A DNA stretch of 64,000 nt from contig NZ_WUYX01000071.1 in the NCBI RefSeq assembly GCF_009834785.1, forward strand, positions 124,001 to 188,000. Reading direction: 5' to 3'. Position numbers and translations under genes: made by a program. The notes beneath the pieces were generated by a model. The model was not told where the DNA came from and searched no databases. It was given only the letters and a program-made list of their open reading frames with translations. This document shows positions 1 through 64,000 of this stretch, in pieces. This DNA is from Natronorubrum halalkaliphilum (lineage in GTDB: Archaea; Halobacteriota; Halobacteria; Halobacteriales; Natrialbaceae). Positions within the stretch are counted from its first letter, which is position 1; every line of letters begins with the position of its first letter.

Positions 1-231
1 GTCGCCCTCGCCGGTCCACGTCTCGAACGTCGCTTCGCCCTCGAGGACGACGAACACCTCTTCCTGATCCATGTGGGCGTGAACCGAGCCGCTGAACCGC
101 TCGCCGGGCTCGAGGACGTAGCGCGTGATCGCGACGCCGTCGGCGCCGAGCGGGTCGGTCAGGGAACGGCGGTCGGCGTGGAGGTCGTCGTACGGTTCGG
201 AGTCGATGTCGTCGATCGCGACGTGCTCCAT
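1..231 (-). CDS. Cupin-domain protein (C-terminus cut by window edge)
   Basis: The reverse strand from the ATG at 231 reads 77 codons without a stop and runs off the window. It starts MEHVAIDDIDSEPY and contains the cupin-1 hallmark spacing of histidines and glutamates: PGERFSGSVHAHMDQEEVFV, followed by LEGEATFETWTGEGD. In cupins the H-x-H plus E residues bind a metal in a small beta-barrel. The substrate cannot be told from this fragment; it is likely a small single-domain cytosolic cupin. It is divergent from the aldolase gene at 321, with a shared ~90 bp promoter region. Confidence 0.75.
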   Translation of the reverse strand, partial: MEHVAIDDIDSEPYDDLHADRRSLTDPLGADGVAITRYVLEPGERFSGSVHAHMDQEEVFVVLEGEATFETWTGEGD

Positions 232-290
232 ACCGTCGGATCGATCCGCCGGCACAAAGAATCCAGCTCCGGACACCGCTCACCGCGAAG

Positions 291-296
291 TTTTAT
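291..296 (+). promoter_or_regulatory. TATA-like box for the aldolase gene
   Basis: TTTTAT lies about 25 nt before the ATG at 321, the spacing expected for a leaderless haloarchaeal transcript. No Shine-Dalgarno-like motif is seen just before the ATG. Confidence 0.5.
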
Positions 297-320
297 TGGG
301 GCTCTGCTGGTCCGTCGTCC

Positions 321-1133
321 ATGGTCACGTCACCGCGAACCAACCTTCTCCGACGGACGCTCGAGGACGACGCCGTCGCGTTGGGCATCCTCGAGAACGC
401 GTACGACCCGACGCTGGTCGAGTTCTACGGCGAACTCGGGCTGGATTTCGTCTGGATCGACCTTGAGCACGCCGGCCCGAGCCCGTTCGACGGCGATCGA
501 CTGGAAGACCTGCTGCGGGCGGCGAACGTGACCGGGACGGAACTGCTCGTGCGACTGCCCGAGCCCGATCCGGGGATGATTCGGAAGACGCTGGACGCCG
601 GCGTTCGGTCCCTGTTCGTCTCGCGGATCGAAACCGCCGACGAGGTGCGACGGGCGGTGGAAGCGTCCCGGTTCGAGTACGACGGTGGGCCAGGCAAACG
701 CGGGTTCGCGAGCCCCCGCGCGAGTCGGTGGGGGACGACGGACGACTACGCGACAACCGAAGACGAGCAGATCGTCGTCGGCGTCACGATCGAGAACCCG
801 ACGGCGGTGGGGAACCTCGAGGAGATTCTGGCGGTTCCGGGACTGGGCTTCGTCTTCGCCGGCCCGCTCGATCTGGCCGTCTCGACGGGTCATCCCGGGG
901 AGCCGACTCACGAGGAGGTCGAGGAGCACGTCGAGCGGATTCGGGCGGCTGCCCTCGAGGCCGACGTTCCCCTCGGCGGGCTCGGTTTCGGGATGGACGA
1001 CGTCAACGAGAAGGCAAGTTCGGGGTATCAACTGCTGAATTTGGGGAGTACCACCGGTGCGCTGCAGGGCGTCGTGCGATCGTGGTTCAACGAGTACGAG
1101 GGGCAGGGAGCGACGGGAGGGGGATCGCCGTAG
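321..1133 (+). CDS. HpcH/HpaI-family aldolase
   Basis: 270 aa, the normal length for class II 2-keto-3-deoxy-sugar/4-hydroxy-2-oxoacid aldolases. Family marks are visible: GLDFVWIDLEHAGPSPFD (the D-x-E-H segment), RLPEPDPGMIRKTLDAGVRS in the barrel, a metal-binding E in VGVTIENPTAVGNLEEI, and GFVFAGPLDLAVSTG near the C-terminus. These enzymes reversibly cleave 4-hydroxy-2-oxoacids to pyruvate plus an aldehyde with a divalent metal. The substrate is unknown; no catabolic cluster surrounds it. The last ~10 residues (EGQGATGGGSP) are a low-complexity tail. Confident of family, not of reaction. Confidence 0.85.
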   Translation: MVTSPRTNLLRRTLEDDAVALGILENAYDPTLVEFYGELGLDFVWIDLEHAGPSPFDGDRLEDLLRAANVTGTELLVRLPEPDPGMIRKTLDAGVRSLFVSRIETADEVRRAVEASRFEYDGGPGKRGFASPRASRWGTTDDYATTEDEQIVVGVTIENPTAVGNLEEILAVPGLGFVFAGPLDLAVSTGHPGEPTHEEVEEHVERIRAAALEADVPLGGLGFGMDDVNEKASSGYQLLNLGSTTGALQGVVRSWFNEYEGQGATGGGSP

Positions 1134-1223
1134 GCCGGAGGCCGTAGGTGCGCGGGGACACAGCGTCGAACCGCCGCGCTGAAATCCGACGGTTTTAGCG
1201 GCCGGAGCCTATCAGGATCGCAC

Positions 1224-2687
1224 ATGTTCCACGGCGAGGAGTTCTGGCTCGTGCGCTTTCTTTTCCAGCGGGGACTCGCGGCGCTGTTCCTGCTCGCCTT
1301 TCTCGTCGCGGCGTTTCAGTTCCGGCCGCTGGCCGGCGAAGACGGTCTGTTGCCCCTCGAGTGGTACGCCGACGGCGCCTCGTTTCGCGAGCGGCCGAGC
1401 CTCTTTTATTTCGTGCCGAGCGATCGGGCGATCGGTATCGCGGCCTGGACCGGCGTCGCGCTGTCCGCGCTGGCGCTCGTCGGCGTCCCCTACTGGCTGC
1501 CGGAGCCGTATCCGACGCCCGTTTCGATGGTCCTCTGGGCGACGATGTGGCTGCTCTATCTGTCGTTCGTCAACGCCGGCCAGACCTTCTACGGCTACGG
1601 CTGGGAGTCGATGCTGCTCGAGACGGGCTTTCTCGCGATCTTTCTGGGAGCCGGCGCGGTCTCGCCGCCGGTGATCATCTTCCTGCTGTTGCAGTGGGTG
1701 CTCTTCCGCAACATGTTCGGAGCGGGGCTGATCAAGATCCGCGGGGACGACTGCTGGCGCGATCTGACGTGTATGGACTACCACTACGAGACCCAGCCGA
1801 TTCCGAACCCCGTGAGCTGGTACGCCCACCACCGATCGGATCGCTTCCATCGCCTCGAGACCTTCGGAAACCACGTCCTCGAGCTCGCGATTCCGTTTCT
1901 CTACTTCGCGCCGCAGCCCGCGTCGGCGCTTGCCGGTCTGGCGACGATCGGCTTCCAGGGCTGGCTCGTGGTCACCGGGAACTTCGCCTGGCTAAACGCG
2001 CTCACGATCGTCCTCGCGATCGCGACGTTCAGCGACGGGGTTCTCGAGGCCGTCCTCCCCGTCGCGTCGCCCGAAACGGTGGCGACGCCGCTGTACCTCG
2101 AGGGCGCGGCGATACTCGTCGCAGTGATCGTCGTCGCCATGAGCATCCGCCCCATCGAGAACATGCTGTCGGAGAGCCAGACGATGAACACGGCGTTCGA
2201 TCCACTGCACCTGGTGAACACCTACGGCGCGTTCGGCTCGGTGACGCGGGACCGCTACGAGGTCGTCATCGAGGGGACGACGGACGACGTGATCACCGAC
2301 GAAACGGAGTGGGAGGCGTATCGATTCGCGGGCAAGCCGACGGCTCTCGAACGCCGGCCGCCACAGATCGCGCCGTATCACCTGCGGCTGGACTGGCAGC
2401 TCTGGTTCGCCGCCATGGCGCCGTCGCCGCGTCGTCACCCGTGGTTCTCGCGCTTCCTGGCGAAGCTGTTAGAAGGGGACGAGAAGACGCTCGGGCTGGT
2501 GGCCGAGGATCCGTTCGCCGACCGTGAGGACGGGCCCGAACACGTCCGAGCGACCCGATACCGCTACCGGTACACGACGCCCGAGGAGCGCGCCGAGACC
2601 GGGGACTGGTGGCGCCGGGAGCGCGTCGGTTCGTACGTCGAGCCGGTATCGCTCGAGGAGCTTCGGCTTCGGGAGCCGGCGCTGTGA
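1224..2687 (+). CDS. Lipase maturation factor (LMF1)-like membrane protein
   Basis: 487 aa multi-pass membrane protein. The N-terminal half has several hydrophobic helices (roughly residues 10-35, 65-90, 95-120, 130-160, 210-300) with the family motif GQTFYGYGWESMLLETGF and the conserved region FRNMFGAGLIKIRGDDCWRD, then MDYHYETQPIPNPVSWY. The C-terminal ~170 residues form a soluble domain (VIEGTTDDVITDETEWEAY, then APYHLRLDWQLWFAAM). In animals LMF1 assists folding of secreted lipases; archaeal homologues are uncharacterised, so a role in exported protein folding is inference. It is convergent with the DCC thiol oxidoreductase at 2735, with under 50 bp between stops. Confidence 0.85.
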   Translation: MFHGEEFWLVRFLFQRGLAALFLLAFLVAAFQFRPLAGEDGLLPLEWYADGASFRERPSLFYFVPSDRAIGIAAWTGVALSALALVGVPYWLPEPYPTPVSMVLWATMWLLYLSFVNAGQTFYGYGWESMLLETGFLAIFLGAGAVSPPVIIFLLLQWVLFRNMFGAGLIKIRGDDCWRDLTCMDYHYETQPIPNPVSWYAHHRSDRFHRLETFGNHVLELAIPFLYFAPQPASALAGLATIGFQGWLVVTGNFAWLNALTIVLAIATFSDGVLEAVLPVASPETVATPLYLEGAAILVAVIVVAMSIRPIENMLSESQTMNTAFDPLHLVNTYGAFGSVTRDRYEVVIEGTTDDVITDETEWEAYRFAGKPTALERRPPQIAPYHLRLDWQLWFAAMAPSPRRHPWFSRFLAKLLEGDEKTLGLVAEDPFADREDGPEHVRATRYRYRYTTPEERAETGDWWRRERVGSYVEPVSLEELRLREPAL

Positions 2688-2734
2688 GGTATGGAGTCCG
2701 TGAGTCCACCAGTGAATGGTTATCGCAGTCGGTA

Positions 2735-3130
2735 TCAGTCGTCCTCGTCGGACTCCCGCCTGACCGGCGGCGTCTTCGACATCACCTGGCCCCACTTGTC
2801 GCGGTTGTCCGCCACTTGCCGGTAGGTCCGTTCGCGAAAGCGCTCGTAGTCCTCGAAGTTTCGGAGGAACCCGAGGACGTCGCCGACGGGGGTATCGCTC
2901 CCGTATCGGCGCAACGCCTCCTCGATCGACGCGCCACAGGAGTAGACCTCGTCGTCGGTCACGACGTGCGAACACTCCTCGTAGTACTCGGGCAGCTCCT
3001 CCCGGAGCTCGGGGTATTCGGAGAGGTCGCTGAACCCCACGATGCGGAGGTCGGTTCGGCCGTCGAAGTAGTCGGCCCACCACGTGCAAAAGCCGCAATC
3101 GTCATCGTAGACGAGCGTTGGCTCGGGCAT
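2735..3130 (-). CDS. DCC-family (DUF393) thiol-disulfide oxidoreductase
   Basis: 131 aa, starting MPEPTLVYDDDCGFCTWW: the DxDCxFC motif defines the DCC/DUF393 family, a thioredoxin-fold group in which the C-x-x-C pair (here C-G-F-C) is the presumed redox site. No signal peptide or membrane segment is seen, so it probably acts in the cytosol. The C-terminus is charged (RRESDEDD). It lies tail to tail with the LMF1-like gene. DUF393 proteins often occur beside or fused to HTTM/LMF-type membrane proteins, which makes a functional pairing plausible. Confidence 0.88.
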   Translation of the reverse strand: MPEPTLVYDDDCGFCTWWADYFDGRTDLRIVGFSDLSEYPELREELPEYYEECSHVVTDDEVYSCGASIEEALRRYGSDTPVGDVLGFLRNFEDYERFRERTYRQVADNRDKWGQVMSKTPPVRRESDEDD

Positions 3131-3242
3131 AGCGAGCCCTACGGGCTCGAGGCACTAACCCCTGTCTCGCCTTCGCCGGCTGTGAGAAGGGAGCGAAGAG
3201 GGAAGGCCGGGATACTTGTCTCGGCCCGTCGAAACGGAACGC

Positions 3243-3425
3243 ATGGAGCGGTTCGTCCAACTGATCGTCGCCGGCGGCGTCGTCCTCGTCGGTGCGCTCT
3301 GGCTCGTCGCTCTTTTCGACCGGGGCTCGATTCTGTGGATCGTCGGCCTCGTGCTCGCGGTTCTCGGGAGTGCGGGATTAGGTGCCGGGATTCTGTGGGA
3401 GCTCGAGACTGACCTCGTGGGGTAA
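3243..3425 (+). CDS. Small two-helix membrane protein
   Basis: 60 aa from the ATG at 3243 (MERFVQLIVAGGVVLVG). Two hydrophobic stretches (about residues 4-24 and 29-51) are joined by the short charged turn DRGSI. A TTG start nine codons upstream is also in frame but less likely. No family is recognised; it is a typical haloarchaeal short membrane protein, free-standing between the DCC gene and the PD-(D/E)XK-like gene. Confidence 0.6.
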   Translation: MERFVQLIVAGGVVLVGALWLVALFDRGSILWIVGLVLAVLGSAGLGAGILWELETDLVG

Positions 3426-3548
3426 CCTGCGGGCGAAACCTCCCCGTTCGGCCCGACCGTCTCGTTTCGAAAGCCCTCCTCTCTCCCGCCCGGCGGTTGA
3501 GGCGTGGCGGCAGTCTGATCGCCGGGCGACCCCTCGACACGCCAGAAC

Positions 3549-3554
3549 ATTATT
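3549..3554 (+). promoter_or_regulatory. TATA-like box upstream of the nuclease-like gene
   Basis: ATTATT, about 25 nt before the ATG at 3579, in an otherwise GC-rich gap. The spacing fits a leaderless or near-leaderless transcript. Confidence 0.4.
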
Positions 3555-3578
3555 GAGGAGTCTCCCGAATGCGAACCC

Positions 3579-4850
3579 ATGAGTAGCGCGGCCCGGCCGC
3601 TCTCCGAACCGCAGGTGCTCGCCCACACCAAACAGCGGCTCTTTCCGGCCGAGGGCGACAGCGATAGCGGGGGCGACAGCGAACGCAACGGGCCGTCGTA
3701 CGTCGTGGCCGACACGCAATTCTCGAAAGACGAGTGGCTCCCCGGCCAGCCCGTCGATCCGGCGGTTCGGGACTGTCTCGCGCCGTTCAACCGCGTCCAG
3801 ATCGGCGGCGGCTATCCGGATCTCGTCGGCGTTCGGAACCTCGAGTCCGATCTCCTCGCGGTTGATCGGGTCGGCGACGAGCCGCCGTTGATCGCCATCG
3901 AAGCGAAAGGAGAGACGAGCGGCGGCGTCGACACCCAGCTCGGGATCGTCCAGGCCTACGACCGGCTCCACGAGGCCAACGCAGCGTACGTCGCCGCGCC
4001 GACGACGGCGATTACGGAGACCGATCGGACGCTCGCGCGGGAACTGAACGTCGGCGTGCTGGGCGTGGCTGCCGCCGGCGGAGTGGACGCCCTCGAGGTC
4101 CCGCGGGTCGTCGGCAACCGAACCTCGAGCGAGGCGACGGCGTTACGGTTTCAGGCCGGAGCGCAGGGCGTCGCGAACAAGTCCTTCAGTCTGAACCACC
4201 CGAAGAACTACCTCGGCTATCCGTTGGCCCACTACGCGGACGGCGATACCGGCGACCTGCTGTCGAAATACGAGGTGGTCAACGCGGCGGATGCGTCCAG
4301 ACAGGGCGCCGCGTTTCTGGGCCTGATCGAGGACGGTGCCGGAGTGGCGTTGACGTCGCTCGGTCAGGAAGTAGTCCGCTTCGGGACGGCCCGATGTGGC
4401 TCGGTCGAGGCGGCACTGGCCGAGTTCGAAGACTGGTACCGGTCGCGAAAACGCTTCATCGAGGTCGCGCCGGCGTGGGGTCAACTGGCCCGTCGGGTGG
4501 TGTTCGAGTACCCGGCGACGGAGTTACTCGTCACCGAACTTCAGACCATGCACGACGACTGGCAGCCCGAGCCCTCGCTCGTGGACTTCCTCGAGCACCT
4601 GCACGCGTTGCACCCGACGTTTACCGTCGAACTGTTCATCCGCGGCGACGACGACGTTCGGCGTCGGGTGCTGACCGAAGACGGTGAACTTCGGTCGGAA
4701 GCGCTCGCGGATGGGAACGTGTTCCACTCGCCGACGGTGTTCCAGTTGAAGGCAATGCTGTACCACACGGGGATCGTGACCGAACGCGGGGCAGAGCCGA
4801 ACCGGCTCGATCCCCTCGAGGACGTCTGGGCGCTCCGGGAACCGGTGTAA
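3579..4850 (+). CDS. PD-(D/E)XK nuclease-like protein, haloarchaeal, unknown role
   Basis: 423 aa soluble acidic protein. Residues ~66-110 read GGGYPDLVGVR then PLIAIEAKGET, matching the D...(E)-x-K arrangement of PD-(D/E)XK nucleases (D in GYPDLV, E-A-K in AIEAKGE), followed by QLGIVQAYDRLHEA as in restriction-like folds. The remaining ~300 residues form no domain I recognise; they include a winged-helix-like stretch around DASRQGAAFLGLIEDGAG and a C-terminal part ending FQLKAMLYHTGIVTERG. The N-terminus has a short acidic insert (GDSDSGGDSER). Nuclease activity is inferred from the motif only. It could be a standalone DNA-processing or defence protein; no partner methylase or helicase lies nearby. 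Confidence 0.7.
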   Translation: MSSAARPLSEPQVLAHTKQRLFPAEGDSDSGGDSERNGPSYVVADTQFSKDEWLPGQPVDPAVRDCLAPFNRVQIGGGYPDLVGVRNLESDLLAVDRVGDEPPLIAIEAKGETSGGVDTQLGIVQAYDRLHEANAAYVAAPTTAITETDRTLARELNVGVLGVAAAGGVDALEVPRVVGNRTSSEATALRFQAGAQGVANKSFSLNHPKNYLGYPLAHYADGDTGDLLSKYEVVNAADASRQGAAFLGLIEDGAGVALTSLGQEVVRFGTARCGSVEAALAEFEDWYRSRKRFIEVAPAWGQLARRVVFEYPATELLVTELQTMHDDWQPEPSLVDFLEHLHALHPTFTVELFIRGDDDVRRRVLTEDGELRSEALADGNVFHSPTVFQLKAMLYHTGIVTERGAEPNRLDPLEDVWALREPV

Positions 4851-4960
4851 CGGATGACGCGGGTACCGACTCGTCCGAAAACAGCGGATGTCCACGGTAG
4901 CCGATTATCCCGGCCGTCCACACCCCGTTCCTTTTTCACGCTGTTCGGACACTAGTCGGC

Positions 4961-5314
4961 ATGACACGCGGCCTGGAGCCGACGGAGGAGTACGACGGCT
5001 CGATCACGGTGCGGCTTCTGACGGACGAATCCAGGACGGAAGAGCTCAGCTGCTCGTCCTACGAAGACGCGATCGAACTCGTCAAACGGCACCGGGAGTC
5101 GGTTACGGTGGCCAAGATCGTGGCTCGAGACGACGCCGTCGTCTTCACCTCTGCCGAGATGGCTATCGACGACTGGGAGCAGGCCTGGAAGCGGGAAAAA
5201 CGTCGGCTCTCCGTCCACGTCGAACCCCACGACTGCCCGCACGACAGCATCTCCTGTTTCGCCGACGATCTCTGTCTCGACTGCCAGATCGACGCGGTGA
5301 GAGACCGGGACTGA
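4961..5314 (+). CDS. Haloarchaeal hypothetical protein with C-terminal Cys/His cluster
   Basis: 117 aa. The N-terminal ~90 residues are an alpha/beta-looking domain (GSITVRLLTDESRTEEL). The tail HDCPHDSISCFADDLCLDC holds four cysteines and two histidines that could bind zinc. A T-rich stretch (CCTTTTTCACG) about 30 nt upstream is a possible promoter. No family recognised. It is co-directional with the nuclease-like gene but ~110 bp apart, so operon membership is doubtful. Confidence 0.6.
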   Translation: MTRGLEPTEEYDGSITVRLLTDESRTEELSCSSYEDAIELVKRHRESVTVAKIVARDDAVVFTSAEMAIDDWEQAWKREKRRLSVHVEPHDCPHDSISCFADDLCLDCQIDAVRDRD

Positions 5315-5470
5315 TTTCGGCTCCTGTCTTCGTCACGTCGTCTTCTCGAGTGGCCGTGTTAGCAACGCGGTATCGATCGCGATGAAGGTGATTTACACAA
5401 GGTCGATAATTCGATAGGAAAACAGTCCACTGTGCTACTCGACGATGCAGTCTTCTCCTGCAAAACGACG

Positions 5471-5782
5471 CTATGCCGACCGACCGCTATCCGTAACGCC
5501 CCGCGAACCACCGCTCCCGATCGTCACCGGCTCGAGTGAAATCTCGAGCGCGCTTCCGGATTGTTCGACGACGACCGTATGGCCCGCGTACTCGAATTCG
5601 AGAGATGTAAACCCGCTACTGGACGAACAGAGGGAGTTGAGGAGGTCGGGATCGATGACGTTATAGAGCGGGTCGAGTTCGAGGGGATCCGTCCCGATTG
5701 TCCGGGATACAAGGTCGATAACGGCCATACTCGGCTGCTCGTCGTCGCCTACGGTTACTGTCGTCGAACTGTGTGAGTTCAT
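5471..5782 (-). CDS. HalOD1 output-domain protein
   Basis: 103 aa. The core SMAVIDLVSRTIGTDPLELD then PLYNVIDPDLLNSL and FEYAGHTVVVEQSG matches the haloarchaeal HalOD1 domain, a small output module first noted at the end of haloarchaeal response regulators. Here it stands alone without a receiver domain, as in most haloarchaeal genomes, where dozens of copies occur. A role in signalling is inferred from the name only. It is single-gene and monocistronic. Confidence 0.82.
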   Translation of the reverse strand: MNSHSSTTVTVGDDEQPSMAVIDLVSRTIGTDPLELDPLYNVIDPDLLNSLCSSSSGFTSLEFEYAGHTVVVEQSGSALEISLEPVTIGSGGSRGVTDSGRSA

Positions 5783-5970
5783 AACTGGTGGTGTCGGGAG
5801 CGGGAGTAAAGAAAATGACCCAATATTTCGGAACGGGTCCGACAGGCAAAATTACAGTCCAATCGGACAGAGTGTTGCCGCCGGCGCTGTGATCGCCTTG
5901 CAGAAACGAGTACAACCACTCATATACACATTTCGGTATCTGTGGCTCGGTTCTGCCCCTTTTGATGTCG

Positions 5971-6870
5971 TCAATCCCGGCGTTGAACCTCGTGTCGACC
6001 GAAACCGTACCGGAGTCGGTTCGCCAGCCGTCGCGAAAACCGACCGTCGTCGGCCCGCGAGCCGAACCGTTCGCTAAGTGCCGTGTAGATCAACGGCAGC
6101 GGCACCTCTTGTTCGAGTCCCTCCTGGACGGTCCACGTTCCCGTCGAACCGCCCTCGATTCGATCTGCGACATCGCCCAGATCAGAGCCCTCCTCCCGGA
6201 ACGCCTCCTCGCAAAGTTCGAGCAGCCACGAGCGGATCACTGCGCCGTTATTCCAGACCGACGCGACGTTCTCGAGGTCGAGGTCGTAGCGCCCCTCGTG
6301 GAGCAGTTCGAACCCCTCGCCGTAGGTCTGCATGAGCGCGTACTCGACGCCGTTGTGAACCATCTTCACGTAGTGGCCCGACCCCGCAGGCCCCATGTGT
6401 TCGTGACCAGCAGGGCCCGTTGCGACGGCGTCGAATACGGGCGTCACCTCCTCGTAGGCCCACTCGGGTCCGCCGACCATCAGCGAGAAGCCGAGCTCGG
6501 CACCCGCGGGCCCGCCGGAGGTGCCACAGTCGAGATACGCGGCTGGACAGCGCTCTGCCCGGCGCACGGAGTCCTCGAAGTAGGAGTTCCCGCCGTCGAC
6601 GACGATGTCATCCGAGTCGAGGTGGGCCTCGAGTTCCTCGAGCGTCGCGTCGACCGCTTCGCCCGCGGGGACCATGAGCCAAATGCGTTTCTCCTCGCCG
6701 AGTCGATCCGCGAGGTCGGCGATCGAGTCGGCCGGCCGTGCGCCCGCGTCGGCGGCCGTCGCGACGGCTTCCGGCTCGAGATCGAAGGCGACGACGTCGT
6801 GACCTGCCTGGAGGGTTCGATCGACGACGATCTGTCCCATGCGTCCGAGTCCGATTACGCCCAGTTGCAT
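5971..6870 (-). CDS. gnd: 6-phosphogluconate dehydrogenase (decarboxylating), short archaeal type
   Basis: 299 aa from MQLGVIGLGRMG, the NAD(P)-binding GxGxxG motif; a GTG three codons earlier is a weaker start. Catalytic-region signatures are present: VDGGNSYFEDSVRRA, YLDCGTSGGPAGAELGFSLM, and GHYVKMVHNGVEYALMQ with the lysine and asparagine of the active site. It oxidatively decarboxylates 6-phosphogluconate to ribulose-5-phosphate, giving pentoses and reduced cofactor. The length fits the short GndA form rather than the ~470 aa bacterial Gnd. The reading frame is intact and ends RHEVQRRD. No other pentose-phosphate genes are adjacent. Confidence 0.92.
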   Translation of the reverse strand: MQLGVIGLGRMGQIVVDRTLQAGHDVVAFDLEPEAVATAADAGARPADSIADLADRLGEEKRIWLMVPAGEAVDATLEELEAHLDSDDIVVDGGNSYFEDSVRRAERCPAAYLDCGTSGGPAGAELGFSLMVGGPEWAYEEVTPVFDAVATGPAGHEHMGPAGSGHYVKMVHNGVEYALMQTYGEGFELLHEGRYDLDLENVASVWNNGAVIRSWLLELCEEAFREEGSDLGDVADRIEGGSTGTWTVQEGLEQEVPLPLIYTALSERFGSRADDGRFSRRLANRLRYGFGRHEVQRRD

Positions 6871-7165
6871 GCGTGTCACTCGGCGGGGGTGAGAGGTAGT
6901 GGTTGTGATTTGTGGGCCGCACCCGCGGCGACACCGCGGACTCCCGTCGGAAGATGCGATGGAAGGTCACGCACCGTCGGTAGACGCCATCGAACGTCCT
7001 CGAGCGATGCCACTCGCGGAGAATCGCTCTTGATCTGCACTCAGAACGGTCGAGAAACGCTGACTCGAGCAATTGGGAGTGTTCGCTCACCACGCAGTGT
7101 CGCTGCTACTCCCGCCGGAACACTCGATCGGACGAGCACTGGATCGATATCGATCCGCACCCGCG

Positions 7166-7615
7166 TTAGCTGTTGCTGTAGTGAAGCGGCTCCTCGAGTC
7201 GGGCCCAGCCGATCGCGTCGAGGACGACGATCTGCTCGTTGTAACGGATGTAAACGCCGTTGTACTCGCTCCCGTCGCCGTCGTAGTACGGCAACGAGCC
7301 GCGGACGGTGTCCACGACGGACCAGGCACCGTCGCGCTCGAGGGTGACGTGTTCCCATTCCTCGCGCGCGTCGTTGCGAACGGCGCGGTTGATTGCGCGT
7401 CGCGCGCCGGGGATCTTCCCCAGTCGCTGAGAGGTGATGTCGACGACGGTGGCCTCCGCGGGGACCTCCCCGCGTCCGATGACTCGTGCACCGAGATCGG
7501 CCTTCGATTTCGACGGGCTGCGTTCCCGTGTTCCCGAGCGAAGTACGTATCCAGCAGCAGCCGCCGTTCCGACAGCCAGCAGCGACAGCGCCATTTCTTT
7601 ACCCCTAATCATCAT
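7166..7615 (-). CDS. Membrane-anchored haloarchaeal hypothetical protein
   Basis: 149 aa. An N-terminal hydrophobic segment (MALSLLAVGTAAAAGYVL) looks like a signal anchor. It is followed by a ~110-residue soluble domain with DLGARVIGRGEVPAEATV, REEWEHVTLERDGAWSVV and YNGVYIRYNEQIVVLDAIG. No family recognised. A possible function in the cell envelope is only inferred from the anchor. Monocistronic, between gnd and the CopD-like gene. Confidence 0.65.
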   Translation of the reverse strand: MMIRGKEMALSLLAVGTAAAAGYVLRSGTRERSPSKSKADLGARVIGRGEVPAEATVVDITSQRLGKIPGARRAINRAVRNDAREEWEHVTLERDGAWSVVDTVRGSLPYYDGDGSEYNGVYIRYNEQIVVLDAIGWARLEEPLHYSNS

Positions 7616-7780
7616 GGGAGTACGTTACAGTAACTGATCAAGTATCTTTCGCAAGAATGTTTCCTTCTGAGAGATCTGTTGCTGAAATTCAAATTCGCTA
7701 GTACCTTCTCAAACGTCGACTGATGTGCGAAATGGCCACTCACCGCATGACCCGGTCATGAGTTCGGGTTCGGAACGCCG

Positions 7781-8245
7781 CTAGAGGAGTCGAGCCACGT
7801 TCGACGTAAGCATCCCACCGATCACGAGCAATAGGAGACCGACGATCGCTGCCGCTCGATAGAGCGACAGCACGTCCCCTGCCGGTTCGCGCAGTTTCTT
7901 GCCGTTCAACCCGGCCTCGAATCGCTTTGCACCGATCTCGACGAGCGCTGCCATCACGGCCCAGAGCACGACCATCGCGAGCACGAGTTGGCCGTTAATC
8001 GTGTTGAAGAGGCTCTCGGACGTGTATCCCGTTCCGGCGAGGTGGCCTCCCGAGAGCAGCAAGACGAGGGCACTCACGCGCGAAACCGTCGTGAGTTTCC
8101 CCGAGATGACTTCGAGCGGTTTCGTCGTGTTGAACGCGCCATCTCTTGCGAGCGGTAAGACGACGAACGCGACGTAGAAGACGCTGCCGGCCCAGATTGC
8201 GGCGAAGATGAGGTGGATCGTCTGGGCGAAGAACGTATCAACCAT
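7781..8245 (-). CDS. CopD-family-like integral membrane protein
   Basis: 154 aa from MVDTFFAQTIHLIFAAIWAG; the frame could extend to 8302 (MTSSPRVG). Four hydrophobic helices are visible. The His in TIHLIFAAIWAGSVFYVAF and the following layout resemble the CopD/heme-membrane fold. CopD proteins are linked to copper resistance in bacteria, but many archaeal members have no known substrate. No CopC is nearby. The family call is moderate and the function unknown. Confidence 0.65.
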   Translation of the reverse strand: MVDTFFAQTIHLIFAAIWAGSVFYVAFVVLPLARDGAFNTTKPLEVISGKLTTVSRVSALVLLLSGGHLAGTGYTSESLFNTINGQLVLAMVVLWAVMAALVEIGAKRFEAGLNGKKLREPAGDVLSLYRAAAIVGLLLLVIGGMLTSNVARLL

Positions 8246-8410
8246 ACCGAGTTCCTTGGAGAGCGGCAGTATCAGCGTTCCGACTCGCGGCGACGAGGTC
8301 ATGCTGTTCAGTCTCGGAGAGTATCCGTCATTGGGCCGCTCAGCGTCGGGGATTGGACGCCATTGGGCTGTTCAGTCTCGGCATTGCTGGATACCAGGTG
8401 TGGTGGCCCA

Positions 8411-8965
8411 TCACTCGAGCCAGTCGGGAACCCACGCGACCAGCCGTCGGCGGAGCAACGCGTAGGCGAGCGAGACGGCGACCCCGCCGAGGACGACGGC
8501 CGCGATCCAGCCCTCGAAGACGAGCAATGCGGGGACCGCGAGGGCGACCGCGAGCGCGGCGTCTTCGGGCGCGCCGTCGTAGCGGATCCAGCGCCGTGGT
8601 CGAATCCACCGGCCGCGAACGTGGTCGTAGACCGCACGTTCGCTGCGGTCCTTCCAGGGGTCCATCTCGGGTCCGCCGCCGATCGAATCGCTGACGGCGT
8701 GGAGCCACGCGGCGACGGTAAACGCCGCGAGTCCGGCGGTGAGACTCGAGGGAGCAACCAGCGCCAGTCCGACCGCGGGAACGGCGACCGCGGCTCCGGC
8801 GACGGGGAAGTGAAACGTCCGCCGGTGGGCGAACACGAGGTCGAGATCGGGTGCGAGTCCACCCGCGATCGCACCGATCGCGAGCGGAAGCGCCACCTCC
8901 GGAACCGCGTACGCAACGGGGGCGACGACAGCGAGTCCGGTAAACACGTGGGTAGTCGCCATCAT
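8411..8965 (-). CDS. YdjM/LexA-binding-like metal-dependent membrane hydrolase
   Basis: 184 aa. It starts MMATTHVFTGLAVVAPVAY and contains GAIAGGLAPDLDLVFAHRRT and FTVAAWLHAVSDSIGGGPEM, the conserved His/Asp motifs of the DUF457/YdjM membrane-bound metal-dependent hydrolase family. Four to five hydrophobic helices are visible. Haloarchaeal genomes carry several paralogues; the substrate is unknown. It is downstream of the zinc-ribbon membrane gene in the same direction, ~80 bp apart. Confidence 0.8.
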   Translation of the reverse strand: MMATTHVFTGLAVVAPVAYAVPEVALPLAIGAIAGGLAPDLDLVFAHRRTFHFPVAGAAVAVPAVGLALVAPSSLTAGLAAFTVAAWLHAVSDSIGGGPEMDPWKDRSERAVYDHVRGRWIRPRRWIRYDGAPEDAALAVALAVPALLVFEGWIAAVVLGGVAVSLAYALLRRRLVAWVPDWLE

Positions 8966-9043
8966 CGGCTGACGGAGGCTACGTCGCCGACCGACAAAAC
9001 GGACGCGAACGGGTGCGGCGTTCGCCGCTTCTCGAGTTCGCGA

Positions 9044-9361
9044 TCACAACACGGAGTCGTTCGTCGCCGTCGCCGTCCGCTGTTTGCGAACGAGCGAGAT
9101 AACGAGCGCCGTGACGAGCCAGACCGTCGTGAACGCGAACAGGACCGGCCCCATCCGTCCGAGCGTGCCTTGCATCAGCGCGAACAACACTTGATAGCCG
9201 AGAACTCCCGTTAGGAGGACGAACAGCGGAACCGAAACGACGAGTGCGAGCCAACCGGCGCGTTTTCTCCGCGCCGCCGGCTCGTAGCCACACGACGGAC
9301 AGCGGACGGCCTCGCAGGCGATTTCCGTGCTACAGCGGCTACAGGGCCCCGTCTTCGCCAT
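9044..9361 (-). CDS. Zinc-ribbon membrane protein
   Basis: 105 aa. The N-terminus has four cysteines in two CxxC knuckles (PCSRCSTEIACEAVRCPSCGY), a treble-clef/zinc-ribbon layout. It is followed by hydrophobic helices at about residues 36-62 and 70-92. Such short ribbon-plus-helices proteins are common in haloarchaea without known function. A run of AT-rich sequence just upstream (9363-9392) probably holds the promoter shared with the divergent or adjacent genes. Confidence 0.7.
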   Translation of the reverse strand: MAKTGPCSRCSTEIACEAVRCPSCGYEPAARRKRAGWLALVVSVPLFVLLTGVLGYQVLFALMQGTLGRMGPVLFAFTTVWLVTALVISLVRKQRTATATNDSVL

Positions 9362-9404
9362 ACTACCCTGTTATTTTTGAAATAACAATACGGTAACGGT
9401 TTCG

Positions 9405-9887
9405 TTACTCGAGGTTCTCCCGCTGGTAACTCCCGTCGTAGACGCCCTCGTGGTCGGCTTCCGCGAAAACGAGCTGGGCGATCCGGGCGTCGCGTTCGAT
9501 TTCAATGTCGTGATGGACCTGCAACAGTCCTTCGCCGCGACCCTCGTAGCCCGCGTCCCAGACCGCCGTGTTCAGCATACAGGAGTTGCGCATCAGCGAG
9601 GAACGAGGGTAGACGAAGCCGATGTGTCCCTCGGGGATCCGAATCTGTTCGTTGTACCGGGCGACGTAGACACCCTCCGGCAGATAGTAGGTGTCGGGAT
9701 CTTTCTCCTCGAGTTCCTCGAGGGAGCGAGCGACGCGGTCGCCGATCTGTTTGCCGTCCCGGCCGATGCGACCGGGCTCGAGCTGTTCGAAGACGACATC
9801 GAGCGTGAGATCGACGCCGTTGGGCTGAATCTGGTCGTCAGCCGTCGGCGAAACGTGCTCGGCGACGAAGGTGCCGGAACGGAACAT
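9405..9887 (-). CDS. dut: dCTP deaminase/dUTPase family protein (probably dUTPase)
   Basis: 160 aa from the ATG at 9887 (MFRSGTFVAEHVSP). The dCTP deaminase-dUTPase superfamily motifs are in order: IQPNGVDLTLD, IGFVYPRSSLMRNSC, AVWDAGYEGRGEGLLQV and the C-terminal YDGSYQRENLE. The enzyme hydrolyses dUTP (or deaminates dCTP), keeping uracil out of DNA and feeding dTMP synthesis. Length and the C-terminal motif favour the haloarchaeal dUTPase form over the ~200 aa dCTP deaminase; I cannot separate them by eye. The open frame continues 47 codons upstream, but those residues are unlike the family. Confidence 0.8.
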   Translation of the reverse strand: MFRSGTFVAEHVSPTADDQIQPNGVDLTLDVVFEQLEPGRIGRDGKQIGDRVARSLEELEEKDPDTYYLPEGVYVARYNEQIRIPEGHIGFVYPRSSLMRNSCMLNTAVWDAGYEGRGEGLLQVHHDIEIERDARIAQLVFAEADHEGVYDGSYQRENLE

Positions 9888-10138
9888 GTGTTGGCAACGC
9901 GGCGGCACGGAGAAAAGCGTATCCGTTCTCGACGTCCGTTCGGGACGGTTTCGAGTATCACACCGGTTGTGAAACGGAATTTTCTCGTAACGTACGCGGA
10001 ACAGTTGTCCGGACTGTTGTCTGTCCATTTACGTGGCAAGAATTATGTGAAAAGTACTGCGTTTACGAGAGAAAATTCGGACTCCCCTCATGGAAACACG
10101 CTGGATTTATGGCGACGGAAAGCCGACTTTTGGGTGCT

Positions 10139-12109
10139 ATGGGACAAACTCTCACCGAAAAGATTCTCGACGACCACCTCGTCGAGGGCGAACTCGAGAC
10201 CGGCGAGGAAATCGGGATCGAGATCGATCAGGTACTCACCCAGGACACGACCGGAACGATGGTCTGGCTCCAGTTCGAAGCGATGGGACTGGACGAGGTC
10301 CAGACCGAAATCGCAGCCCAGTACTGCGACCACCAGACCTACCAGTTCGACTTTAAGAATACCGACGATCACCGTTTCCTCCGCTCTGCAGCCGGTACAT
10401 ACGGCGCTTATTTCTCTCGTCCCGGTAACGGCATCTGTCACAACGTCCACCGCGAAAACTTCGCCGCACCCGGCAAGACGCTGCTGGGATCCGACAGCCA
10501 CACCCCGACCCCCGGTGGCCTCGGCGAACTCGCCATCGGCGCCGGCGGTATCGACGTCACCGTCGCCATGGGCGGCGCACCGTACTACATCGAGATGCCC
10601 GAGATCGTCAACGTTCGCCTCGAGGGCGAACTCCCCGACTGGGCCACCGCAAAGGACGTCATCCTCGAGATGCTGCGCCGACTGAGCGTCAAGGGCGGCG
10701 TCGGCAAGATCCTCGAATACACCGGTCCGGGCGTCGAAACCCTGACCGCACCCGAGCGGATGACGATCACCAACATGGGCACGGAACTCGGCGCAACGAC
10801 GTCGATCTTCCCGACCGACGAGCAGACCGAGGACTACCTCGAGCGCGTCGGCCGCGGCGAGGAGTACGTCGAACTCAAGCCCGACGACGACGCCGAGTAC
10901 GACGACGAGATCGTCGTCGATCTCTCCGACCTCGAGCCGCTGATCGCACAGCCCTCGATGCCGGACAACGTCGTTCCCGTCAGCGAAGTCGAAGGCGAAT
11001 CCGTCGAGCAGGTCATCGTCGGCTCCTGTACGAACGGCGGCTACGAGGACATCCTCCCCGTCGCCAAGATGCTCGAGGGCCGCGAGACCTCCCTCGAAAC
11101 CGAGACAATCGTCGCCCCCGGCTCCAAGCAGGCCTCCGAGATGCTGGCCCGCGAGGGCTGGGTCGCGGAGATGATGGCCGCCGGCGTCAACTTCTCCGAG
11201 GCGACCTGCGGTGCCTGTATCGGCATCGGTCACGTACCCGCATCCGACTCCGTCTCGCTGCGCACCTTCAACCGCAACTTCGAGGGTCGCTCGGGTATCG
11301 AAGACGACAACGTCTACCTCTGCTCGCCGGAGGTCGCCGCCGCCGCGTCGCTCAAGGGCGAAATCATCGACCCGCGTAACCTCGCTGACGAACTCGACGA
11401 CCTCGAGGCACCCGGTGTCGAGCTTCCCGACGAGTACGACGGCTCCAAGACGGACCTCATCGAACCCGAAGAGGCCGTCGACGACGAACTCATCAAGGGT
11501 CCGAATATCGGCGACGTCCCGCTGAAGGACCAGCTGGGTACCGATATCTCCGGCGAGGCGCTGCTCAAGATGGAGGACAACATCACGACCGACCACATCA
11601 TTCCTGCGACCCAGGACATCCTGATGTACCGGTCGAACGTCCCCAAGCTCTCCGAGTTCACCCTGAGCCGCGTTGACGACACCTTCGCCGAGCGCGCGCT
11701 CGAGGCCGACGGCGGCTTCCTCGTCGCCGGCGAGAACTACGGCCAGGGCTCCTCGCGCGAACACGCCGCCCTCTGTCCGATGTACCTGGGCATCGAGGGC
11801 GTCCTCGCACAGAGCTTCGCACGGATCCACCGCGCGAACCTGTTTAACTTCGGGATCGTCCCGCTGACGATCGACGAAGAGACGTACGAGAACATCGATC
11901 AGGGCGACGAGATCGAGATCGTCGACGACGTCTACGAGGCCGTCACCAGCGGACAGGAGGAGTTCACCGTCCGCGTCGGCGATGACGAGTACACCGCAAC
12001 GCTCGACGCCTCCGAACGCGAGCGCGCAATCCTCGCCGCCGGCGGCAAGCTCTCCTGGACGAAAGAGCAGGCCGAAGGCGACAGCGGCGCCGCGCCCGCC
12101 GACGACTGA
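10139..12109 (+). CDS. acn: Aconitate hydratase
   Basis: 656 aa from MGQTLTEKILDDHL, the usual haloarchaeal start; ten in-frame codons upstream are not needed. Signatures: LLGSDSHTPTPGGLGELAIG, the [4Fe-4S] ligands in VGSCTNGGYEDI and ATCGACIGIGH (CxxC), and the swivel-domain FARIHRANLFNFGIVPL preceded by GSSREHAALCP. It isomerises citrate to isocitrate in the TCA cycle, in the cytosol. Codon use is highly biased to C/G at third positions, as expected for a strongly expressed gene. It is followed by T-runs that look like a terminator. A long open frame on the opposite strand is a shadow. Confidence 0.95.
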   Translation: MGQTLTEKILDDHLVEGELETGEEIGIEIDQVLTQDTTGTMVWLQFEAMGLDEVQTEIAAQYCDHQTYQFDFKNTDDHRFLRSAAGTYGAYFSRPGNGICHNVHRENFAAPGKTLLGSDSHTPTPGGLGELAIGAGGIDVTVAMGGAPYYIEMPEIVNVRLEGELPDWATAKDVILEMLRRLSVKGGVGKILEYTGPGVETLTAPERMTITNMGTELGATTSIFPTDEQTEDYLERVGRGEEYVELKPDDDAEYDDEIVVDLSDLEPLIAQPSMPDNVVPVSEVEGESVEQVIVGSCTNGGYEDILPVAKMLEGRETSLETETIVAPGSKQASEMLAREGWVAEMMAAGVNFSEATCGACIGIGHVPASDSVSLRTFNRNFEGRSGIEDDNVYLCSPEVAAAASLKGEIIDPRNLADELDDLEAPGVELPDEYDGSKTDLIEPEEAVDDELIKGPNIGDVPLKDQLGTDISGEALLKMEDNITTDHIIPATQDILMYRSNVPKLSEFTLSRVDDTFAERALEADGGFLVAGENYGQGSSREHAALCPMYLGIEGVLAQSFARIHRANLFNFGIVPLTIDEETYENIDQGDEIEIVDDVYEAVTSGQEEFTVRVGDDEYTATLDASERERAILAAGGKLSWTKEQAEGDSGAAPADD

Positions 12110-12135
12110 TCGGCTCACGAGCCTTCGAGACGCCG

Positions 12136-12149
12136 TTTTTTCGTTTTTT
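12136..12149 (+). terminator. Oligo-T terminator after aconitase
   Basis: Two runs of six T separated by CG, about 26 nt after the aconitase stop. Archaeal RNA polymerase terminates at T-runs without needing a hairpin; a short preceding GC palindrome is not obvious. Confidence 0.6.
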
Positions 12150-12252
12150 GGCTTTGGCATGATGAACGCAGTAGTCGTGACTGCATCCGAAACGACCAGC
12201 GACACGTCCGCGAGGTTCTCGAGTGCGGGATTCCCCACCGCGAGTGACACGA

Positions 12253-12260
12253 ATATATTA
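12253..12260 (+). promoter_or_regulatory. TATA box for the M42 peptidase gene
   Basis: ATATATTA ends 26 nt before the ATG at 12286, in the right place for a leaderless transcript, and supports that ATG over the earlier in-frame ATG at 12223. Confidence 0.55.
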
Positions 12261-12285
12261 CCGATGCCATTCGTACAGCTTGGAT

Positions 12286-13347
12286 ATGGACGAGACATCG
12301 CGCGACTTCCTCGTCGAACTGCTCGAGACGCCGTCGCCGTCGGGGTACGAAACCCGCGGTCAGCGCGTGTGGCTGGACTACGTCGAGCGGTTCGCGGACG
12401 ACGTACGGACGGACGCCTACGGAAACGCCATCGCCGTTCACGAGGGCGACCCCAACGCGCCCGAAGTGGTCCTCACCGGTCACGCCGACGAGATCGGTTT
12501 CATCGTCAAATCGATCGACGAGAACGGATTCGTCAGACCTGGCCCGATTGGCGGCAGCGATCCGTCGGTCTCGCAGGGCCAGCACGTGACGATCCACGCC
12601 GCGGACGGTCCCGTCGAGGGGGTCGTCGGACAGACGGCGATCCATCTCCGTGAGGACGGCGACGACGACCCCGATATCTCGGATCTCTGGATCGATATCG
12701 GGGCCGAAGACGAGGACGAAGCCGCGGAGCGTCTGGCAATCGGCGATCCGATCACGTTCTCGTCGACGGTCTCCTGGCTCTCGGAGACGCGCCTCGCCGC
12801 TCGCGGGATCGACAATCGCGTCGGGACGTGGGCTGCCGCCGAGGGCTTCCGGGAGGCCGTCGAGTCGGGCACCGAGGCGACCGTCTACGCCGTCTCGACG
12901 GTCCAGGAGGAGGTCGGGATCAAGGGGGCCCAGATGGTCGGTTTCGACCTGGAGCCGGACGCCGTGATCGTCGTCGACGTCGGTCACGCGGTCGACTACC
13001 CCTCGGCACCGAGCGAGAAGACGAGTAAAATGGAACTCGGCGCCGGACCGGCGCTCGGCCGAGGGAGTACGAACCACCCGGTGCTGTTCGAGGCGCTGCG
13101 GTCGGTCGCCGACGATCGCGGAATCGACGTGCAGGTCGAGGCGCTCGGTCTCGGCACGGGTACGGACGCCGACGGCTTCTTCACCGCCGCCGGCGGGATT
13201 CCGTCGCAGGTCGTCAGCGTCCCCAATCGGTACATGCACACCCCCGTCGAGCTGATCGACACCGACGACCTCGAGGCCGTCGCGACGCTACTCGGCGGGT
13301 TCGCAACAAGCGCGCGCGAGTTTGCCCCGTTCGCGGTCGATATCTGA
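12286..13347 (+). CDS. M42-family metallo-aminopeptidase
   Basis: 353 aa. The M42 zinc ligands can be followed: H and D in TGHADEIGFIV, D in ARGIDNRVGTW, the EE pair in VSTVQEEVGIKG, D in VIVVDVGHAVDYPS and a final His in VPNRYMHTPVELI. M42 enzymes (TET-type, glutamyl/leucyl aminopeptidases) form dodecameric tetrahedra that trim peptides from their N-termini in the cytosol, downstream of the proteasome. The start at 12286 gives MDETSRDFLVELLETPSPSG, the expected N-terminus. Full length, no lesion. Confidence 0.92.
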   Translation: MDETSRDFLVELLETPSPSGYETRGQRVWLDYVERFADDVRTDAYGNAIAVHEGDPNAPEVVLTGHADEIGFIVKSIDENGFVRPGPIGGSDPSVSQGQHVTIHAADGPVEGVVGQTAIHLREDGDDDPDISDLWIDIGAEDEDEAAERLAIGDPITFSSTVSWLSETRLAARGIDNRVGTWAAAEGFREAVESGTEATVYAVSTVQEEVGIKGAQMVGFDLEPDAVIVVDVGHAVDYPSAPSEKTSKMELGAGPALGRGSTNHPVLFEALRSVADDRGIDVQVEALGLGTGTDADGFFTAAGGIPSQVVSVPNRYMHTPVELIDTDDLEAVATLLGGFATSAREFAPFAVDI

Positions 13348-13417
13348 GCCGCGGCATCCGGCCCTCGGCGCTCGCAAACCGGTACCGACATCCGACCGGA
13401 GCCGATAGCTCGAGCGA

Positions 13418-14341
13418 ATGCCGACTCGCGGATACGAAAATAAGGGCTATCAGCGGCTGTTCGATCAGGACGGATTGACCTTCGGTGCCGGCTTTCCGCT
13501 GACGGGCGCGAATCGGTCGATGCCGGACGTCGCCGCCGAAATCGAACTCGCGAAACACGCCGAAGCGCTCGGCTTCGACGGCCTCTGGGCTCGAGACGTG
13601 CCGACCTACTGGCCGAAGTTCGGCGATGCCGGCCAGACGTTCGACACGTGGCCGTGGCTCTCACACGTCGCGGCCCACACCGACGATATCGCGCTCGGCA
13701 CCTCGAGTATCGTCCTCACGCTCCGCCATCCGATCCACGTCGCGAAATCCGCGGCGACGGTCGACCGGCTTTCGGACGGCCGGCTCGTACTGGGCGTCGC
13801 CTCCGGCGATCGCGACCCCGAGTACCCCGCCTTCGACGTCGACCGCGAGGAACGCGGCCGGCACTTTCGCGAGAGCGTCGACGCGCTCCGTGCGGTCTGG
13901 CGGGAGGAGTTCCCGAAACTCGAGGGGCGGTGGGGCACTCTCGAGGGCGACCTCGACGTTGTTCCGGAACCCACCGAAGAAACGATTCCGCTGTTGCCGA
14001 CCGGTAATTCGCGTCAGTCTCGCGAGTGGATCGCCGACCGCGGCGACGGCTGGCTGTTCTACCACCTGCCGGAGTCCACCCTCGAGAGCTATCTGGCGGA
14101 CTGGCGCGAGGCGACGACCGACAAACCGTTCGCAATCGCGGTTCGGGTGGAGTTGGCCGACGATCCGACGGCCGATCCGGAGCCATTACACCTCGGCTTC
14201 CGGGCCGGCGTCGAGTGGTTTCGGGAGTACTTCCGACGACTCGAGGGGTACGGCCTCGATCACGCGATCGTCGGGATCCAGAACGACGACCGGGAGGCGG
14301 CGCTGTCGACGTTCGCCGAGGAAATTATGGATCGACTGTAG
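13418..14341 (+). CDS. LLM-class flavin oxidoreductase (TIGR03571-like)
   Basis: 307 aa bacterial-luciferase-like TIM barrel: GAGFPLTGANRSMPDVAAEI, ALGFDGLWARDVPTYWPKFG, the substrate/flavin-edge segment IALGTSSIVLTLRHPIHVAK, and RLVLGVASGDRDPEYPAFD. The family uses FMN or F420; in this F420-producing lineage (see npdG at 61950) either is possible. The substrate is unknown. It follows the M42 gene by ~70 bp in the same direction. The subfamily name is from memory of the N-terminal pattern. Confidence 0.82.
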   Translation: MPTRGYENKGYQRLFDQDGLTFGAGFPLTGANRSMPDVAAEIELAKHAEALGFDGLWARDVPTYWPKFGDAGQTFDTWPWLSHVAAHTDDIALGTSSIVLTLRHPIHVAKSAATVDRLSDGRLVLGVASGDRDPEYPAFDVDREERGRHFRESVDALRAVWREEFPKLEGRWGTLEGDLDVVPEPTEETIPLLPTGNSRQSREWIADRGDGWLFYHLPESTLESYLADWREATTDKPFAIAVRVELADDPTADPEPLHLGFRAGVEWFREYFRRLEGYGLDHAIVGIQNDDREAALSTFAEEIMDRL

Positions 14342-14414
14342 GGACGGGTTCATCCGGGACCTGGGCAGCCGAACCTTCGACTTTAACCTGGTACCCGCCG
14401 CTCGTCTCTCAGGG

Positions 14415-15347
14415 TTAGCGCCGAGTTCCCTCGACGCGAGCGCTGAACCCGCCGCCGAGCACCTCGAGCGTCGCGCCGCTCGGTTGCCCGCGCTCACCCT
14501 CGAGGCTCGCTGGCGACTCGGTCTCGTACAGGAGGAGTTCGACGTCGGTTCGGTCGACCGACGGCGGGTCGTCGAACGAGACGGTGAGACGGTTCGGTCG
14601 TCGGTGTTCGATCGTACCCGCGTGTTCGGTGCCGTCGATGACGGCGGTCACCGACAGCGCTTCAGCGTCCGTGAAGTCGAGTGCCGCGGCCGGTTCGGCG
14701 TCCCGGTAATCGAACCGGAGCGCCTCGAGCCCGGGATTGGGAACGGTCACGGTGTCGAGCAGCCAGCGGTGTTCGACTGCGCCGTCCGTTCGCTCGCTCT
14801 CTACCAGCGCTCTCTCGACGGTGAGCCCGCGGTTCTCGAGCGTCAGTTTTCGACCGGCGTCGATGCGCGTGTCAGCCCCCTCGGCGGTGATCTCGACGGC
14901 TCCGGTCACCGCCGCACTCGCGGTTGAAGCCTCCGAGCGCGGATCGATTTCGACGGTAACGTTCGCGATCCGCTCGCCGGGCCCAACCTTCTCGTTCCCG
15001 TCACCCCCGACGAGCAGTCGCCCACCGTCGACGACGGCCCTGTCGTCGGCCGCATTGAACCGAAACGCATCGGCCTCGAGAACGAGCGAGACCGGCACCG
15101 AGCGCTGATTGACGATGTCGAACGTCGCGGGTGCCGGTGTCGATCGCCGCTTGCCGTCGAACGGCGGGCCTGCGGTTTCGAGTCCGTCCTCCGTCACCTC
15201 GAGCGGTAGTGTTGCGCCGTTGCTGGCGTCGGCGGACGCATCGGCGCCGTCGCCGTCGCCGGCGCTCGAGAATTCGAGTGCGTCGGCGGCGAGGACGCCG
15301 CTCGATCCCGCGATCAACGCCAGTGTCCCCCGTCTCGTTCGGTTCAT
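14415..15347 (-). CDS. Exported haloarchaeal hypothetical protein
   Basis: 310 aa. The N-terminus MNRTRRGTLALIAGSSGVL is a short basic-then-hydrophobic export signal (R-R followed by an apolar stretch). It is followed by an acidic Ser/Ala/Asp linker and then an all-beta region (PATFDIVNQRSVPVSLVLEA, GPGERIANVTVEIDPR) reminiscent of cell-surface beta-sandwich domains such as DUF1102-type proteins. Function unknown; probably outside the membrane or wall-associated. It is convergent with the LLM gene. Confidence 0.65.
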   Translation of the reverse strand: MNRTRRGTLALIAGSSGVLAADALEFSSAGDGDGADASADASNGATLPLEVTEDGLETAGPPFDGKRRSTPAPATFDIVNQRSVPVSLVLEADAFRFNAADDRAVVDGGRLLVGGDGNEKVGPGERIANVTVEIDPRSEASTASAAVTGAVEITAEGADTRIDAGRKLTLENRGLTVERALVESERTDGAVEHRWLLDTVTVPNPGLEALRFDYRDAEPAAALDFTDAEALSVTAVIDGTEHAGTIEHRRPNRLTVSFDDPPSVDRTDVELLLYETESPASLEGERGQPSGATLEVLGGGFSARVEGTRR

Positions 15348-15808
15348 TGCTACTCGGTTGCAGTGCGTTCAGTGGGACGGAGCGGAGGCCGCTACTGGAT
15401 CGATGTTCGCTGACTGCGTGGTCTGCGGTCGTCGGCCTGATCGATCCGTACCGTGGGCGAATTCGACGACGGTGGTCCTCCCCCTGTCCCCGGCCGCGAT
15501 CCTGCCCATCGCCGAAGGCAAGGCTGCCGGGATACCGTCATAACGGCCCCTCCCCAACCCAGTTGCCCGCACGACGTATCAAAAAAGAACTCAGTGACCG
15601 GTTAAAAAGCTGCTGAATTGACACTCTCGGCCCGAACGGATGTGGAGTCATCCGGTCTTAGTTGGGGCGAGTTACCCCTCATTCGGCCTACTGGACGTCA
15701 GTACCGGCGCACCCACAGCTGTCGTGGTTGCACCGGTCAAACGGTACAACAGTTCGTATTAGCTACCGTCGCTACTGATGATCGCTACATACCCTGTCCC
15801 GAACTATT
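15348..15808. other. Intergenic region, no gene recognised
   Basis: About 460 bp between two reverse-strand genes. Small open frames in both directions lack recognisable protein content. A short A-run (15580-15587) lies in the middle. The sequence CTGGACGTCAGT at 15690-15701 also occurs in the repeat pair described near 47.8 and 63.07 kb. The part nearest 15348 should hold the promoter of the exported-protein gene. Confidence 0.5.
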
Positions 15809-16240
15809 TCAGTCGGAACTCCCGTCGTCTCGCCCGTCTCGCTCGCCCCGCTCGGCTCGATCGCGCAGTCGTCGCTTCTGTCGGCGCTCGGTCACGTGAT
15901 CGACCCCATCGGCCAGTTCTTCCCGGACATCGTCCTCGAAGGCGTCGACCTCCTCGAGAAACTCCTCTGAGAACTCCTCGACGAGTTCGAAGGTCCACTG
16001 ATCGCTGATCGCACCCGACGGGAGGTGGTCGTCTCGGAGTTCGTCCGCCCACTCGTCGTGCCCGGCCTCACGGAGCGCGTCTTCGGCGTCGCTCATCCGA
16101 TCCATCGCGTGGCCGAGTTCGTGGTGGAACTCGAGCAAATTGCCGTACGCTCGGTAGACGTACTCGATACCGAGTTGCATATCGTGGAGGGCGTCGGCTT
16201 CGGCGTCGCTCAACTCGAGGTCGTCGGGATCGGTCGTCAT
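15809..16240 (-). CDS. Acidic helical haloarchaeal hypothetical protein
   Basis: 143 aa, strongly acidic and predicted mostly helical (ELSDAEADALHDMQLGIEYV, FHHELGHAMDRMSDAEDAL), ending in a charged low-complexity tail (RDRAERGERDGRDDGSSD). The string HELGH resembles a zinc-protease motif, but the rest of the protein gives no metalloprotease support, so I treat it as chance. No family recognised. Its start is close to and divergent from the Mrr-like gene at 16423. Confidence 0.65.
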   Translation of the reverse strand: MTTDPDDLELSDAEADALHDMQLGIEYVYRAYGNLLEFHHELGHAMDRMSDAEDALREAGHDEWADELRDDHLPSGAISDQWTFELVEEFSEEFLEEVDAFEDDVREELADGVDHVTERRQKRRLRDRAERGERDGRDDGSSD

Positions 16241-16422
16241 AGTCCGCAGACCACGGGCACGACAAAAGTAGTTTCAGGGGCGGCAACGGGTGCCGACTCT
16301 CGGCGTGTTCGGGCTTTGTATCCGAAGCGTCGAAACTAATTCTACCATTGCCGTTGGTTATCCGATCGTCGATCGGGCCGAAACGTTATCGTTGATCGGA
16401 TCTCTAGGATGGCGTGAACGCG

Positions 16423-17790
16423 ATGGCGATACTCGACGACCTCTCGGGCTACGAGTTCGAGGACCTGATGGAGGACGTGTTCCGAAACCTCGGCTACGAG
16501 AACGTTCGTCAGTCGCGCCGGACGGCCGACGAGGGCCGGGACATCCTGATGGAGGAGGTCGTCGACGGCCGGCGACGAGCGATCGTCGTCGAATGTAAAC
16601 ACACGGCGACCGTGGGCCGGCCCGACATCCGGAAGCTCCACTCGGCGGTCGAGACCTTCGAGTACGACGGCCCGGTTCGAGGCATGGTGGTGACCTCCGG
16701 CCGCGTTACCGACCCCGCTCGCGAGTACGCGCAAAATCTGGGTTCTAGACGGGCCGGCGGGATCGAACTCCTCGACGGGCGAGCGCTCCGGGAGATCGGC
16801 GAGGAAGTCGGCGCAGACCTCTACAACGGCCGGATCGAGATCCTCTGCGAAGAGTCACTTCGGCCGACCCACCCCACCGCGGGCCGGGACGTCCCGGTCT
16901 TCGAGGCCGCCCGCGAGATCGCCAATCTCGAGCCCGCGACGGTGCCCACGCCCGAGACGACCGTCGAACTCGAGCCGATGGTGACCGTCCACGCGCAAAC
17001 GAGCGCCACGTTCGAGACCGGCGTCGGCGTCGTACACAGCCTGGACGAGACGAACGACCTGGTGATCCGCGCCGGTCGGGAGACCCCGCGGATCGCGACG
17101 GGCGATCTCAAGGACCTCGTCGCGAACCCGTCGGCACCCCGGATCGAGCTCAAGGAGCGCGACCTCGAGGACACCTTCGACGCGGTCGAACGCACGCGTT
17201 TCAGCCGAACCGAGACGACCTACAAGCAGTGGGCAATCGACCGGCTCCAGCAGGTCCACACGACGACGGTCGAGTATACGGGCGGGAACAACGTCGACTA
17301 CGAGAAGACCTGTACGCCCCGTGTCTCCGACATCTCGATCTGGACGATCGATCCCGTCTACGTGCCACACGTCAGTTCGACGTTCTCGCTCGGCGAGTAC
17401 GACTATCGGTACGCCTACTACGCCGCCGGCCCCTCGCGGTCGACGACGACGAACGACCTTTCCCGGTGCGTTCACTGCGAGGGCGACGGCGCGGGTGCGA
17501 ACGAGACGTACACCCACTGTGACAACTGCGGAAGCATCAACTGCGGCGACCACATCGAAACCGAGCGCCTCGAGGGGGAGCCGGTCTGTACCGTCTGTGC
17601 AGTGACCGAATCGTTCGCGTTCGACACCAAGTACTTTTACGACGAGGCGAACCTCGAGGCCTTCCGCGAGGAGTACGCGGCCATGCCGATCAGCGAGAAG
17701 GCGCGAGAGAACGTCCCGCTCGCCGTCGGGGCCGCCCTCTGTGTGGTGCTCGTAGCGTTGCTCGTGGTGGGATCGGTCGTCCTCGTCTAG
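16423..17790 (+). CDS. Mrr-like restriction endonuclease with zinc ribbon and C-terminal membrane anchor
   Basis: 455 aa from ATG 16423 (GTG 16414 is an alternative). Residues ~1-120 form an Mrr/PD-(D/E)XK domain: GYEFEDLMEDVFRNLGYENV, catalytic D in ADEGRDILM, and E-x-K in RRAIVVECKHTATVGRPDI. The middle ~200 residues are of unknown fold. Residues ~345-400 carry zinc-ribbon cysteines (CVHCEGDGAG, CDNCGSINC, VCTVC). The last ~25 residues are one transmembrane helix (VPLAVGAALCVVLVALLVVG) ending at the C-terminus. A nuclease tethered to the membrane, catalytic domain in the cytosol, is the straightforward reading. No methylase is nearby, so it is not a classical restriction pair. Confidence 0.8.
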   Translation: MAILDDLSGYEFEDLMEDVFRNLGYENVRQSRRTADEGRDILMEEVVDGRRRAIVVECKHTATVGRPDIRKLHSAVETFEYDGPVRGMVVTSGRVTDPAREYAQNLGSRRAGGIELLDGRALREIGEEVGADLYNGRIEILCEESLRPTHPTAGRDVPVFEAAREIANLEPATVPTPETTVELEPMVTVHAQTSATFETGVGVVHSLDETNDLVIRAGRETPRIATGDLKDLVANPSAPRIELKERDLEDTFDAVERTRFSRTETTYKQWAIDRLQQVHTTTVEYTGGNNVDYEKTCTPRVSDISIWTIDPVYVPHVSSTFSLGEYDYRYAYYAAGPSRSTTTNDLSRCVHCEGDGAGANETYTHCDNCGSINCGDHIETERLEGEPVCTVCAVTESFAFDTKYFYDEANLEAFREEYAAMPISEKARENVPLAVGAALCVVLVALLVVGSVVLV

Positions 17791-17897
17791 TTCGTTGTGC
17801 GTTCGGTGGCCCCGCTGGCCTGTCTCCGGTCGAATACCGACACCGAACAAAGTCAGTAAAAAAGCATTTATCGCTCAAATGTGAGCCCACGCACAGG

Positions 17898-18632
17898 ATG
17901 GTCCCTTCCGTTCCCACGCTCCGCCAGTTCCTCCTCTCTCCGGCCGCGTTTTTCGAGGAGCGGCCGCCGGCCGAAACGCTCCCGATCGCGGCGGGTATCG
18001 TGGTCCTCTTCGCCGTGAGCCTCGTCGTCTCCCTCGTGTTGATCGGGTCGATGCTCGCCGGGGCAGTCGACGCGACGGTGACGATGGACAACCCGGACCG
18101 GCCGCCCGGACCGATCTGTGACCACCACGAGGGCGCTTCGGACTCGATCCTGAGCGAGAACTGCGACGAACCCGAGACGATCGAACGCGACGCCGGCGCG
18201 CTGGTACAGGAGGCGATACACGACTACCTCTGGATTGCGCTGATCGGCCCGTTCGTCCTCTGGCTCGGCGGCGGCGTCGTCTTGTACGCCGCCGGACGGC
18301 TCGCGGGCGGGACGCCGTCGTTCACGGGGACGCTGGCACTCGCCGGCTGGGCCGCGCTTCCGGAGCTGTTCCGACTCGCCGTCGGAGTGGTCGCGATACG
18401 GGTCGCCCTCTCGAGTCTGACGATCACCGACCTCGACAAAGCGGCCGACGCGCTCGAGGCGGCGATGGCGCCGATAGATCCCGTCTTGCTGGTCGCCTCG
18501 CTCGTCACGGTCGCCTGGCAGTGGCACGTGCTTACCGGCGGACTCTCTCGAGAGGCGGCCCTCTCCCGGCGAGCGGCCGCCGTCGCCGCTGGCGTCCCGT
18601 TGGCGCTCTACGCCCTCGTCACCGTCGCGTAG
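17898..18632 (+). CDS. Yip1-family membrane protein
   Basis: 244 aa with five hydrophobic helices and the typical N-terminus LRQFLLSPAAFFEERPPAET (LxxPxxFF motif of archaeal Yip1 proteins). A ~45-residue acidic, cysteine-containing loop follows helix 1. In eukaryotes Yip1 proteins act in vesicle traffic; the archaeal role is unknown. An AT-rich stretch at 17857-17880 probably holds its promoter. Confidence 0.78.
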   Translation: MVPSVPTLRQFLLSPAAFFEERPPAETLPIAAGIVVLFAVSLVVSLVLIGSMLAGAVDATVTMDNPDRPPGPICDHHEGASDSILSENCDEPETIERDAGALVQEAIHDYLWIALIGPFVLWLGGGVVLYAAGRLAGGTPSFTGTLALAGWAALPELFRLAVGVVAIRVALSSLTITDLDKAADALEAAMAPIDPVLLVASLVTVAWQWHVLTGGLSREAALSRRAAAVAAGVPLALYALVTVA

Positions 18633-18674
18633 CGCTTTCGTCCGGTCGCCGTTTCCCCGTTCACGGCCGGCGGC

Positions 18675-19739
18675 TCACTCCAGGACGGCTTCGACCGCGT
18701 CCATCGCCCGATCGACTTTTTCGACCTCGGCGTTGTACCCCATGTGACCGAGCCGAAGAATGTCGTCTTCCAGTTCGCCGAGCCCGGTCGCCAGAACGAT
18801 ATCCGTCTCGTCCGCGACCCGTTGCTGGACTCGCTTCGCGTCGCCCGGCAGGTGAAACGCCGTCACCGTCGGCGAACTCCGCTCGGGATCGGGATAGCGG
18901 TCGAGCCCGAGTTCTTCACCCCGCTCTCGACACCGCTCGGCGGCTTTCGCGTGCCGATCGAAGGTGGCCTCGAGACCGTCCTCGAGCGCCAGATCGAGCG
19001 CCGCGTCGAGGGCGGCCACGTTCGCCGGGAGATGGGTGTAGGGAAAGCCGTCGGAGACGTCCCGCCACGGAAGGAAGTTCGTGTACAGCGAGGACGGCTC
19101 GCGCTCCGCCATCGCCTCCCAGGCTCGATCGCTGATCGCGGCGGTCGTCAGCCCCGGCGGCGCGCTGAAACACTTCTGGGAGGCCCCGAGACAGACGTCG
19201 ATTCGGTCGGTCGGCACTGGCGTGCCACCGAGCGACGAGACGGCGTCTACGACGCTCAACACGTCGTGTTCGTCGAGTAGATCCAGTACGGGACCCATGT
19301 CGTTGAGCGTCCCGGTGGGCGTCTCGCAGTGGACCAGCGTCGCGACTTTGAACGGCTCGCCGGCGGAAGCCGCATCTTCGAGGGCCGCCTCGACGGCCTC
19401 GAGATCGTAACCCTCGTCGTACGGCGCGGAGACGAGTTCGGCGTCCCCGTCGGCGGCGTCGACGAAGTCGGCGAATCCGTCGCCGTAGATCCCGTTCGAA
19501 ACGCAGAGCACGCGGTCGCCGGGCGCGACCAGCGACGTGATCGCCGCCTCGAGGCCGAGAATGCCCTCGCCGCCGAGAACGACGACGTCGTGTGACGTCT
19601 CGTACACCGTCGCGAGTTTCTCACAGGTCTCGTCGTACCGCTGTGCAAACGCGGTTTCGACGTTCGGATTCGGTTGTTCCTCGGCCATCGCTTCTCTGAC
19701 CGCCGGCGGGACGGTCGTCGGTCCTGGGGTGAACCTCAT
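18675..19739 (-). CDS. Class V PLP aminotransferase (alanine-glyoxylate/serine-pyruvate type)
   Basis: 354 aa. It starts MRFTPGPTTVPPAVREAM, the family N-terminus. PLP-binding features: VVVLGGEGILGLEAAITSL (phosphate loop), VHCETPTGTLNDMGPVLDLL, the Asp of SVVDAVSSLGGTPVPTD, and the Schiff-base lysine in CLGASQKCFSAPPGL. It moves an amino group between small amino acids and glyoxylate or pyruvate; the exact donor cannot be told. Complete and single. A phosphonate-related transaminase would look alike, but there is no supporting neighbour. Confidence 0.87.
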   Translation of the reverse strand: MRFTPGPTTVPPAVREAMAEEQPNPNVETAFAQRYDETCEKLATVYETSHDVVVLGGEGILGLEAAITSLVAPGDRVLCVSNGIYGDGFADFVDAADGDAELVSAPYDEGYDLEAVEAALEDAASAGEPFKVATLVHCETPTGTLNDMGPVLDLLDEHDVLSVVDAVSSLGGTPVPTDRIDVCLGASQKCFSAPPGLTTAAISDRAWEAMAEREPSSLYTNFLPWRDVSDGFPYTHLPANVAALDAALDLALEDGLEATFDRHAKAAERCRERGEELGLDRYPDPERSSPTVTAFHLPGDAKRVQQRVADETDIVLATGLGELEDDILRLGHMGYNAEVEKVDRAMDAVEAVLE

Positions 19740-19833
19740 GCTAGGTCATGCGAATCGATGGCATTAGCCGGTTGCGGTTGCGACGACCGCGTGCCAGTCG
19801 TCGGGTTCGTCTCGATCGCCCGTCGAGACTTGA

Positions 19834-22500
19834 TCACGCCTCGAGTAACGTTCGCGAGGAGTTCGCGACGATCAGCAGGCCGCTGGCCGCCAGCGCCGCG
19901 GTCGTGACCGCCGGACTCAACAGCCCCGCCAGCGCGACCGGGATCACGATCGCGTTGTAGACCAGCGCTAACCCGAGATTCTGGACGACGCGCTCGCGGG
20001 CGGCACGCGCCAGCGCGAACGCTCGTTCGACCGCGGCGAGGTCGTCGTCGACGATGGCGAGGTCGGCCGCGTCGGCGGCCAACGCCGTCCCGCTGCCGAG
20101 CGAGATGCCCAGATCCGCCGCGGCGAGGGCGGGACCGTCGTTCGTTCCGTCGCCGACCATCGCGACGCGGTTCTCGGCGCGGAGTCGCCGGATCGCCGCC
20201 GTCTTGCCGTCGGGCGGCACCGCCGCAAAGACGTGCTCGACGCCCGGATGCCGTCGGAAGCGGGCCGCCGCCGAGTCGTCGTCGCCGGTGAGCACGACGA
20301 CGTCGATCCCGCTTTCGTCCAGCGCCGTCACGGTCGCGTCCCACTCGGTCCGCGATTCGTCACCAACGACGACGATCCCCTCCGCGTGTCCCTCCCGTCC
20401 GACGACGACGGGCAGTCGGCCGTCGTCTCGCGCCGCCGCGATTCGCGTTTCGAGGTCCCCCTCGAGGTCCCAGTCCTGCTCGCGAAAACAGTCGGGGTGG
20501 CCGACGAGCACTCGCCGCCCGTCGACGGTGCCCTCGACGCCGGTCGCGTGGCGCCGGAACTCCCGTATGCGGTCGGTGGGCTCGTCCGGTTCGTCCGCGT
20601 CGTCGGTAACGCCCCCGTCCGTTCGTGTCGTCTCGTCGGCGAACCCGTCGGTTTCGCCGCTTCCTCCCCGATCGTCGCTTTCACCGCTCCGGCCGTCTCC
20701 GTCGGCGAACGCCGCCTCGATCGCGGCCGCCGCCGGATGGGACGCGCGCCGCTCCACCGACCCGGCCGCTCGAAGGAGTTCCGCCGGCGCGTCCGCCTCG
20801 AGCACGCTCATCTCGCCGGTCGTGAGCGTCCCCGTCTTATCGAAGACGACAACGTCGATCTCCCGGAGCCGTTCGAAGACGCTCTCGTCGAAGACGACGA
20901 TCCCTCGCTCGAGCGCGTCGCGGACGCTCGAGGCGACCGAACACGGCGTCGCGAGGCCGAGCGCCCACGGGCTGACGACGATGATCGTCAGGAGGACCGT
21001 CATCGCGGCGGCGACCGGAGTCGCCTCGAGCAGGATCGACGCTACGCCGGCGACGACGGCTGTGGCGACGACGAACGGGAGGAGAGTCGCCGCGAGCGCG
21101 TCGGCGCGGCGCTGGACGCCGTGGTCGACGCTCTGGAGGTTCCACACCGTACGCGTTAGCTGATCGATGCTGCTGGTCGTCCGATCGCCGACGGCGACGA
21201 CCGCGGCGCCGCCGGTTACGACCGAGCCGCCGATCACGGCGTCGCCCGCCGCTTTCGAGATCGGTAACGACTCGCCGGTGATGACCGCCTCGTCGACCGC
21301 GCACTCGCCCTCGGCGAGCGTTCCGTCGACGGGGATCCGCTCGCCCGCCCGGACGAGCAGTCGGTCGTCGGCCCCGATCTCTTCGATCGGGCTCTCCCGC
21401 GTTGTTCCGTCCGCCTCGAGGACGCGGGCCGTCTCGACCTGGGAGACCGTGAGATCGGTGAGCCGGTCCATCGCGCGTCGTTTGATCGTCGCCTCGTAGA
21501 AGACGGCGGCCATCACCGTTGCGGCGACGAGGATCGTCAGGTCGTAGTAGATTTCGGGTTGGCCGACGACGAAGGCGAGCGTTCCGTAGGCGAAGGCGGC
21601 GACGATCGTCAGCGTCGCGAGCAGATGGACGCTCGGCTCACGGAGTTTCAGACTCACGTAGGCCCCGCGCAAGAGCGGCATGCCGGTCAGGTAGAGCACG
21701 GCTCCCGTGAGCACGAAAAAGAGCGGCAAGAACAGGACGCCGTCGAAACTCGCGAACGTCTCCGCGTACAGCCCGAACAGCCAGTAGTCCGTGTAGCCGG
21801 CGAGATACACCGGATAGAACACCGTAACGTACGGGATCAGCAGGAACGAGCCGAAGACGATTCCGACGATGTACCGCAGTTCGAGGACGTCTTCCGAGCG
21901 GCGCTTTCGCAGTCCGTGCATTTCGCGTGATCTGTGGGTGGTGCTCGTCTGGTCCTCGGCGGGGCCGGCGTCAGCGTCGGTATCTCCTCTCGCGGGAGCC
22001 TCTGCCGCGTTCTCGCGCCGGTAAGCCGTGTAGCCGATCGTCGTCAGACCGTCCTCGAGCGCCGCCGCCGACGTCCGGTCGGGATCGTGATCGACCCGGA
22101 CCGTCTCCGTGACGTAGCTCGCAGCCGCGTCCGAGACGCCCGCGCGGTTCTCGGCGACCGACTCGAGGTACGACTCGCAGAGCGCCGAGTGCATGCCGTC
22201 GACTCGGAAGAACGTCCGCGCGTGGCTTTCGTTCTGGGAAGCGGGCTTCGTTCGAGAATCGGGGTTACGGCCGGTGTCGGCGTCGAAGTCGGCCGCGTCC
22301 GTGCCGTTGGTTCCGTCAGTGCCGTCGCTGTCTCCGAGCACGTCGACGATCTCGCGACAGCCGCTCGAGCAGAAGAATCCGTCGACATCGGTATCGGCGT
22401 CGGCGTCGCTGTCCGCCGCCTCCACCGTCTCCGCCGCCGACTCGCCACATTCCGCCCCGCAGAGCCGACAGCGGCCGCGCTCCGTCTCCCAGTCGCTCAC
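19834..22500 (-). CDS. P1B-type heavy-metal ATPase with an atypical metal-binding site
   Basis: 888 aa. Order: N-terminal cysteine-rich patch (RCRLCGAECG...FFCSSGC), degenerate HMA domain (VDGMHSALCESYL, first Cys of GMxCxxC missing), eight-helix transporter core, actuator TGES (VITGESLPIS), DKTGTLTTGEMSV phosphorylation site, SHP motif (RRASHPAAAAI), and hinge VGDGTNDGPALAAADLG. The transmembrane metal motif, normally CPC, reads SPW (IIVVSPWALGLATPCSVASS). ATP-driven export is supported by the intact catalytic motifs; the ion is uncertain. The N-terminal layout recalls FixI/CcoI-like ATPases. The P/N domain has an acidic low-complexity insert (SDDRGGSGETDGF). Confidence 0.87.
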   Translation of the reverse strand: MSDWETERGRCRLCGAECGESAAETVEAADSDADADTDVDGFFCSSGCREIVDVLGDSDGTDGTNGTDAADFDADTGRNPDSRTKPASQNESHARTFFRVDGMHSALCESYLESVAENRAGVSDAAASYVTETVRVDHDPDRTSAAALEDGLTTIGYTAYRRENAAEAPARGDTDADAGPAEDQTSTTHRSREMHGLRKRRSEDVLELRYIVGIVFGSFLLIPYVTVFYPVYLAGYTDYWLFGLYAETFASFDGVLFLPLFFVLTGAVLYLTGMPLLRGAYVSLKLREPSVHLLATLTIVAAFAYGTLAFVVGQPEIYYDLTILVAATVMAAVFYEATIKRRAMDRLTDLTVSQVETARVLEADGTTRESPIEEIGADDRLLVRAGERIPVDGTLAEGECAVDEAVITGESLPISKAAGDAVIGGSVVTGGAAVVAVGDRTTSSIDQLTRTVWNLQSVDHGVQRRADALAATLLPFVVATAVVAGVASILLEATPVAAAMTVLLTIIVVSPWALGLATPCSVASSVRDALERGIVVFDESVFERLREIDVVVFDKTGTLTTGEMSVLEADAPAELLRAAGSVERRASHPAAAAIEAAFADGDGRSGESDDRGGSGETDGFADETTRTDGGVTDDADEPDEPTDRIREFRRHATGVEGTVDGRRVLVGHPDCFREQDWDLEGDLETRIAAARDDGRLPVVVGREGHAEGIVVVGDESRTEWDATVTALDESGIDVVVLTGDDDSAAARFRRHPGVEHVFAAVPPDGKTAAIRRLRAENRVAMVGDGTNDGPALAAADLGISLGSGTALAADAADLAIVDDDLAAVERAFALARAARERVVQNLGLALVYNAIVIPVALAGLLSPAVTTAALAASGLLIVANSSRTLLEA

Positions 22501-22548
22501 GACACGGCTAGTTCACTCTCGAGTGCAATAACAGTGGGCGGCGCCCCG

Positions 22549-24087
22549 TCAGTGCCGTTCGATGACCGTGCCGTTCTCGCCGACCGCAACCGAGCGCTCG
22601 GGGGCGATCGAAATCGCCTGCAGCGCGTCGGTTCCGTCGATGTCGATTCGTTCCCAGTCGGCCGTCGGCGTGGACCGCTCGTGAATTCCGTCATCGGCAC
22701 ACGCCGCCGTTCGCTCGCCGGAGCGGGCGAGGCCGGTCAGCGAGCCGTCGGCGACGCGTTCGGGCGTCCACGTCGATCCGCCGTAGCGGTGGACGACGCC
22801 GTCGTCAGCGCTCACGAGACAGTCTCCCCGCCCCGTGGTCGCGACGTCGGTGAGCGTCCCGTCGGCTCCCTCGAGTCCAACTCGCTCGAACGACTCGCCG
22901 CCGTCGGTCGTCTCGAAGACGCCGTCGTTGGTGTCACAGCAGTAGCCGACGTCGCCGACGAGTTCGACGCCGCTCAGACTCGAGCCGCTGCCGGGCTTGT
23001 CGGGACCCGTCCACTCCAGGTCTCCCTCGCGATACGTTCCGCGGAGGACGGCCCCGGAGCCGTTGATCAGGAGGATCGTCTCCGCGTCGCTCGAGCCGCC
23101 GACGGCGACGCCCAGCCAGTTGTCGGTGACGTCTTCGGGAGCCGTGTAATCCGTGTGGCGGCCGGTTTCGACGTCGACGCGCCCGAGAGCGCCACTGTCG
23201 CCGGCGATCCAGACCGCCTCGCCGTCGGCCGTCGCGTCCGCGCCGCGGAGGTCGTTACCCTGGGCGGCAGGGCCGTCCTCGAGGACGACCGACCACTGGC
23301 CCTGACCGTCGCCGCTGAGGACGGTACCATCGGCACCGACCGCGTAGGCGTCGCTCGCGGTCGGGATCGCGACGTCGTACAACGCCGTCTCCGCGGGTGT
23401 GTCGACGCCGTGCCACTCGGCGCCGGCGTCTGCAGAGTCCGATTTCGGTTCCTCGATAGACGCTTCGTCGCGGCCGTCATCGGCTGCCGCGTCCGCGGGT
23501 ATCGCTCTGTCGTCGTCGGATTCCGTTTCGGCAGCGTCATCGTCAGCATCGGCCGCCGTCGATTCCGTTTCGGCCCCCTCGAGCGGCTCTCCCGTCCCTG
23601 CACCCGTCTTCGCCTCCTGATCGGCTGTCGCCTCCGATTCAGTGCCGGCAGTGTCGCCCGTCGTCGCGTTTTTGCCAGTCTCCGTCGAGGTGTCTGTGAC
23701 AGCGTCGGACGCGGAAGCCGCGGCGGTGTCCGCGGTCGCGGCTGCATCGCTATCCTCCCGAGCGTCGGTGCCTCGCGCCTCGCTCGAGCGGCCGCTTCCG
23801 TCGTCGCTCCCGTCCGCCCCCGCGGACCCGGTGCCGTCCTCCCCGTTCGACCCCGTCGCAGATGCGGATTTGTCGCGGGGCCGTGCCCGCCCGCGTCGGA
23901 GATACAGCACGACCGGCGGGACGGCGTACGTCGCGAGCGCGAGCGCGGCGAACCAGTTGTGAACGATCGTCAGCGTCCCGAACGCGGTCAGTCCGGCCGT
24001 CGCGACGGCGTGGACCCACGTCTTCGTGTAGTTGCGAAAGAAGCGAACGAAGCCGTTCGCGTCGGTCCGGGCATCGTGTGTCGTCAT
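22549..24087 (-). CDS. Membrane-tethered beta-propeller (BNR/YCF48-like) protein
   Basis: 512 aa. Two hydrophobic helices near the N-terminus (about residues 25-65) are followed by ~150 residues of Ser/Thr/Asp/Glu-rich low-complexity linker. The C-terminal ~280 residues carry repeated blade motifs: AETALYDVAIPTASDAYAVG, ADGEAVWIAGDSGALGRV, DVGYCCDTNDGVFETTDGGE, CLVSADDGVVHRYGGSTW and RSVAVGENGTVI. Such W/G-rich repeats resemble sialidase Asp-box or YCF48 propellers. Location is probably the cell surface. It ends ~50 bp upstream of the P-type ATPase start and is in the same orientation, so co-transcription is likely. Confidence 0.72.
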   Translation of the reverse strand: MTTHDARTDANGFVRFFRNYTKTWVHAVATAGLTAFGTLTIVHNWFAALALATYAVPPVVLYLRRGRARPRDKSASATGSNGEDGTGSAGADGSDDGSGRSSEARGTDAREDSDAAATADTAAASASDAVTDTSTETGKNATTGDTAGTESEATADQEAKTGAGTGEPLEGAETESTAADADDDAAETESDDDRAIPADAAADDGRDEASIEEPKSDSADAGAEWHGVDTPAETALYDVAIPTASDAYAVGADGTVLSGDGQGQWSVVLEDGPAAQGNDLRGADATADGEAVWIAGDSGALGRVDVETGRHTDYTAPEDVTDNWLGVAVGGSSDAETILLINGSGAVLRGTYREGDLEWTGPDKPGSGSSLSGVELVGDVGYCCDTNDGVFETTDGGESFERVGLEGADGTLTDVATTGRGDCLVSADDGVVHRYGGSTWTPERVADGSLTGLARSGERTAACADDGIHERSTPTADWERIDIDGTDALQAISIAPERSVAVGENGTVIERH

Positions 24088-24269
24088 CAGTGGGGCCCTC
24101 GAGTCGGGCGGATTCCGCCGCTCGCCGTCGCTCGAGGCTCGAGTTCATCGTATCGGACCGCCGGCAAAAAGGACACTGCAGGCAAGCCCATTCCGCCAAA
24201 CGGGGGCGTTCGTCGCGTTTTAGGGGTACTTGGCGACGACGGGGTCGACGGGTTCGGCGCGTTCGAGGC

Positions 24270-24524
24270 TCAGCGTTCGGATCGCCGCGTCGTCCCGACC
24301 GAGATCGTGAGGACGCCGTTGTTGTAGACGGCGTTTCGGTCGTCGGTGAAGACGTACGGCGTGACCGGCGGCGTGATCGTCTGCTCGAAGGCGGTCTCAC
24401 CGTGGTCGATCCGGAGTTGGATCTGCTTCGAACTGACCGTTACCGTGATATCGTCGACCGTCGCGGGGGTGGCATCGACGACGACGGTAAGCTGATCTGC
24501 GGCGCAGTCGTACACGGCCCGCAT
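24270..24524 (-). CDS. Hsp20-like (alpha-crystallin-type) small protein
   Basis: 84 aa from MRAVYDCAADQLTVVV: a compact beta-sandwich with VDDITVTVSSKQIQLRI, TAFEQTITPPVTPYVFTDDR and the terminal VYNNGVLTISVGTT, which matches the C-terminal GVLTI(x)V strand of Hsp20/ACD proteins. A longer start at 24638 lies inside the palindromic repeat 24634-24720 and would add a low-complexity leader. It would act as a small chaperone or a p23-like domain; shorter than typical sHsps (~130 aa), so only the core domain is present. Confidence 0.68.
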   Translation of the reverse strand: MRAVYDCAADQLTVVVDATPATVDDITVTVSSKQIQLRIDHGETAFEQTITPPVTPYVFTDDRNAVYNNGVLTISVGTTRRSER

Positions 24525-24633
24525 CGGGAACGATCGGGACGTGGTGTGCGAAGAGGAGGACACGGTGTGGGGTTCCGAAGCCACGGTGAAACCCGTCCCC
24601 GTGTACAGGTGTAGGCTTGATATCCCGCCTCGT

Positions 24634-24720
24634 CTCATACGGGTCACTGTAACTATGTACCGCCGATCGACGACCCCGTTCTGGCGACTGGCGGTAATTG
24701 ACTACAGTAAACCGTATCAG
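24634..24720 (-). repeat. Palindromic dispersed repeat R1, copy A
   Basis: Copy of the ~88 bp family also at 34021, 37641, 41661 and 63217. Read on the minus strand it runs from CTGATACGGTTTACTGTAGT through a GCCGATC-centred inverted repeat to CCGTATGAG. Its right end abuts and overlaps the possible upstream start of the Hsp20-like gene. The stem is less perfect than in other copies (CGATCGACG versus CTGGCGACTGG). Confidence 0.85.
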
Positions 24721-24760
24721 AGCCGCATCCGTCCCGGGCCCCGTAGCTGGTGTCGCCGTT

Positions 24761-24874
24761 CATACTGTCGGACAGAAGCCGATGAGAAGTCGGTCGCGAA
24801 TTCGCGGCCGCCCTTGGGGATGACGGCCGCAGTAGCGCGACCGATGTTCGAATAGTTCTGGCCAGCAGTATCAG
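24761..24874 (+). repeat. Palindromic dispersed repeat R2, copy 1
   Basis: About 114 bp, nearly identical to 30761-30874 over its right two thirds (shared block CGCGAATTCGCGGCCG, then GATGACGGCCGCAGTAGCGCG and TCGAATAGTTCTGGCC). The two halves are imperfect inverted repeats of each other, so it can fold into one long hairpin. Its right end (CAGTATCAG) overlaps the stop codon of the sulfatase gene that ends at 24871. It lies only 40 bp from R1 copy A. Confidence 0.85.
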
Positions 24875-26391
24875 AGATACCCCAGATCCGCCAGCCGCTC
24901 TTTCGTCCCCTCGCGCATCGCAACGTCGTCCGCCTCGTCGGCGTCCTCGAGCGGCTCGAACCGGTCCTCGAGCCGACGCCGGAGCGCCCGAACGGTCTCG
25001 GGGTTGTCGGCTGCGATATCGTCGCGTTCGTTCGGATCGACCGTCATGTCGTGGAGGCGCTCGAAGCCGTCGTCGCCGCGGACGTACTTGAACTCCCGCG
25101 TCCGAACCGCGCGAAGCCGACGGTCGTACTCGCGAACGCGATCAGGAATGTCGCCGAAACGTGCCTCGAGCCGATCGATCGAGGGCTGGGGGGCGACGTA
25201 CTCGGCGAAGACGGCGTCTCTCGAGGGCGAGGCCGAGGCCGACGTCAAATCCGGATGCATCGAGCGACTCGAGCCCTGCTCGCGAAGCGCCGGATCGTCG
25301 ATATCGACCGCTTCGAGCAGCGTCGCCGGAAGGTCGAGCAACTGGACGAGGTCGTCGCGTCGGCCGCCGCCGGTAAACGGCCCGCCGTGGAGCACCAGCG
25401 GGACGTTGATCAGCGTGTCGTAGAGGTTGTACTGGTGACCGAAGAAGCCGTGTTCGCCGATGTGCTCGCCGTGGTCGCCACAGACGACGAACAGGGTGTC
25501 TTCCCAGGCACCAGCGTCTTCGAGTGCCGATCGGAGCTGTCCGAGTTGGTCGTCGACGTACGCGAGTTCTGCCTTGTACAGGCCGCGGAGGAGCGAAAAC
25601 TCCCGTTCAGTGAGCTCGTAGTCCTCGCAGTCGTAGGCGCGAGGATCCTGTCGGATCGCCCTCGCCTCGTCGTAGCTCGCGTCGTCGGGGAGGAACCGCT
25701 CGGCGTACTCCCGCGGCGGGTCGTACTCGACGTGCGGTTCGATGAAGTTACAGAACAGGAAGAAGGGCCGGTCGGCGTCGCGCTCCTCGAGCCAGTTTGC
25801 GATCCAGGTCGTCGATCGGTCGGACCCGTCATCGCCGGCCGGCTGGAGCGCTTCACTGTAGAGGATGTTCGCGGCGTTGACCAGCGGGTTGCCGTCGAAG
25901 AGCCGGTTTCGGGTCGCCTGGAGCTTCTCCCGGAGATCCTCGCCGCGGACCACCGCGCCCATATCCGCGTCGGACTGGATATACTGCCAGCCCTTTCGAA
26001 GTTCGTCGAACCCTCGGTCGAAGCCGAACTCCTCGGTGATCCAGGTGTTGTTCGAGACGCCGATCGTCTCGTAGCCGGAGTCGGCGAACGATTCGGGAAG
26101 GGTCCGCAACTCGTCGTCGAGGTACGTGTGATCGCCGTGGGTCCCGTGTTCGGAGGGGTAGGTTCCCGTGAACATCGACGCGTGAGACGGTAGCGTCCAC
26201 GGGGCGGTCGCGAAGGCGTTGTCGAACGTCGTTCCCTCCCTCGAGAGTCGGGTCAGCGTCGGCGTCGTTTCCGGGCCGATGCTTCTCGCTCGAGCCGTGT
26301 CGAGAACAACGAGAACGACGTTCCGCGGGGTCGAATGTGGCTTCGGGTCACGCTCGTTAGACGACGAATTTGTGTTCGTAGATCCCGCCAT
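24871..26391 (-). CDS. Sulfatase/alkaline-phosphatase-superfamily hydrolase (Thr nucleophile type)
   Basis: 506 aa from the ATG at 26391 (MAGSTNTNSSSNERDP). Family marks: NVVLVVLDTARARSIG (metal Asp), the nucleophile region APWTLPSHASMFTGTYPSEHG, FLFCNFIEPHVEYDPP, and VCGDHGEHIGEHGFFGH (metal D-H). At the position of the formylglycine Cys/Ser of true sulfatases there is Thr (TLPSH instead of CxPSR). This points to a phosphotransferase or sulfatase with another mechanism, common among haloarchaeal surface-glycan clusters. The stop codon overlaps repeat R2. The gene is divergent from the Cys-type sulfatase at 26556. Confidence 0.85.
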   Translation of the reverse strand: MAGSTNTNSSSNERDPKPHSTPRNVVLVVLDTARARSIGPETTPTLTRLSREGTTFDNAFATAPWTLPSHASMFTGTYPSEHGTHGDHTYLDDELRTLPESFADSGYETIGVSNNTWITEEFGFDRGFDELRKGWQYIQSDADMGAVVRGEDLREKLQATRNRLFDGNPLVNAANILYSEALQPAGDDGSDRSTTWIANWLEERDADRPFFLFCNFIEPHVEYDPPREYAERFLPDDASYDEARAIRQDPRAYDCEDYELTEREFSLLRGLYKAELAYVDDQLGQLRSALEDAGAWEDTLFVVCGDHGEHIGEHGFFGHQYNLYDTLINVPLVLHGGPFTGGGRRDDLVQLLDLPATLLEAVDIDDPALREQGSSRSMHPDLTSASASPSRDAVFAEYVAPQPSIDRLEARFGDIPDRVREYDRRLRAVRTREFKYVRGDDGFERLHDMTVDPNERDDIAADNPETVRALRRRLEDRFEPLEDADEADDVAMREGTKERLADLGYL

Positions 26392-26555
26392 GTGTAGCAC
26401 ACATCCACCCCTCGAAGGGAAGGCCACCGCCCCGGAGTATGCAGGTGGTTCACGATATTGGAATGTGTACCGAACGGTGATAGTACGGCTCAAGAAAGGG
26501 TTCTGTGGCAGTATCAGTCCGAACTCTTACTCCCCACGTGATTCAATACGCGGAC

Positions 26556-27953
26556 ATGACGCCGCCCAATATCGTCCTGGTCCACTGCCACGATCTGGGG
26601 AAGTTCATCGGATGCTATGGCGCGGCCGTCGAGACGCCGCGGATCGACGCCCTCGCCGCCGCCGGCGTTCGGTTCGACCGTCACTTCGTGACCGCACCGC
26701 AGTGTTCGCCGAGCCGAGCGAGTCTCATGACCGGCCGCCATCCCCACCAGAACGGGATGCTCGGGCTCGCCCACGGCAACTGGGAGGTCGGCCCGGAGGA
26801 ACGACTGCTCCCCGAGTTGCTGGCCGAAACCGGCTACGAGACCCACCTCTTCGGACTCCAACACATCACCGAGTACCCCGACCGCCTCGGCTACGATCGG
26901 ATCCACAGCGACGAGCCGCTGACCGCGGACGCACCGCCGTCGGTCCACGAGACGGCCCGCGCTCGAGACGTCGCCGACGACTTCGCGGAACTGCTCGCAA
27001 CGGGCGACCACGGCGATCCGTTCTTCGCCTCGATCGGCTTCTTCGAACTCCACCGCGTCGAGGAGAACGGCGGCTTCGGCTTCGAGGGGGAGCGCTACGG
27101 CGCACCCGACCCCGGCGAGGTCGAACCGCTCGAGTTCCTCCCCGACCGGCCCGGTATCCGGTCGGATATCGCCGAGATGCACGGGATGGTGGAAGCGATC
27201 GACGACGGTGTCGGAACGATTGTCGACGCGCTCGAGGACGCCGGACTCGCCGAGGACACCCTCGTGGTCTTCACGACCGAACACGGGCTGGCCATGCCCC
27301 GAGCAAAGGGGTGTTGCTTCGACGCCGGTATCGAGGGGACGCTCGTGCTGTCCCAGCCCGGCACCGTCGAGTCGGGGCGCGCGGTCGACGACCTCGTGAG
27401 CAACGTCGACGTCTTCGCGACGCTGCTCGATGCGGCCGACGCCCCGGTTCCCGGCGCTGACGCCGACGGTGGGCACATCGCCGGCCAGAGCTTCGCCCCG
27501 CTGCTGTTCGACGGCCGCGGCGGCGAGTACGAACCACGAGAGCGGCTCTTCGCCGGCATGACCTGGCACGACCGGTACAATCCGATCCGGGCGATTCGAA
27601 CGGATCGGTGGAAGTACATCCGAAACTTCTGGCACCTGCCCGCGGTCTACATGACGACGGATATCTACTGCAGCGACGCCGGCTGCGAGGTCCGCGAGGA
27701 GTACTACGGCGACCAGCGGGCCTACGAGGAACTGTACGACCTCGAGGCCGACCCGCTCGAACGGGACAATCTCGCGGCGGCGGACGATCCCGAGGATCCG
27801 GCCACCGTAGCCGTCCGCGACCGGCTTCGAGACGAGTTACTCGAGTGGATGGACGCGACCGGGGATCCACTGCTCGAGGGACCGGTCCTGCCGAACGACT
27901 GGGAGACGGTCCATCCGCGGCTGAGCGACGACCGCAAGGACACGTGGAACTGA
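26556..27953 (+). CDS. Sulfatase, formylglycine (Cys) type
   Basis: 465 aa from MTPPNIVLVHCHDLG; an in-frame start 17 codons earlier is less likely. It has the classic CxPSR nucleophile motif, APQCSPSRASLMTGRHPHQNG, in which the Cys would be converted to formylglycine, plus FTTEHGLAMPRAKGC (metal/active-site D or E-H region) and IRAIRTDRWKYIRNF. It hydrolyses sulfate esters; substrate unknown. It is transcribed divergently from the Thr-type sulfatase with ~160 bp between starts, suggesting joint regulation. No maturation enzyme (FGE or anSME) is in the window. Confidence 0.88.
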   Translation: MTPPNIVLVHCHDLGKFIGCYGAAVETPRIDALAAAGVRFDRHFVTAPQCSPSRASLMTGRHPHQNGMLGLAHGNWEVGPEERLLPELLAETGYETHLFGLQHITEYPDRLGYDRIHSDEPLTADAPPSVHETARARDVADDFAELLATGDHGDPFFASIGFFELHRVEENGGFGFEGERYGAPDPGEVEPLEFLPDRPGIRSDIAEMHGMVEAIDDGVGTIVDALEDAGLAEDTLVVFTTEHGLAMPRAKGCCFDAGIEGTLVLSQPGTVESGRAVDDLVSNVDVFATLLDAADAPVPGADADGGHIAGQSFAPLLFDGRGGEYEPRERLFAGMTWHDRYNPIRAIRTDRWKYIRNFWHLPAVYMTTDIYCSDAGCEVREEYYGDQRAYEELYDLEADPLERDNLAAADDPEDPATVAVRDRLRDELLEWMDATGDPLLEGPVLPNDWETVHPRLSDDRKDTWN

Positions 27954-28479
27954 CCCTGGCCGCGCGGTGAAACTCTCCGAACTCCGGTCTTCATACGTTC
28001 ACGCACGGACCCGACGCCGTCTGACCGCCGTCGTGAACCGAGGCAGCCGTCTGACCGACGTCGTGAACCGAGGCAGCCGTCTGACCGACGTCGTGAACCG
28101 AGGCAGCCGTCTGACCGACGTCGTGAGCCTGGGCAGCGTCAACGCCGACCGGATGCGATACCCGTTACTCGCGTCCGCGACCTCGAGGCCCGACACGACC
28201 GATTTCCGGCGGCGGGCGAGGCCCTTGGCTCGAGAAGCGTCCGCCCGCTCTCCAGCCTCGAGGCGTCGCGGTACCGGAACGTCGTCGGCGGGAAGGAGGC
28301 GAGTCGGGCCGTCGCGGCGGCTCGCGCTCAGTTTCGGAGGCCTTCGTAACCGGTTTCGGACGTTCTGTGGCCCATCGACGGCTCCCGTAAGTTCCGACAG
28401 ACGACAGATAACGCGACGCGAGTTTCCGCGGCGACGATAGAACTATGTGTAGGTATCGCATGGCACAAACTGCATCGAT
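27954..28479. other. 525-bp gap containing a 30-bp tandem repeat
   Basis: No convincing gene. An open frame across it reads as repeats of LTDVVNRGSR and then low-quality Arg-rich sequence, with no start signal. The tandem array occupies 28021-28140. The 3' part (28430-28479) should hold the promoter of the zinc-ribbon gene at 28480. Confidence 0.55.
28021..28140. repeat. 30-bp tandem repeat, about four units
   Basis: Units at 28021, 28051, 28081 and 28111 share CTGACCGACGTCGTGAACCG followed by AGGCAGCCGT. Units 2 and 3 are identical, unit 1 differs at one base, and unit 4 diverges in its second half. Each unit contains the palindrome CGACGTCG. The 30-bp period is a multiple of three, so a frame stays open through it by default. 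Confidence 0.9.
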
Positions 28480-28764
28480 ATGAAACCGTGCCACAACTGT
28501 CAGGCGGTCATCGACGAGTATCTCTTGGATAAACAACTCGAACCCCTGCGCGAACTCACAGTCGACGACTTCAACGTCTGCGTCGACTGCGCGACCATCG
28601 TTTCCGATGCGTGCGTTGCGTGTGGCGGCGCGGTCTACGTCCCCCGGAGCGTCAGCGAGACGCCCGATTACTGTCCGGCGTGTCGATCCCGGCAGATCGA
28701 ACGCACGGGCTGTGATCCCGGCTGGAATCTCGATACATCGCAGTCCGAACGGTCCGAAGTCTGA
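28480..28764 (+). CDS. Small zinc-ribbon protein
   Basis: 94 aa. Cysteine pairs are spaced as in tandem zinc knuckles: KPCHNCQAVID, FNVCVDCATIV, DACVACGGAVYVP and DYCPACRSRQI, plus one further Cys. The first ~30 residues between pairs are helical (LLDKQLEPLRELTVDD). Likely a nucleic-acid or protein-binding ribbon protein; no named family. No membrane segment. Confidence 0.7.
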   Translation: MKPCHNCQAVIDEYLLDKQLEPLRELTVDDFNVCVDCATIVSDACVACGGAVYVPRSVSETPDYCPACRSRQIERTGCDPGWNLDTSQSERSEV

Positions 28765-28908
28765 ACGGCCGGTCTCCCGTTCAGAAACGCTATCCGAACG
28801 CTGCCCGTCAGCACACGCCGGTTGCACGACCACCGTGCCACTTTAATCGGCGTGTCTCCGATTTTGAACGAGCAGTGACGTCAGTCGCGTGCCTCTCACC
28901 GCCGGCGA

Positions 28909-29019
28909 TCAGTCGGTCACTTCCGACTCGGATCGCTCGAGATGTCCCTCGAGTGCCAGCGAGATGGCTACCGCGTCGTCCCAGCCGGAATCCGTATGGA
29001 GCAGCGCGGGGCGACTCAC
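28909..29019 (-). pseudogene. Possible N-terminal remnant of a nucleoside hydrolase
   Basis: A 36-codon frame starting at a GTG reads RPALLHTDSGWDDAVAISLA and ends at TGA. The T-D-x-G-x-D-D-A motif at its N-terminus is the calcium-binding start of inosine-uridine nucleoside hydrolases (usually DTDPGxDDA). The rest of the ~310 aa enzyme is absent on either strand nearby. It is either a degraded fragment or a chance match. Confidence 0.35.
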
Positions 29020-29104
29020 GGGTGGCTCCTCGAGGGCTTTCGGCCACAAAACGTCGGGTAGTCCATGACCGCGATCGGTTCGGCGACCGTCACGGTCCCA
29101 CCAA

Positions 29105-29112
29105 CTCTTAAC
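29105..29112 (+). promoter_or_regulatory. TATA-like box for the AhpD-like gene
   Basis: CTCTTAAC, 29 nt before the ATG at 29141. It favours that ATG over the GTG at 29123, which would lie too close to the box. Confidence 0.4.
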
Positions 29113-29140
29113 GCCGTTCGGAGTGACGGAGCAAACGGAC

Positions 29141-29494
29141 ATGACGGACGATATCGACGCCGTCGACGATCCCGAAGAAGAACTGCCGTCGACCGCCGGC
29201 GAGTTCGCCGAGTCACATCCCGAAGTCTGGGAGCAGTACGCCGATCTTGGCGCGGCCTGTGCCGACGCGGGCCCCATCGACGACGACTCGAAGCGGCTCG
29301 TTAAACTGGGGCTGGCCGTCGCCGCTCAGTCCGAGGGCGCCGTCCACTCCCACGTTCGTCGCGGCCTCGAGGAGGGCCACGACCCGGCGGCGCTCGAACA
29401 GGTCGCGATCCTCTCGATTCCGACGATCGGCTTCCCGCAGGCGATGGCCGCACGGAGTTGGATTACTGACGTCACCGACGAGGAAGCCGAGTGA
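29141..29494 (+). CDS. Carboxymuconolactone decarboxylase (AhpD-like) family protein
   Basis: 117 aa all-helical protein. The core KRLVKLGLAVAAQSEGAVHS then HVRRGLEEGHDPAALEQVAI and PTIGFPQAMAA fits the CMD/AhpD fold. The peroxidase C-x-x-C of AhpD is absent: the site reads EGAVHSH, keeping only the trailing His. So it is not an AhpD-type alkylhydroperoxidase; it resembles cysteine-less CMD proteins of unknown chemistry. It is 100 bp upstream of truA in the same direction. Confidence 0.8.
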   Translation: MTDDIDAVDDPEEELPSTAGEFAESHPEVWEQYADLGAACADAGPIDDDSKRLVKLGLAVAAQSEGAVHSHVRRGLEEGHDPAALEQVAILSIPTIGFPQAMAARSWITDVTDEEAE

Positions 29495-29593
29495 CCGTCC
29501 CGGACGCGGTATCGTCGTGACGCCGACCGGCATCACGGTCGGTACCGGTACCGTTCGACGCATCTAACTCGCTCGCCGCGTTCGGTCCAGCCA

Positions 29594-30439
29594 ATGGCAC
29601 AGCGCGCGTTCCGGATCGCCTACGACGGCACCGGCTACCACGGCTTTCAGCGCCAGCCCGACGTTTCCACCGTCGAAGACGCGGTTTTCGACGCGCTGCG
29701 CGCACTCGAGGTGCTCGCACCCGAAACCGACAAACCCGCCGCCTACGCCGCCGCCGGCCGAACCGACGCCGGCGTCTCCGCGCTGGCCCAGACGGTCGCG
29801 TTCGACGCGCCGGCGTGGCTCACGCCGCGGGCGTTCAACGCCGACCTCCCGGCCGACATCCGCGCGTGGGCGGCCGCCGACGCCCCCGAATCGTTCCACG
29901 CGACCCACGACGCGACTCGCCGGGAGTACACGTATCACCTGTACGCGCCGTCCGTCGCCGACTCGAGCGGTTCTGGTGGCGAACACGCCGTCGACGACGA
30001 CCGCTTTCGCGCCGCCTGCAAAGCGCTTTCGGGAACCCGCGACTTCCACAACCTCACGCCGGACGACCACAACACCGAACGCTCGCCGACACTCGAGGCG
30101 ACTCGCGACGGCGACTATCTCGTCGTCCGCGTCACCGCGGACGGCTTCGCTCGCGAACTGGTTCGCCGACTCGTCTCGCTCGCCCGCGCCGTCGGTACCG
30201 GCGAGGGCTCGCGTTCGAAGATCGATCGCGCGTTCGAGGCCGAGCCGTTGCCCGGCCACGAGGGAATTGCGCCCGCGCCGCCCGAACCGCTCGTACTGAC
30301 CGCCGTAGAGTATCCGAGCCTCGAGTTCGAGACGGACGAGTCGGCGGCCGAGACCGCGCGATCGATCTTCGAGCGCTACCGTAGAGACCGGCAGACGGGT
30401 GCGCGAGTCGCGAGCCAGTTGGCCGACGGTCTCGAGTGA
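29594..30439 (+). CDS. truA: tRNA pseudouridine synthase A
   Basis: 281 aa. TruA signatures: FRIAYDGTGYHGFQRQPD at the start, the catalytic Asp in AAAGRTDAGVSALAQTVAFD, and RREYTYHLYAPSV, then FARELVRRLVSLARAVGTG. It converts uridines 38-40 of the tRNA anticodon arm to pseudouridine. Length is normal for archaeal TruA. It ends ~80 bp before the small membrane protein at 30520. Confidence 0.93.
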   Translation: MAQRAFRIAYDGTGYHGFQRQPDVSTVEDAVFDALRALEVLAPETDKPAAYAAAGRTDAGVSALAQTVAFDAPAWLTPRAFNADLPADIRAWAAADAPESFHATHDATRREYTYHLYAPSVADSSGSGGEHAVDDDRFRAACKALSGTRDFHNLTPDDHNTERSPTLEATRDGDYLVVRVTADGFARELVRRLVSLARAVGTGEGSRSKIDRAFEAEPLPGHEGIAPAPPEPLVLTAVEYPSLEFETDESAAETARSIFERYRRDRQTGARVASQLADGLE

Positions 30440-30519
30440 CGTCTGTTGGCCGACGGTCTCGAGCGATCGATCGATTGCGTTGGGAGTCCTTTTTACGGCC
30501 GGGCGCGACACCTCGGAGC

Positions 30520-30762
30520 ATGGAACTGTCGCCTGAAGAGTACGGTGCCTACTGGCGGGCCTCGATCTTCGTCGCAGCGGGCGTCCTCATCGTCTCCCTC
30601 GGCTATCGTGTCACGTCACCGTTGCTCTCGCATCCGAACGCCGGAGCGATCGGACTCGGGATCTTTCTGCTCGTCGCGGTCGTCTTCGCGGGCACGTTCG
30701 TCGCGATGCTCGGCATCGCTCGCACCGTTCGGACGGCCGTCGACGCCGAGATGCGCGGTTGA
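30520..30762 (+). CDS. Small two-helix membrane protein
   Basis: 80 aa from MELSPEEYGAYWRA; a T-rich box (CTTTTTACGG) ~28 nt upstream supports this start. Hydrophobic segments at about residues 15-33 and 45-70. Its TGA stop coincides with the left end of repeat R2 copy 2 (GGTTGATACTGG), so insertion of that element may have set or preserved the stop. No family recognised. Confidence 0.6.
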   Translation: MELSPEEYGAYWRASIFVAAGVLIVSLGYRVTSPLLSHPNAGAIGLGIFLLVAVVFAGTFVAMLGIARTVRTAVDAEMRG

Positions 30763-30874
30763 TACTGGCAGACGAAAGTCAATACGAAGTCTGTCGCGAA
30801 TTCGCGGCCGTCCTCGGGGATGACGGCCGCAGTAGCGCGACCGATCTTCGAATAGTTCTGGCCGGCAGTATGAG
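30761..30874 (+). repeat. Palindromic dispersed repeat R2, copy 2
   Basis: 114 bp, matches 24761-24874. Ends are GATACTGGCAGAC on the left and GCCGGCAGTATGAG on the right, which are imperfect inverted repeats; the similarity between arms continues to the centre (CTCGGGGAT). Left end overlaps the TGA of the gene at 30520; the right end lies just before the NifU-like gene. Confidence 0.88.
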
Positions 30875-30920
30875 TCGGGTTACCGACCCGCAGTCTGCGC
30901 TCTACCGGTTCGTGAACAGA

Positions 30921-30927
30921 GATATAC
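30921..30927 (+). promoter_or_regulatory. TATA box for the NifU-like gene
   Basis: GATATAC, about 24 nt before the ATG at 30951. It lies outside repeat R2, so the gene keeps its own promoter. Confidence 0.55.
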
Positions 30928-30950
30928 CCCTCGAGTCCCTTGGCTTACCT

Positions 30951-31271
30951 ATGAGCGAATCCGCCCCAGAGCAGTCCCCCGAGGACGAAATTCGAGAAGC
31001 AGTGTCCCTGTTCCTCCAGCGGAACTTCCCCCAGATTCAGGCCCACGGCGGCGACTCGTCGATCACCGAGGTCGATCTAGACGAGGGCCGCATCTCGATC
31101 AACCTGAGCGGTGCCTGTAGCGGGTGTGGCATCAGCCCGATGACGACCCAGGCGATTCAGCGACGGCTCCCGAACGAGGTCGACGCGATCGATCACGTCT
31201 CGGTCAGCACCGGTTTCGACGGCCTCTCGGAGGGGACGTCTCGCGATATCTCGGACGACGTTCCCTTCTGA
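30951..31271 (+). CDS. NifU C-terminal-domain (Nfu-type) Fe-S scaffold protein
   Basis: 106 aa. It consists of the Nfu domain: EIREAVSLFLQRNFPQIQAH, GGDSSITEVDLDEGRI and the cluster-binding CSGCGISPMTTQAIQ (C-x-x-C). Nfu proteins hold and deliver [4Fe-4S] clusters to enzymes such as aconitase. The frame is open upstream through R2, but the TATA box and ATG at 30951 define the start. It is convergent with the PAS kinase gene (12 bp between stops). Confidence 0.88.
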   Translation: MSESAPEQSPEDEIREAVSLFLQRNFPQIQAHGGDSSITEVDLDEGRISINLSGACSGCGISPMTTQAIQRRLPNEVDAIDHVSVSTGFDGLSEGTSRDISDDVPF

Positions 31272-31283
31272 GCGCCACAGCGG

Positions 31284-33983
31284 CTACGCACTCCCGTCGT
31301 GATCGGCCGCCGGCAGCGTCACCGAAAACGTCGCTCCCTCACCGGGCTCGGAGTCGACCCAGATTTCGCCGCCGTGACGTTCGACGATTCGACGACAGAG
31401 TGCGAGCCCGATTCCGGTTCCGCTGTATTCCTCCCGGCTGTGGAGCCGCTGGAAGACCTCGAAGATCCGCTCGCTCTCGTCGGGCTCGAGACCGATCCCC
31501 TCGTCGCTGACCGACACGATCCACTCTCTGCCGTTCCGTTCGGCCGAGACGTGAACGCGCGGCGTTCCGTCGCTGTATTCGATCCCGTTCGAGAGCAGGT
31601 TCTGGAACACCTGTCGAAGCTGGCTCGCGTCGCCGTTGACCGTCGGCAGTGGCTCGGTCGTGATCTCGGCTTCGGTTTCGACGATTTTCACCTCGAGATC
31701 CGCCAGAACGTCCTCGAGCACGCTGTTCAGGTCGACTGGTTCGAACGGATCGCCCCGCGTTTCGACGCGGGAGTACTCGAGGAGTCCCTCGATCATCGCC
31801 CGCATTCGCTCGGCCCCATCGACGGCGTACGCGAGGAACTCCTCGCCGTCGTCGTCCAACTGATCGCCGTAGCGGCGATCGATCAACTGGAGGTAGCTCG
31901 AGACCATCCGCAACGGCTCCTGGAGGTCGTGGCTGGCGGCGTACGCGAACTGTTCGAGCCGCTCGGTCTCGGCCTGTAGCTCGTCGATGTACTCCCGGCG
32001 TTCGAAGTAAAACTTGACCAGGGTCGCGAGCGTTTCGATCAGTTCGTGCTCTTCCTCGAGGAACGGGCCCGTCTCCGTCTCGGTAGCGTCCGCGAGGAAG
32101 ACGACGTCGATCGTGACCGGCGCACCGTTTGCCGTTCTGGTGTGTGCCGTGATGTTCCGATCAATGGGTTCGTAGCCGTCGGTGACTGCCTCGTGGTTAC
32201 CGACCGAGACCCGCGCGGCGGTGCGCTCCGCGTATCGAAACGAGTCCGTGAGGTTATCCACGAACGCCTCCAGTAACTCGTCGACCGGTTGATCGCCGCT
32301 TTCGAGCAAGTTCGTTGCGAGCCGAACGGCGGCGAGTTCCTTTTCGCGCTCCTCGAGCGCTCGTTTTCGCCGTTCGGCGAGCTCTTTCAGATCGGTGATA
32401 TCGGTCGCGGTCGCGACGACCTGTTCCGGCGCTCCCCGCTCGTCGGTAATCGGCGTGGCGTTTACGGAAAGCCACGTCCGCTCTCCGGACGGCGGATCGA
32501 TCAGAATTTCCCGATCGTACAGCGGGTTTCCCGTCTCGAAGACGCGGCTGGTGGGCCGGTCTTCGACCGGAATCAGATCTCCGTTCGAATCGAACATCTC
32601 TCGGTCTCCCGTCGTGTACGGCGAAATGTCGCCCGACGGAACGTCGAGCAGTTTCGCCATCCGATCGTTGACTCGGCTGGTCGAGCCGTCCGGATTCACG
32701 ACGGCGATACCGACCGGACTGGTCTCCAGGATCTGTTCGGTCAGGTTCCGTTCGCGTCGCAGCTCCCGTTCGTGCTCTCGCTGCTCGGTCATGTCCCGCG
32801 ACACCTTCGCGAACCCCTGTAGCTCACCCTCGTTTCGAATAGCGGTAATCGTCACGTTGGCCCAGAACTGCGATCCGTCCGCCCGGACGCGCCACCCTTC
32901 GTCCTCGATTGCACCCTGGGTTCTCGCCTGCGTGAGATTGTGTTCGGGCACGCCGTTTTCCCGGGCGTCGTCGGTGTAGAACACCGAAAAGTGCTCGCCG
33001 AGAATCCGTTCCGAATCGTACCCTTTGATCCGTTCGGCACCTTCGTTCCAGCTGACGACGTGCCCGTCGGGATCGAGCATGAAAATTGCATACTCCTCGA
33101 CCGCATTGACTAACGACTGAATCCGTTGTTCGCTCTCGAGTTGGGCTTGCTCCGACAGTTTCCGGTCCGTGATGTCGTAGTACAGTTCGACGCGACCGCC
33201 GGCGTACCGTCCGGATTCGATCGGCTTGCTCCGGTGCTCGAGCCAGCGTTCCTCGCGCCCCTCGCCGGATGTGATCCGACACTCGAACTGTTCGACGTAG
33301 GTGTTGTCGTCGTAGGTCGCCACCACCGTCTCCGCAAACGCCTCTGGGTCGGCAAATCGGTCCTGAATCGTTTCTTCGATGACCGTCTGCTTGTCCCGGC
33401 CGACGATTTCGCTCCGATCCACGCCGAAGTACCGTTCGATGGTCTCGTCGATCCAGGCGACGTCGAACGTTTCGTCGAGAACGAACACGCCGACGTCGGC
33501 CTCGTCGATGACGGACGTGATCGATTCGTACGTCTCCCAGACCGATGCGAGCTGCTCGTGCCGCCGGTCGCGACCGTCGATGGTGCGAACGACGCCGACG
33601 GTTCCCACGAACTCGTCGTCGGCCACGAGCAGGCTAAACTGCAACTCGCAGGGAACGCGCTCGCCGTCGACGGTCTCGATCGCCAAATCGTACGTCGCGT
33701 CGCCGTCCGCGTCGCTCTCGAGTCGGGTTCGGATGCGGCGCTCGAGACGGTCGCAATCCGCGTCGCTGACGACGACGGAAACGTGCGCACCGAGGAGCGT
33801 CTCCCGGTCGTACCCTGTCAACTCGAGGATCACGTCGTTGACCGCGACGAAGCACCCGTCAGTGTCGAGCTGGTAGACGCCGTCTTCGAGGGTTTCGACG
33901 AGCGTCCGGTACCGACGATGCACCACCTCATCGCCGTCGTCCGCCTGAGAGTTCGACCCTTTTGCGTCCCCCAGATCACTCAT
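31284..33983 (-). CDS. Multi-PAS sensor histidine kinase
   Basis: 899 aa from MSDLGDAKGSNSQADD; a possible longer start at 34025 lies in repeat R1. Order: PAS ~25-140 (LETLEDGVYQLDTDG region), PAS ~150-270, PAS ~285-400 (AEEYAIFMLDPDG-like), PAS ~415-530, a GAF-like segment ~550-650, HisKA ~660-725 with the phosphoacceptor His in ASHDLQEPLRMVSSYL, and HATPase ~765-890 (N box FQNLLSNGIEYSDG, G1 VSDEGIGLEPDESERIF, G2 YSGTGIGLALCRRIVERHGG). No membrane helices, so a cytosolic sensor, probably redox or light/energy taxis. No receiver partner is adjacent. A TTTAAC box ~30 nt upstream of 33983 supports that start. Confidence 0.9.
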   Translation of the reverse strand: MSDLGDAKGSNSQADDGDEVVHRRYRTLVETLEDGVYQLDTDGCFVAVNDVILELTGYDRETLLGAHVSVVVSDADCDRLERRIRTRLESDADGDATYDLAIETVDGERVPCELQFSLLVADDEFVGTVGVVRTIDGRDRRHEQLASVWETYESITSVIDEADVGVFVLDETFDVAWIDETIERYFGVDRSEIVGRDKQTVIEETIQDRFADPEAFAETVVATYDDNTYVEQFECRITSGEGREERWLEHRSKPIESGRYAGGRVELYYDITDRKLSEQAQLESEQRIQSLVNAVEEYAIFMLDPDGHVVSWNEGAERIKGYDSERILGEHFSVFYTDDARENGVPEHNLTQARTQGAIEDEGWRVRADGSQFWANVTITAIRNEGELQGFAKVSRDMTEQREHERELRRERNLTEQILETSPVGIAVVNPDGSTSRVNDRMAKLLDVPSGDISPYTTGDREMFDSNGDLIPVEDRPTSRVFETGNPLYDREILIDPPSGERTWLSVNATPITDERGAPEQVVATATDITDLKELAERRKRALEEREKELAAVRLATNLLESGDQPVDELLEAFVDNLTDSFRYAERTAARVSVGNHEAVTDGYEPIDRNITAHTRTANGAPVTIDVVFLADATETETGPFLEEEHELIETLATLVKFYFERREYIDELQAETERLEQFAYAASHDLQEPLRMVSSYLQLIDRRYGDQLDDDGEEFLAYAVDGAERMRAMIEGLLEYSRVETRGDPFEPVDLNSVLEDVLADLEVKIVETEAEITTEPLPTVNGDASQLRQVFQNLLSNGIEYSDGTPRVHVSAERNGREWIVSVSDEGIGLEPDESERIFEVFQRLHSREEYSGTGIGLALCRRIVERHGGEIWVDSEPGEGATFSVTLPAADHDGSA

Positions 33984-34020
33984 TGGGTATCCAAGTCCGC
34001 AATCGCAGTTAAACCCTTGT

Positions 34021-34108
34021 CTCATACGGATTGCTGTAACTAGTTACCGCCGATCACCAGGGGCGGGGTCGATGATCGGCGGTCATTGACTACAGTAAAC
34101 CGTATCAG
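34021..34108 (-). repeat. Palindromic dispersed repeat R1, copy B
   Basis: 88 bp, with arms GTAACTAGTTACCGCCGATC and GATCGGCGGTCATTGACTAC flanking a short centre. Its right end (CCGTATGAGACAAGG on the minus strand) lies ~40 bp upstream of the kinase start and supplies an in-frame ATG. It is an inverted partner to copy C; together they bracket pepF and the M28 peptidase. Confidence 0.9.
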
Positions 34109-34184
34109 TCATCCCGGATCCGCTCTTGCGCAACACTCGTGTCGCACGTCAAAATAGGACAGTACCGACTCAAGCGCCGCTGCC

Positions 34185-35996
34185 CTAGTCGAGCAACTCG
34201 TCCATCTCGTCGAGTCGCTGTCCGTACATCTCCAGCGCCCGATCGATCGGGTCCGAACTGCTCATATCGACGCCGGCGATCCGCAGCAGTTCGAGCGGGT
34301 ACTCCCGGGAACCACGCCGGAGGAACGAGCGGTAGTCTTCGGCGGCGTCACGGTTCGGTTCGCTGCCGGGCCCGTTCGGCAGGACGTCGTCGACGATAGC
34401 CAGCGCGGCGGAGATACCGGTCGCGTACTGGTAGACGTAGAACGCGCGGTAGAAGTGGGGGATGCGCATCCATTCGCGGGCGATGTGGTCGTCGACGACG
34501 GCGGGTTCGTAGTACTCCTCTTTGAGCCCGCGGTAGAGTTCGTCCAGTCGGTCGGCGGTGAGCGGTTCGCCCGCCTCCTCGAGTTCGTGAGCCTTGTGCT
34601 CGAACTCCGCAAAGAGCGTCTGTCGGTAGAGCGTCGAACGCACGCGCTCTAAGAACTCGTTCAGGACGTGTTTGCGGAACTCGGGGTCGTCGACGGTCTC
34701 GAGCAGGTGGTTCGTCAGCAGGGCCTCGTTGACCGTACTGGCGACTTCGGCCACGAAGATTTCGTAGCCCGAGTAGACGTAGGGCTGTTCTTCTTTCGTG
34801 AGCTCGGAGTGCATCGAGTGGCCGAGTTCGTGGGCCAGCGTGTACATCGAGGAGATGTCGTCCTGATAGTTCATCAGGATGAACGGCTGGGTGTCGTAGG
34901 TGCCCCCCGAGTACGCGCCGGACTGCTTGCCCTCGTTCTCATAGACGTCGACCCAGCGCGACTCGAGGCCCTCGGCGACGCGGGACTGGTAGTCCTCGCC
35001 CAGCGGAGCCAGCGAGTCGACGACGTACTCGGCCGCCTGATCGTACTCGACGTCGGGGCCCTCATCGCCGGTCAGCGGCATGTAGACGTCCCACATCTGG
35101 AGGTCGTCGACTTCGAGTGCTTGCCGTTTGAGCTCGGCGTGGTGGTGAAGCTTGTCGAGGTTGTCGTGAACGCTGTTGACGAGCGTGTCGTAGACGTCAA
35201 CGGGGACGTTGGGCCCGTCGAGGGCGGCCTCGCGGGCGGTGTCGTAGTTGCGCGCCTGCGCCATCTTGACGTCAGCTTTGACGCTGTTCTTGTAGGCAGA
35301 GGCAACGGTGTTCCGCATCGATTGCCACTCGTCGAAGTAGTTCTCGTAGACGCGCTGGCGGAACGCCCGGTCGGGGCGTTTGAGCAGGTTGACGAAGTTA
35401 CTCTGCGTGATTTCGACGGCTTCCCCCTCAGGATCTTCGACCGTCGGGAACTGCATGTCCGCGTTCGAGAGCATGTTGTACACGTCGCCGGTCGCGCCCG
35501 TGACCTCGCTCAGGTCCGCGAGCAGTTCCTCGACTTCCGCCGAGCGGGTGTGGGGTTTCATCCGGAGGACGTCGTCGACGTAATGGTCGTAGGTCTCGAG
35601 GGCCGGTTCCTCGTCTACCATCTCGTCGAACTCCTCGCGGGTCAGCTCCTGAATTTCGGGGTCGATGAACGACGTTGCGGATTGGGCGTCGGCCGCGAGC
35701 GACTGGGCGCGGGCCGTCAGCGCCTGATACTCCTGGTTCGTCGTATCTTCGTCGCGGCGCATCCGGGCGTAGGCCGAGACCGTCGACACCTCGCGCATGA
35801 TCTCCTCGCTCAGTTCGAGGACCTCGAGCAGGGTGTCCGCGTCGTCGGTGACCTGCCCCTCGTAGGCGTCGAGTTCGTCGACGCGTTCGGCGACTGCTTC
35901 GTAGGCGGCCTCCCAGTCGTCGTCGGTTGCGTAGATGCTCTCGAGATCCCAGGTATATTCTTCGTCGACCTCCGAGCGTTCGGGAACGGAACTCAT
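34185..35996 (-). CDS. pepF: Oligoendopeptidase F (M3B)
   Basis: 603 aa from MSSVPERSEVDEEYTWDLES. The zinc site is LAHELGHSMHSELTKEE (HExxH) with the downstream E in IFVAEVASTVNEALL. M3 substrate-binding segments PHFYRAFYVYQYATGISAAL and GSREYPLELLRIAGVDM are present. It cuts oligopeptides of roughly 7-17 residues in the cytosol. The open frame continues ~94 codons upstream but is unlike the family. It is divergent from the M28 peptidase at 36155. Confidence 0.94.
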   Translation of the reverse strand: MSSVPERSEVDEEYTWDLESIYATDDDWEAAYEAVAERVDELDAYEGQVTDDADTLLEVLELSEEIMREVSTVSAYARMRRDEDTTNQEYQALTARAQSLAADAQSATSFIDPEIQELTREEFDEMVDEEPALETYDHYVDDVLRMKPHTRSAEVEELLADLSEVTGATGDVYNMLSNADMQFPTVEDPEGEAVEITQSNFVNLLKRPDRAFRQRVYENYFDEWQSMRNTVASAYKNSVKADVKMAQARNYDTAREAALDGPNVPVDVYDTLVNSVHDNLDKLHHHAELKRQALEVDDLQMWDVYMPLTGDEGPDVEYDQAAEYVVDSLAPLGEDYQSRVAEGLESRWVDVYENEGKQSGAYSGGTYDTQPFILMNYQDDISSMYTLAHELGHSMHSELTKEEQPYVYSGYEIFVAEVASTVNEALLTNHLLETVDDPEFRKHVLNEFLERVRSTLYRQTLFAEFEHKAHELEEAGEPLTADRLDELYRGLKEEYYEPAVVDDHIAREWMRIPHFYRAFYVYQYATGISAALAIVDDVLPNGPGSEPNRDAAEDYRSFLRRGSREYPLELLRIAGVDMSSSDPIDRALEMYGQRLDEMDELLD

Positions 35997-36122
35997 ACCC
36001 CGCGTTTTGAAACGAAGGTGGTAAAGGGTATCGAACCCGGAGACGGAGCGGGGCGCACCGCACTGAGAAGCGACCCGCCGTTCGGTCGACCGACACGTCC
36101 GGCCCGGCTTCAGCCGACCAGT

Positions 36123-36130
36123 AGAATATT
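36123..36130 (+). promoter_or_regulatory. TATA box for the M28 peptidase gene
   Basis: AGAATATT, 24 nt before the ATG at 36155. A separate TTTACC box on the other strand near 36028 suits pepF, so the two divergent genes seem to have separate promoters. Confidence 0.5.
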
Positions 36131-36154
36131 CCGCTCGAGCGTGAACACCGTGGT

Positions 36155-37609
36155 ATGGTCGAGACGGACATCGGCGACGAGCGACTCGAGCGCGCGCTCG
36201 GTCGCGCCTGGAGCGACGACCGGCCCTGGGAACTGCTAACACGGATAACCGAGTTGCCCCACCGAATGGGCGGCTCACCGAACGAACGGCGAGCGGCCGA
36301 AACCGTTCGGGAGACGTTTTCGAACGCCGGTCTCGAGAACGTCCAGTTTCAGGAGTACCCCGTGCAGTACTGGGAGCGAGGGACGACGGAGTTCGCAGTC
36401 ATCGGAAGCGAAACGTCGACGCGAGGGGGCGAGGATAGCGCTTCGGAGACGACACCGAACGCCAACGAAGATACGGCGGCGAACGACGACTTCGGCGGCA
36501 TCGACCGCTCGTTCGAGGCGATCGCCCTGCCGTACTCGCCGGCGGGCGACGTCGAGGGACCGCTGGTCGACGTCGGCTACGGCACCCCCGCGGAACTCGA
36601 GGACGTCGATCTCCAGGGAGCGATCGCGGTCGCGAGTACGACGACCCCGTCGGGTCAGCGGTTCGTCCACCGGATGGAGAAGTTCGGTCACGCGATCGCG
36701 GCGGGCGCGGAGGCGTTCGTTTTCGCCAATCACGTGAAGGGGCAACTCCCTCCGACGGGTGCGCTGAAGTTCGACGCCGAGGCGGCCGTCCCCGGCGTCG
36801 GCGTCAGCGCCGAGACCCACGACTGGCTGACGGAGTACGCCGACCGCGGCGCTCGAGCGCGGCTTCGGGTCGATGCGACGACTCAGGACGGCTCGAGTCA
36901 GAACGTCCACGGCACGCTCGGGCCGGATACGGACGACGAAGTCCTCGTCGTGGCCCACTACGACGCCCACGACATCACGGAGGGGGCCCTCGACAACGGC
37001 TGTGGCATCGCCACCGTCGCCGGCGCGGCGTCGATTTTGTCGGCGATCAACGAGGACCTCGAGTGTCGAGTACGACTCGCCGGCGTCGGCTGCGAGGAGA
37101 TCGGCTTGCTGGGTGCCAGAGCGATGGCCGAGTCGGTAGATCTCGACGACGTTCGAGCGGTGGTTAACGTCGACGGCGCGGGGCGATTTCGCAACCTTCG
37201 AGCGTTCTCACACGGCTCCGACCCGCTCGCAGAACTGGCCGATACGGTGACCGAAGCGGCGGGGCAGCCGGTCGTCCACGAGCCGGATCCGCATCCGTTC
37301 AGCGACCACTGGCCGTTCCTGCAGGCGGGCGTGCCGGCGCTGCAGTTACACAGCGAGCCGCCGGAGGGTGCCGAACGAGGCCGCGGTTGGGGACACACGA
37401 CGGCGGACACGCGAGATAAGGTCGATCCCCGAAACCTGCGCGAGCACGCCATGCTGACGGCGCTGCTGGTTCGGGAGCTAACTCGGACTGACGTTCCCCG
37501 GATCGACGCTGACGAACTTCGCGAGCAGTTGCGAGCACAGGAGTACGAGCCGGGAATGCGCGCCGCCGAAATCTGGCCCGACTCGTGGGGCGAGTCGATC
37601 GACGGCTGA
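36155..37609 (+). CDS. M28-family zinc aminopeptidase with PA domain
   Basis: 484 aa. Residues ~115-225 form a protease-associated insert. The zinc ligands of M28 follow: H and D in VVAHYDAHDITEGALDNGCG, the EE pair in GVGCEEIGLLGARAMA, D in VNVDGAGRFRNLR, and a late His in GWGHTTADTRDKVDP. An acidic Ser/Thr/Glu insert sits at ~85-110. No signal peptide, so probably cytosolic peptide trimming. With PepF, M42 (12286) and PAN it supports a peptide-recycling function for this region. Confidence 0.88.
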   Translation: MVETDIGDERLERALGRAWSDDRPWELLTRITELPHRMGGSPNERRAAETVRETFSNAGLENVQFQEYPVQYWERGTTEFAVIGSETSTRGGEDSASETTPNANEDTAANDDFGGIDRSFEAIALPYSPAGDVEGPLVDVGYGTPAELEDVDLQGAIAVASTTTPSGQRFVHRMEKFGHAIAAGAEAFVFANHVKGQLPPTGALKFDAEAAVPGVGVSAETHDWLTEYADRGARARLRVDATTQDGSSQNVHGTLGPDTDDEVLVVAHYDAHDITEGALDNGCGIATVAGAASILSAINEDLECRVRLAGVGCEEIGLLGARAMAESVDLDDVRAVVNVDGAGRFRNLRAFSHGSDPLAELADTVTEAAGQPVVHEPDPHPFSDHWPFLQAGVPALQLHSEPPEGAERGRGWGHTTADTRDKVDPRNLREHAMLTALLVRELTRTDVPRIDADELREQLRAQEYEPGMRAAEIWPDSWGESIDG

Positions 37610-37640
37610 ACGACCGCGGCGCGAATCGCGCGACCGAACT

Positions 37641-37728
37641 CTGATACGGTTTACTGTAGTCAATGACCGCCGATCACCGACCCCATCCCTGGTGATCGGC
37701 GGTAACTAGTTACAGCAATCCGTATGAT
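37641..37728 (+). repeat. Palindromic dispersed repeat R1, copy C
   Basis: 88 bp with the clearest stem: ACCGCCGATCACC and GGTGATCGGCGGT are perfect inverted repeats around GACCCCATCCCT, extended by CTGATACGGTTTACTGTAGT and TTACAGCAATCCGTATGAT. The terminal ATG at 37724 is in frame with PAN 57 codons downstream, although PAN has its own promoter and start. Confidence 0.92.
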
Positions 37729-37861
37729 ACCCCCACCCCCCGATCTCATCGGTCCGGTACCGGCCCTGTTATACCGCTATATCTGCCGCATAGACCGCGC
37801 CTATCCTCCATATCCGCCCGCTGGCAGTGGATTCGAAAACCGTCCGGGACCCAAAGGCACA

Positions 37862-37867
37862 TTTATC
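37862..37867 (+). promoter_or_regulatory. TATA box for the PAN gene
   Basis: TTTATC in the context CACATTTATCGTGGG, 28 nt before the ATG at 37895. It fixes the PAN start there rather than at the in-frame ATG inside repeat R1. Confidence 0.6.
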
Positions 37868-37894
37868 GTGGGGGACTTACCAGCGTACGTCAGG

Positions 37895-39127
37895 ATGTCT
37901 CGAAGCCCGTCTATCCCAGACCGACCTCACCGTGATATCGATCCCGATCTCCCCGACGACGAGCGGCTCGAGGCGCTCCGCGGGCATTATACCGATCTCG
38001 TGGACGTCAACGAACAGCTTTCAGAACAGCTCGAGGAGGCCGACGAGCGTCGCCAGGACTTACACGATCGCGTCGACCGCGTCGAACGCGAAAACGAGAC
38101 GCTCAAGAGCTCTTCGTTGTACATCGCCACCATCGAGGACGTCCTCGATAACGACGAGGTAATCGTTAAACAACACGGCAACAACCAGGAGGTCCTCACG
38201 GACGTCTCCTCGCGCGTCGTCGAGAAAGTCGACGCCGGCGACCGCGTTGCCGTCAACGACTCCTTCGCGATTCAGACGGTCCTCGACGCCGAGACCGACG
38301 CGCGCGCACAGTCGATGGAGATCACTGAGAAACCGGAGGTCTCCTACGCGGATATCGGCGGCATCGACGAACAGGTGCGCGAAGTTCGTGAAGCCGTCGA
38401 GCAACCCCTCGCCGAGCCCGAACTGTTCGACGAGGTCGGTATCGAGCCGCCGAGCGGCGTCCTCTTACACGGCCCGCCGGGGACCGGCAAGACGATGCTC
38501 GCCAAGGCCGTCGCCAACGAGACCGACGCCACCTTCATCAAGATGGCCGGCTCCGAACTCGTCCGCAAGTTCATCGGCGAGGGGTCCCGCCTCGTCCGGG
38601 ACCTCTTCGAGATGGCCCGCGAACGCGAACCGGCAATAATCTTCATCGACGAGATCGACGCCATCGCGACCACGCGCTCGGAGTCCAAAACCTCCGGCGA
38701 CGCCGAAGTTCAGCGGACCATGATGCAGTTGCTTTCGGAGATGGACGGCTTCGAGGCCCGCGGCGAAATCCGCATCATCGCCGCCACGAACCGCTTCGAT
38801 ATGCTCGACCGCGCCATCCTTCGTCCCGGCCGGTTCGACCGCCTCATCGAAGTCCCCGAACCCGATCAGGAGGGCCGCGAGCAGATCCTCCAGATCCACA
38901 CCCGCGGCATGAACGTCGACGATGAGGTCGAGTTCGCCGACCTCGCCGAGGACACCGACGGCTACTCCGGTGCCGAAATCGAGAGCCTCGCCACCGAAGC
39001 CGGCATGTTCGCGATCCGTAACGACCGCGACGTCGTCATCCACCAGGACTTCGTCGAAGCGCTCGAGAAGATCGAAAAAGACGACTCGAGCCAGGTCGTC
39101 CCGTCGGCGAACTACTTCTTTAACTAG
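37895..39127 (+). CDS. pan: Proteasome-activating nucleotidase (PAN)
   Basis: 410 aa. N-terminal coiled coil at about 25-70 (LVDVNEQLSEQLEEADERRQ), OB domain at ~75-140 (STL-like ATIEDVLDNDEVIVKQHG), then an AAA+ domain with Walker A GPPGTGKTMLAKAVANE, Walker B AIIFIDEIDAIATTRS, sensor region IIAATNRFDMLDRAILRPGR with the arginine fingers, and a C-terminal helical domain. It unfolds proteins and opens the 20S proteasome gate. The C-terminus ends NYFFN, so the usual HbYX gate-opening tail appears as hydrophobic-Phe-Asn. No proteasome subunit gene is in the window. Confidence 0.95.
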   Translation: MSRSPSIPDRPHRDIDPDLPDDERLEALRGHYTDLVDVNEQLSEQLEEADERRQDLHDRVDRVERENETLKSSSLYIATIEDVLDNDEVIVKQHGNNQEVLTDVSSRVVEKVDAGDRVAVNDSFAIQTVLDAETDARAQSMEITEKPEVSYADIGGIDEQVREVREAVEQPLAEPELFDEVGIEPPSGVLLHGPPGTGKTMLAKAVANETDATFIKMAGSELVRKFIGEGSRLVRDLFEMAREREPAIIFIDEIDAIATTRSESKTSGDAEVQRTMMQLLSEMDGFEARGEIRIIAATNRFDMLDRAILRPGRFDRLIEVPEPDQEGREQILQIHTRGMNVDDEVEFADLAEDTDGYSGAEIESLATEAGMFAIRNDRDVVIHQDFVEALEKIEKDDSSQVVPSANYFFN

Positions 39128-39299
39128 CGCTCACGGTTCGAGGACTCGATACTCGGTTCCGCTCCGTTCGTACCGTTTTCTGCGATCCAGTAGGCGAGCC
39201 ATCGCTTCTCGCGGCGAGGCGGCTACGGTTCTCGAAGCTTCGTCTTGGGTCCTCGCTTCGGATCGCAACTCCTTACGGCCTCGATCCCCGAACTCGTCT

Positions 39300-39779
39300 A
39301 TGAGCACGATTCGAGTCGTCTGGGGCGCTGCGTCGGCACCCACGGCGATGGCATCCTACGACGCGGCCCTCGCCGAGGCCGGCGTCGAGAACTATAACCT
39401 CGTCTCGGTTTCGTCCGTGATTCCGGCGGGCGTCGACGTCGAGGCCGTCGGCACCGCACCCGACCTCGGCCCCGCGGGCGAACGACTGACCGTCGTCGAG
39501 GCTCGAGCGACCACTGCCGGTCCCGGTCAGGTCAGCGCGGCACTCGCGTGGTCCCGGTCGGTCGAGGACGGCCCGGGGCTGTTCTACGAAGTCGCAGACG
39601 AAACGGGCCCCGACGACGTGGAACGCCGCGTTCGCGAGGGGTTAGCTGCAGGCCAGGAGCTTCGAGACTGGGAGTTCGCCGATTCACACGTTGCTGTCGA
39701 GACCGAATCCGCCGAATCGGGGACGTACACGACGGCGCTGGTGCTTTCGGTCTACGGCGAGAGCGAGCCGATCTGTTGA
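39300..39779 (+). CDS. pdaD: Pyruvoyl-dependent arginine decarboxylase
   Basis: 159 aa. The self-cleavage site is visible in YNLVSVSSVIPAGVDVE: cleavage between the paired serines gives the pyruvoyl cofactor on the new N-terminus. Further family marks are RVVWGAASAPTAMASYDAAL and ARATTAGPGQVSAALAWS. It makes agmatine from arginine; archaea need agmatine to modify tRNA-Ile2 (agmatidine), and it also leads to polyamines. The frame is continuous with an unrelated upstream open frame, but the ATG at 39300 gives the standard N-terminus MSTIRVVWGAA. It is transcribed after PAN, ~170 bp apart. Confidence 0.9.
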   Translation: MSTIRVVWGAASAPTAMASYDAALAEAGVENYNLVSVSSVIPAGVDVEAVGTAPDLGPAGERLTVVEARATTAGPGQVSAALAWSRSVEDGPGLFYEVADETGPDDVERRVREGLAAGQELRDWEFADSHVAVETESAESGTYTTALVLSVYGESEPIC

Positions 39780-39897
39780 GATTGTTCGAATGGGATCGAC
39801 CGCTGTCATTCGTTTTGCCGGGACAGTCCAGCCAGTGCACGCCGCTGGCTCAGGCGCTTCAGACACCACTATAACCGCTATCGACCGAATCAAGCAC

Positions 39898-39941
39898 TCA
39901 ATGGTCGAACACCGGCTGAGGAGGTGTTGAACTAGACGGTG
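39898..39941 (+). repeat. Left 44-bp direct repeat of the AT-rich island
   Basis: TCAATGGTCGAACACCGGCT... continuing GAGGAGGTGTTGAACTAGAC and GGTG; 40 of 44 bases match 41959-42002. Read as codons it gives MVEHRLRRC-stop. Confidence 0.85.
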
Positions 39942-39959
39942 ACGTCAGAGGGATAGTGA

Positions 39960-40913
39960 TTAGTCTTTGATCTCTCCCTCCATCGAGACTTCCCCAGGGT
40001 TTTCTCGAGTTGGACCCACTTCTATCTCTTCCCCATCGATTGTTATGGTGTCTGTATCTGCACTTTGTGCAAGTGCTGGTTCACCGTTTGGTGTTGGTAG
40101 AGTGTAATCAATGGTATATGTGTGGAAGTTGCCGGTCCCGCTTTTGAAATAGAAGTCAATTTCTGACTGGAATTCTCCATTAGCGTTCTCACCAGGATCA
40201 CAGAACATACGAACCTCCACAAAGTGATCTACTTGTGTGCGTCCAGTGCCGTAAACATCACTTCCGTAATCCCAGATATAATCGCGGGACCCACCTGAAT
40301 CATCTCGAAGCATAGTCTCAACAATGTCATCTGCATCACGTGCATATCCGACACCCTCGACATTGTCTATGATTACACCCGCAAGTTCCTTCACCCGGGC
40401 ATGGTTATCCTCTACTAGCGGATCTGCATCTTCGGCATCCCCAGGAGCTATTCCGATGATATCACTATCATTACTAGCACTTGGGAGGTAGACGTCTTCA
40501 TCACCCGCTTGGAAGTCTAGGGCATGCCCATGAATATAAAGACCTTCACTAGCATCCTCCGGATCTTCGTATTGAGGAAACCCAGGCCAATATCGGCCTG
40601 CCCAGCCTGTTCCGCAGATGTCGAGGGTGTGCATCCATTCTCCATCGCTAGTTCCTGATATACCATTATACTCAACGTTTATCGTGTGGTGTCCTACATA
40701 GCTGTAGGTCGAATTTGAAGGGCAAGGCCCTGAGAATTCCGCCTTGTAAACATCGTCGTCATCGTCTTCAGTAACCATCACCTCACCGTCCTCGGCAGCT
40801 GCTGTTCCGCTAATCATACTTGTGGCAGTCGCACCAGCTATTCCTCCTACTCCAATTTTCTGTAATGCTTCTCGCCGTGTTTTACCATCGGACGACTGTT
40901 GATTATCAGCCAT
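39960..40913 (-). CDS. Tat-exported protein of unknown function (AT-rich gene)
   Basis: 317 aa. N-terminus: GKTRREALQKIGVGGIAGAT is a Tat motif (RR followed by a hydrophobic core), with a probable cut after TAAAED. The mature part is acidic, with three scattered Cys (GPCPSN, LDICGTG, MFCDPG) and the aromatic-rich stretch TGWAGRYWPGFPQYEDPED. No fold recognised. The last third has beta-strand-like text (QSEIDFYFKSGTGNFHTYT). Low GC and codon use set it apart from neighbours, as if acquired. It could be a secreted toxin, halocin-like, or a surface protein; nothing here decides. An A/T-rich stretch at 40920-40990 is its likely promoter. Confidence 0.75.
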   Translation of the reverse strand: MADNQQSSDGKTRREALQKIGVGGIAGATATSMISGTAAAEDGEVMVTEDDDDDVYKAEFSGPCPSNSTYSYVGHHTINVEYNGISGTSDGEWMHTLDICGTGWAGRYWPGFPQYEDPEDASEGLYIHGHALDFQAGDEDVYLPSASNDSDIIGIAPGDAEDADPLVEDNHARVKELAGVIIDNVEGVGYARDADDIVETMLRDDSGGSRDYIWDYGSDVYGTGRTQVDHFVEVRMFCDPGENANGEFQSEIDFYFKSGTGNFHTYTIDYTLPTPNGEPALAQSADTDTITIDGEEIEVGPTRENPGEVSMEGEIKD

Positions 40914-41110
40914 CTCTACATATAATAATCTACTGTGCGATATTTATTTCTACCGATTGTATTTAATCTAAATAATTGAATCTGGCAGTGTCTGATAAAT
41001 AACTCAACGATAAATTTAACTGCTCTATGGTGGTTCTCGAACCATTAGATTGGCTTATATCGATTTAGGAACTGACAGTCGTAGCAAAAGTTTCTTCTGC
41101 AATTAAGGGA

Positions 41111-41581
41111 ATGATGAGTATGGCCAATTTAGAGCGGCGGAAGGTATTGGAGTTTTCCACAATTCCTATACTATCACTCACTAGTGGGTGTCTCAGTCGC
41201 TTCAGTAATGACAATGGTCAAAATGAGGTCAGTTTTTGTGAAGTCACAATTGCAAACGAAGATACAGAGTCACATACCGCATCTGTTGAATTAGTTGAGG
41301 CTGGTGAGGTTGCCCACAGTGATTCGTATGAATTACCCTCTATAGAAAAATTAGATCAGTCGGCAGAAGGAGACACATATGTTGAGACGGATGGGTTCAG
41401 CACCTCAAATGGACAGAGGAAAGGGGAGTACAGTTTACGTGTGAAGGTTAATGGTGGTGATTGGAGCGAAATTGATCTAACGAAAGAAAATTCTGACCCA
41501 GTATCCGTTTTGGTGACCATCCAAAGCGTGGCCAATGTTTCTTTCTTCGTTCAAACAGATACCGAATCAGAATGTTCATGA
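41111..41581 (+). CDS. Exported lipoprotein of unknown function (AT-rich gene)
   Basis: 156 aa (ATG 41111 or 41120). ERRKVLEFSTIPILSLTSGC has the twin-basic Tat motif and a haloarchaeal lipobox (LTSGC), so the Cys would be lipid-modified and the protein anchored outside the membrane. The mature part is a beta-rich ~120-residue domain (EVTIANEDTESHTASVELVE, GEYSLRVKVNGGDWSEIDLT), like small haloarchaeal surface lipoproteins. It is divergent from the Tat protein at 39960, ~200 bp between starts. Confidence 0.72.
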   Translation: MMSMANLERRKVLEFSTIPILSLTSGCLSRFSNDNGQNEVSFCEVTIANEDTESHTASVELVEAGEVAHSDSYELPSIEKLDQSAEGDTYVETDGFSTSNGQRKGEYSLRVKVNGGDWSEIDLTKENSDPVSVLVTIQSVANVSFFVQTDTESECS

Positions 41582-41660
41582 TTTGTCATTCGATAATAGA
41601 GTCAGTTGGTCAAGCTGCGATTGCTCACTACAACAATCGCAATCTCTGAACGTGATTCAC

Positions 41661-41748
41661 CTGATACGGTTTACTGTAATCAATGACCGCCGATCACCAG
41701 AGCCGGGGTCGGTGATCAGCGGTAAATAGTTACAGCAATCGGTATAGG
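41661..41748 (+). repeat. Palindromic dispersed repeat R1, copy D
   Basis: Same family as copies A-C and E, with several mismatches at its right end (GGTATAGG in place of CGTATGAG). It is the only copy inside the AT-rich island, ~200 bp from its right direct repeat. Confidence 0.88.
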
Positions 41749-41958
41749 GTATTAGCTGTTGGTTTTTGACCACAGAATATCCATCTCAGTTCGCCGGTGG
41801 GAGTGCTTGAAGCATTGAGAATAGTTGACGAAACGAAGCAGTGATTACTCGTGAGACTTGCACATGTGAACAACCGGGACACGATAGTGATAACCATTCT
41901 TTCGGCTCCTGTTGTACTATCAGATGGGCTTCAGTCACGAGTTGTTGAAATCGATAGT

Positions 41959-42002
41959 TCAATGGTCGAACACCGTCTGAAGAGGTGCTGAACTAGACAG
42001 TG
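41959..42002 (+). repeat. Right 44-bp direct repeat of the AT-rich island
   Basis: TCAATGGTCGAACACCGTCT... continuing GAAGAGGTGCTGAACTAGAC and AGTG. Differences from the left copy are two synonymous codon changes, one Arg-to-Lys change and one base after the stop, a pattern that looks like conserved coding sequence (MVEHRLKRC-stop). Confidence 0.85.
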
Positions 42003-42057
42003 TCCGAATGCGAATGCTTTTCACCGGCGGGCACATTGTGACCGGCACACACTTCTC

Positions 42058-42456
42058 ATGAACGGAAATACGCCGTACGCAGGGCTACCCGGTGAAACAG
42101 GTGCTGGTCAGCGTGCCGCGGCGGACGTTCCGGATCTCTCGAGGGCACAGAAGCGGCTGCTTCACCGCGACGTATCACGGATCGCCGCCCGCACTCGCGA
42201 GTTCCTCCCCAACGAATACATCGTCGACGCCGACGTCTCCAGCGGTCTCACCGGCCCCCAGGTCACCGTCGCGGTCCGCCCGCCGGTCGGCCACGCCGTC
42301 AGCGCCGGGTTCACGCCCGACCTCGAGGACGGCGGGGCGCCCGAAGAAGTCATCACCTCCGACGAACGCGACGAAGTCGCCCGCGGACTGGCCGCGAGCG
42401 CCGCGTTGCAGGTCAAACAGGCAGTAAGCGACAACGTAAAACCGACCGGAAAGTAG
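42058..42456 (+). CDS. Haloarchaeal conserved protein (DUF5811-like)
   Basis: 132 aa, starting MNGNTPYAGLPGETGAGQRA, with the core LSRAQKRLLHRDVSRIAART and GPQVTVAVRPPVGHAVSAGF and a helical C-terminus. It matches my memory of the DUF5811 family, conserved across haloarchaea near ATP-synthase subunit D. Function unknown. Back to normal high GC right after the AT-rich island. Confidence 0.7.
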   Translation: MNGNTPYAGLPGETGAGQRAAADVPDLSRAQKRLLHRDVSRIAARTREFLPNEYIVDADVSSGLTGPQVTVAVRPPVGHAVSAGFTPDLEDGGAPEEVITSDERDEVARGLAASAALQVKQAVSDNVKPTGK

Positions 42457-42586
42457 CCCGTCAGCAGTCGTTTCTCGAGTCCGTCACCGATCGATCCGTC
42501 GCTCACTCATCCGACGGCGAAACCGACTCATCGGGGATTGCATAGACGTCAATCCGATAGTCATTACGGGACCGATTAGAACGCTC

Positions 42587-42679
42587 GTGACCGTTGCTGC
42601 GCTGTTCGCTGTCGGATACAGCTACCTCCGCTGGTACCGGACCGGCAACGAACAACTCAACAGCGAACTGTTCGACTGA
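42587..42679 (+). CDS. Tiny membrane protein (30 aa)
   Basis: From a GTG, the frame reads TVAALFAVGYSYLRWYRTGN and ends ELFD-stop. It has one short hydrophobic helix followed by an aromatic-basic patch. Too short for sure calling; there is no ATG start (the frame upstream has a stop 10 codons before). Confidence 0.35.
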   Translation: MTVAALFAVGYSYLRWYRTGNEQLNSELFD

Positions 42680-42703
42680 CCGCCGGGAATGTTGGGACCG
42701 AAT

Positions 42704-43099
42704 TCAGTACAGGAACTGCTCGAGCTGGTGTCGTCGCCGCTCGAGGTCGATCTGCGGGTCGATCTCGGGGTCGGCGAGCAGCCGATCCATCGCCAACAGC
42801 GGGTCCGTGCCCGCACGTTCGACGGCCTCGAGCAGGTCCTCGATTGCGGCCCGATTCGTCGCGAGCGACGACGCGAGATCCAGCGCGAGCGCCAACGGCA
42901 CCGCCGCGTGAGTGCTCGTCGGAACGGCGTCGCTCACGCGAGAAAAGTCGGGGTCCTCGAGGACGGCGTCCGGCTCCGGATCGACGGTGAGACAGCGCGT
43001 ACACAGCGTTGCGGCCGGCGTGTCCACCGGTGCGTACTCACGATACTCCTCGGGGATCAAAAACGCGATCGTCGGTTCGCTACACGCCGAACAGGCCAT
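42704..43099 (-). CDS. Zinc-knuckle haloarchaeal protein (DUF6276-like)
   Basis: 131 aa. N-terminus MACSACSEPTIAFLIPEEYR, then LCTRCLTVDPEP: two CxxC pairs forming a zinc site. The C-terminal half is helical (HAAVPLALALDLASSLATN, ERAGTDPLLAMDRLLADPE). Haloarchaea conserve such a gene beside atpD; function unknown. Same strand and ~35 bp from atpD, so probably co-transcribed. Confidence 0.72.
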   Translation of the reverse strand: MACSACSEPTIAFLIPEEYREYAPVDTPAATLCTRCLTVDPEPDAVLEDPDFSRVSDAVPTSTHAAVPLALALDLASSLATNRAAIEDLLEAVERAGTDPLLAMDRLLADPEIDPQIDLERRRHQLEQFLY

Positions 43100-43133
43100 A
43101 ATGGATCACGCGTGAAACAGAAGATGCCCGCAG

Positions 43134-43886
43134 TCAGTCGCCGCCCGGAACGCCGCCCGCGGTCGACTGCTCCATGTCGGGTTCGGCCGTGCTCGTCTCG
43201 TCCTCGTCCGGGGCCACTTCGTCTTCGGCCTCGGCCTCGGCCTCCCGCTCTTCTTTCTCCTGTTGTTCTTTCTTCTCCTTGATCTTCTTCAGGCGGAACG
43301 TCTCCTCGCGTTCTTGCTCTTCGAGTTTCTGCTCGATGTACTCCTGATTGTCGTAGAGTTCGGGCAGGAGTTTGAACTCGAGTGCGTTAACCCGGCGCTT
43401 GGTGGTCTCGATTTCGCGGAGCATCTTTTTCATCGCCGTCTCGACTTCGGCGGCCAGAATGATGCTCTCGAGGAGGTCTTCGTAGGCTTCCGCGGCTTCG
43501 TCGATACGTGCGGAGGTACCCATGATCCCGTAGCCGCGCTGATCGAGGCTCTTCGAGACGCGTGAGGACTCGATCTGGGGAACGACGACCCCCATGATGT
43601 TCTTGGATTCGGTGGTGATCTCGGGGTGTTCCTGCAGCGCGGCGGCCGCGCCGCGAACTGCGACGTCGCCTTCCATGGCTCGAGCCATGTTGATCTTCTT
43701 CTGGGCGTCCTCGTAGTCCTGTGCGAGGTCGCCACGAACGTCCTGGGCCTTGTCCAGGATGTCCATGAATTCCATGATCAGCCCGTCCCGTTTCTTCTCG
43801 AGAGTCCCGTGCCCGCGTTCGGAGAGTTCGATGCGATCCTCGATCTCCATCAGGTTCTTGCGGGTGGGCTTGACGTCCTTGGCCAT
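43134..43886 (-). CDS. atpD: A-type ATP synthase subunit D
   Basis: 250 aa. Family text: [40 protein letters not shown] and [20 protein letters not shown] then [20 protein letters not shown], the two long helices of the central-stalk coiled coil. The last ~60 residues are a charged extension ([20 protein letters not shown]). It rotates inside the A3B3 head, linking it to the membrane ring. It is separated from atpB by ~4 kb, where an acyl-CoA ligase and an AT-rich island lie between. Confidence 0.93.
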
Positions 43887-44021
43887 CTTGTGGGAGGATT
43901 ACGCCCCCAGTCGGATAACTGTTTACAGTTTTCCGTGACCGGCGTCACAGCTACGCGCCGGGCCGTGTCCACGAGCGGATACGCTCCGAGATCGACGCCG
44001 GCCTAACGGACAGCCGGGTAG

Positions 44022-45644
44022 CTACCCCTGCCCGACCATCCGGTCTTCTTCCTCCCATTCCTCTTGCCGGAGTTCGTACTTCTGGACCTTCCCGGTCGCC
44101 GTCGTCGGCAACTCCTCGACGAACTCGATCTCGCGAACCGTCTTGTACGTCGCGAGGTTCTCGCGCGTGTACGCGACGAGGTCGTCCGCCGAAATCCCAG
44201 GCTGCTCGGGATCGCCGCTCTGTGGCACGACGAACGCCTTCGGCGTCTCCCCCCATTCGTCGCTCGGGGCCGGGATAACTGCGACGTCGGAGACTTCGGG
44301 GTGGTCGAACAGCGTGTCCTCGAGTTCGATGCTCGAGATGTTCTCGCCGCCGGAGATGATGATGTCCTTCTTGCGGTCCTGAATCGCGATCATCCCGTTC
44401 TCGTCGACCGTCGCGAGATCTCCCATGTGGTAGTAGCCCTCGACGCGGTCCGAGAACGCTTCCTCGGTCTCTTCAGGCTTGTTCCAGTACTTCTCCATGA
44501 CCTGATTCCCTCTGACGACGATCTCGCCGATCGAAGCGTCGTCGCGGGGTACGTCGTTCCCGTCCTCGTCGACGACGCGGATTTCCGTGCCGAGGAAGCC
44601 GACCCCCTGTCGCTTCTTGACCGCGAACCGGGCGGCATCGTCGTCGTCGAACGTCCGCCGGGCGTCGGAGGTCGTGATCAACGGTCCGGTCTCGGTCGCA
44701 CCGTAGACGTGTTTCAGGTACCACCCGAACTCGTCCTCGACGGTGCGGATGGTCGCCTCCGGCGGCGCTGATCCCGCAGTCGCGATGCGAACGTCGTTCG
44801 CCCCGGTGGTTTCCGGATCGGTCTCCTCGTAGTAGTCGATCAGGAGATTCAACACCGTCGGCGCACCGCACAGGTACGAAATGTCCTCCGTCTGTACGGC
44901 CTCGAAGATATCGCCCGCATCGACGCCGCGCGTACAGACGTGTTTTGCGCCGATCCCCGTCACGGCGTAGATGTGTCCCCAGCCGTTGACGTGGAACATT
45001 GGCAACGTCCAGAGGTAGATATCGTCGTCCGTAAGCTCTTGATGGGCCGTGATCAGATACGCGTGGATCGTCTCGGCGCGGTGGGTCCGACAGACTCCCT
45101 TCGGATCGCCGGTCGTCCCCGACGTGTAGTTGATCGTGATAATCTCGTCTTCGCTCATCTCCGGTCGACTGTAGTCGGTGCCGGCGTCCTCGAGGACCGC
45201 CTCGAACGCTTCCCACTCCCCCTCCACGGCGTCGGCGTTGTTCGTGATGAACGTCTCCGTCGGCACCTCGTCGCGGATCGGTTCGATTCGGTCGGCGTAC
45301 TCGTAGTCCGCGTAGATGGCGTCGACCTCGGCGTCCTCGAGCATGTAGGAGAAATCCTCGGGCGTCAGCCGATAGTTCAGCGGCATGTGAACGGCCCCGG
45401 TCTGCATGGTCCCGTAGGCCGCCTCGAGGTGGTAGTGGGTGTTCGGATCGAGCACCGCGACACGGTCTCCCTTTTCGAGCCCCCGTTTCTGTAGGGCAGC
45501 CGAAAACCGGTCGGCACGCTCGCCCAGTTCGTCGTACGTAAATCGATCGCCCGTCGTCGCGACGACCGCCTCCGCGTCCCCGTAATGGTTCCGGGCCCGG
45601 TCCAGAAACTCCGTTACGAGCAGTGGCTTGTGCATACGTGACAT
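44022..45644 (-). CDS. Acyl-CoA synthetase / AMP-dependent ligase
   Basis: 540 aa (an ATG three codons in is an alternative start). AMP-binding motif INYTSGTTGDPKGVCRTHRA, then YGATETGPLITTSDARRTFD, the hinge region GYYHMGDLATVDENGMIAIQ, DRKKDIIISGGENISSIELE, and the C-terminal catalytic lysine in TATGKVQKYELRQEEWEEED. It activates a carboxylic acid to acyl-AMP then acyl-CoA; the chain length is unknown (medium/long is likely for this type). It sits between atpD and the AT-rich island, on the same strand as atpD. Confidence 0.9.
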   Translation of the reverse strand: MSRMHKPLLVTEFLDRARNHYGDAEAVVATTGDRFTYDELGERADRFSAALQKRGLEKGDRVAVLDPNTHYHLEAAYGTMQTGAVHMPLNYRLTPEDFSYMLEDAEVDAIYADYEYADRIEPIRDEVPTETFITNNADAVEGEWEAFEAVLEDAGTDYSRPEMSEDEIITINYTSGTTGDPKGVCRTHRAETIHAYLITAHQELTDDDIYLWTLPMFHVNGWGHIYAVTGIGAKHVCTRGVDAGDIFEAVQTEDISYLCGAPTVLNLLIDYYEETDPETTGANDVRIATAGSAPPEATIRTVEDEFGWYLKHVYGATETGPLITTSDARRTFDDDDAARFAVKKRQGVGFLGTEIRVVDEDGNDVPRDDASIGEIVVRGNQVMEKYWNKPEETEEAFSDRVEGYYHMGDLATVDENGMIAIQDRKKDIIISGGENISSIELEDTLFDHPEVSDVAVIPAPSDEWGETPKAFVVPQSGDPEQPGISADDLVAYTRENLATYKTVREIEFVEELPTTATGKVQKYELRQEEWEEEDRMVGQG

Positions 45645-45989
45645 TCTACACCATCAGTCATTAGATTTGCTTTGGCTGCTCGCGGCAGATGATTCCATTC
45701 CGTCCGTTCTCACATCGGTCAATTAGCAGCAGGCATCGGTGCACGTTGATAGCGAGGGTATCGATCGATGAGGGCCCCATCGGCGACCCGCTGGCTCTCG
45801 ACCTATTGAGGAATCTCGACAGATAAACTCACAGCGTATCTCAGACTGTTCTAACTTCAGCGGAATTCCTACACGAATCCGGATGGGAACCCTTCAGAGA
45901 CATCATTCAATCTGTACTTCTCTAATCCACTTGATGATTTATGAGAGCATTAGATTTAAGTATAAATACTAACTTTAGATTGATTAGAA
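45645..45989. other. AT-rich intergenic region upstream of a secreted-protein gene
   Basis: 345 bp, GC falls steadily from about 45700. No gene recognised. TTTAAGTATAAATA at 45956-45968 is a strong TATA-like stretch for the gene at 45990. Confidence 0.5.
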
Positions 45990-47141
45990 ATGGGAGAGAT
46001 AAAACGGCGGTCGATACTAAAATCAAGTGGAGTTGCTTTGACCGGAGGGGCACTAGTATCATCTGTTTCAGCAAGGGGAAATGCCCAAAAAACCCGCAGC
46101 CAATCCTACGATATCGAGAGTGGCATTTTTGTTGCAGCAACCGATGTTGAAGAGCTTTCCTCTGATGACATTGAACAAGCGCGGCAAAGAGCAGTTGACG
46201 AGTACGTTTCTCGTGATGACCCAGGTGTAATGAGTACGGCGGGATCCGAGTATCTAGTACTTAGCACAGCAGAGCAGTCGTTAGCTTCTGACTCATCTAT
46301 TGGGAGTCCACTTGTAGGATACGCCCTCCAATTTGAGGATGGTTATCCAAGAGAGCGAAAGTACAGAGTGCCAGCTGACGCATCGGCAGAAATCCGTCAA
46401 AATCGAATTCGAGAGGCGGTAAAAGAACTCGAACGGAATATTGTGACTGCTGACAGCAGCGATGTCGTTGATCCAGATCCTGGCTGGGGAGACCCACTTT
46501 TCTTCTCAGTAGATGAGGAAGAAGTTATGTCTGGTGACGAAGATGAAGGCATTGTGTTCCCCTTTGATTACTATGGGAAGTTTAATTCCGAAGTAGCTCT
46601 GTATGAAGGTCGAGAAACAGAAGAAAACCAAGAATACGGCTGTACGATCGGTTGTACCCAAGTGCCAGGGAACGATATGGACAATACCAACTACAACGGT
46701 GATAACTATGAAACACTATGTAGAATATCGCCTTACGGTCCATCTGACCTCCCTATTTTGACAGATTGGGGGCCTGACGAAGATAACACAGGTGGTATCC
46801 TAGGTAATGTCGACCTGGAATCGATCAGTTTCGGAGCGGATTCCAGTGGCCCTTATGGAGAAGTTACCATCTCTCCCAGTTCCACGGATGTATATGCACA
46901 GTACGACGAAACTAACTTTGCAGATGACGGCCCAGTCGAAACAGTCTACGAAATCGCTGGTGCCGACGACAAAGTAATGCAACAGTTTGGAAACTCTGCT
47001 GTATTTGTTACAGATACAGATAGTAACGCTATCTGTGACACCACTCTTGACTGTGCGTTTTCCGCACCCAACAGTGATAGCCACCCTAATTCCGAACACC
47101 TCTCAGAAAACATCCGTCGGTGGGACCTAGACGGAGAGTAG
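45990..47141 (+). CDS. Tat-exported protein of unknown function (AT-rich gene)
   Basis: 383 aa. The signal MGEIKRRSILKSSGVALTGG is a Tat type with an RR pair and a hydrophobic core; cleavage is likely near ARGNAQ. The mature protein is acidic, with CTIGCTQVPGNDMDNTNYNG, two further Cys near ICDTTLDCAFS, and WGPDEDNTGGILGNVDLES. No domain recognised. Its low GC and codon use match the island gene at 39960, though the two sequences are not clearly homologous by eye. It lies between the acyl-CoA ligase and atpB, interrupting the ATP synthase cluster. Confidence 0.75.
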   Translation: MGEIKRRSILKSSGVALTGGALVSSVSARGNAQKTRSQSYDIESGIFVAATDVEELSSDDIEQARQRAVDEYVSRDDPGVMSTAGSEYLVLSTAEQSLASDSSIGSPLVGYALQFEDGYPRERKYRVPADASAEIRQNRIREAVKELERNIVTADSSDVVDPDPGWGDPLFFSVDEEEVMSGDEDEGIVFPFDYYGKFNSEVALYEGRETEENQEYGCTIGCTQVPGNDMDNTNYNGDNYETLCRISPYGPSDLPILTDWGPDEDNTGGILGNVDLESISFGADSSGPYGEVTISPSSTDVYAQYDETNFADDGPVETVYEIAGADDKVMQQFGNSAVFVTDTDSNAICDTTLDCAFSAPNSDSHPNSEHLSENIRRWDLDGE

Positions 47142-47173
47142 CTCGCCTCAATAACCTACCGACGTGTTATTTG

Positions 47174-47407
47174 CTAGTTGTCCTGGTCTATCTGTTCGTG
47201 TCCAGCAGCAACTGCCAACTCAATTCCTACGAATAGTCCATGGATAATAACAAAAATGCCAATCGAAGTCAACAGTATAACAACTAGTCGTCCTACCATA
47301 TTTAATGTACCGCTGGTAAGTGAATATTCGGGAAATGCAATTGCAACTCCTAAGTACACAAGTGAAAATCCAGCAACTACCTTCACGGTGGATTTCAGAT
47401 AGTGCAT
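47174..47407 (-). CDS. Small two-helix membrane protein (AT-rich)
   Basis: 77 aa: KVVAGFSLVYLGVAIAF and GRLVVILLTSIGIFVIIHGL are two clear transmembrane helices, separated by a short hydrophilic turn. It is convergent with the Tat-exported gene at 45990, ~30 bp between stops. A secreted protein with a neighbouring small membrane protein is an arrangement seen in toxin/immunity pairs, but nothing else supports that. Confidence 0.6.
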   Translation of the reverse strand: MHYLKSTVKVVAGFSLVYLGVAIAFPEYSLTSGTLNMVGRLVVILLTSIGIFVIIHGLFVGIELAVAAGHEQIDQDN

Positions 47408-47770
47408 ACTAAAACCTTCATTATATATCTAGATAAAATCTTTGGTACTAGTTATGTTCTTAGCACAATATATGAAGGGGTTGAGAGTGGAATGAAAATA
47501 TCGGCATAGTGATATTAGAGATAATCTCGAAAAGGTCAACAGATATTGTAGGACGGCCTAGTGACAGAGATTGTTGATGAATCAGAGCGTAGTTTTGAGG
47601 ATGATTTCAGTGGTTCTCTTCCCGATTTTCGATAGACGCGGCAGCGAAGTTGGAACGTTCTGAGACGACCGTCATGATTGGAATTATCGTTTGTCGAGTG
47701 GCGAAAATGCACTATCCGTACCGGCTATGACTTCTATAACAACTGACTGTTCACACACTGATTGCACAGC

Positions 47771-47803
47771 TATCGTACGATCTGGTGTGCACTGACGTCC
47801 AGT
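47771..47803 (-). repeat. Short repeat R3, copy 1
   Basis: Minus strand reads CACTGGACGTCAGTGCACAC..., identical over 21 bp to 63069-63089 and similar for ~12 bp more. Confidence 0.7.
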
Positions 47804-47851
47804 GGCATATAGTACTGCAAAGAACTGACCAACAACCCTTTACTTAAGAGC

Positions 47852-47863
47852 AAAAACGAAAAA
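47852..47863 (-). terminator. Oligo-T terminator of the atp operon
   Basis: On the minus strand two runs of five T separated by CG, ~22 nt past the atpB stop. It places a transcript end after atpB and so makes atpD a separate unit. Confidence 0.55.
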
Positions 47864-47884
47864 CGACTCCGCCAACGAGGCCGG

Positions 47885-49294
47885 TCAGTCGGCTTGGACG
47901 GCTTCGGCTTCGTCTTCGCGGTAGTGTTCTTCGATGAGCTCCTCGTCGATACGGTTGAGCGCCTCTTTGGGCAGTTCCGAAAGCAGGTCCCAGCCGAGTT
48001 CGATCGTGTCGTCGATCGAGCGGTTGGTGTCGTACCCCTGCTCGACGAACTCCGTTTCGAAGCGGTCCGCGAAGTCGAGATATTTGTTGTCCAGTTCGGA
48101 CAGCGCCTCGCGACCGACGATGTTCACGAGGTCGCGCAGGTCCTCACCCTCCGCGTAGGCGGCGTACATCTGGTCGGAGACGTCGCCGTGATCTTCGCGG
48201 GTCAGTCCCTCGCCGATCCCGTCGTCCATCAGCCGCGACAGCGATGGCAGGACGTTGATCGGCGGCTCGATACCCTGGCTGTTGAGGTCCCGATCCATCA
48301 CGATCTGTCCTTCCGTAATGTAACCGGTCAGGTCGGGGATCGGGTGCGTGTCGTCGTCGCCGGGCATCGTGAGGATCGGAATCTGCGTCACCGATCCGTC
48401 CTTGCCCTCGATTCGACCGGCACGCTCGTAGAGCTGTGCCAGGTCGGTGTACATGTATCCAGGGTAGCCACGTCGTCCCGGAACCTCCTCACGTGCGGCA
48501 CCGATCTCACGAAGCGCTTCACAGTAGTTCGTGATGTCGGTAAGGATAACCAGCACGTGGTAGTCCTTCTCGAAGGCGAGATACTCGGCCGTCGTCAGGG
48601 CGAGTCGCGGCGTGACCGTCCGCTCGACTGCCGGGTCGTCCGCGAGGTTCATGAAGACGACGGAGCGCTCGAGTGCGCCCGTGCGCTCGAAGTCGTCCAT
48701 GAACTCGTTTGCCTCTTCCTGGGTAATCCCCATCGCACCGAAGATAACTGCGAACTCGGAGCCTCCCTCGTCGCCTTCCTCCTCTTCAGGCACCGTTGCC
48801 TGTCGAGCGATCTGGAGTGCGAGGTCGTTGTGGGGCAGCCCGGAACCGGAGAAGATCGGCAGCTTCTGGCCCCGAACCAGGGTGTTCATCCCGTCGATAC
48901 CGGAGACGCCGGTCTGGATGAACTCCTCCGGATACTCCCGAGAGTAGGGGTTGATCGCTTCGCCGACGATGTCTTCGCGGGACTCGGGAACGATTTCTGG
49001 CCCGCCGTCGATCGGTTCGCCGGAACCGTCGAGGACGCGACCGAGCAGATCCTCCGTGACGGGCATCTTCATCGTTTCGCCCAGGAATCGAACGGAGGCG
49101 TTGCGGTCGATACCGCCCGTTCCTTCGAACACCTGGATCGAGACGAGTCCGTCGCTCGATTCTAGTACCTGGCCGCGCAGCGTTCGTCCGTCGTCGGTTT
49201 CGATCTCGACGATTTCGTCGTAGCCGACGGGTTCGTCGACCTCGGCGAACACCAGTGGGCCGCTGATTTCGGTGATTGTCTGGTACTCTTTCAT
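47885..49294 (-). CDS. atpB: A-type ATP synthase subunit B
   Basis: 469 aa from [20 protein letters not shown]. It is the non-catalytic head subunit: the P-loop position reads [20 protein letters not shown], lacking the GKT lysine, and [18 protein letters not shown]-like text ([20 protein letters not shown]) follows. It alternates with subunit A in the hexameric head. It starts 2 nt after the atpA stop, so translational coupling is likely. Confidence 0.95.
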
Positions 49295-49296
49295 GA

Positions 49297-51060
49297 TTAG
49301 TACAGGCTCCGAATCTGTTCTTCGAGATCCGATTCGAGTTCGTCGATGAACTCGTTCCACTCATCGGACGTGTTCATCCGGTTCAGGCGCGGGGTCGCAT
49401 CGACGTCCGTGATCTCTTCGACCGGGACGCCCGCCTCGAGTGCGTCGAATGCCTCGTCGTTGAACGTCTTGATCGCGAGCAGCATTCGGTAGGTCTTTTT
49501 CGGTTCGCAGTAGGTGTCGACGTCGTGGAACGCGTTCTGCTGTAGCCACGCCTCGCGCAGATAGCGTGCGACTTCCAGCGTCAGCTGCTGGTCTTCTGGC
49601 AGCGCGTCCTTGCCGACGAGCTGGACGATCTCCTGGAGTTCGTCCTCTTCGTCTAGCACGTCGACGGCCCACTGGCGGATCTCCGGCCAGTCGTCCGCGA
49701 CGTTGTCGCGGAACCACGGGTCGAGCTGCTGGCGGTACAGCGAGTACGACTCGTTCCAGTTAATCGATGGGAAGTGCCGACGCTCCGCGAGGTCGGCGTC
49801 CAGCGCCCAGAACGTCTTGACGATACGCAGGGTGTTCTGCGTGACGGGTTCGGAGAAGTCCCCGCCGGGCGGCGAGACGGCGCCGATCGCCGTCACCGAT
49901 CCCTCGGTGTCGTTGATGTTCTGGAACTTGCCGGCGCGCTCGTAGAACTCCGAGAGCGACGCCGCCAGATACGCGGGATACCCCTCTTCGCCGGGCATCT
50001 CCTCGAGTCGGCTCGAAATCTCACGCATGGCTTCGGCCCACCGGGAGGTGGAGTCGGCCATCAGCGCGACGTCATAGCCCATGTCGCGGAAGTACTCCGC
50101 GATCGTAATCCCGGTGTAAATACAGGATTCACGGGCTGCGACAGGCATGTTGGACGTATTTGCAATGAGACACGTCCGAGACATGAGCGGCTTGCCGGTC
50201 TTCGGGTCTTCCAGTTCCGGGAAGTCCTCGATGACCTCGGTCATCTCGTTGCCGCGCTCACCACAGCCGACGTAGACGACGATGTCCGCGTCGGCCCACT
50301 TGGCGAGTTGGTGCTGAGTGACCGTTTTGCCCGATCCGAACGGACCGGGAATCGCCGCGGTCCCGCCCTTGGCGATCGGGAAGAGGCCGTCGAGAATCCG
50401 CTGGCCGCTGACCAGTGGAACCGTCGGCGTTTCCTTCGTGTCAGCAGGACGGGCCTGTCGAACGGGCCACTCCTGGTGCATCGTGATCTCCTCGCCGGAG
50501 GAGAGCTCCGCGATGACTTCGTCGACCGTGAACGCGCCGCTCTCGATCGATTCTATCTCGCCACCCTCGTAGTCCGGCGGGACCATCACCTTGTGGGTGA
50601 TGCTCTCCGTTTCGGGGACTTCGCCGACGATATCGCCGGCTTCGACGGTGTCGCCGACGTCAACGGTCGGCGTGAACTCCCACTCCGTCTCGAAGTCGAT
50701 CCCGGGGGCGTCGACGCCGCGGTCCAAAAACGCCGTCCCCATCTTCTCCTCGAGGACGTCGAGTGGACGCTGGACGCCGTCGTAGATGGCGTCCAGTACA
50801 CCCGGTCCGAGGTCGACGCTCAGGGGTTCGCCCGTGTTCTCGACGGGTTCGCCCGGGCCGACGCCGGAGGTTTCTTCGTAAACCTGAATTGTGGTCAGGT
50901 TCCCTTCGATTTCGATGACCTCGCCCATCAGCCCTTCGTCGCCGACGTAGACGACGTCGTTCATCCGGGCGTCGAGGTCCGCAGCGGTCACGACTGGACC
51001 GCTCACGCTTTCGATTACACCGTCTTCGTCGACGGTCTCGATGTCTTCTGCCTGGCTCAT
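49297..51060 (-). CDS. atpA: A-type ATP synthase catalytic subunit A
   Basis: 587 aa. The Walker A loop is [20 protein letters not shown], Walker B follows in [20 protein letters not shown], and the non-homologous insert [20 protein letters not shown] of A-type subunits is present. It makes or hydrolyses ATP at the A/B interfaces, driven by the ion gradient across the membrane. It starts 3 nt downstream of the atpF stop in the same operon. Confidence 0.96.
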
Positions 51061-51063
51061 AGT

Positions 51064-51405
51064 TTAGGTACTCTCGCTTTGTTCGTCTTCGTCCATCAGG
51101 TCGATACCGATCGCGCGTTTGATCTGGTCGCGCAGTCCACCGCCACCGGTACCACTGCCAATGGTGACGACGACCGGTTCGACGCTCGTCTCGACGGTTT
51201 GTCGAACCGACCGCGAGAGGTAGTCGAGGTCGTCGTCGTGCATCACGACGATACCGACGCCCTCGTCCTCGAGGGCAGTCGTGACTGCGTCGTCTAGTTG
51301 GGCGTCCTTTTCGTCATCCGGGACGTTTTCGAAGCGCCGCACTCCCGCGAGGCGGAAGCCGGTCGTAAACTCCGGACTGCCGACGACTGCGATTTCCTGG
51401 CTCAT
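51064..51405 (-). CDS. atpF: A-type ATP synthase subunit F
   Basis: 113 aa. Opening SQEIAVVGSPEFTTGFRLAG and VGIVVMHDDDLDYLSRSVR are typical of the small central-stalk subunit, with a Rossmann-like fold. Its ATG overlaps the atpC stop by 4 nt (ATGA). Confidence 0.92.
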   Translation of the reverse strand: MSQEIAVVGSPEFTTGFRLAGVRRFENVPDDEKDAQLDDAVTTALEDEGVGIVVMHDDDLDYLSRSVRQTVETSVEPVVVTIGSGTGGGGLRDQIKRAIGIDLMDEDEQSEST

Positions 51406-52469
51406 AGGATCACCAGCTCTTCTTCGATCTCGCTCTCTTCGAGGCCGACCTCGCGGCCGCGCGCGATCGCACGAATGTTTTCGACCTCGCGCTCTTTCGC
51501 GAGGATGTACGATAGCACGGCAGACACCGAAGCCGGATAGATGCTCGAGAGCGTGTCGGCGTACTCGAGCAACGCAGCGTCTAGTGCGTGCTCGAACTGG
51601 ATAAGACTGTCAGCATCGCGAAGTCGTCCCATCGCTCCCGAAAGCCGGTCGCCGTAGCGTTTGTTGTCGGCGATGTGGTCGACCAGCGCGTCGTAATCGC
51701 CGACGAGGCGACTCAGCTCCGTCTGGTCGAACAGTAAGCCGCCCTCGATGTAGTAGCTGGCCGGATCGAGGTCGGCACCGCTGCGAGCGAGTCGCAGGGC
51801 GTTCCGTGCGTTCCGGAAGTCGATCTCGGCCTGCAGGAACTCGATGTACTTCGCCTCAGGGCCTTCCTGGGGCTCGTTTAGCGGTCCGCTGGAGACGTCT
51901 TCGAGCAGGTGCTCGTAGAACTCGCGGTCGAGTGCGTTCTCGAGGGCGACGAGTGCGCCGGTCTCCTCGAACTCCTCGTAGGCCTCCCTGAGGGGATCGT
52001 AGTAGATCGTGCGGTTGAGCATCTCGATCGCGTCCTCGATCTCCTCGACCTCGAGCAGTCGGTCGATCGTCGCCTCGTCGAGTTCGCCGGCCATGATCAG
52101 GTCGGTCCGGATCTCCTCGGAATCGGTTTCGGTATATATTCCGCGGATGATCGTCTTGACGTTCCAGACGTCGAACTTCCGGAGATACCGGGCGATAAGG
52201 TCGTAGAGTCGCCCCTCCGACCAGTCGAGCAGGTCCTGGAAGTGTTTGGCGAGGTTGCGGTTCAGCGCGTACTCGATCAGGTCGACACCCGAGAAGCGCG
52301 CGCCGAGTTCGTTGATCTCGCGTTCGTACTCCGACTCTTCCATGAACCGTGCGATCGCGCTCGGCCCCATCCGGATCAGCTTCCGATAGTCTTCGTCCGC
52401 GAACAGCGAGGCTCGGCGCGACCGAACGCGAGCGTTCACGTACTCCGGATTCGAGGCACCTACACTCAT
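51402..52469 (-). CDS. atpC: A-type ATP synthase subunit C
   Basis: 355 aa all-helical, V_ATP-synt_C family: YVNARVRSRRASLFADEDYR and a triplicated helical pattern (LNRTIYYDPLREAYEEFEET, GDYDALVDHIADNKRYG). It links the central stalk to the membrane ring. Overlaps atpE by 4 nt upstream and atpF by 4 nt downstream. Confidence 0.92.
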   Translation of the reverse strand: MSVGASNPEYVNARVRSRRASLFADEDYRKLIRMGPSAIARFMEESEYEREINELGARFSGVDLIEYALNRNLAKHFQDLLDWSEGRLYDLIARYLRKFDVWNVKTIIRGIYTETDSEEIRTDLIMAGELDEATIDRLLEVEEIEDAIEMLNRTIYYDPLREAYEEFEETGALVALENALDREFYEHLLEDVSSGPLNEPQEGPEAKYIEFLQAEIDFRNARNALRLARSGADLDPASYYIEGGLLFDQTELSRLVGDYDALVDHIADNKRYGDRLSGAMGRLRDADSLIQFEHALDAALLEYADTLSSIYPASVSAVLSYILAKEREVENIRAIARGREVGLEESEIEEELVIL

Positions 52470-53047
52470 TGGTCGAAGAGTTGGTTGCTGATTTCCCGGA
52501 GGTTGTCTTCCCAGACGTCTTCGAACACTGAGTCGAACGTGTTGTTGACGCGGACTCGAGACTGGTCGCTCTCGACGACGACGCCGCCGAGGCAGTCGTA
52601 CTCGCCGGCGAACTCGTAGCTCTCGTAGTCGTCAAGGATCGACTCGATCAGCTCTTGATCGCTTTCGCGACCGTAGACGCTGACGTCGTCACCCTCGTCG
52701 AACTCCCCGCTCGCTGCGTCGAGCAAGGTCCGGGTCAGTTCCTCGCGGGTGTCCCCCTCGAGGGCGGCGAGTTCGTCTTCGACCTGCTCGCGAACGTCGC
52801 CGAGCACGTCACGACGGGCCTCCAGGCGCTTCTGTTTCGCCTCCAGTTTTGCACTGGAGAGTCGCTGTTCGCGCAACTGCTCGACCTCGCGCTCTGCGGC
52901 CTGCTCTGCGTCGCTGACGATCTCGTCGGCGTCCTCCTCGGCGGCCGATTCGATCTCTTCGGCGCGCGCTTCGCCCTCAGCACGGATGTCCTCCGCACGC
53001 GCGTGGGCCTCTTCTCGAATGTCTTCTACGACTGTGTCCAAACTCAT
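52466..53047 (-). CDS. atpE: A-type ATP synthase subunit E
   Basis: 193 aa. The N-terminal half is a long charged coiled coil (ARAEDIRAEGEARAEEIESA), the C-terminal half a globular domain (LGGVVVESDQSRVRVNNTFD). Subunit E pairs with H in the peripheral stalk. The start is ~22 nt after the proteolipid gene. Confidence 0.93.
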   Translation of the reverse strand: MSLDTVVEDIREEAHARAEDIRAEGEARAEEIESAAEEDADEIVSDAEQAAEREVEQLREQRLSSAKLEAKQKRLEARRDVLGDVREQVEDELAALEGDTREELTRTLLDAASGEFDEGDDVSVYGRESDQELIESILDDYESYEFAGEYDCLGGVVVESDQSRVRVNNTFDSVFEDVWEDNLREISNQLFDQ

Positions 53048-53069
53048 TGGTAAGAGAAGGCGGCGGTGT

Positions 53070-53333
53070 TTAGACGATGAAGACGACGACCAGTGCCAGG
53101 ATCACGAGCGTCTCCGGAAGGACGGTCATGATCAGGCCTGGAACGAACATATCGTCGTCCTCGGCCATTGCGCCGACTGCAGCTGCGCCGATACCGCGCT
53201 CTGCATATCCGGCTGCGAGTGCCGCGAGACCGACTGCTAGTGCCGCTGCACCCTCGTTCTCGAGGGTTGGGCCGCTCGCTTCTTCTGCTTGCAGTGCAAC
53301 ATCCGCCAGTTCAGGTCCAAGTTCAAGTACCAT
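53070..53333 (-). CDS. atpK: A-type ATP synthase proteolipid (c-ring) subunit K
   Basis: 87 aa. Two membrane helices: GAAALAVGLAALAAGYAERG and FVPGLIMTVLPETLVILALV. The ion-binding carboxylate is the Glu of LPETLVIL. It forms the rotating ring that moves protons or Na+. The N-terminal ~25 residues (GPELADVALQAEEASGPTLE) precede helix 1; haloarchaeal c subunits often have such leaders. It lies 6 nt after atpI. Confidence 0.92.
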   Translation of the reverse strand: MVLELGPELADVALQAEEASGPTLENEGAAALAVGLAALAAGYAERGIGAAAVGAMAEDDDMFVPGLIMTVLPETLVILALVVVFIV

Positions 53334-53339
53334 TGTTAG

Positions 53340-55541
53340 TTAATCCTCACTGTGGTTTCGATCGTGTCCGAACGGTTCGTAGTTCTTTCCACCGCCTTCA
53401 TAAAACATCCCAAAGAACTCGACGTACTCGAGCCTGATACCCTGTAATCCGGCACTTGTGATACCAAGTAACAAGACCAGAATGTGTCCGAGTACCAGCA
53501 CGAGAATGCCGAGTGCGAAGGCGGCGATCGCGACTGCTCCGTCGCCGATGTAGAACAGGCCATCGAACATGACCTGTCCGTCCTCGGGTCCGTAGCCAGT
53601 CCACGGTGCCATGAAGGGACGTGCCCCCTCAGGCGTCTGGACGGCTCCGAAGGTCAGCAGGTTGACGACGAACGCCATCCCACCCTTTGCGAGCAAGACG
53701 GCGGTCATTCGTGCGTAGGAGACAACGTGTGCGAACGGCATGGCGAACTCGGCCAGTTCGACCGGGTCGCCGACTGCCAGGAGCACGACGCCGAGGATGA
53801 CTGCCAGGAGCGGCAGCGTAATCTCGACGCCGCCGATCGAGAACAGATCCATCATCGGGAAGCCGCTGAATCCGAACGCGAACGGCTCGCCGTCGAACGC
53901 GGTGTAGATGAAGTCGGGCTTGACGTGCGCTGCCTGCTCCGTGAACACCCACACCCAGAGTCCGTTGAGCATCAGGAGCCACGAGCCGCTGTGGGTGATC
54001 GCACCCCAGAGACCGTGGCCGTGCTGGATATTCTCGACGAAGTCGAGGATCCAGCCGATGTTCAAGTGAAGCACTCCGAGTGCGACGGCGACGATCAGCC
54101 AGGCGTTGACGAACTCTGCCGTCGCTGGCGAGAGTCCCTTGTCTCCCATCGGCGCACCGCCGTCACCGAAGATCATGTAGCCGAGTTCGTGGAGTCCGAA
54201 GAACTCCCCGAACAGGATCCCGAAGAAGATCGTGAACGCGCCACACCACATGGCGACGCCCCCGAGACTCGTGATCCCCGGGCTATCGAAGCTCTGGTAC
54301 ATGTAGAATCCGGTCAGCACGTACAAGAGTCCGTACCCGACGTCGCTGATCATGAACCCGAAGAACAGCGGGAACGTCAGGAACAGGAAGATCGTTGGAT
54401 CGAGTTCGTTGTACTTCGGTCGGTTGACCGCCTGTACCAGCGTTTCGAACGGCTTGGCTGCCGACGGATTCTTCTGAATCGTCGGCGGCTCGTCGCTCAT
54501 CGTCACGGCCGAGCCACCGTCCGTCATGGCCTTCTGCTGCTGGCCATCTTCTTCCGCAGCCGCATCTTCGTCGTCTTTCGCCGCCTGGGTACCCTGCTGG
54601 ATATCCTCCGTGTGGGTCTTCCCGTGACGGTCGTAGCTCGCTCGCTCGAGCTCTTCGATCTCGACGCTCTCGCCGACGGCGTCGTTCAGCGACGCGACGA
54701 GATCGTCGTACTCGTCGCTCGGAATCCATCCCTCGGCGATGAACGCGCGGTCGGTCGTCGCGAACTGCAGCGGCGCTTCCGCACGTTGGACTTCGATCGT
54801 CAACTCCTCCTCGACGCGCAAGAGGAATTCGGCTTCGTTCGCCTTGATCTGTTCGAGGTCCGCGTCGATATCTTCGATCTCGTACTCGAGTTCGCTCTTC
54901 CGCTCCTCGAGTTCGGTGACGTACGCACTCGGGGTCTGTTCGGTCTCCGGCACCGGGTGCCGGGTGAACTCGATGCCGACGAGCGCGTCGTCGATCGCGC
55001 TCGGGCCGGCGTCCTCGGCGGGTGCGGCCACGATAGCCACGATGTCGCCACCGGTGAACGTCTCGAAAGCCCGAATGTCGTCGGAGTCGGCGACAGCCGC
55101 CCCGATCTGCTCGAGCGGTCCCTCGCCGACGACGACGTCGACCGTCTCGTACCCCGACAGGAGATCCAGATCGATCCCCAGTTCTGCGAAGGGAGCGACG
55201 CGGCCGATCTTCTCGTCGACCTGTCGAAGCTCCTCGCGAACCTCGCTGCGTTTGTCGTCGAGGTCGTTGACTCGCGTTCGAATCGTTTCGAGCCGGTCTT
55301 CCCAGTCGTCCCCGATCGCCCCCGGCTCGGCCTCGTCGGCCGACAGGTCGAGGGTACTTTCGAGGGCGCGGACCGTCACCAGCTTCTCGGAGGCGTCGTC
55401 GGCACCCTCGATCGGGTTGCCGTTATCGAACCCCTCCCAGGAGCCGTCGTAGTCCGAGAGATGGACCAGGTTCAGTCCGTGAATCGTCTCGATGACCGTG
55501 GGCATGACGCCCTTGGAGCCGGTCACCGAGACCTTGCTCAT
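53340..55541 (-). CDS. atpI: A-type ATP synthase subunit I (a-subunit)
   Basis: 733 aa from MSKVSVTGSKGVMPTVIETI; an ATG six codons upstream is possible and overlaps atpH. The N-terminal ~340 residues are a soluble coiled-coil arm (EELRQVDEKIGRVAPFAELG) with an acidic, Gln-rich insert near residue 330 (KDDEDAAAEEDGQQQKAM). Eight or so membrane helices follow, with the conserved VVSYARMTAVLLAKGGMAF carrying the Arg that works on the ring carboxylate. It provides the ion half-channels. Confidence 0.93.
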   Translation of the reverse strand: MSKVSVTGSKGVMPTVIETIHGLNLVHLSDYDGSWEGFDNGNPIEGADDASEKLVTVRALESTLDLSADEAEPGAIGDDWEDRLETIRTRVNDLDDKRSEVREELRQVDEKIGRVAPFAELGIDLDLLSGYETVDVVVGEGPLEQIGAAVADSDDIRAFETFTGGDIVAIVAAPAEDAGPSAIDDALVGIEFTRHPVPETEQTPSAYVTELEERKSELEYEIEDIDADLEQIKANEAEFLLRVEEELTIEVQRAEAPLQFATTDRAFIAEGWIPSDEYDDLVASLNDAVGESVEIEELERASYDRHGKTHTEDIQQGTQAAKDDEDAAAEEDGQQQKAMTDGGSAVTMSDEPPTIQKNPSAAKPFETLVQAVNRPKYNELDPTIFLFLTFPLFFGFMISDVGYGLLYVLTGFYMYQSFDSPGITSLGGVAMWCGAFTIFFGILFGEFFGLHELGYMIFGDGGAPMGDKGLSPATAEFVNAWLIVAVALGVLHLNIGWILDFVENIQHGHGLWGAITHSGSWLLMLNGLWVWVFTEQAAHVKPDFIYTAFDGEPFAFGFSGFPMMDLFSIGGVEITLPLLAVILGVVLLAVGDPVELAEFAMPFAHVVSYARMTAVLLAKGGMAFVVNLLTFGAVQTPEGARPFMAPWTGYGPEDGQVMFDGLFYIGDGAVAIAAFALGILVLVLGHILVLLLGITSAGLQGIRLEYVEFFGMFYEGGGKNYEPFGHDRNHSED

Positions 55542-55545
55542 CCGT

Positions 55546-55878
55546 TCAGGTCTGAGCATGCACGTCCTCCTGGAACAGTTCGACGACGTATTCGGTAACC
55601 TCGTCGACCCGATCTTGGGCGCGGTTGGCTAACGCCTCGCGCTCCTGTTCACCTTCTTCGAGGACGCGCTCGCACTCCTCGTCGATCTCGTCGCGCGCCG
55701 CCTCGAGGCGGCGCTCTTTGAGATCCCGCGCTTCTTGTTCCGCGTCCGTGCGAATCTCCTCGGCACGTTCCCGGGCCTCGGCTATTCGCTCGTCGCGGTC
55801 GTTCTGTGCCAATGCGACGATCTCGTCGGCTTCCTCCTCCGCCGACTGTATTCGTTCGAGAACCTCTGGCCTCGGCAT
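55546..55878 (-). CDS. atpH: A-type ATP synthase subunit H
   Basis: 110 aa coiled coil: PRPEVLERIQSAEEEADEIV, REEIRTD-like repeats and the end VELFQEDVHAQT. It pairs with E in the peripheral stalk. It is the first gene of the operon; its stop lies within a few nt of the atpI start. Confidence 0.9.
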   Translation of the reverse strand: MPRPEVLERIQSAEEEADEIVALAQNDRDERIAEARERAEEIRTDAEQEARDLKERRLEAARDEIDEECERVLEEGEQEREALANRAQDRVDEVTEYVVELFQEDVHAQT

Positions 55879-55910
55879 ACTCTAAGCAACAGGATGTTTG
55901 CCAGAGCGCG

Positions 55911-55917
55911 TATATGG
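55911..55917 (-). promoter_or_regulatory. TATA box of the atp operon
   Basis: Minus-strand CCATATA, about 33 nt upstream of the atpH start at 55878. It is the only AT-rich stretch in the gap and would drive H-I-K-E-C-F-A-B. Confidence 0.5.
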
Positions 55918-56139
55918 TAGTTGCGAAAGAGAGCTATCGATCAGCCGGGCGAGCCACCCCGTCTCGCGTCGGGAGAACGGGGCTCCGATCGACGGAACCG
56001 ATACCTCGGTCGGCAACAGCGGTGCGTCGAACCGGTTCGAGGGCCGTCCAGTCGCGGTTCAGCGGCGAATTCGTGGATCGACGCTCGGCCACCGACGGGA
56101 ACAGCAGACATATCCCGGTCGGTGCGAAATCCACCGCTA

Positions 56140-56763
56140 ATGGGAGTTCTCGAGAACAAGGCCCGGGCCCGACTGTTCTACAAGTACCTCTCGAAGGTGT
56201 ACGACCAGGTCAACCCCTTCATCTGGAACGAGGAGATGCGTTCCGACGCCCTCGAGTTGCTCGACCTCGAGGACGATTCGACCGTCCTCGACGTCGGCTG
56301 TGGCACCGGCTTCGCGACCGCGGGATTGCTCGAGCACGTCGACGAGGTCTACGCTCTCGACCAGAGCGAACACCAGCTCGAGCAGGCCTACGCGAAGTTC
56401 GGCAAACGGGCACCGCCGGTGCAGTTCCACCGCGGCGACGCCGAACGACTGCCCTTCGCCACCGATACCTTCGACGTCGTCTGGTCGTCGGGCTCGATCG
56501 AGTACTGGCCGAACCCGATCCTCGCGCTCCGGGAGTTCCGCCGCGTGCTGAAACCCGGCGGGCAGGTGCTCGTCGTCGGACCGAACTATCCCGACACGTT
56601 CCTCGCCCAGAAGCTCGCGGACTCGATCATGCTCTTTTACGACGAGTACGAGGCCGACCGAATGTTCAAGCGGGCCGGTTTCGAGGACGTCAAACACATG
56701 TTTCAGGGGCCGTCGTACGATCCCTACGTGGCGATCACGACGATCGGGCGCGCGCCGGAGTAG
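56140..56763 (+). CDS. SAM-dependent methyltransferase (quinone-type, VTE3-like)
   Basis: 207 aa from the ATG at 56140 (MGVLENKARARLFYKYLSKV). Motif I is TVLDVGCGTGFATAGLLEHV, followed by VYALDQSEHQLEQAYAKFG, motif II DTFDVVWSSGSIEYWPN and the late RVLKPGGQVLVVGPNYPDTF. The start YKYLSKVYDQVNPFIWNEEM matches UbiE/plant-VTE3-like quinone methyltransferases, which act on prenylquinones; haloarchaea methylate menaquinone. The quinone role is inference. The frame is open ~74 codons upstream, but those are Arg-rich noise. Confidence 0.82.
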   Translation: MGVLENKARARLFYKYLSKVYDQVNPFIWNEEMRSDALELLDLEDDSTVLDVGCGTGFATAGLLEHVDEVYALDQSEHQLEQAYAKFGKRAPPVQFHRGDAERLPFATDTFDVVWSSGSIEYWPNPILALREFRRVLKPGGQVLVVGPNYPDTFLAQKLADSIMLFYDEYEADRMFKRAGFEDVKHMFQGPSYDPYVAITTIGRAPE

Positions 56764-56870
56764 CGCAAGCAGACGACAGGAACGGATGGTCGACGGTGGG
56801 AAGCGAGAGGCGAGGAACGCGACGTCTCCAAACGAAAGGATAGAAGTTCGCCCTCGGCGAATCACCGGTC

Positions 56871-58169
56871 ATGTACGACCGGATCAAGGGCTTTCGTGAC
56901 TTCTATCCCGGCGAGATGGCCGCGAGGCGGGCGACCATCGACGTCCTGGAGGAGACCGCTCGCGGGTACGGCTTTCGCGAGATCGGGACGCCGGCCCTGG
57001 AGCGCGCCGAGATGTGGACCGACAAGAGCGGCGACGATATCGTCGACGAACTGTACGCGTTCGAGGATCAGGGCGGCCGTCACGTCACGCTGACGCCCGA
57101 ACTCACACCGACCGTGGCGCGGATGGTCGTCGCCAAACAGCAGGAGCTCTCGAAACCCATCAAGTGGTTCTCGACACGACCGTTCTGGCGCTACGAGCAG
57201 GTCCAGCAGGGTCGCCAGCGCGAGTTCTACCAGACCAACGTCGACATCTTCGGCTCCGAAGAGCCCGAGGCCGACGCCGAAATTCTCGCGTGGGCGGCCG
57301 ACGCGCTAACCGGTCTCGGACTCACCGGCGACCACTTCGAGTTCCGCATCTCCCACCGCGACATCCTTGGCGGCGTCCTCGAGAGCTACGACGCCGACGT
57401 CGATACCGAGGCCGCGATTCGGGCGGTCGACAAGAGCGACAAGATCTCGCAGGTCGAGTACCACGACCTGCTGATCGACGCCGGACTGACGGCCGATCAG
57501 GCCGCCGAATTCGACGACCTCGTCGCGGGCGGGGACCTCGAGGCCGTCGAGGCCTTCGCCGACACCGAACGGGTGACCGAGGCGGTCGAGAACCTGCAAA
57601 ACGTCCTCGACGCCGCCGAAGACTTCGGCGCCCGCGAGTACTGTACGATCTCGCTCGAGACGGCGCGCGGACTCGACTACTACACCGGCGTCGTCTTCGA
57701 GTGTTTCGATTCCACGGGAGAGGTCTCCCGGTCGATCTTCGGCGGCGGTCGCTACGACGATCTGATCGAGAGCTTCGGCGGACAGCCGACGCCCGCAGTC
57801 GGCGTCGCGCCGGGACACGCGACCCTGCCGCTGTTGTGCCAGCGAGCGGGCGTCTGGCCCGAGGAAGAAGTGACGACGGACTACTACGTCCTCCAGATCG
57901 GCGACACGCGATCGGAAGCGGCCCGCATCTCGCGGGAGCTACGCGAGCGTGGTCATGTCGTCGAAACCGACGTCGCCGGCCGATCCTTCGGCGCACAGCT
58001 GAACTACGCCGATTCGGTAAACGCCGAGACGGTCGTTATCGTCGGCGAACAGGATCTCGAAAACGACGAAGTCACGATCAAAGACATGGCGTCGGGCGAC
58101 CAGACGCAGGTTCCGGTCGACTCGTTCCCCGGCGAGGCGGAGCGACCGACGTTCGACGACGTCGTGTGA
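56871..58169 (+). CDS. hisS: Histidyl-tRNA synthetase
   Basis: 432 aa class II synthetase. Motif 1 is near VTLTPELTPTVARMVVAKQQ, motif 2 is KWFSTRPFWRYEQVQQGRQR, and the histidine-specific segments are LETARGLDYYTGVVFECFD and GGGRYDDLIESFGGQPTPAV (motif 3 region). It ends with a ~95-residue anticodon-binding domain (YYVLQIGDTRSEAARISREL). It loads tRNA-His. Start MYDRIKGFRDFYPGEM is standard. Confidence 0.94.
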   Translation: MYDRIKGFRDFYPGEMAARRATIDVLEETARGYGFREIGTPALERAEMWTDKSGDDIVDELYAFEDQGGRHVTLTPELTPTVARMVVAKQQELSKPIKWFSTRPFWRYEQVQQGRQREFYQTNVDIFGSEEPEADAEILAWAADALTGLGLTGDHFEFRISHRDILGGVLESYDADVDTEAAIRAVDKSDKISQVEYHDLLIDAGLTADQAAEFDDLVAGGDLEAVEAFADTERVTEAVENLQNVLDAAEDFGAREYCTISLETARGLDYYTGVVFECFDSTGEVSRSIFGGGRYDDLIESFGGQPTPAVGVAPGHATLPLLCQRAGVWPEEEVTTDYYVLQIGDTRSEAARISRELRERGHVVETDVAGRSFGAQLNYADSVNAETVVIVGEQDLENDEVTIKDMASGDQTQVPVDSFPGEAERPTFDDVV

Positions 58170-58187
58170 TCGGGCGCGCTACCCGCG

Positions 58188-58385
58188 CTACTTTTCGATA
58201 AAATCCGCCGCGAAGCGGCAATCCGTCGGGTCGCCGCCGTTGGATTCGGCTTCGGGGTCGCCCCGCTCGACCGGGCTGTGGCCGGTCTCGACGAAGTGGT
58301 CGATCATCGCTTGATCGAGTTCCGTCGTCGACTCGTCGTCCGTTCGCCGCACCCAGTCACACATCCCACAGTACGCGGTCGGCAT
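58188..58385 (-). CDS. Small CxxC haloarchaeal protein
   Basis: 65 aa from MPTAYCGMCDWVRRTDDEST (or 10 codons longer). One CxxC pair near the N-terminus, a later Cys-Arg (TDCRFAADFI), and a His (DHFVETGHSP) could form a zinc site. Short acidic CxxC proteins are numerous in haloarchaea and mostly unstudied. It is convergent with hisS. Confidence 0.62.
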   Translation of the reverse strand: MPTAYCGMCDWVRRTDDESTTELDQAMIDHFVETGHSPVERGDPEAESNGGDPTDCRFAADFIEK

Positions 58386-58534
58386 TCCTGAGCACTCGGT
58401 CCCAAACCGACTCAACGAATCGGGTCGATATCTCCAGACTTTATACTCCGTGTTTTTTCTACGTTCGCCGGCGAAGGGAGCGATCGACCTGTAGCAGGGA
58501 CACCATTAACTACGGCGCTGGTGTACGACGCCCG

Positions 58535-60031
58535 ATGGCCGACGCCGATACTCGTCCGAACGTCCTCTTCGTTCTCACCGACCAGGAACGGTACGACTGC
58601 AGCGCGCCCGACGGGCCGCCGGTCGAGACCGAGACGATGGATCGACTCTCGAGCGAAGGCATGCGCTTTTCCCAGGCGTGCACCCCGATCAGCATCTGTA
58701 CGAGCGCGCGCGCGTCGCTCATGACCGGCCGGTACCCCCACGGCCACGGCATGCTCAACAACAGCCACGAGGCCGACGCGATACGCCCGAACCTGCCGCC
58801 CGAACTGCCGACGTTTTCCGAACTGCTGGCCGAGAGCGGCTACGACTGCAGTTACACCGGCAAGTGGCACGTCGGCCGCGACCAGACGCCCGAGGAGTTC
58901 GGCTTCTCCTATCTCGGCGGCAGCGACACGCACCACGACGACATCGACGACGCGTTCCGCGAGCACCGCGAGGAGCAAGGCGTTCCGCCGGACGAGGTCG
59001 AGTTGGAGGGGGAACTCTACACCGGCGACGATCCTCGCGATACCAGTTCGGGAACGTTCGTCGCCGCGAAGACGCCGGTCGACGTCGAGGAGACCCGCGC
59101 GTGGTTTCTCGCCGAGCGGACGATCGAAGCGATCGAGGATCATGCGGACGGTGACGGCGGTGGACCCGATGGCGGCGAGCCGTTCTTCCACCGCGCCGAC
59201 TTCTACGGCCCTCACCACCCCTACGTCGTTCCCGAGCCCTACGCCTCGATGTACGATCCCGCGGGGATCGAGCCGCCAGAAAGCTACGCCGAAACCTACG
59301 AGGGAAAGCCACAGGTCCACGAGAACTACCTCCACTATCGCGGTGCCGACGGCTTCGACTGGAACCACTGGGCCGAAGCCGTCGCGAAGTACTGGGGCTT
59401 CGTCACGATGATCGACGACCAACTCGAGCGGATCCTCAAGGCGCTCGAGGCCCGCGGTCTCGCCGACGAGACGGTCGTCGTCCACGCCGCCGATCACGGC
59501 GACTTCGTCGGCGGCCACCGGCAGTTCAACAAGGGGCCGCTGATGTACGACGACACCTACCGGATCCCGCTGCAGGTGCGCTGGCCCGGCGTGACCGAAC
59601 CGGGATCGGTCTGTGACGCCCCCGTACACTTGCACGATCTGGCCCCGACCTTCCTCGAGATGGGCGGCGTTTCGGTGCCCGACGCGTTCGACTCGCGGAG
59701 TCTCGTGCCGTTGCTCGAGTCCGGCGGCGACCCGAGCGCCGTCCCCGCGGACTGGCCGGGATCCACCTTCGCCCAGTACCACGGCGATGAGTTCGGCCTC
59801 TACAGCCAGCGGATGGTTCGCACCGACCGCTACAAGTACGTCTACAACGGGCCGGACGTAGACGAAGTGTACGACCTCAAGAGAGATCCCGCCGAACTCC
59901 AGAACCTGATCGATCACCCCGAGTACGCCGATGTGCGCCGGGAGATGCGAGAGCGCCTGATCGAGTGGATGGAGCGGACTGACGACCCGAATCAGGGCTG
60001 GGTGCCGGACGTGCTGCGAAACGCCTCTTGA
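58535..60031 (+). CDS. Sulfatase, Cys type
   Basis: 498 aa. RPNVLFVLTDQERYDCSAPD opens the alkaline-phosphatase fold. The nucleophile region is PISICTSARASLMTGRYPHG (Cys at the formylglycine position, CTSAR rather than CxPSR). Later motifs are YTGKWHVGRDQTPEEFGFSY and VVHAADHGDFVGGHRQFNKG (metal D-H). It cuts sulfate esters; substrate unknown. It is the third sulfatase-type gene in the window, 30 kb from the other two. The C-terminal RTDRYKYVYNGPDVDEVYDL is the usual end domain. Confidence 0.87.
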   Translation: MADADTRPNVLFVLTDQERYDCSAPDGPPVETETMDRLSSEGMRFSQACTPISICTSARASLMTGRYPHGHGMLNNSHEADAIRPNLPPELPTFSELLAESGYDCSYTGKWHVGRDQTPEEFGFSYLGGSDTHHDDIDDAFREHREEQGVPPDEVELEGELYTGDDPRDTSSGTFVAAKTPVDVEETRAWFLAERTIEAIEDHADGDGGGPDGGEPFFHRADFYGPHHPYVVPEPYASMYDPAGIEPPESYAETYEGKPQVHENYLHYRGADGFDWNHWAEAVAKYWGFVTMIDDQLERILKALEARGLADETVVVHAADHGDFVGGHRQFNKGPLMYDDTYRIPLQVRWPGVTEPGSVCDAPVHLHDLAPTFLEMGGVSVPDAFDSRSLVPLLESGGDPSAVPADWPGSTFAQYHGDEFGLYSQRMVRTDRYKYVYNGPDVDEVYDLKRDPAELQNLIDHPEYADVRREMRERLIEWMERTDDPNQGWVPDVLRNAS

Positions 60032-60073
60032 GGACCGTCGTCTGACCGTTCCGAACGCAGCTGAGATGACCGC

Positions 60074-60514
60074 TCACTCGAGAATCAGCCGCTCCCGCTC
60101 GAACCGACCGCCTGCCTCGTCCTCTCGCCAGCGCCACGATCCGACCTCGAGCGGCTCGAGCGAGACGATCAGGTACGACCGATCGGGCCACGTCGCCTGC
60201 GCCGCGTCGGTCTCGCTGGGAGCGGACGGCCCCTCCGGGTGGGAGTGATAGAAGCCGACGATGTCCTCGCCGTCGCCCTCGAGTTCCTCGAAGATTGCGA
60301 GTTGTTCCTCGGGTGCGATCCGATACCGTGTCCGCGGCGCCTCGGCGACGTTTTCGGCGGGGTATTGCGAGCGAACGCGGCTCCGGCCGTCGGGGGCAGG
60401 ATCGCACTCGCCGCCGAAGACCCCGCAAATCTCCTCGGGAGCCCCCTCGCGGGCGCGCTCGAGTAGTGCGTTCCGGATCTCGACCGGAACGACGAGTGTG
60501 GATGAACTGGTCAC
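60074..60514 (-). CDS. JAMM/MPN+ metalloprotease (desampylase-like)
   Basis: 146 aa. The JAMM motif is intact: Glu in PEEICGVFGGECDP, HSHP in GFYHSHPEGPSAPSETDAAQ, i.e. H-x-H-x(10)-D. Haloferax HvJAMM1, of this length and family, removes the ubiquitin-like SAMPs from proteins and from thiolated carriers. A desampylase role here is inferred. It overlaps the BtuF-like gene by 4 nt, so the pair is translationally coupled. Confidence 0.87.
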   Translation of the reverse strand: MTSSSTLVVPVEIRNALLERAREGAPEEICGVFGGECDPAPDGRSRVRSQYPAENVAEAPRTRYRIAPEEQLAIFEELEGDGEDIVGFYHSHPEGPSAPSETDAAQATWPDRSYLIVSLEPLEVGSWRWREDEAGGRFERERLILE

Positions 60515-61476
60515 GGTTCCGGCCGCGGGTCGGCCGCGGATCGGTCGGAGAGCGCCTCGAACGGGACGACGATTTCCTCGAGCGGGACCGGCGGCGTCTC
60601 CTCATCGAACAACTCGGGTTGGACGATCGGTGCCAGCGCCTCGAGCGTGTCCACCAGCCGCGGGCCGGGCCGGTTGAGGTAGTGGTGGCCGTCCATGGCC
60701 CAGACGCGGCCTTCCCGAACCGCGGAGAGGTCGTCCCAGCCCTCGCGTGCGGTGAGATCCGACGTATTCTCGGCGGTCTGTGCGAGCCCGAAGCCACAGG
60801 GGGCGACGACGATCAGTTCGGGATCGTACTCGCGGATGTCGGTCCATTCGCGGGGCCTCGAACGCTCGCCGGAGTCGGCCAGCCCGTACTCGCCGCCGGC
60901 CCACTCGACCAGGTCGGCGGTCCAGTGGCCCGCGATCATGACGGGATCGGTCCAGTCGAAGATGGCGACGCGCGGGCGTTCAGCGGGCTCGAGGTCGGCG
61001 GTTCGGTTTTGGATTGCGTCGATTCGAGACTCGAGGTCGGCGCGCACTTCGCGAGCGCGTTCCTCGCGGTCCGTGGCACGGCCGATTCGCTCGAGGTCGT
61101 CCAGTACGTCCGCGACGCTGTGGGGGTCGGTGGTGAGGATTTCGGGGTCGGCTTCGATTGTGTCGACGGCGTCCGCGATGACCACCTCGTCGACCGCACA
61201 GACGTCGCACATCCCCTGCGTGACGATCAGGTCCGGGTCGAGGTCCTCGAGCAGGTCCGTGTCGACGTCGTAGACGCCTTCGTCGTTTTCCGCGGTCTCG
61301 AGCACCTGCTCGTCGATCTCGCCGCTCGAGGCCTCGGCGTCGATCCTCGAGGTGGTGACCGACGGCAACTCTTCGACGCCGGGCGGGTAGTCGCACTCGT
61401 GGGAGACGCCGACCGGCTCTATGCCCAGGGCGGCCACGGTTTCGGTCGCCGAGGGGAGCGTCGTGACGATGTTCAT
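60511..61476 (-). CDS. BtuF-like cobalamin-binding protein
   Basis: 321 aa from MNIVTTLPSATETVAALGIE. Class III substrate-binding fold: LGIEPVGVSHECDYPPGVEE, DLDPDLIVTQGMCDVCAVDE, APCGFGLAQTAENTSD, and VWAMDGHHYLNRPGPRLVDT. There is no export signal or lipobox, unlike true BtuF; haloarchaea have such leaderless homologues. Role in B12 uptake or another metal-chelate function is uncertain. Downstream and coupled is the JAMM protease. Confidence 0.82.
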   Translation of the reverse strand: MNIVTTLPSATETVAALGIEPVGVSHECDYPPGVEELPSVTTSRIDAEASSGEIDEQVLETAENDEGVYDVDTDLLEDLDPDLIVTQGMCDVCAVDEVVIADAVDTIEADPEILTTDPHSVADVLDDLERIGRATDREERAREVRADLESRIDAIQNRTADLEPAERPRVAIFDWTDPVMIAGHWTADLVEWAGGEYGLADSGERSRPREWTDIREYDPELIVVAPCGFGLAQTAENTSDLTAREGWDDLSAVREGRVWAMDGHHYLNRPGPRLVDTLEALAPIVQPELFDEETPPVPLEEIVVPFEALSDRSAADPRPEP

Positions 61477-61949
61477 GGTCGTCGTAGGCGTTGTGGGGTC
61501 AAAAGCGGCTGGCTCGAGGTCGTTCTTTTTGAACGTATTCGACGGGAGTATTCGATGAGACGATGACTCGAGCACTCGCCTCATACTGGCGGCTAGGATT
61601 TTCACACCCTCCCCAGCCGATTCGCTCGCTTCGTTCGCTCATCCCTCGCACGATTTCGACTCGCGGTTCGCTATCGGCTCACCGCGACCCAGCGCGCGCC
61701 ACCGCACGTGGAGGGAGATACTCACCACGAGTGACCAACGGGAGCGAGCGGGCCGACGACCGACCCGGAGAGCGCGGCGCGTTGCGCCGCGGATAGGCGA
61801 ACGGCCGAAGGCCGTGAGCCGAGGGGAGAGGAGTGCTTTTCATCGAAGCTAAGCGGGATCTTTGATCCCACGAGCTCCGAGAGAACGAAGCTCTCTCGAG
61901 ATTTTACCGAGTGCGGTCTCGAAGCGACCGCACGCAGGGTGAAAGTTCG
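61477..61949. other. Intergenic region rich in perfect hairpins
   Basis: 473 bp without a gene. It holds five short perfect stem-loops in a row at 61773-61791, 61801-61815, 61855-61869, 61878-61898 and 61911-61933, plus phrases common between haloarchaeal genes (GCTCGCTTCGTTCGCTC at 61627-61643). It might be transcribed as a structured RNA, or just be spacer DNA of a repeated type. Confidence 0.6.
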
Positions 61950-62618
61950 TTAGTGGAACTTCACGCCGACGTCGTGGAGGTCCTTGTTGTACTTCGCGAT
62001 GTTGATCACGAGAGGAGTGACGCTCTCGACCTCGGCCGCGTTGGCGAGCGGGCCGACGTCGAGCGCGCGCAGACCCTCGATTTCGTTCGCGAGGTTTCGA
62101 ACGCGCTCCTTCGCGTCGTCGTCGTCCGCGACGAGCAGCGTGTCGAGATCGAGTTCGTTGTCGAGGTTCGAGAGCGCGTCGGCCGCGAGGTTGTGGAACG
62201 CGCCGACGACCGGCACGTCGTCGGGGGCGCGCTCAGCGACCAGTTCGGTCACGCTCCCGGTCCCCGGCGGGTGGTAGTGGAGCCCGTCCTCGTCGCCCTG
62301 CATGCCGACCGCGGGAGTGACCAGAATCGAGTCGGAATCGAGACTGTCGGCGACCGCTTCGACGGTGTCGCCCGCGTAGTACGGCGGGACGCTGAGCACG
62401 ACGACGTCGGCTCGATCGGCCGCCATCTCGTTCGCGAAGCCCTTGACGTTCGATTCGGCTCCGCGAGACTCGAGTTCCCCTTCGTAGGTCTCGACCGCGT
62501 CGCGGGCCTTTTCGGGATCCCGGGAACCGATGAGCACTTCGTGGTCCGTATCGCGCGCAAAACGCAGGGCCAGTCCCTGTCCGATATCGCCGGTTCCGCC
62601 GAGTAGTGCGATTCGCAT
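61950..62618 (-). CDS. npdG: F420H2:NADP+ oxidoreductase
   Basis: 222 aa from MRIALLGGTGDIGQGLALRF, the NADP-binding GGTGDIG motif of this family, followed by LIGSRDPEKARDAVETYEGE. Then DVVVLSVPPYYAGDTVEAVA and KGFANEMAADRAD, and a C-terminal VPVVGAFHNLAADALSNLDN helix-rich part. It transfers hydride between F420H2 and NADP+. This fits an F420 supply for LLM-type enzymes in the window. Upstream is the palindrome-rich gap. Confidence 0.9.
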   Translation of the reverse strand: MRIALLGGTGDIGQGLALRFARDTDHEVLIGSRDPEKARDAVETYEGELESRGAESNVKGFANEMAADRADVVVLSVPPYYAGDTVEAVADSLDSDSILVTPAVGMQGDEDGLHYHPPGTGSVTELVAERAPDDVPVVGAFHNLAADALSNLDNELDLDTLLVADDDDAKERVRNLANEIEGLRALDVGPLANAAEVESVTPLVINIAKYNKDLHDVGVKFH

Positions 62619-62727
62619 GCGTAACGCTCGGGACGGCACCGGAATAAAAGGGTGGGAGGTCGGCCGATCTCGCCGGGTTTTCGACGGCTGCGCGAACAAC
62701 CGACCAGTTCGACGCCGCCAGGGTCCG

Positions 62728-63024
62728 TTACTCGCGAAACGGCGGGAGCAACTCGAGGGCCGCTGCAGCTATCGCGAACCCGAGGCCGATACCGGCGACG
62801 CCGGCGGCGCCGCCCGCAGTGGAGGGCGTCGCAAACAGCAGCCGCGCTCCCGCGTACACGAAGAGAACGGCGAATCCGAGGAGGGCGACGGTTCCGAGGA
62901 CGGCGAGCATCGCATCCGTGACGGCGGTTCGAACGGTCGTATAGAGTTCGTCCTGATCGATGTCGACGGAGGCGCTACCGTCCGTCTCCGTTTCCCGCGT
63001 GGTCTCGGGACCGGAATCCGTCAT
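62728..63024 (-). CDS. Two-helix membrane protein
   Basis: 98 aa. A Thr/Glu/Asp-rich N-terminus (ETTRETETDGSASVDID) precedes two helices (AMLAVLGTVALLGFAVLFVY and AAGVAGIGLGFAIAAAALEL). No family recognised. The start is MTDSGPETTRETETDG. Confidence 0.6.
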   Translation of the reverse strand: MTDSGPETTRETETDGSASVDIDQDELYTTVRTAVTDAMLAVLGTVALLGFAVLFVYAGARLLFATPSTAGGAAGVAGIGLGFAIAAAALELLPPFRE

Positions 63025-63068
63025 TACGAAATCGATCGGTTCCTGACGCTAATAAACGTACAGTAATC

Positions 63069-63102
63069 ACTGGACGTCAGTGCACACCCGATCGCACGAG
63101 GG
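63069..63102 (+). repeat. Short repeat R3, copy 2
   Basis: CACTGGACGTCAGTGCACAC... matches the minus strand of 47771-47803; the first 21 bp are identical. Confidence 0.7.
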
Positions 63103-63216
63103 TGGCGTGGTTCGAGGACGCGAGAACCGCGGAGACGCGAATAGCGCGGGATCACCGATCCCGCACCGTGCGAACGGCGGCACGCCGCCGTGAGCAGACG
63201 GGGAGGGACCGAACCG

Positions 63217-63302
63217 TGGTACGGTTTACTGTAGTCAATTACCGCCGATCGCCGACCCCGTTCTGGCGATCGGCAGTAAATAGTTACAGCAATCCGTATG
63301 AG
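63217..63302 (+). repeat. Palindromic dispersed repeat R1, copy E
   Basis: 86 bp: GGTTTACTGTAGTCAATTAC, CGCCGATCGCC / GGCGATCGGC stem, then TAGTTACAGCAATCCGTATG. It differs from the others by a modified left end (TGGTACGG). It lies between convergent or unrelated small genes. Confidence 0.9.
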
Positions 63303-63369
63303 CGGGTGCGAACGGCGTGTAAACAGTTCCAGTTGTTACTATAGCAAAAACCGCTCCGGAGAAAACGGA

Positions 63370-63627
63370 CTACGGCGCTTCGTCATCGTCCGGATTCATC
63401 GCCGCACCGAGTCCGCTGTCGTAGGCGTCGCGGTTTTTTACCTCGCGAATCCGCTGGTCGAGTCGCTCCTCGAGTTGCCGTCGTCGCTGCTCGTCGACAT
63501 CGGGATCGCTCCCCAGATCTTCGATATCCTGTCGAGCCGTCCGCAACACGGCTACCGCCTCCTCGGTCTCGAGGTCGGTCGCGCGATCGAGGCTTCGCTC
63601 GACGTCCTCGAGGGTGGTGTTGGTCAT
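63370..63627 (-). CDS. Helical haloarchaeal hypothetical protein
   Basis: 85 aa from the ATG at 63627 (MTNTTLEDVERSLDRATDLE). It is almost wholly helical and charged: EEAVAVLRTARQDIEDLGSD, RRRQLEERLDQRIREVKNRD. A coiled-coil pair is likely; a signal or DNA role is not evident. The open frame continues into the upstream GAATAC microsatellite, which would give a repetitive FVFVFV leader; that is not a true N-terminus. Confidence 0.65.
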   Translation of the reverse strand: MTNTTLEDVERSLDRATDLETEEAVAVLRTARQDIEDLGSDPDVDEQRRRQLEERLDQRIREVKNRDAYDSGLGAAMNPDDDEAP

Positions 63628-63673
63628 GGGACTCACTTTGACGGGGAGCGTCGTCAAGGCTGGGCCGTCAGGT

Positions 63674-63771
63674 GTCGGTGTCAGTATCGGTATCGGTGTC
63701 GATCGAGTTACGGATACGGAGATGAATACGAATACGAATACGAATACGAATACGAATTCGAACGCGAATGC
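63674..63771. repeat. Hexanucleotide microsatellite
   Basis: GAATAC units: five perfect copies at 63724-63753, then three degenerate ones to 63771. Upstream, 63674-63703 is a degenerate six-base run (GTCGGT/GTCAGT/ATCGGT). It sits between the divergent genes at 63627 and 63806. Confidence 0.85.
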
Positions 63772-63805
63772 GTACACACTTCCCGCCCTATACCCAATTT
63801 CCAGT

Positions 63806-64000
63806 ATGGAGCTTTCGCTCGTCGATCTCGCACCGATTCCGGAGGGTGGGTCCGCAACGGAGGCGTTCGAACACGCGGTCGAGCGCGCCCAGCAGGCCGA
63901 GCGGCTCGGCTACTCGAGATTCTGGGTGGCCGAACACCACGACTTTCCGGATTCCCTCGCGAGCACGACGCCCGAAGCCCTGATACCCCACGTCGCGGCG
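63806..64000 (+). CDS. LLM-class flavin oxidoreductase (C-terminus cut by window edge)
   Basis: First 65 codons of a luciferase-like protein: MELSLVDLAPIPEGGSATEA, then RAQQAERLGYSRFWVAEHHD and ALIPHVAA. The phrase GYSRFWVAEHHDFP is the family's AEHH signature of the YhbW/MsnO8-type LLM group. Uses FMN or F420; the substrate is unknown. Cut by the right edge. Confidence 0.85.
   Translation, partial: MELSLVDLAPIPEGGSATEAFEHAVERAQQAERLGYSRFWVAEHHDFPDSLASTTPEALIPHVAA

What the first reader, a model, noticed from the sequence alone, without database searches (positions are those of the whole stretch)
24871..37726. Palindromic elements sit exactly at gene ends and supply stop or start codons
R2 ends overlap the TGA stop of the sulfatase (stop at 24871-24873) and of the small membrane protein (stop at 30760-30762): both read TGATAC at the join. 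R1 right ends supply an ATG in frame with the downstream gene for the Hsp20-like gene (24638), the PAS kinase (34025) and PAN (37724). Four or five such coincidences in seven copies look more than random and suggest that targets are chosen near gene boundaries, or that insertions elsewhere are removed.
Basis: partly seen in the sequence, partly recalled or inferred. Interest (0 to 1): 0.65.

Follow-up and report, generated by a model that had tools for sequence, protein, structure and literature searches.

The report
Miniature transposons landing in stop codons
Short palindromic jumping elements in a salt-loving archaeon insert at the motif CT(G/C)AG and copy its central three bases, which are a stop codon on one strand, so a jump into a gene's stop codon leaves the gene intact; about four in ten copies sit exactly there.

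Summary
The window comes from a haloarchaeon, probably Natronorubrum. R1 (about 80 bp, TACGG...CCGTA) and R2 (about 108 bp, TACTG...CAGTA) are non-autonomous miniature transposons (MITEs). Both make a 3-bp target duplication, almost always TGA or its complement TCA, at target CTSAG. The stop was the target and was duplicated, not supplied by the element: orthologues lacking the element end at the same residue.

Survey: 43 of 102 copies have a duplication arm that is the stop codon of an adjacent gene (R1 32/62, R2 11/40), against about 15% expected from target preference plus absence from coding DNA. No copy lies inside a called gene. Another genus gives 19/65 versus 12% expected. Occupancy of ideal CTSAG sites falls steadily: stop codon 20%, 3' flank up to 60 bp 11.5%, 3' 61-150 bp 6.5%, 5' flank 3.6%, coding 0 of 873.

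Target preference plus purifying selection therefore explains most of the pattern. The start-codon claim fails: the ATGs exist (last element base plus TG of TGA), but PAN and the PAS kinase start downstream, and no gene call starts there. The mobilising transposase was not found. Window copies alone (2 of 7) were not significant.

The parts
24638..24716 (-). R1 copy (79 bp), TSD TCA at 24635-24637 and 24717-24719; intergenic, not at a stop
24763..24870 (-). R2 copy (108 bp) inserted in the sulfatase stop codon; TSD TCA at 24760-24762 and 24871-24873
   Evidence: orthologues in 11 relatives end at the same residue
24871..24873 (-). TGA stop codon of the sulfatase = inner arm of the R2 target-site duplication
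24871..26175 (-). sulfatase gene (stop certain, start approximate)
30520..30762 (+). small membrane protein gene, ends ...DAEMRG*
30760..30762 (+). TGA stop codon of the membrane protein = inner arm of the R2 target-site duplication
30763..30870 (-). R2 copy (108 bp) inserted in that stop codon; outer TSD arm TGA at 30871-30873
34025..34104 (-). R1 copy (80 bp), TSD TCA at 34022-34024 and 34105-34107, between PAS kinase and peptidase genes
37645..37724 (+). R1 copy (80 bp), TSD TGA at 37642-37644 and 37725-37727, upstream of PAN; its ATG is not the PAN start
41665..41744 (+). R1 copy with decayed outer flank (TGA left, TAG right)
63220..63298 (+). R1 copy with one decayed TSD arm (TGG / TGA)

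Best explanation
R1 and R2 are MITEs moved in trans by an unidentified transposase. It recognises their TAC(G/T)G inverted ends, prefers the 5-bp target CTSAG and duplicates the central TSA (ends, target and duplication are shown by sequence; the transposase is inferred). Every TNA trinucleotide is a stop codon (TGA or TAA) on one strand, and TSA is TGA. A jump into a CTGAG stop codon therefore gives TGA-element-TGA: the gene keeps its stop and its full length (shown at 12 further loci and the sulfatase by orthologues). The accumulated pattern (stop codon > 3' flank > 5' flank > coding) then follows from that target preference plus removal of harmful insertions (selection is inferred). No sensing of gene ends is needed. 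Any effect of the hairpin that now abuts the stop codon on translation or mRNA 3' ends is untested.
For: TSD: 36 of 53 close end pairs carry the same trinucleotide outside, 35 of them TNA; 83 of 111 after boundary fitting: TCA 40, TGA 37, TAA 4, TTA 2; 49 of 65 in G021, all TCA or TGA. Target: CTGAG stops occupied 13/64, CTGA-not-G 6/183, notC-TGAG 2/112, neither 0/189. Enrichment: 43/102 at stops versus 6.5% (any TNA) or 15% (target-weighted) expected, p about 1e-10 for the weighted null; G021 19/65 versus 12%, p = 2e-4. Gradient in two genomes, 0/873 in coding. Unchanged C-termini. A filled site in G005 versus an empty one in G003 at the folD-like stop shows TGA[R1]TGA-GACGCGG versus TGA-GACGCGG. 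The same transporter stop codon holds R1 here and an R2-like element in G003, so the two families share a target rule.
Against: No autonomous partner with these ends was found. R1 alone is still 2.5 times denser per site at stops than in the first 60 bp downstream (p = 0.006); pooled over both families and genomes this difference is not significant (p = 0.24). Selection is inferred from absence in genes, not observed. Genes were called with a home-made codon-usage finder. R2 enrichment alone is marginal under the weighted null (p = 0.035).
Confidence: 0.85

Rival explanations
1. The transposition machinery actively finds gene ends (for example through terminating RNA polymerase or the terminating ribosome), in addition to the CTSAG preference.
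For: R1 stop-codon density exceeds the immediate 3' flank per CTSAG site (32 vs 10 observed, expected share 0.56, p = 0.006); neighbours past stop-inserted copies are convergent in 23 of 42 cases versus 396 of 1027 of all 3' ends.
Against: R2 shows no such excess (10 of 19, p = 0.7); pooled occupancy 20% vs 11.5% is not significant (p = 0.24); the smooth gradient fits tolerance.
Confidence: 0.12
2. Elements truncate genes and provide a new stop codon.
For: Stop codons do lie at the element edge.
Against: The stop is in the duplicated target, hence older than the insertion; orthologues end at the same residue in 18 of 20 comparisons and for the sulfatase in all 11 relatives; no well-supported gene call ends inside an element.
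Confidence: 0.02
3. Element ends serve as start codons for downstream genes.
For: ATG formed by the last element base and TSD TGA is in an open frame at 24638, 34025 and 37724.
Against: PAN and PAS kinase start downstream in relatives; no gene call in 102 copies starts at the ATG; ATG there is a by-product of TSD TGA.
Confidence: 0.03
4. The elements are kept at stop codons because the hairpin is useful to the host as a terminator or 3' mRNA stabiliser.
For: R1 folds at -40.8 kcal/mol (z -6.9), with the stem reaching the TGA; REPs within 15 nt of a stop are reported to lower translation in E. coli (PMC12306157).
Against: Patchy presence among congeners and element-free orthologous 3' ends argue against a needed role; no expression data.
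Confidence: 0.15

Closest known systems
Prokaryotic MITEs in general (review PMC10969869), e.g. Correia/NEMIS, RUP, QMITE2, MITEAba12
   Same: Short, multicopy, non-coding, terminal inverted repeats, target-site duplication, strong hairpin, mostly intergenic (QMITE2 mainly in 3' UTRs)
   Different: 3-bp TSA duplication at CTSAG that coincides with the stop codon; about 40% of copies exactly in stop codons; no parent IS found
Haloquadratum walsbyi MITEs and SMR-A repeats (PMC3119063)
   Same: Haloarchaeal, about 80-110 bp, prominent inverted repeats, unknown mobiliser for SMR
   Different: SMR-A make no target duplication and target PATE/IS605 elements; R1/R2 duplicate 3 bp and target CTSAG
IS1031 subgroup of IS5 and PIF/Harbinger-Tourist elements (from family knowledge)
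   Same: 3-bp TNA-type duplication
   Different: Different ends; no DDE_Tnp_4 match; DDE_Tnp_1 elements with resolved ends here have 6-10 bp duplications
Bacterial REP elements (PMC12306157, PMC3733652)
   Same: Palindromes often close downstream of stop codons
   Different: REPs are 20-40 bp; R1/R2 are longer, with transposon-like ends and a 3-bp target duplication

Membership tests
MITE | Short (<500 bp), multicopy, dispersed | tested here: met
   79-81 bp and 107-108 bp for typical copies; 57 good copies in 1.165 Mb
MITE | Terminal inverted repeats | tested here: met
   TACGG...CCGTA and TACTG...CAGTA
MITE | Target-site duplication on insertion | tested here: met
   83 of 111 copies, 3 bp TNA; filled/empty pair
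MITE | Autonomous element with matching ends and duplication | tested here: inconclusive
   None in 1.7 Mb scanned nor at the DDE_Tnp_1 loci read; other transposase families not searched; the draft assembly may lack it
IS5/IS1031-derived | TNA 3-bp duplication | tested here: met
IS5/IS1031-derived | Relative with matching transposase and ends | tested here: not met
   DDE_Tnp_1 loci read lack TAC ends with a matching 3-bp duplication; PF13586 absent in 7 genomes
PIF/Harbinger-Tourist | DDE_Tnp_4 transposase in the genome | tested here: not met
   No PF13359 match in 7 genomes
SMR-A (Haloquadratum) | No target duplication, targets PATE/IS605 | tested here: not met
   3-bp duplication present; 43 of 102 copies in stop codons of genes
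REP/BIME | 20-40 bp palindrome | tested here: not met
   80 and 108 bp with transposon-like ends

The most novel reading that the evidence does not exclude
A transposon lineage whose target specificity has been selected to coincide with the host's commonest stop codon, so that the 3-bp duplication rebuilds the stop: a sequence-only safe-harbour strategy in which the genetic code itself supplies a few hundred landing sites per genome, possibly helped by coupling to termination.
Probability: 0.2. Interest if true: 0.8.

Novelty: new variant of a known kind. Interest (0 to 1): 0.62.

Why it matters
It gives a simple, testable rule for how an element can fill a gene-dense genome without breaking genes: pick a target whose duplicated core is a stop codon. 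About a fifth of ideal CTGAG stop codons in the sampled sequence are already occupied. It also warns annotators that ATGs at the edges of these elements are by-products of the target duplication, not starts. I found no description of stop-codon insertion by MITEs in the open-access library searched, which does not cover most subscription journals.

Tried and rejected
Start-codon supply by R1: rejected. TA target duplication as for IS630-type MITEs: rejected, since the identical trinucleotide lies outside the TA and empty sites lack TA. Autonomous partner by paired inverted ends with matching duplication in 1.7 Mb: only composites of two short copies or chance pairs. DDE_Tnp_1 loci in seven genomes: elements with resolved ends have 6-10 bp duplications and other ends. 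PF13586 and PF13359: no matches. Plasmid and phage collections: only unannotated copies in Natronorubrum bangense plasmids, none in phages.

Full report
What the elements are. The window lies on contig C46 of a 4.56 Mb haloarchaeal draft genome. R1 matches Natronorubrum bangense plasmids, and the coordinates of those matches equal those of congener G006, so the genus is probably Natronorubrum. Oriented copies of R1 show that the three bases outside the inverted ends are the same on both sides as a direct repeat: TGA|TACGG...CCGTA|TGA, TCA|...|TCA, TTA|...|TTA, TAA|...|TAA. Pairing ends without rewarding a duplication gave identical trinucleotides in 36 of 53 close pairs (TCA 17, TGA 16, one each of TTA, TAA, CGA). 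After boundary fitting 83 of 111 copies carry the duplication: TCA 40, TGA 37, TAA 4, TTA 2; the fitting step favours duplications, so one search is the unbiased figure. R2 has different inner sequence but the same rule. The elements therefore run from TAC to GTA, about 80 bp (R1) and 108 bp (R2), and TGA/TCA belongs to the target.

The stop codons. In the window the sulfatase stop 24871-24873 and the membrane-protein stop 30760-30762 are the inner arms of R2 duplications. An in-frame TGA in a duplicated target must have been a stop before the insertion, so the element does not supply it. This was checked with relatives: sulfatase orthologues from 11 genomes end at the same residue (...ADLGYL*), and in the two most similar ones the sequence after the stop resembles ours after the second TGA (TGA-(A/G)CGGCG). 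For 12 other stop-inserted genes, 18 of 20 orthologous 3' ends in three congeners stop at the same codon. At one transporter gene our genome has R1 in the stop codon, relative G003 has an R2-like element with TGA/TGA in the same stop codon, and G009 is empty. At a folD-like gene G005 (filled) and G003 (empty) give a clean pair, TGA[R1]TGA-GACGCGG against TGA-GACGCGG.

How often. A codon-usage gene finder was trained on five contigs (1.165 Mb, a quarter of the genome). Of 102 good copies, including loci from other contigs, 43 have the duplication arm exactly equal to the stop codon of an adjacent gene: R1 32 of 62, R2 11 of 40; none lies inside a called gene. Restricted to the five contigs the figure is 24 of 57. 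The expected share, if insertions are limited to non-coding DNA plus stop codons, is 6.5% for any TNA site and 15% when weighted by the target preference of the copies that are not at stops; p is about 1e-10 for all copies and 1e-6 for the five contigs. R1 carries most of this; R2 alone is marginal (p = 0.035). In G021, a genome of another genus, 19 of 65 copies are at stops against 12% expected, p = 2e-4. In the window alone, 2 of 7 is not significant (P = 0.28).

Why. The target core is CTSAG. Among stop codons in the five contigs, 13 of 64 in CTGAG context are occupied, 6 of 183 with only the C, 2 of 112 with only the G, 0 of 189 with neither. Occupancy of CTSAG sites with intact duplication, pooled over both genomes, is 20.3% at stops, 11.5% within 60 bp 3' of a gene, 6.5% at 61-150 bp, 3.6% within 100 bp upstream of a start, 2.6% elsewhere between genes and 0 of 873 in coding sequence; both genomes show the same trend separately. 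This is what target preference plus removal of harmful insertions predicts. An extra preference for stops over the immediate 3' flank is seen for R1 (p = 0.006) but not R2, and is not significant when pooled (p = 0.24), so active recognition of gene ends is possible but not needed.

Starts. ATG at the element edge is the last A of GTA plus TG of TGA. PAN orthologues share a start 57 codons further in, and one (G005) has no start codon between that point and an in-frame stop 22 codons upstream; the PAS kinase in three relatives has in-frame stops 6 to 9 codons upstream of its conserved start. Over 102 copies seven such ATGs are in an open frame with a downstream gene, and none is the called start. 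The three window examples are three of those seven.

Open points. No transposase with these ends was found, although PF01609 was read only at a subset of loci and other transposase families were not searched. Selection is inferred. R1 RNA would form a hairpin of -40.8 kcal/mol whose stem reaches the TGA; REPs within 15 nt of a stop are reported to lower translation in E. coli (PMC12306157), so an effect on the host gene is plausible but untested. Membership: these meet the MITE definition by size, ends, duplication and copy number; the parent IS test is inconclusive, so they are not filed under any IS family.

Noticed in passing
L141-L168 (G021), e.g. G021:C1:447991-448151, 795521-795681, 917556-917718: Copies stand side by side and share one duplication arm (TGA-R1-TGA-R1-TGA): new elements insert into the duplicated arm of older ones.
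   Followed up: partly
L236 (G003:C1:1717300-1718100) and C60:110263-110343 of G000: The same transporter stop codon carries R1 in the window's genome and an R2-like element in a congener: independent hits on one stop codon.
   Followed up: yes
C46:195715-195794, C60:105740-105819 and similar copies: A third, more divergent subfamily (TACGGTCTGCTGTAC... ends) follows the same TGA/TCA duplication rule.
   Followed up: partly
L037 and L039: R1 nested inside R2 (L037) and R1 abutting R2 with a shared TGA (L039).
   Followed up: no
L029:485-1584: Two R1 copies in the same orientation with matching TCA flanks bracket a gene, a possible composite unit.
   Followed up: no
window 28016-28135: Four tandem copies of a 30-bp unit (GCCGTCTGACCGACGTCGTGAACCGAGGCA).
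   Followed up: no
relatives G001-G009: R1 is patchy within the genus: dozens of matches in G002, G006, G007 and G008, none or almost none in G001, G003, G004 and G009.
   Followed up: no
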